The position numbers were made by a program, and so were the translations under genes. The notes beneath the pieces were generated by a model. It searched no databases. It saw nothing but the letters and a program-made list of their open reading frames with translations, and was not told the DNA's origin. From Elusimicrobia bacterium RIFCSPLOWO2_01_FULL_54_10 (lineage in GTDB: Bacteria > Elusimicrobiota > Elusimicrobia > 2-02-FULL-39-32), in the NCBI GenBank assembly GCA_001799975.1, contig MGUQ01000022.1, positions 14,823 to 25,767 of the forward strand: DNA of 10,945 bases. The letters run 5' to 3'. This document shows, one piece after another, positions 1 to 10,945 of the stretch. Every line of letters starts with the position of its first letter. The first letter of the stretch is position 1.

Positions 1-2592
1 GTCCCCATCCAGAAAGTGGTGGAGGCCATCCGCGGCGGCAACAACGATGTCGGCGGCCGGCTGATCGAAATCGGGGGCGCCGAATACATGGTGCGCGGCC
101 GGGGCTATGCCAAAAGCGTGGAGGACATCGAGAACATTGTCGTCGGGCTGGACAAAAAAGGAACGCCCACCCTGGTCAAGAATGTCGCTCGCGTGGTCCT
201 GGGCCCGGACATCCGCCGGGGGATCGCGGATTTGGATGGAGAGGGGGACGTCGTGGGCGGCATCGTGGTCATGCGTTTTGGAGAAAACGCATTAAATGTC
301 ATCGAGCGGGTCAAGGCGAAACTTGAAGAAATACGGCCCTCCCTTCCCGAAGGCGTGGAGATCGTCACCACCTATGACCGTTCCAACCTCATCAAGGAAG
401 CGATCCATACAGTCAGAGAGGCGCTGACCCTGGAAATGCTCATCGTGAGCTTGGTCATCATCATCTTCCTTCTCCATTTCCCGAGCGCGCTCTTACCCAT
501 CCTGACCTTGCCCGTTGCCACCGTCATGAGCTTCATCCCCATGATGTTCATGCGCATCACCTCCAGCGTGATGTCTCTGGGCGGCATCGCCGTGGCGGTG
601 GGCGACATGGTGGACGCATCCATCGTTATGGCCGAGAACGCACACAAGCGGCTCGAAGAGTGGACCCAAGACGGAAAAAAAGGCGACCACAGGGAAGTCA
701 TCATCAAGGCCATGAAAGAGGTGGGCCCCTCCGCTTTCTATTCTCTCATGGTGATGGCCATCGCGTTCCTGCCGATCTTTGCCCTGGAAGGCCAGGCGGG
801 GCGGCTGTTCAAGCCACTGGCCTACACCAAAAACCTGGCGCTCGCCTTGGCAGCCATCCTGGCCATCACCCTGGCTCCCGCGGTGCGGTTGCTGTTCACC
901 CGATTGGAACCGTATGATTTCAAGCCGGCCTGGTTGGCCAAAATCGTCAACTGGCTCACCGTGGGCAAGATGTACGCCGAAGAGGACCACCCTGTCAGCC
1001 GTCCGATGCACAGGATCTACCTGCCGGTCGCGGAATGGGTCATTAAATTCAGAAAGACCGTGATAGTTGGCGCCTTAGCGCTCGTGCTTTTGACGATTCC
1101 GGTTTATTTTAAGCTCGGCCGCGAGTTCATGCCCACCCTGGAGGAAGGAACCATCCTCTACATGCCCACCACCCTGCCCGGACTTTCCGTGGCAGAGGCG
1201 CAGAAGCTTCTTCAAGCTCAAGACACGATCCTCAAGAGTTTTCCGGAAGTGGAGAGGGTGTTCGGGAAAGCCGGCCGCGCGGAAACCCCCACGGACCCCG
1301 CGCCTTTTTCCATGATGGAAACGACTGTGATCTTGAAACCCAAAAAAGTGTGGCGCTCCGGCATGACCTATGACAAGCTCGTGGACGAGATGGACGAGAA
1401 AATGCGCTTCCCGGGCGTCACCAACGCCTGGACCATGCCCATCAAGGCGCGCATCGACATGTTGACCACCGGCGTTCGCACTCCCATCGGCATCAAAGTC
1501 TTCGGCGCCGATTTGACGGAGATCGAGGAGATCGGAACTCACCTCGAAATGATTTTGAAAGACATTCCCGGAACGCGCAGCGTTTATGCCGAGCGCACGG
1601 CGGGCGGCTATTTCCTGGACTTTGTCCTCAAGCGGGAGCAGCTGTCCCGTTACGGTTTGACCGTGGACGAGGCGAACATGGTCATCATGTCGGCCATCGG
1701 CGGCGAGACCGTGACCACGACCGTGGAAGGGCGGGAGCGATATACCGTCAATGTCCGCTACGCCCGCGAATTCCGCGATGACCTTTCCAAGCTGCGCCGC
1801 GTTCTGGTCCCCACGATGTCCGGCGCGCACATCCCCATCACCCAGATCGCGGACATCCAGATGGTGCATGGGCCGTCCATGATCCGCAACGAGAACGGCA
1901 TGCTGGCCGGCTATGTCTATGTGGATGTCGCCGGGCGGGACGTGGGGAGTTATGTGACCGAGGCCAAGCGCCTGGTCCTGGAGAAGTTGGATCTAAAACC
2001 CGGCTATTCACTCACCTGGAGCGGGCAGTACGAAAGCATGATGGCCGTGAAAAGCCGCCTCATGGTGGTCGTTCCCCTGACGCTGTTCATCATCATCGTC
2101 CTGCTCTATATGAGCACGAAATCCATGGTGAAGACGGGCATCGTGCTCCTGGCCGTGCCGTTCAGCGCCATCGGCGCCATCTGGCTCCTCTGGGCTCTGG
2201 ATTACAACATGAGCACGGCGGTGTGGGCCGGCATCATCGCCCTCTTGGGCCTGGACGCAGAAACGGGAGTTTTCATGCTGCTCTATCTGGACATGGCGTT
2301 TGACGAGCGCGTCCGTCAGGGCAAAATGAAAAGCTTTGACGACCTGAAAGAAGCCGTCATCCACGGCTCCGTGCGCCGCATCCGGCCCAAGGTGATGACC
2401 GTGATGACGAATTTCCTGGGGTTCATCCCCATCCTGTGGGCAACTGGAACTGGGGCGGATGTCATGAAGCGCATCGCCGCTCCCATGGTGGGCGGCCTTT
2501 TCACTTCTTTCGCCCTGGAGCTTCTGGTCTACCCTGCGATTTATTTCATCTGGAAATGGAACTATGAGATGAAAAAAGGAGAAATACAATGA
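1..2592 (+). CDS. cusA: CusA/CzcA-type RND heavy-metal efflux pump, inner-membrane subunit (5' truncated), probably Cu(I)/Ag(I)
   Basis: This is the proton-driven inner-membrane subunit of a tripartite metal exporter that works with a CusB-like adaptor and a CusC-like outer-membrane channel. The reading frame is open from base 1; 863 residues are visible, and by alignment to E. coli CusA (1047 aa) about 190-200 N-terminal residues lie outside the window. The visible start is mid-domain (NNDVGGRLIE, GAEYMVRGRGY), so the GTG at 16 is not the true start. The proton-relay residues known from CusA (D405, E939, K984) have counterparts at D205 in GDMVDASIVMAEN, E754 in LDAETGVFML and K797 in RRIRPKVMT. 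The three CusA copper-relay methionines (M573, M623, M672) have counterparts at M388 (LYMPTTLPG), M438 (PFSMMETT) and M487 (RIDMLTTG), with spacings of 50 and 49 identical to CusA. This favours Cu/Ag over Zn/Co. E. coli numbering is from memory. The stop overlaps the next gene in ATGA. Confidence 0.95.
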   Translation, partial: VPIQKVVEAIRGGNNDVGGRLIEIGGAEYMVRGRGYAKSVEDIENIVVGLDKKGTPTLVKNVARVVLGPDIRRGIADLDGEGDVVGGIVVMRFGENALNVIERVKAKLEEIRPSLPEGVEIVTTYDRSNLIKEAIHTVREALTLEMLIVSLVIIIFLLHFPSALLPILTLPVATVMSFIPMMFMRITSSVMSLGGIAVAVGDMVDASIVMAENAHKRLEEWTQDGKKGDHREVIIKAMKEVGPSAFYSLMVMAIAFLPIFALEGQAGRLFKPLAYTKNLALALAAILAITLAPAVRLLFTRLEPYDFKPAWLAKIVNWLTVGKMYAEEDHPVSRPMHRIYLPVAEWVIKFRKTVIVGALALVLLTIPVYFKLGREFMPTLEEGTILYMPTTLPGLSVAEAQKLLQAQDTILKSFPEVERVFGKAGRAETPTDPAPFSMMETTVILKPKKVWRSGMTYDKLVDEMDEKMRFPGVTNAWTMPIKARIDMLTTGVRTPIGIKVFGADLTEIEEIGTHLEMILKDIPGTRSVYAERTAGGYFLDFVLKREQLSRYGLTVDEANMVIMSAIGGETVTTTVEGRERYTVNVRYAREFRDDLSKLRRVLVPTMSGAHIPITQIADIQMVHGPSMIRNENGMLAGYVYVDVAGRDVGSYVTEAKRLVLEKLDLKPGYSLTWSGQYESMMAVKSRLMVVVPLTLFIIIVLLYMSTKSMVKTGIVLLAVPFSAIGAIWLLWALDYNMSTAVWAGIIALLGLDAETGVFMLLYLDMAFDERVRQGKMKSFDDLKEAVIHGSVRRIRPKVMTVMTNFLGFIPILWATGTGADVMKRIAAPMVGGLFTSFALELLVYPAIYFIWKWNYEMKKGEIQ

Positions 2593-2882
2593 GGATTACA
2601 ATCATTGGGATAGCTCTCATTTTCATGCTTTCTTTGAGCGGATGTATGCTGATGCACATGGACCATGGAGGACACGACTCAGACCACGAAACCCAATCCG
2701 GAGGCAAAACTTCCGAGGGCAACTCCTCAATAAACGATGTCTCGATTTCCACCGCTTCGGTCTCTGGGACATCCGGCTCGGACCCGCATGAGAAAAAGCA
2801 TAAACAATCCAAGAAATCCAGGACTCTCATGTTTTTGGGCGGAATCGGCATGGGATTGATGATGGTTTTGATGGTTCTATAG
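2589..2882 (+). CDS. Small Met/His-rich lipoprotein of the copper cluster, function unknown
   Basis: This 97-residue protein matches no family I can name. A lipoprotein signal is visible: R2 as the only N-terminal charge, a hydrophobic stretch, and lipobox L16-S17-G18-C19, so the mature protein should start at lipidated Cys19. Straight after it comes a metal-ligand-rich stretch (MLMHMDHGGHDSDHE, residues 20-34) with several Met and His. A low-complexity Ser/Thr/Gly linker follows, then a Lys/His patch (about 67-77), and a hydrophobic Met/Gly-rich segment fills residues 79-97 up to the very C-terminus. A lipid anchor plus a terminal hydrophobic helix is an unusual combination in so small a protein. 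The ATG overlaps the cusA stop (ATGA) and is preceded by AGGAG at 2577-2581, 7 nt upstream, so it is translated with cusA. A copper-binding or pump-accessory role is inference from composition and neighbours. Confidence 0.8.
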   Translation: MRITIIGIALIFMLSLSGCMLMHMDHGGHDSDHETQSGGKTSEGNSSINDVSISTASVSGTSGSDPHEKKHKQSKKSRTLMFLGGIGMGLMMVLMVL

Positions 2883-2933
2883 TAGAGTTCACGCAAAGCA
2901 AGGGCTTGAAATCAACATACTGAGGAGAATACG

Positions 2934-3335
2934 ATGATGAACAAAATGATGGTAGGATCGGCAATCATGGCAGGGTTATTGTTCTCGGGATGGATCTACG
3001 CTGAAGAAGGCCACAAGCACGGGCAAAAAGAGGCGAGTAAAACCGGCGCGCAGACGATCCAGGGCGAAGTGCTGGACATGGTCTGCTTCATGGCGCATGA
3101 GGGTCAGGGACCCAAACACAAGAGCTGCGCGCTCAAGTGCGTGAAGGAAGGCGCGCCCATGGGTTTGCTCACGAAAGACGGCAAAGTCTATCTGCTTATC
3201 GAAGATCATGCGTCGAAAAAACCCTATGAGCAGATGAAGGACTGGGCGGGAAGCCAGGCGACCGTCAAAGGAGATGCCTTCGAGAAGGGCGGCGTCCAGG
3301 CGATTGTGGTCAAAACATCTGAGAAAGGAAAGTAA
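2934..3335 (+). CDS. Exported Cys/His protein of the copper cluster, probable periplasmic metal-binding protein
   Basis: This 133-residue protein begins with a Sec-type signal peptide (MMNKMMVGSAIMAGLLFSGW, probable cleavage after A23), followed by His-containing EEGHKHGQ. The mature part is one small domain with a Cys/His set: C51 in VLDMVCF, H62, C65 in HKSCA and C69 in LKC, then GAPMGLL and a short beta-rich region (DGKVYLLIEDH, ATVKGDAF, VQAIVVK). I recall similar uncharacterised proteins with a DMxC(F/Y) ... HxxCAxxC ... GxPxGLL pattern beside metal-resistance genes, but cannot name a characterised member. Three Cys and one His suit a soft-metal site or a redox site; this is inference. 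The start at 2934 is supported by GAGGAG at 2922-2927; a second in-frame ATG at 2937 is possible. It lies 51 bp after the lipoprotein gene with no obvious terminator or promoter between. Confidence 0.8.
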   Translation: MMNKMMVGSAIMAGLLFSGWIYAEEGHKHGQKEASKTGAQTIQGEVLDMVCFMAHEGQGPKHKSCALKCVKEGAPMGLLTKDGKVYLLIEDHASKKPYEQMKDWAGSQATVKGDAFEKGGVQAIVVKTSEKGK

Positions 3336-3343
3336 CTCCAATT
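3325..3343 (+). promoter_or_regulatory. Shine-Dalgarno and probable ATT start of the DUF2231 gene
   Basis: AAGGA at 3325-3329 sits inside the end of the upstream gene, and ATT at 3341-3343 follows 11 nt later. It is the only near-cognate codon at workable spacing that still leaves the conserved HPIAVHFPIAL motif inside the protein. The upstream stop TAA (3333-3335) falls between them, so coupled re-initiation is likely. Which codon is used is inferred, not proven. Confidence 0.45.
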
Positions 3344-3790
3344 CCTCCCCCCTATCTGCTTCACCCGATTGCAGTTCATTTTCCCATAGCTCTTCTAACC
3401 CTGGGGATGGCACTTGCGCTGATTCATCAGGTTTGGAAAAAAGGGGATTGGGAATGGCTTGAACCGGCATCGCTTTGGCTCCTTTGGATCGGGACTTTGA
3501 GCGCGGCGGCGGCCGTGGGGCTGGGGCTCCTTGCGGAGGAAACCGTCCCACATGTGCCAGCGGCCTGGGAGGCGATGGAAGAGCACGAAACGCTTGCTTT
3601 CTGGACCCTGGGACTGTTCGCTGCCCTCTCACTCACACGGATATTACTCCGGAAAAAATGGGACTCTCTGGCAAACAAATGGAAGGTCATATTTCTTGGG
3701 GGATGGGCGGTTGCCATTGGAGTGCTTATTGCCACAGCTCAGCACGGAGGCGATCTGGTATACAACTACGGGGTTGGGTTTATAAAGTAG
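3341..3790 (+). CDS. DUF2231 family four-helix membrane protein, probable non-canonical ATT start
   Basis: This is an inner-membrane protein of the DUF2231 family, function unknown. The first ATG in frame (3407) would give 127 residues but cut into helix 1. The same frame upstream encodes LLHPIAVHFPIALLTLG, the conserved N-terminal family motif with H8, P9 and H13 (counting from ATT 3341), so the real start must lie before it. Between the in-frame TGA at 3320-3322 and ATG 3407 there is no ATG, GTG or TTG. The ATT at 3341 lies 11 nt after an AAGGA Shine-Dalgarno (3325-3329) and 6 bp after the previous stop, so I place the start there, giving 149 residues. CTG at 3356 is the alternative. Four membrane helices are visible, at about 9-30, 41-63, 80-101 and 112-133, and the C-terminus has the family-typical GGDLVYNYGVGF. 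Related proteins often sit beside cytochrome or metal genes; a copper role here rests on context only. Confidence 0.75.
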   Translation: MPPPYLLHPIAVHFPIALLTLGMALALIHQVWKKGDWEWLEPASLWLLWIGTLSAAAAVGLGLLAEETVPHVPAAWEAMEEHETLAFWTLGLFAALSLTRILLRKKWDSLANKWKVIFLGGWAVAIGVLIATAQHGGDLVYNYGVGFIK

Positions 3791-3832
3791 ATTTTGAGGC
3801 GGAGCCGTTTAAAAACCTGGGAGGAGAAATCG

Positions 3833-4189
3833 ATGAAGTCCATCACAAAAGCAGTAATGGTTACAATGTTGGGAATCAGCGTTTCGTTCGCGGCGCCCAA
3901 GCCGAAAGCCAAAGCAATCTCGGAAGCGGTTTTAGCTCCGGGAGCTTACAGCGCGCAGGTGAAAGGAATCGTCTGCGGGGGCTGCGGACAGCTCATTCAA
4001 CAAACATTGGAAAAGTTCAACGGGATAGAGAAGGTCGCCGTCAACCAGGACGAGAAAACGGTCAACTTCCAGGTCAGGAAGGGGAGCAAGCTGAAATTAT
4101 CAGAAATCCAGAAGGCCTTGCAGGCGTCCGCCGGAAAAATGGGCATGGGAGCAGATTATACTCTTCAAAACCTTAAGAAAGTTGGCTGA
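3833..4189 (+). CDS. Exported HMA-domain metal-binding protein (MerP-like)
   Basis: This 118-residue protein is a small heavy-metal-associated (HMA) domain protein of the MerP/CopZ fold, predicted to be periplasmic. Residues 1-20 form a signal peptide ([20 protein letters not shown], cleavage likely near A20/A21), followed by a basic, Ala/Pro-rich linker. The HMA domain spans about residues 39-100, with the metal loop [12 protein letters not shown] (C48 and C51, a variant of GMTCxxC), then a helix, [10 protein letters not shown] and the beta strand [10 protein letters not shown]. The ATG at 3833 is chosen because GGAGGAG lies at 3820-3826 just before it; a longer frame from 3794 would put 13 charged residues ahead of the signal peptide. 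The gene ends 7 bp before the ATG of the copper ATPase. A periplasmic metal chaperone or buffer between the ATPase and the RND pump is a reasonable inference. Metal preference (Cu versus Hg) is not shown, though no mer genes are present. Confidence 0.88.
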
Positions 4190-4196
4190 GTTCATC

Positions 4197-6488
4197 ATGG
4201 ATGCGACTGTCAAATCTACAGACCCTGTTTGCGGCATGGATGTTGTTCCTGGAGAATCTCGCGGAGGTTCCTGGAATTTACACGGAAAGACCTTTTATTT
4301 CTGCAGTCCAAATTGCAAGGAGAAGTTTAAGGCAAGTCCGGGACAATATCTTTCGCCGATAGTCTCCCCTCCAGCGGCAGATTCCCAAGCCATGTACACC
4401 TGTCCCATGCACCCCGAGATCCGTCAACAAGGGCCCGGTTCCTGTCCGATCTGCGGCATGGGCTTAGAGCCGTTAATGGTGAAGGATCAAGAACCAGATA
4501 ATCCTGAGCTCACGGACATGAAGCGCCGCTTTCGCTGGAGCGTGAGTTTGACAATTCCTGTTTTTATTCTGGGAATGTCCCACTGGCTGCCCAGTCACGA
4601 GTTGCGAGAACAGATGACCCGGCCCTTTTGGCTTTGGGCGCAGGCGCTGCTTTCGGCCCCGGTCATCCTCTGGGGAGGCAGGCCATTTTTCGAAAAGGCT
4701 TGGGCCTCGCTCAAGCGCAAAAGTCCGAACATGTTTACCCTTATCGGCCTTGGAACAGGGGTGGCCTTTCTTTATAGCCTGGCTGCTCTATTTTTCCTTG
4801 ATCAAAAATTATTTTTGGATGCCCATGGAGCTGTCAATGTGTATTTTGAGGCGGCAGCCGTGATCATTGTCCTGGTCCAGTTGGGCCAAATTTTGGAGTT
4901 AGGCGCCCGGGCTCGGACCGGAGGAGCTATCCGGGCTCTGTTGGGACTCTCTCCCAAAACAGCGCGGCGTTTGAATCCGAACGGTCAGGAAACCGAAGTC
5001 TCATTGGACGACATTCATCCTGGGGACAGATTGAGAATCCGGCCGGGCGAAAAGATCCCGGTGGACGGCGCGGTCCTGGACGGCGCAAGCGCGGTGGACG
5101 AGTCCATGATCACAGGCGAGCCCATGCCCGCGGCCAAGGAACCGGGCAGCCCCGTGACGGGAGGCACCGTCAACGGCCAAGGCAGTTTTGTCATGGAAGC
5201 CCGGCGCGTAGGCCGCGAGACCCTGCTGAGCCGCATCGTGGAGATGGTGAGCCAGTCTCAGAGAAGCCGGGCGCCGATTCAGCGCCTCGCGGATCAGGTT
5301 TCATTTTATTTTGTTCCGACCGTGATGGTCATTGCGGTTTTAAGCTTCACGGTTTGGGGGATTTTGGATCATTGGGACTATGCGATTTTAAGCGCTGTCT
5401 CCGTTCTCATCATCGCCTGTCCTTGCGCTCTGGGCCTGGCAACCCCCATGTCCGTCATGGTCGCCGTGGGCAAAGGGGCAACGTCGGGAATTTTAATTCG
5501 AGACGCCGAATCCCTGCAAATTCTGGAAAAGGTGGATACTTTAGTGGTTGATAAAACTGGAACATTGACGGAAGGCCGCCCCCGCCTCAAGCAAGTCGTT
5601 CCGGTTGCCTCCTGGCCGGAACAAGAGCTGCTCTCCTGGGCGGCAAGCCTGGAACAATCCAGCGAACATCCCATAGCGCAAGCGATTGTTTCTGCCGCAA
5701 AGGAACGAGGATTCAGCATTGATTCTGCTCAAGGATTTCAGGCAGTACCGGGCAGCGGCATTCGGGGAACCGTGTCCGGACATCGAATCCTTCTGGGCAA
5801 TTTGCGGTTGCTTTCGGAAAATGGCGTTTCAATTGATAAAGATGACGCAAAATTCACCGCTATAATGGGATCGGGCGTGACCGTCATGGCGATGGCTGTC
5901 GATGAAAAGCTGGCGGGCTATCTCGCTGTGGCGGATCTAATCAAACCCTCCACCCCGGAAGCCGTCCGGCAGATTCGGAATGAAGGAATCCGTCTCATCA
6001 TGCTGACCGGCGATCAAAAACCGGCCGCGCAAGCCGTGGCGAATGAATTAAAAATAGAAGAATTTACGGCGGAGTTGCTGCCGGGAGACAAAAAGGCTGT
6101 CATCGAACGTTTGCAAAAGGAGGGGCGCATCGTGGCCATGGCCGGGGACGGGATCAATGATGCGCCGGCTCTGGCTCAAGCGAATGTGGGCATTGCCATG
6201 GGGCACGGCAGCGATGTGGCTCTGGAAAGCGCCGGGGTGACACTGATTAAGGGGGATCTTCGAGGCATCGTATCTGCCCTGCGGCTGGGCCGATCTGCAA
6301 TGCGCAATATCCGGCAAAATCTGTTTTTTGCCTTTGCCTATAATGCGCTCGGGGTCCCTATAGCCGCAGGCATTCTATTCCCCTGGACAGGATTGATGTT
6401 GAGTCCCATCATCGCCAGCGCGGCCATGAGTTTGAGTTCGGTGTCTGTGATCGTCAATGCGTTGCGTCTGCGCCAGATGAAACTGTGA
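4197..6488 (+). CDS. copA: Cu+-exporting P1B-type ATPase with N-terminal YHS and TCPMHP metal-binding domains
   Basis: This inner-membrane pump uses ATP to move Cu+ (or Ag+) out of the cytoplasm. From ATG 4197 it has 763 residues. Residues 7-52 form a YHS domain (DPVCGM with C12, FCSPNC with C36 and C40). Residues 66-93 form a heavy-metal-binding domain (YTCPMHPEI with C69 and H72; [11 protein letters not shown] with C83 and C86). There is no classical HMA domain. The ATPase core is complete: TGE actuator (306-308), CPC metal site (C408-P409-C410), DKTGT with phosphorylated D452, SEHP with H491, MLTGDQ and GDGINDAP (from G650). The late helices carry AYN and [16 protein letters not shown], the Cu+-type P1B-1 signature. 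TTG at 4182 is an alternative start adding five residues; neither has a strong Shine-Dalgarno, so coupling to the HMA gene is likely. The end overlaps the convergent secreted-protein gene by 35 bp. Confidence 0.96.
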
Positions 6489-7707
6489 GTTGCCCGTGAT
6501 ATCGTCCCATCCAGTAGGGCAGTAAGAAGACCACCCCATCGCCCTCGATGTCGCCGTTCCCGGGATTAGGACGATATGGGTTGCCGTTCCAGCGCAGGAG
6601 CGTGTGAGTATAAATTCCGCTTTCTTCCACGCCGCCAGGCAGATTGATTTGTTTCCAGGACATTTTTTCCAGAGTTTTAATGCCCTCTTCCAACCCGCAA
6701 TCTTCTCCGTTAAAGATGCATTGAGTGAAATTCCACCAGGGACTCTTCACCGGCTTGACGATTTCCCATGTTTTTCTCAAACTTTCCCTGTAGATGCTCA
6801 ACAGCGCGGGATCGGCCTCATACTTCAATAGCGGATAGAATGCGCAGAAGGCCAGCTCGACATCCGAATGATTCAAGTCCGCCGGATCAATGACACCGTT
6901 TCGCACATTCTCCGCATAGCGGTGTTTTTCAACCAGCTCCATGTATTTTGTCTGATACTTGGGATCCCCCGTGATATGATGTGCTGCCTTCAGATGCGAC
7001 AGGATTTCGAGGGAGTTCAAGCCCCGCTCCTGGCTCCAATCTTCATCCTGCAAGCCATGGACCGGCTGTCCGTCATTCAATTGTTTCGGATTCCACACTC
7101 CCCATCGCGTCGGTTTACCGTCCAGATCGACCAAGTACCAATCGTTTTCGATGATAGTGTCCATCACCCGCCGAACTAGCCGCTGAACTCGCATTTTCTC
7201 CGGGCCATCCGCAACAAGATCGTAGAAGACGGAATAAGCAAGGAAATGCCCATCCAGCTCGTCCGATGAAGTGTCCCCCTTCCATTCCCATTTTCCGGAC
7301 GCGTCCACATGCCATTCTCCGTCATATCCATGCTTCTTGGGCTCCCCAACTTTAACAATGGAGCGGGCGGGAAACCCCGGTTTTCCCGTGATTTTCTCCA
7401 GCCATTCCAAACTCCTAAAACTCTCGCGGGCCCATTGACGGGCTTTGGGATCCTTCGTCGCCGCATACTTAAAACTCATGGCGGTGACATATAGCGCCGT
7501 CCAAAGGCCATCGTTGTCGCTGGAGTGAAGAAAACCGCCCTTCAGTTCACGGACAAACCCATGTTTTACGTGGCGTTCTCGAATGATTTTTTCAAAGTGC
7601 GATGCTTTTTCCTGTAAGGATGGGTTATCAGGCGGGAGAGTCTGCGCCATGGAAGCGCAGGGCATCCAGAGGAGGGTGAGAATAACTATCTTGACGCGGT
7701 TGATCAA
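6454..7707 (-). CDS. Secreted protein of unknown function, possible alpha/alpha-toroid (six-hairpin) fold
   Basis: This 417-residue protein has a clear signal peptide ([21 protein letters not shown], cleavage after A21). The mature chain is rich in Trp, Tyr, His and acidic residues, with alternating predicted helices and conserved-looking clusters: [28 protein letters not shown] (split at about 62-89), GFPARS (111-116), [16 protein letters not shown] (139-154), and later [19 protein letters not shown]. Repeated helical pairs with aromatic/acidic signatures recall glycosidase- or epimerase-like alpha/alpha toroids. I cannot assign an enzyme and no catalytic pair is proven. The start is TTG at 7707 with no convincing Shine-Dalgarno; no ATG or GTG lies between it and an upstream in-frame stop, and the next ATG would destroy the signal peptide. 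It follows purB by 36 bp on the same strand, so it may be read through from the purine genes although its product is exported. Its last 11 codons overlap the end of copA. Confidence 0.82.
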
Positions 7708-7743
7708 AGAGGGACTTAAAGAAGGATGTTTTTAATCCTCAAT

Positions 7744-9045
7744 TTACAAGCCGGCGCGCTTAAAAATCAAGTCCCGGTGGCGCACGTAATAGGCAGGATT
7801 GAAGCACTCGAGGATGTCTTTCTCAGACAGCACAGCGCGGATTTCGCGGCTCTCCAGAATGAGTTTCTTGAAATCCTTGCCTTCCGTCCAGGCCTTCTGG
7901 GCGTTGCCCTGCACAAGCTTGTACGCGTCTTCGCGCGAATATTTCCCTTTGGATTTCTGCAAGATTTCCAACAGCAGCCTCTGCGAAGCCAAAATCAAAA
8001 AAGTCTTATTGAGATTTTGCTTCATCCGGTCCGGATAAACCTGGAGCCCCGAGATGATGATCGTCATGCGGTGGAGCATGTAATCCAGCAAGATGGTGGA
8101 GTCGGGCAGGACCACACGCTCTACGGAGGAATGGGAAATGTCCCGCTCATGCCAGAGGGCCATATTTTCCATTGATGCCTGAGCGTTGGAGCGGAGAAGC
8201 CGGGCCAATCCGCAGATGTTCTCACATCCCACGGGATTGCGCTTGTGCGGCATGGCGGAGGAGCCCTTTTGCCCTTCCGTGAAGGGTTCTTCAGCTTCCA
8301 TAACTTCCGTCCTCTGCATATGCCTGATTTGGAGCGCGATCCGCTCGAGCGTGCCGCCGATCAAAGCGATCGTGGAGAGAAACTGAGCGTGACGGTCGCG
8401 AGGCACAATCTGAGTGGAAACCGGCTCCACCTGCAACCCCAGCTTGGCCATCACAAACTTTTCAAGTGCGGGGTCCAGATGCGCGTAAGTCCCCACCGCG
8501 CCGGAGATCTTTCCAAAAGCGACGGCCTTCTCTGCCTCCGCCAACCGCTGTTCATCTCTCATGACTTCGGAGTACCATCCGGCGACTTTCAGCCCAAAAG
8601 TGGTGGGCTCGGCGTGCACCCCGTGCGTACGGCCTGCCATAATGGTGTCCTTGTGCTTTTTGGCCAGTGAGGCGAGCGCTTTTTTGAGGAGAGAAAGCTC
8701 ATCCGCAAGCAATTTGGAAGACCGCACCATCTGCACGGCGAGCGCCGTGTCCAAAACATCCGAAGAAGTCATGCCCATGTGCAGGTGGCGGGCCGCCTTG
8801 CCCACCTTGCGCTCCACTTGCGTCAAAAAAGCGATGATGTCGTGCTTGACCACCTTCTCGATCTCGTTGATTTGCGCGACATCGATGGCGGCTTTCTTGC
8901 GCACCTGATCCAGATCAGCCTTGGGCACTTTCCCGGCCTTGACCATGGCTTCCATGGCGAGGATTTCCACTTCAAGCATCACCTGAAAACGATTTTCATC
9001 GGCCCAGATGGCCGACATCTCAGGGCGGGAATAGCGCGGGATCAT
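7744..9045 (-). CDS. purB: Adenylosuccinate lyase
   Basis: PurB catalyses two beta-eliminations of fumarate: SAICAR to AICAR in de novo purine synthesis, and adenylosuccinate to AMP. The 433-residue cytoplasmic protein is close in length and sequence to the Bacillus-type enzyme (about 431 aa). Family landmarks in order are the N-terminus IPRYSRPEMSAIWADENRF, MGMTSSDVLDTALA (90-103), GRTHGVHAEPTTFGLK with the conserved His pair (138-153), GKISGAVGTYAHLDP (178-192), and the fumarase/aspartase superfamily signature GSSAMPHKRNP on the flexible catalytic loop (261-271), followed by LWHERDISHSSVERVVLPD. It ends DLIFKRAGL, as expected for a full-length protein. The start codon overlaps the purM stop by 4 bp (ATGA), which points to translational coupling in the operon. 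Confidence 0.98.
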   Translation of the reverse strand: MIPRYSRPEMSAIWADENRFQVMLEVEILAMEAMVKAGKVPKADLDQVRKKAAIDVAQINEIEKVVKHDIIAFLTQVERKVGKAARHLHMGMTSSDVLDTALAVQMVRSSKLLADELSLLKKALASLAKKHKDTIMAGRTHGVHAEPTTFGLKVAGWYSEVMRDEQRLAEAEKAVAFGKISGAVGTYAHLDPALEKFVMAKLGLQVEPVSTQIVPRDRHAQFLSTIALIGGTLERIALQIRHMQRTEVMEAEEPFTEGQKGSSAMPHKRNPVGCENICGLARLLRSNAQASMENMALWHERDISHSSVERVVLPDSTILLDYMLHRMTIIISGLQVYPDRMKQNLNKTFLILASQRLLLEILQKSKGKYSREDAYKLVQGNAQKAWTEGKDFKKLILESREIRAVLSEKDILECFNPAYYVRHRDLIFKRAGL

Positions 9046-10019
9046 TGGAGGGTCACCCCTTCTCCGCCCTTTTCAATTTGGCCCAGAACATAACATTCTT
9101 TAAATGATTTACGGACGGCATCCGCCCTGGCTTTGTCGGCCACGATTACCAGGCCAATACCCATGTTGAAGGTGCGGTACATTTCAGCTTCGTCCACGCC
9201 GCCCTTGGCCTGGAGTTTATTAAAGATATCCAAAACGGGCCAGCTCCCTTTGCGCACCCGCACGGAAAAGCCCTTGGGGATGACGCGCGGGATATTCTCA
9301 TACCAGCCCCCGCCCGTGATGTGGGCGATGGCTTTGATCCCGGATTTTTTGAGAGCCGCAAGGACAGGCTTCACATAAATATAGGTAGGCGCGATCAGCT
9401 CAGCGCCCAGGGCGCGGATTTCTGATTCTGAAAAAACTTTTCTCACAAGCGAATAGCCGTTGGAATGAAATCCGCTCGAGGGCAGGCCCAGGAGGACATC
9501 CCCCGCCTTCACTTTTTTGCCGTCCACGATGGATTTTTGCGGCGCCCAGCCCACTGCAAATCCGGCCAGGTCATATTCCCCGTGAAGATAAAATCCTGGC
9601 ATCTCAGCCGTTTCACCGCCCAGCAGCGTGCAGCCGGATTCTTCGCATCCGCGGTAGATGCCTTCGATCACTTTTTCCGCGATTCCAACTTCAAGCTTGC
9701 CGCAAGCAAAATAGTCCAGAAAAAAAAGCGGCTTGGCCCCCACACAGATCAAGTCATTCACGTTCATGGCCACCAAATCGATGCCCACGGTGTCGTGTTT
9801 GTTTAAGAGAAAAGCAATTTTGAGTTTTGTCCCCACGCCGTCGCAGCAACCGGAGAGAAAACCGGGGCCGGAGGTCTTGGGAAGAGGGAAGAGGCCGGAA
9901 AAACCACCGATAGCTTTGGAGGACACTTTGGAGCCGGCCGTCATGCGCTTGATGCGCCGGACCAGCTCGTTGCCGGCATCAATATCAACGCCGGATTTTT
10001 GGTAGGTGAGCCCTGACAC
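9042..10019 (-). CDS. purM: Phosphoribosylformylglycinamidine cyclo-ligase (AIR synthetase)
   Basis: PurM closes the imidazole ring: FGAM + ATP to AIR, the fifth step of de novo purine synthesis. The 325-residue protein is slightly shorter than the E. coli enzyme (about 345), and the shortening is spread along the chain rather than due to a break. Landmarks are YQKSGVDIDAGNELVRRIK (6-24), the nucleotide/substrate segment CCDGVGTKLKIA (58-69), HDTVGIDLVAMNVNDL (75-90), PLFFLDYFACGKLE (97-110), GGETAEMPGFY (134-144), SSGFHSNGYSLVRK, HITGGGWYENIPRV and the C-terminal MYRTFNMGIGLV. The start is GTG; its first base is the last base of the pyrE stop (TAGTG arrangement), so re-initiation after pyrE is likely. 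Its stop overlaps the purB start. The protein is soluble and acts as a dimer in characterised relatives. Confidence 0.98.
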   Translation of the reverse strand: MSGLTYQKSGVDIDAGNELVRRIKRMTAGSKVSSKAIGGFSGLFPLPKTSGPGFLSGCCDGVGTKLKIAFLLNKHDTVGIDLVAMNVNDLICVGAKPLFFLDYFACGKLEVGIAEKVIEGIYRGCEESGCTLLGGETAEMPGFYLHGEYDLAGFAVGWAPQKSIVDGKKVKAGDVLLGLPSSGFHSNGYSLVRKVFSESEIRALGAELIAPTYIYVKPVLAALKKSGIKAIAHITGGGWYENIPRVIPKGFSVRVRKGSWPVLDIFNKLQAKGGVDEAEMYRTFNMGIGLVIVADKARADAVRKSFKECYVLGQIEKGGEGVTLQ

Positions 10020-10618
10020 TACTTGACCCTGCTGCCGGGCTTGACCGCCGGAGTGCCCTCTTTGCAGAGCGGACAGTCTTGCGGAGAGTAATCTTTGAGG
10101 GGAAGTTTCAGCAGAACGGTCTTGGTGGTGCCAAAATTGATGGGAGCCGCACTCCGCTCGGCCACGGAAGCCACGCCGAGAAGCTTGGCGCCGGCGTTTT
10201 GCGCCAGCTGAACGATTTCTTTCAATGAGCCGCCGGTGGTGATAACGTCTTCCACAGCCAGCACGGTTTCTCCCGGTTTGATTTCAAAGCCTCGGCGCAG
10301 TTTGAGCTGGCCGTCAGAGGAATCCCGCTCGGCGAATATGGCGCGGCAGCCCAATGCACGGGCCACCACATGGCCCAAAATAATGCCGCCCAAGGCAGGA
10401 GCGCAGACGGCGGAGAGCCGCACGGGCACTCCGGCGTTTTCTTCGCGCACGCGGGCCACAAGCTCTTCCCCAAGCCGCTCGGCCACATCCGGATGCTGAA
10501 GCACAAGGGCGCACTGGATGTACATGTCAGAATGGCGTCCGGATGTGAGCTGAAAATGCCCTTCCAGGAGAGCCTGTTTTTCTTTGAATAAATTCTTGAT
10601 TTCGTGTTCGGCCATCAT
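10019..10618 (-). CDS. pyrE: Orotate phosphoribosyltransferase
   Basis: PyrE joins orotate to PRPP to make OMP, the fifth step of UMP synthesis; PyrF, encoded just upstream, then decarboxylates OMP. The 199-residue protein shows GHFQLTSGRHSDMYIQC (20-36), the orotate-side region seen in the bacterial/archaeal short type, ALGGIILGHVVARALG (75-90), AIFAERD (93-99), and the PRPP-binding motif VLAVEDVITTGGS (119-131). The C-terminus contains DCPLCKEGTPAVKPGSR with C182 and C185, a tail common in this subtype. ATG at 10618 is preceded by a good GAGGTGA Shine-Dalgarno that forms one arm of an inverted repeat covering the start codon. A second ATG follows immediately, so the start could be one codon later. 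The stop overlaps the purM GTG by one base. Confidence 0.97.
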   Translation of the reverse strand: MMAEHEIKNLFKEKQALLEGHFQLTSGRHSDMYIQCALVLQHPDVAERLGEELVARVREENAGVPVRLSAVCAPALGGIILGHVVARALGCRAIFAERDSSDGQLKLRRGFEIKPGETVLAVEDVITTGGSLKEIVQLAQNAGAKLLGVASVAERSAAPINFGTTKTVLLKLPLKDYSPQDCPLCKEGTPAVKPGSRVK

Positions 10619-10680
10619 CCCATCACCTCTTCACATCTAAAGTGGTGGAACCATTCTATTTTATTTCTAGGTGATGGGAT
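10617..10680 (-). promoter_or_regulatory. Perfect 12-bp inverted repeat masking the pyrE ribosome-binding site and start codon
   Basis: On the minus strand, ATCCCATCACCT (10680-10669) begins inside the pyrF stop codon, and its exact reverse complement AGGTGATGGGAT (10628-10617) contains the pyrE Shine-Dalgarno and the first two bases of the pyrE ATG. The intervening loop is 40 nt and is A/T-rich near pyrF; it contains a small 4-bp hairpin (TGGT TCC ACCA, around 10642-10652). In mRNA the arms would pair and hide the pyrE start. A ribosome finishing pyrF would cover the upstream arm and free it. The repeat is seen directly; the regulatory role is inference. No U-tract follows, so it does not look like a terminator. 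Confidence 0.6.
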
Positions 10681-10945
10681 CATTGGAATGCCCTCGCAAT
10701 CTTGAGTATTGTTTGCACCCTGTCTTCAGCTTCCAGAATGGGGCGGCCCACGATGAGATAATCCGCTCCCGCCTTTATTGCCGCTTCCGGCGTCATGACT
10801 CTTTTTTGGTCGTCTTTCTTGCGCTCTTCTGCCGGCCGGATGCCGGGAACGCCGATAAACATGTTTCGCCCGATGGCCTTGCGCACTGTTTTAATTTCAA
10901 GCCCGGAAGCCACCACCGCGTCCAGCCCCGCTTTTCTGGCCAGAG
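10680..10945 (-). CDS. pyrF: Orotidine 5'-phosphate decarboxylase, C-terminal part (5' end outside the window)
   Basis: PyrF decarboxylates OMP to UMP, the last step of de novo pyrimidine synthesis. The frame is open to the right edge of the window; 87 residues of the C-terminal part are visible out of about 230-240 usual. Recognisable pieces are LARKAGLDAVVASGLE (the end of the barrel before the phosphate site), IGVPGIRPAEERKKDDQKRVMTPEAAIKAGADYLIVGRPI (here split at PGIRP / DDQKRVMTP / GADYLIVGRPI), the hallmark phosphate-gripping region with its conserved Arg in GRPI, and a final helix ending KIARAFQ. The GTG at 10916 is internal, not the start. The stop lies 61 bp before pyrE on the same strand, placing the two consecutive UMP-pathway enzymes side by side. 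Confidence 0.95.
   Translation of the reverse strand, partial: LARKAGLDAVVASGLEIKTVRKAIGRNMFIGVPGIRPAEERKKDDQKRVMTPEAAIKAGADYLIVGRPILEAEDRVQTILKIARAFQ

Follow-up and report, generated by a model that had tools for sequence, protein, structure and literature searches.

The junction of pyrF and pyrE in Elusimicrobia bacterium RIFCSPLOWO2_01_FULL_54_10 is filled exactly by a hairpin, which raises the question of whether it is a control device belonging to pyrE or came to lie there in some other way. In the window (the whole stretch of DNA that was analyzed, 10,945 nt) the arms form a perfect 12-bp inverted repeat on the minus strand (10617-10628 and 10669-10680). Its left foot is the pyrF stop codon TGA and its right foot is a Shine-Dalgarno-like AGGTGA, then the pyrE ATG (10618-10616), all as described in the initial annotation. 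Read on the minus strand, the junction is CAATGA TCCCATCACCT-(40 nt)-AGGTGATGGGA TGATGGCC, or more widely ...GCATTCCAATGA TCCCATCACCT (40 nt) AGGTGATGGGA TGATGGCCGAACAC..., and a repeat finder reports it as a repeat (I1) of 15 nt with 93% complementarity. Folding of 10600-10700, a check that had been proposed for the hairpin, gave -32.5 kcal/mol (z = -3.15, matched by 2 of 200 shuffles), and the 68 nt comprising the element described below and its TGA flanks gave -26.7 kcal/mol (z = -5.72, 0 of 200). The gene names also stand: pyrE scores above the TIGR01367 cut-off, purM and purB are likewise above NCBIfam cut-offs, and the 87-aa end of pyrF exceeds the cut-off of PF00215, with pyrF models matched below their whole-protein cut-offs. 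The purine and pyrimidine genes adjoin two genes on the plus strand (window 1-6488), one for RND-type efflux (PF00873) and one for a P-type ATPase of the copper type (TIGR01511, above cut-off). The features of the junction are listed in Table 1.

Table 1. Features of the pyrF-pyrE junction, in window coordinates.
Feature	Position	Strand	Basis
Inserted palindromic element, 62 bp, TCCCATCACCT...AGGTGATGGGA	10618..10679	-	Further copies of the arms in this genome; no insert at this site in G001 and G002
Left copy of the 3-bp target duplication, TGA (pyrF stop codon)	10680..10682	-	Sequence; empty sites read ...ATGATG...
Right copy of the duplication, TGA; rebuilds ATG with the last A of the element	10615..10617	-	Sequence; TGA on both sides in 57/85 copies
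Left arm TCCCATCACCT, anti-Shine-Dalgarno-like	10669..10679	-	Sequence and repeat finder
Right arm AGGTGATGGGA with Shine-Dalgarno-like AGGTGA	10618..10628	-	Sequence and repeat finder; AGGTG predicted P(unpaired) 0.004
Relay mini-ORF of 22 codons, MIPSPRNKIEWFHHFRCEEVMG*, which begins at the old pyrE start, crosses the element and ends in a stop that overlaps the new pyrE ATG	10615..10683	-	Sequence
pyrF, 3' part, orotidine-5'-phosphate decarboxylase; runs off the window	10680..10943	-	ORF and family models
pyrE, orotate phosphoribosyltransferase, TIGR01367	10019..10618	-	ORF and family model

The fit of the hairpin to the two genes had been thought hard to ascribe to chance, and the draft genome from which the window comes (G000; 1.89 Mb, 79% complete) bears this out: searched for the arms with any loop of 20-50 nt, it has them at four places, pyrE and three others with different loops, and a reversed-pattern control gave none. 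With one half-site mismatch allowed there were 76 matches versus 14 in the control, and additional arm pairs carry matching changes in both arms. In all of the first eight copies read, TGA is directly repeated on both sides and the copy lies at the start of a downstream ORF (in one, L058, the upstream frame has only 56 codons). TGA is also found on both sides of all 27 copies known from this genome (16) and from G002 (11), a set for which part of the single half-sites were read and some members were found by patterns containing TGAT and ATGA. From the rebuilt start, 26 of the 27 open into an ORF of at least 60 codons, and in the other (G000:C108) the ORF enters assembly Ns. The pyrF-pyrE hairpin is one copy of a dispersed palindromic element, here 62 bp long, with TGA duplicated on both sides.

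Sites without the element are found in two genomes of the same genus. A comparison with relatives had been suggested as a check on the hairpin, and it went against a device specific to pyrE: G001 and G002 keep the pyrF-pyrE order and the overlapping stop and start, without insert or hairpin. For the 16 element-bearing genes (pyrE and 15 others), protein similarity (identities of about 53-92%) identified 30 corresponding junctions in the other two same-genus genomes, possibly including a paralogue, and in none of the 30 do the 120 bases upstream of the start contain the element. NTGA stands at the gene start in 26 of these empty junctions, mostly as ATGA, with GTGA at proC and TTGA at a PHP gene in G000; the four junctions lacking it (BatA-like, dinB, trmD and PHP) are all in G001. 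At trmD, the filled site CTATGA-(59 bp)-TGAGCC of G002 is matched by TTTATGAGCC in G000. Read from the DNA itself, such pairs are the footprint of an insertion that duplicates 3 bp and rebuilds the start codon. Among the genes behind the element, purQ, gcvPB, trmD, proC, kdsA and proS scored above a family cut-off and dinB was matched partially, under the cut-offs; the remaining names are those we presume from sequence. A 56-bp copy on G000:C123 precedes a lipoyl-ligase-like gene located after gcvPB. Within the operon of the window, the purM-purB junction (9042-9045) is an ATGA overlap that is still empty.

The flanks were examined over a wider range of genomes with a pattern made of the arms only (CCAYCACCT-N37..67-AGGTGRTGG), which found 152 copies in 19 of 21 genomes chosen as element carriers, and none in the control. 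Flanks were fetched and read for 85 of these copies, and are identical over 3 bp in 77: TGA in 57, CCA or TGG in 11, TTA in four, TAA in two, and CGC, TCG and ACA in one each. The start rebuilt by the 57 TGA copies is ATG in 38, GTG in 18 and TTG in one, and it opens an ORF of at least 60 codons in 47; the other forward frame does so in 13, and the reverse frames in 8, 16 and 14. Among the ten without such an ORF, one (L175) enters Ns and two (L227 and L243) leave their loci. Copies flanked by CCA or TGG have an ORF of this length in 5 of 11 cases.

Stricter patterns were used to survey more genomes; these contain TGAT/ATGA and, unlike the arms searches of G000 and the 21 genomes, cannot test the duplication. 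In the class to which the window belongs, such a pattern occurs in 5 of 235 genomes, at 33 places (control 0). A similar pattern found 59 stretches in the GTDB collection (84,980 species), a scan that may omit records near the window's own genome; all are in Elusimicrobia or Omnitrophota/Omnitrophica records, from two little-known phyla, many with groundwater in the isolate name. Among 285 genomes drawn from the phylum to which an Omnitrophota carrier belongs, 17 had the arms-only pattern, a few apparently by chance (control in 2 genomes), and the strict pattern had no matches in viral contigs.

Several unusual arrangements were seen among the copies. On contig C12 of G238 (loci L256, L261, L266 and L150), elements of 63, 125 and 116 bp stand at three successive gene starts, the genes resembling gas-vesicle gvpF/L homologues. 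Elements of 110 and 86 bp adjoin in L099 and share one TGA, and at G245:C81:1483-1565 one element is nested within another. Four loci from MHFT records (L114, L130, L133 and L136) have a similar flanking repeat, with the element in one orientation in three and flipped in L136, which suggests inversion in place or a larger compound repeat. Minimal palindromes also occur (L333 on G156:C37, L332 and L331), for example one of 27 bp with TTA directly repeated on its two sides, and palindromes of 54 and 72 bp have TAA or unequal flanks. Two loci of G156 (L251 and L263) carry AGGTGGTGGGATGA at gene starts, without a clear left arm and after AGGGTATAGGGT/ACCCTCTACCCT repeats, and are possibly related or decayed elements.

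Element length follows the reading frame. The frame survey drew 124 copies from all loci, including biased ones; each had to show the same 3 bp on both sides and to pair at 13 of the 15 stem positions, or over 11 bp in the shortest elements. With 12 of 15 pairs the window copy fell outside it, as did a 35-bp copy in G000:C70, and both were read separately. TGA copies at a rebuilt start make up 74 of the 124, four of them with ORFs under 60 codons that leave their locus, and their length modulo 3 is 2 in 54, 0 in 17 and 1 in three. Of the 74, 71 have no stop codon within the element when read in frame 0, the frame of the old start codon (the NTG on its left side). The other two forward frames are open in 32 and 33, and after shuffling of the loops frame 0 is open in 36.1 on average and in 46 at most. 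Such openness is in part general, since 47 of the 74 also lack a stop in frame 0 when the reverse complement is read. In all 54 start copies of length 3n+2 (38 to 200 bp), the frame ends exactly at the right TGA, a stop that shares bases with the new start (ATGA or GTGA). Among the three copies of length 3n+1, two stop 8 nt before the end, at a TGA within the right arm (AGGTGATG...), and the third 17 nt before it. Because copies are related, each distinct length was given one vote; once the window copy (62 bp) and the 35-bp copy had been added, 3n+2 accounted for 15 of 21 lengths (P = 4e-4, rising to 1.8e-3 with all six 3n lengths counted). The relay of the window has the same layout as the 54, although it is not among them. 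The 54 relay peptides share, with few variants, the N-terminus M-I/T-P-P/S-P, and their final G follows V-V, V-M or a near variant; most open with Met-Ile/Thr-Pro-Pro-Pro. Runs of this type can stall ribosomes.

In 114 distinct elements the outer stem is paired up to position 15, with pairing dropping to 52% at position 16, and positions 12-15 are variable in sequence yet paired in 93-96%, versus 50-64% when shuffled. A perfect 15-bp stem is present in 64 of 86 oriented TGA-flanked elements, and the loops of seven folded copies contain at least one further hairpin. Mismatches on the sense strand (G-U 6, A-C 13, other 11) do not support selection on the stem at the RNA level, G-U being rarer than A-C; since pairing lacks an RNA-specific signature, it may be kept for movement, by palindrome repair or because folded DNA is recognized. 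Pairing of the AGGTG upstream of the new start is predicted to be almost complete, with a median P(unpaired) of 0.000 in 46 copies (one of 47 was skipped). Masking of 10 nt in the left arm, which a terminating ribosome may bring about, raises the predicted value to a median of 0.25 (range 0.00-0.76), and to 0.16 in the window, where AGGTG thus stays mostly paired, a point that counts against the relay explanation given below. Conservation of AGGTG is partly built in, because AGGTG or CACCT was in the patterns behind most copies.

We consider with good confidence that a small mobile palindrome without a gene of its own (35-200 bp at starts, with a 3-bp duplication and a preference for TGA) inserted into the ATGA of pyrF-pyrE, and that its ends fit translation through a relay ORF. 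As the sequence shows, the palindrome entered the overlapping stop and start and duplicated TGA, so that the left ATGA retains the pyrF stop together with the old pyrE start. This old start opens the frame of the relay mini-ORF across the element, and the frame ends at the right TGA, overlapping a new pyrE ATG made of the last A of the element and the duplicated TG. The putative Shine-Dalgarno sequence in the right arm would be sequestered in the stem, and for that reason it is expected to become accessible chiefly during termination at pyrF or translation of the relay. The relay frame itself is plainly open; its translation would preserve the coupling of the two genes, and a ribosome pause at the proline run may help to open the stem. 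As the element supplies translation signals of its own, a gene that it interrupts can probably still be translated. Of the two models offered in the initial annotation, the one in which pyrE is translated only when pyrF is translated stays plausible, as a general property of the element, because AGGTG is predicted to be paired and the relay joins pyrF to pyrE.

A second class of copies lies within genes. An ORF that stays open for at least 50 codons on either side surrounds 31 of the 56 copies of length 3n, versus 8 of 62 for 3n+2 and 0 of 6 for 3n+1, figures from which roughly an eighth is expected by chance. Alignment to solved sequences shows clean inserts. In PurF, query residues 279 and 306 align to the adjacent residues 270 and 271 of PDB 1gph, and in AspA residues 110 and 131 align to the same chain position, 86, of 1j3u. 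Comparison with a D-hydantoinase showed a 14-residue gap at the insert, and in GlgA the gap at the insert was split by the aligner. The inserts shown are mostly PPP...GGG or near variants, with HHL...QVVGW in 3 of 15. The start-codon and in-gene copies could together form one class of mobile DNA that is transparent to translation, a 3n+2 lineage serving as start-codon relay, with a stop/start overlap at each end, and a 3n lineage as a Pro-Pro-Pro...Gly-Gly-Gly linker, and moving perhaps as a folded single-stranded hairpin; we put this forward tentatively, at slightly less than even chances. Movement as a single-stranded hairpin is proposed because, in copies of 27-39 bp, the two ends could probably not be brought together as double-stranded DNA.

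The strongest competitor to insertion of an element fitted to translation is an ordinary MITE-like repeat moved by a TGA-preferring transposase, its location at starts being the residue of purifying selection in a gene-dense genome and its open frames a by-product. The 3-bp duplications do vary in sequence, copies are also found outside starts in G018, G009, G156 and Omnitrophota, the reverse complement is often open too, and an 89-kb sample was 93% coding by rough ORF calls. That sample held 35 (A/G)TGA gene starts and 101 intergenic (A/G)TGA sites, and if only these were tolerated, all 24 of 24 copies falling at starts would have P = 7e-15, with starts taken from the rough calls and in-frame sites within genes left out. 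Selection alone would also have to account for the frame from the old start being open in 71 of 74 copies, against 33 in another forward frame, and we regard this reading as unlikely.

The enzyme that moves the element was sought in two ways. Long copies bearing a transposase were not found among the AGGTGGTGGGRTGA half-sites of five genomes (14 loci read), nor, by position, among the AGGTGGTGGG half-sites of three genomes, in draft genomes that are incomplete and with part of the unpaired half-sites read. The longest paired copies are 200, 125, 117, 116, 110 and 107 bp, too short for a transposase gene. Among incomplete drafts, DDE_Tnp_1 was present in 3 of 13 carrier genomes versus 12 of 20 non-carriers, and Y1_Tnp (PF01797) in 10 of 13 carriers versus 14 of 20 genomes without the strict pattern, so that carrier counts support an association with neither.

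These counts bear on a further alternative, that of a REP-like palindrome mobilized by an enzyme of the single-strand type (HUH, Y1), for example a RAYT. REP/RAYT palindromes are short hairpins dispersed in bacterial genomes, a trait that the element shares, being a stable hairpin as short as 35 bp at starts, and most carriers do have Y1_Tnp. However, Y1_Tnp was not found in the drafts of G000, G009 and G245, all rich in copies, it is nearly as frequent in non-carriers, and the element has direct 3-bp duplications, which HUH enzymes are not known to leave. Because the RAYT link was tested and did not hold, the element was not filed as a REP, and this origin is judged quite improbable.

Still less credible is removal of the element from mRNA, or its skipping by ribosomes, which would make the insertions silent. 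It would explain why insertions within conserved enzymes are tolerated, but length modulo 3 and the open frames are strongly constrained, and neither would matter if the element were removed. Least of all do we credit a pyrimidine-specific regulatory hairpin or ligand sensor at pyrE, the second model of the initial annotation: in its favor are the folding z of -3.15 and the exact fit to the pyrF stop and pyrE start, a fit that exists because the element inserted into ATGA with duplication of TGA, and a pyrimidine riboswitch or attenuator is rejected because the junction is empty within the genus, which refutes the specific form, and because the same element precedes purQ, gcvPB, trmD, kdsA, proC, proS and other unrelated genes. 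Nor was an Rfam family found, the models giving one match for the window junction, far below the gathering score, and likewise one for 20 loci (MIR394, RsmY).

Mobile elements usually survive by avoiding genes, and this palindrome apparently survives by conforming to translation: it falls on start codons, restores a start as well as a stop/start overlap, has a sequence resembling a ribosome-binding site at either end, and keeps to a length and an inner frame that would pass ribosomes along. If this is true, the filled and empty junctions of sister species are natural before-and-after pairs for testing translational coupling, and the element offers a compact model for the spread of short palindromes through coding DNA.

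Among known systems, MITEs such as Chunjie of Geobacter uraniireducens are likewise short, with terminal inverted repeats, a target duplication and no gene. The element shows the same traits, as palindromes of 27-200 bp without a gene, with a 15-bp outer stem, identical 3-bp flanks in 77 of 85 copies and empty counterparts at 30 of 30 junctions, and no parent insertion sequence was found in the draft genomes searched. MITEs differ in being normally intergenic according to a review whose main text contains neither start codon, stop codon nor ribosome (PMC10969869). Rickettsia palindromic elements (RPE), in the account given by the same review, share the palindrome, the dispersal and the in-frame insertion inside ORFs (PMC10969869), seen here in the 3n copies (31/56, versus 8/62 for 3n+2) and in the gaps of PurF, AspA and hydantoinase. 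The element lies in other phyla and has a 3-bp duplication, the likeness being one of description, and its start-codon class, with a relay ORF and a Shine-Dalgarno-like end, is absent from that description of RPE as far as it extends (PMC10969869). The pneumococcal BOX, RUP and SPRITE are also small structured repeats, of other sequence and in another host; in the sections available, BOX and RUP have inverted ends and target duplications and BOX can supply a start codon, and targeting of start codons is not described there (PMC3049150). Native ATGA/TGATG overlaps are widespread (PMC6728339, in the part available), and the element enters and recreates such an overlap, whereas native junctions are not mobile inserts. 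The accessible parts of two papers link stop/start overlap to coupling through termination-reinitiation or RNA unfolding (PMC6728339, PMC12548453), with both RNA unfolding and ribosome scanning described in the latter. A partial literature search found no start-codon-targeting relay element in print. The element works like a MITE, its in-gene class is like a Rickettsia palindromic element, and its start-codon relay class appears to be the new feature.
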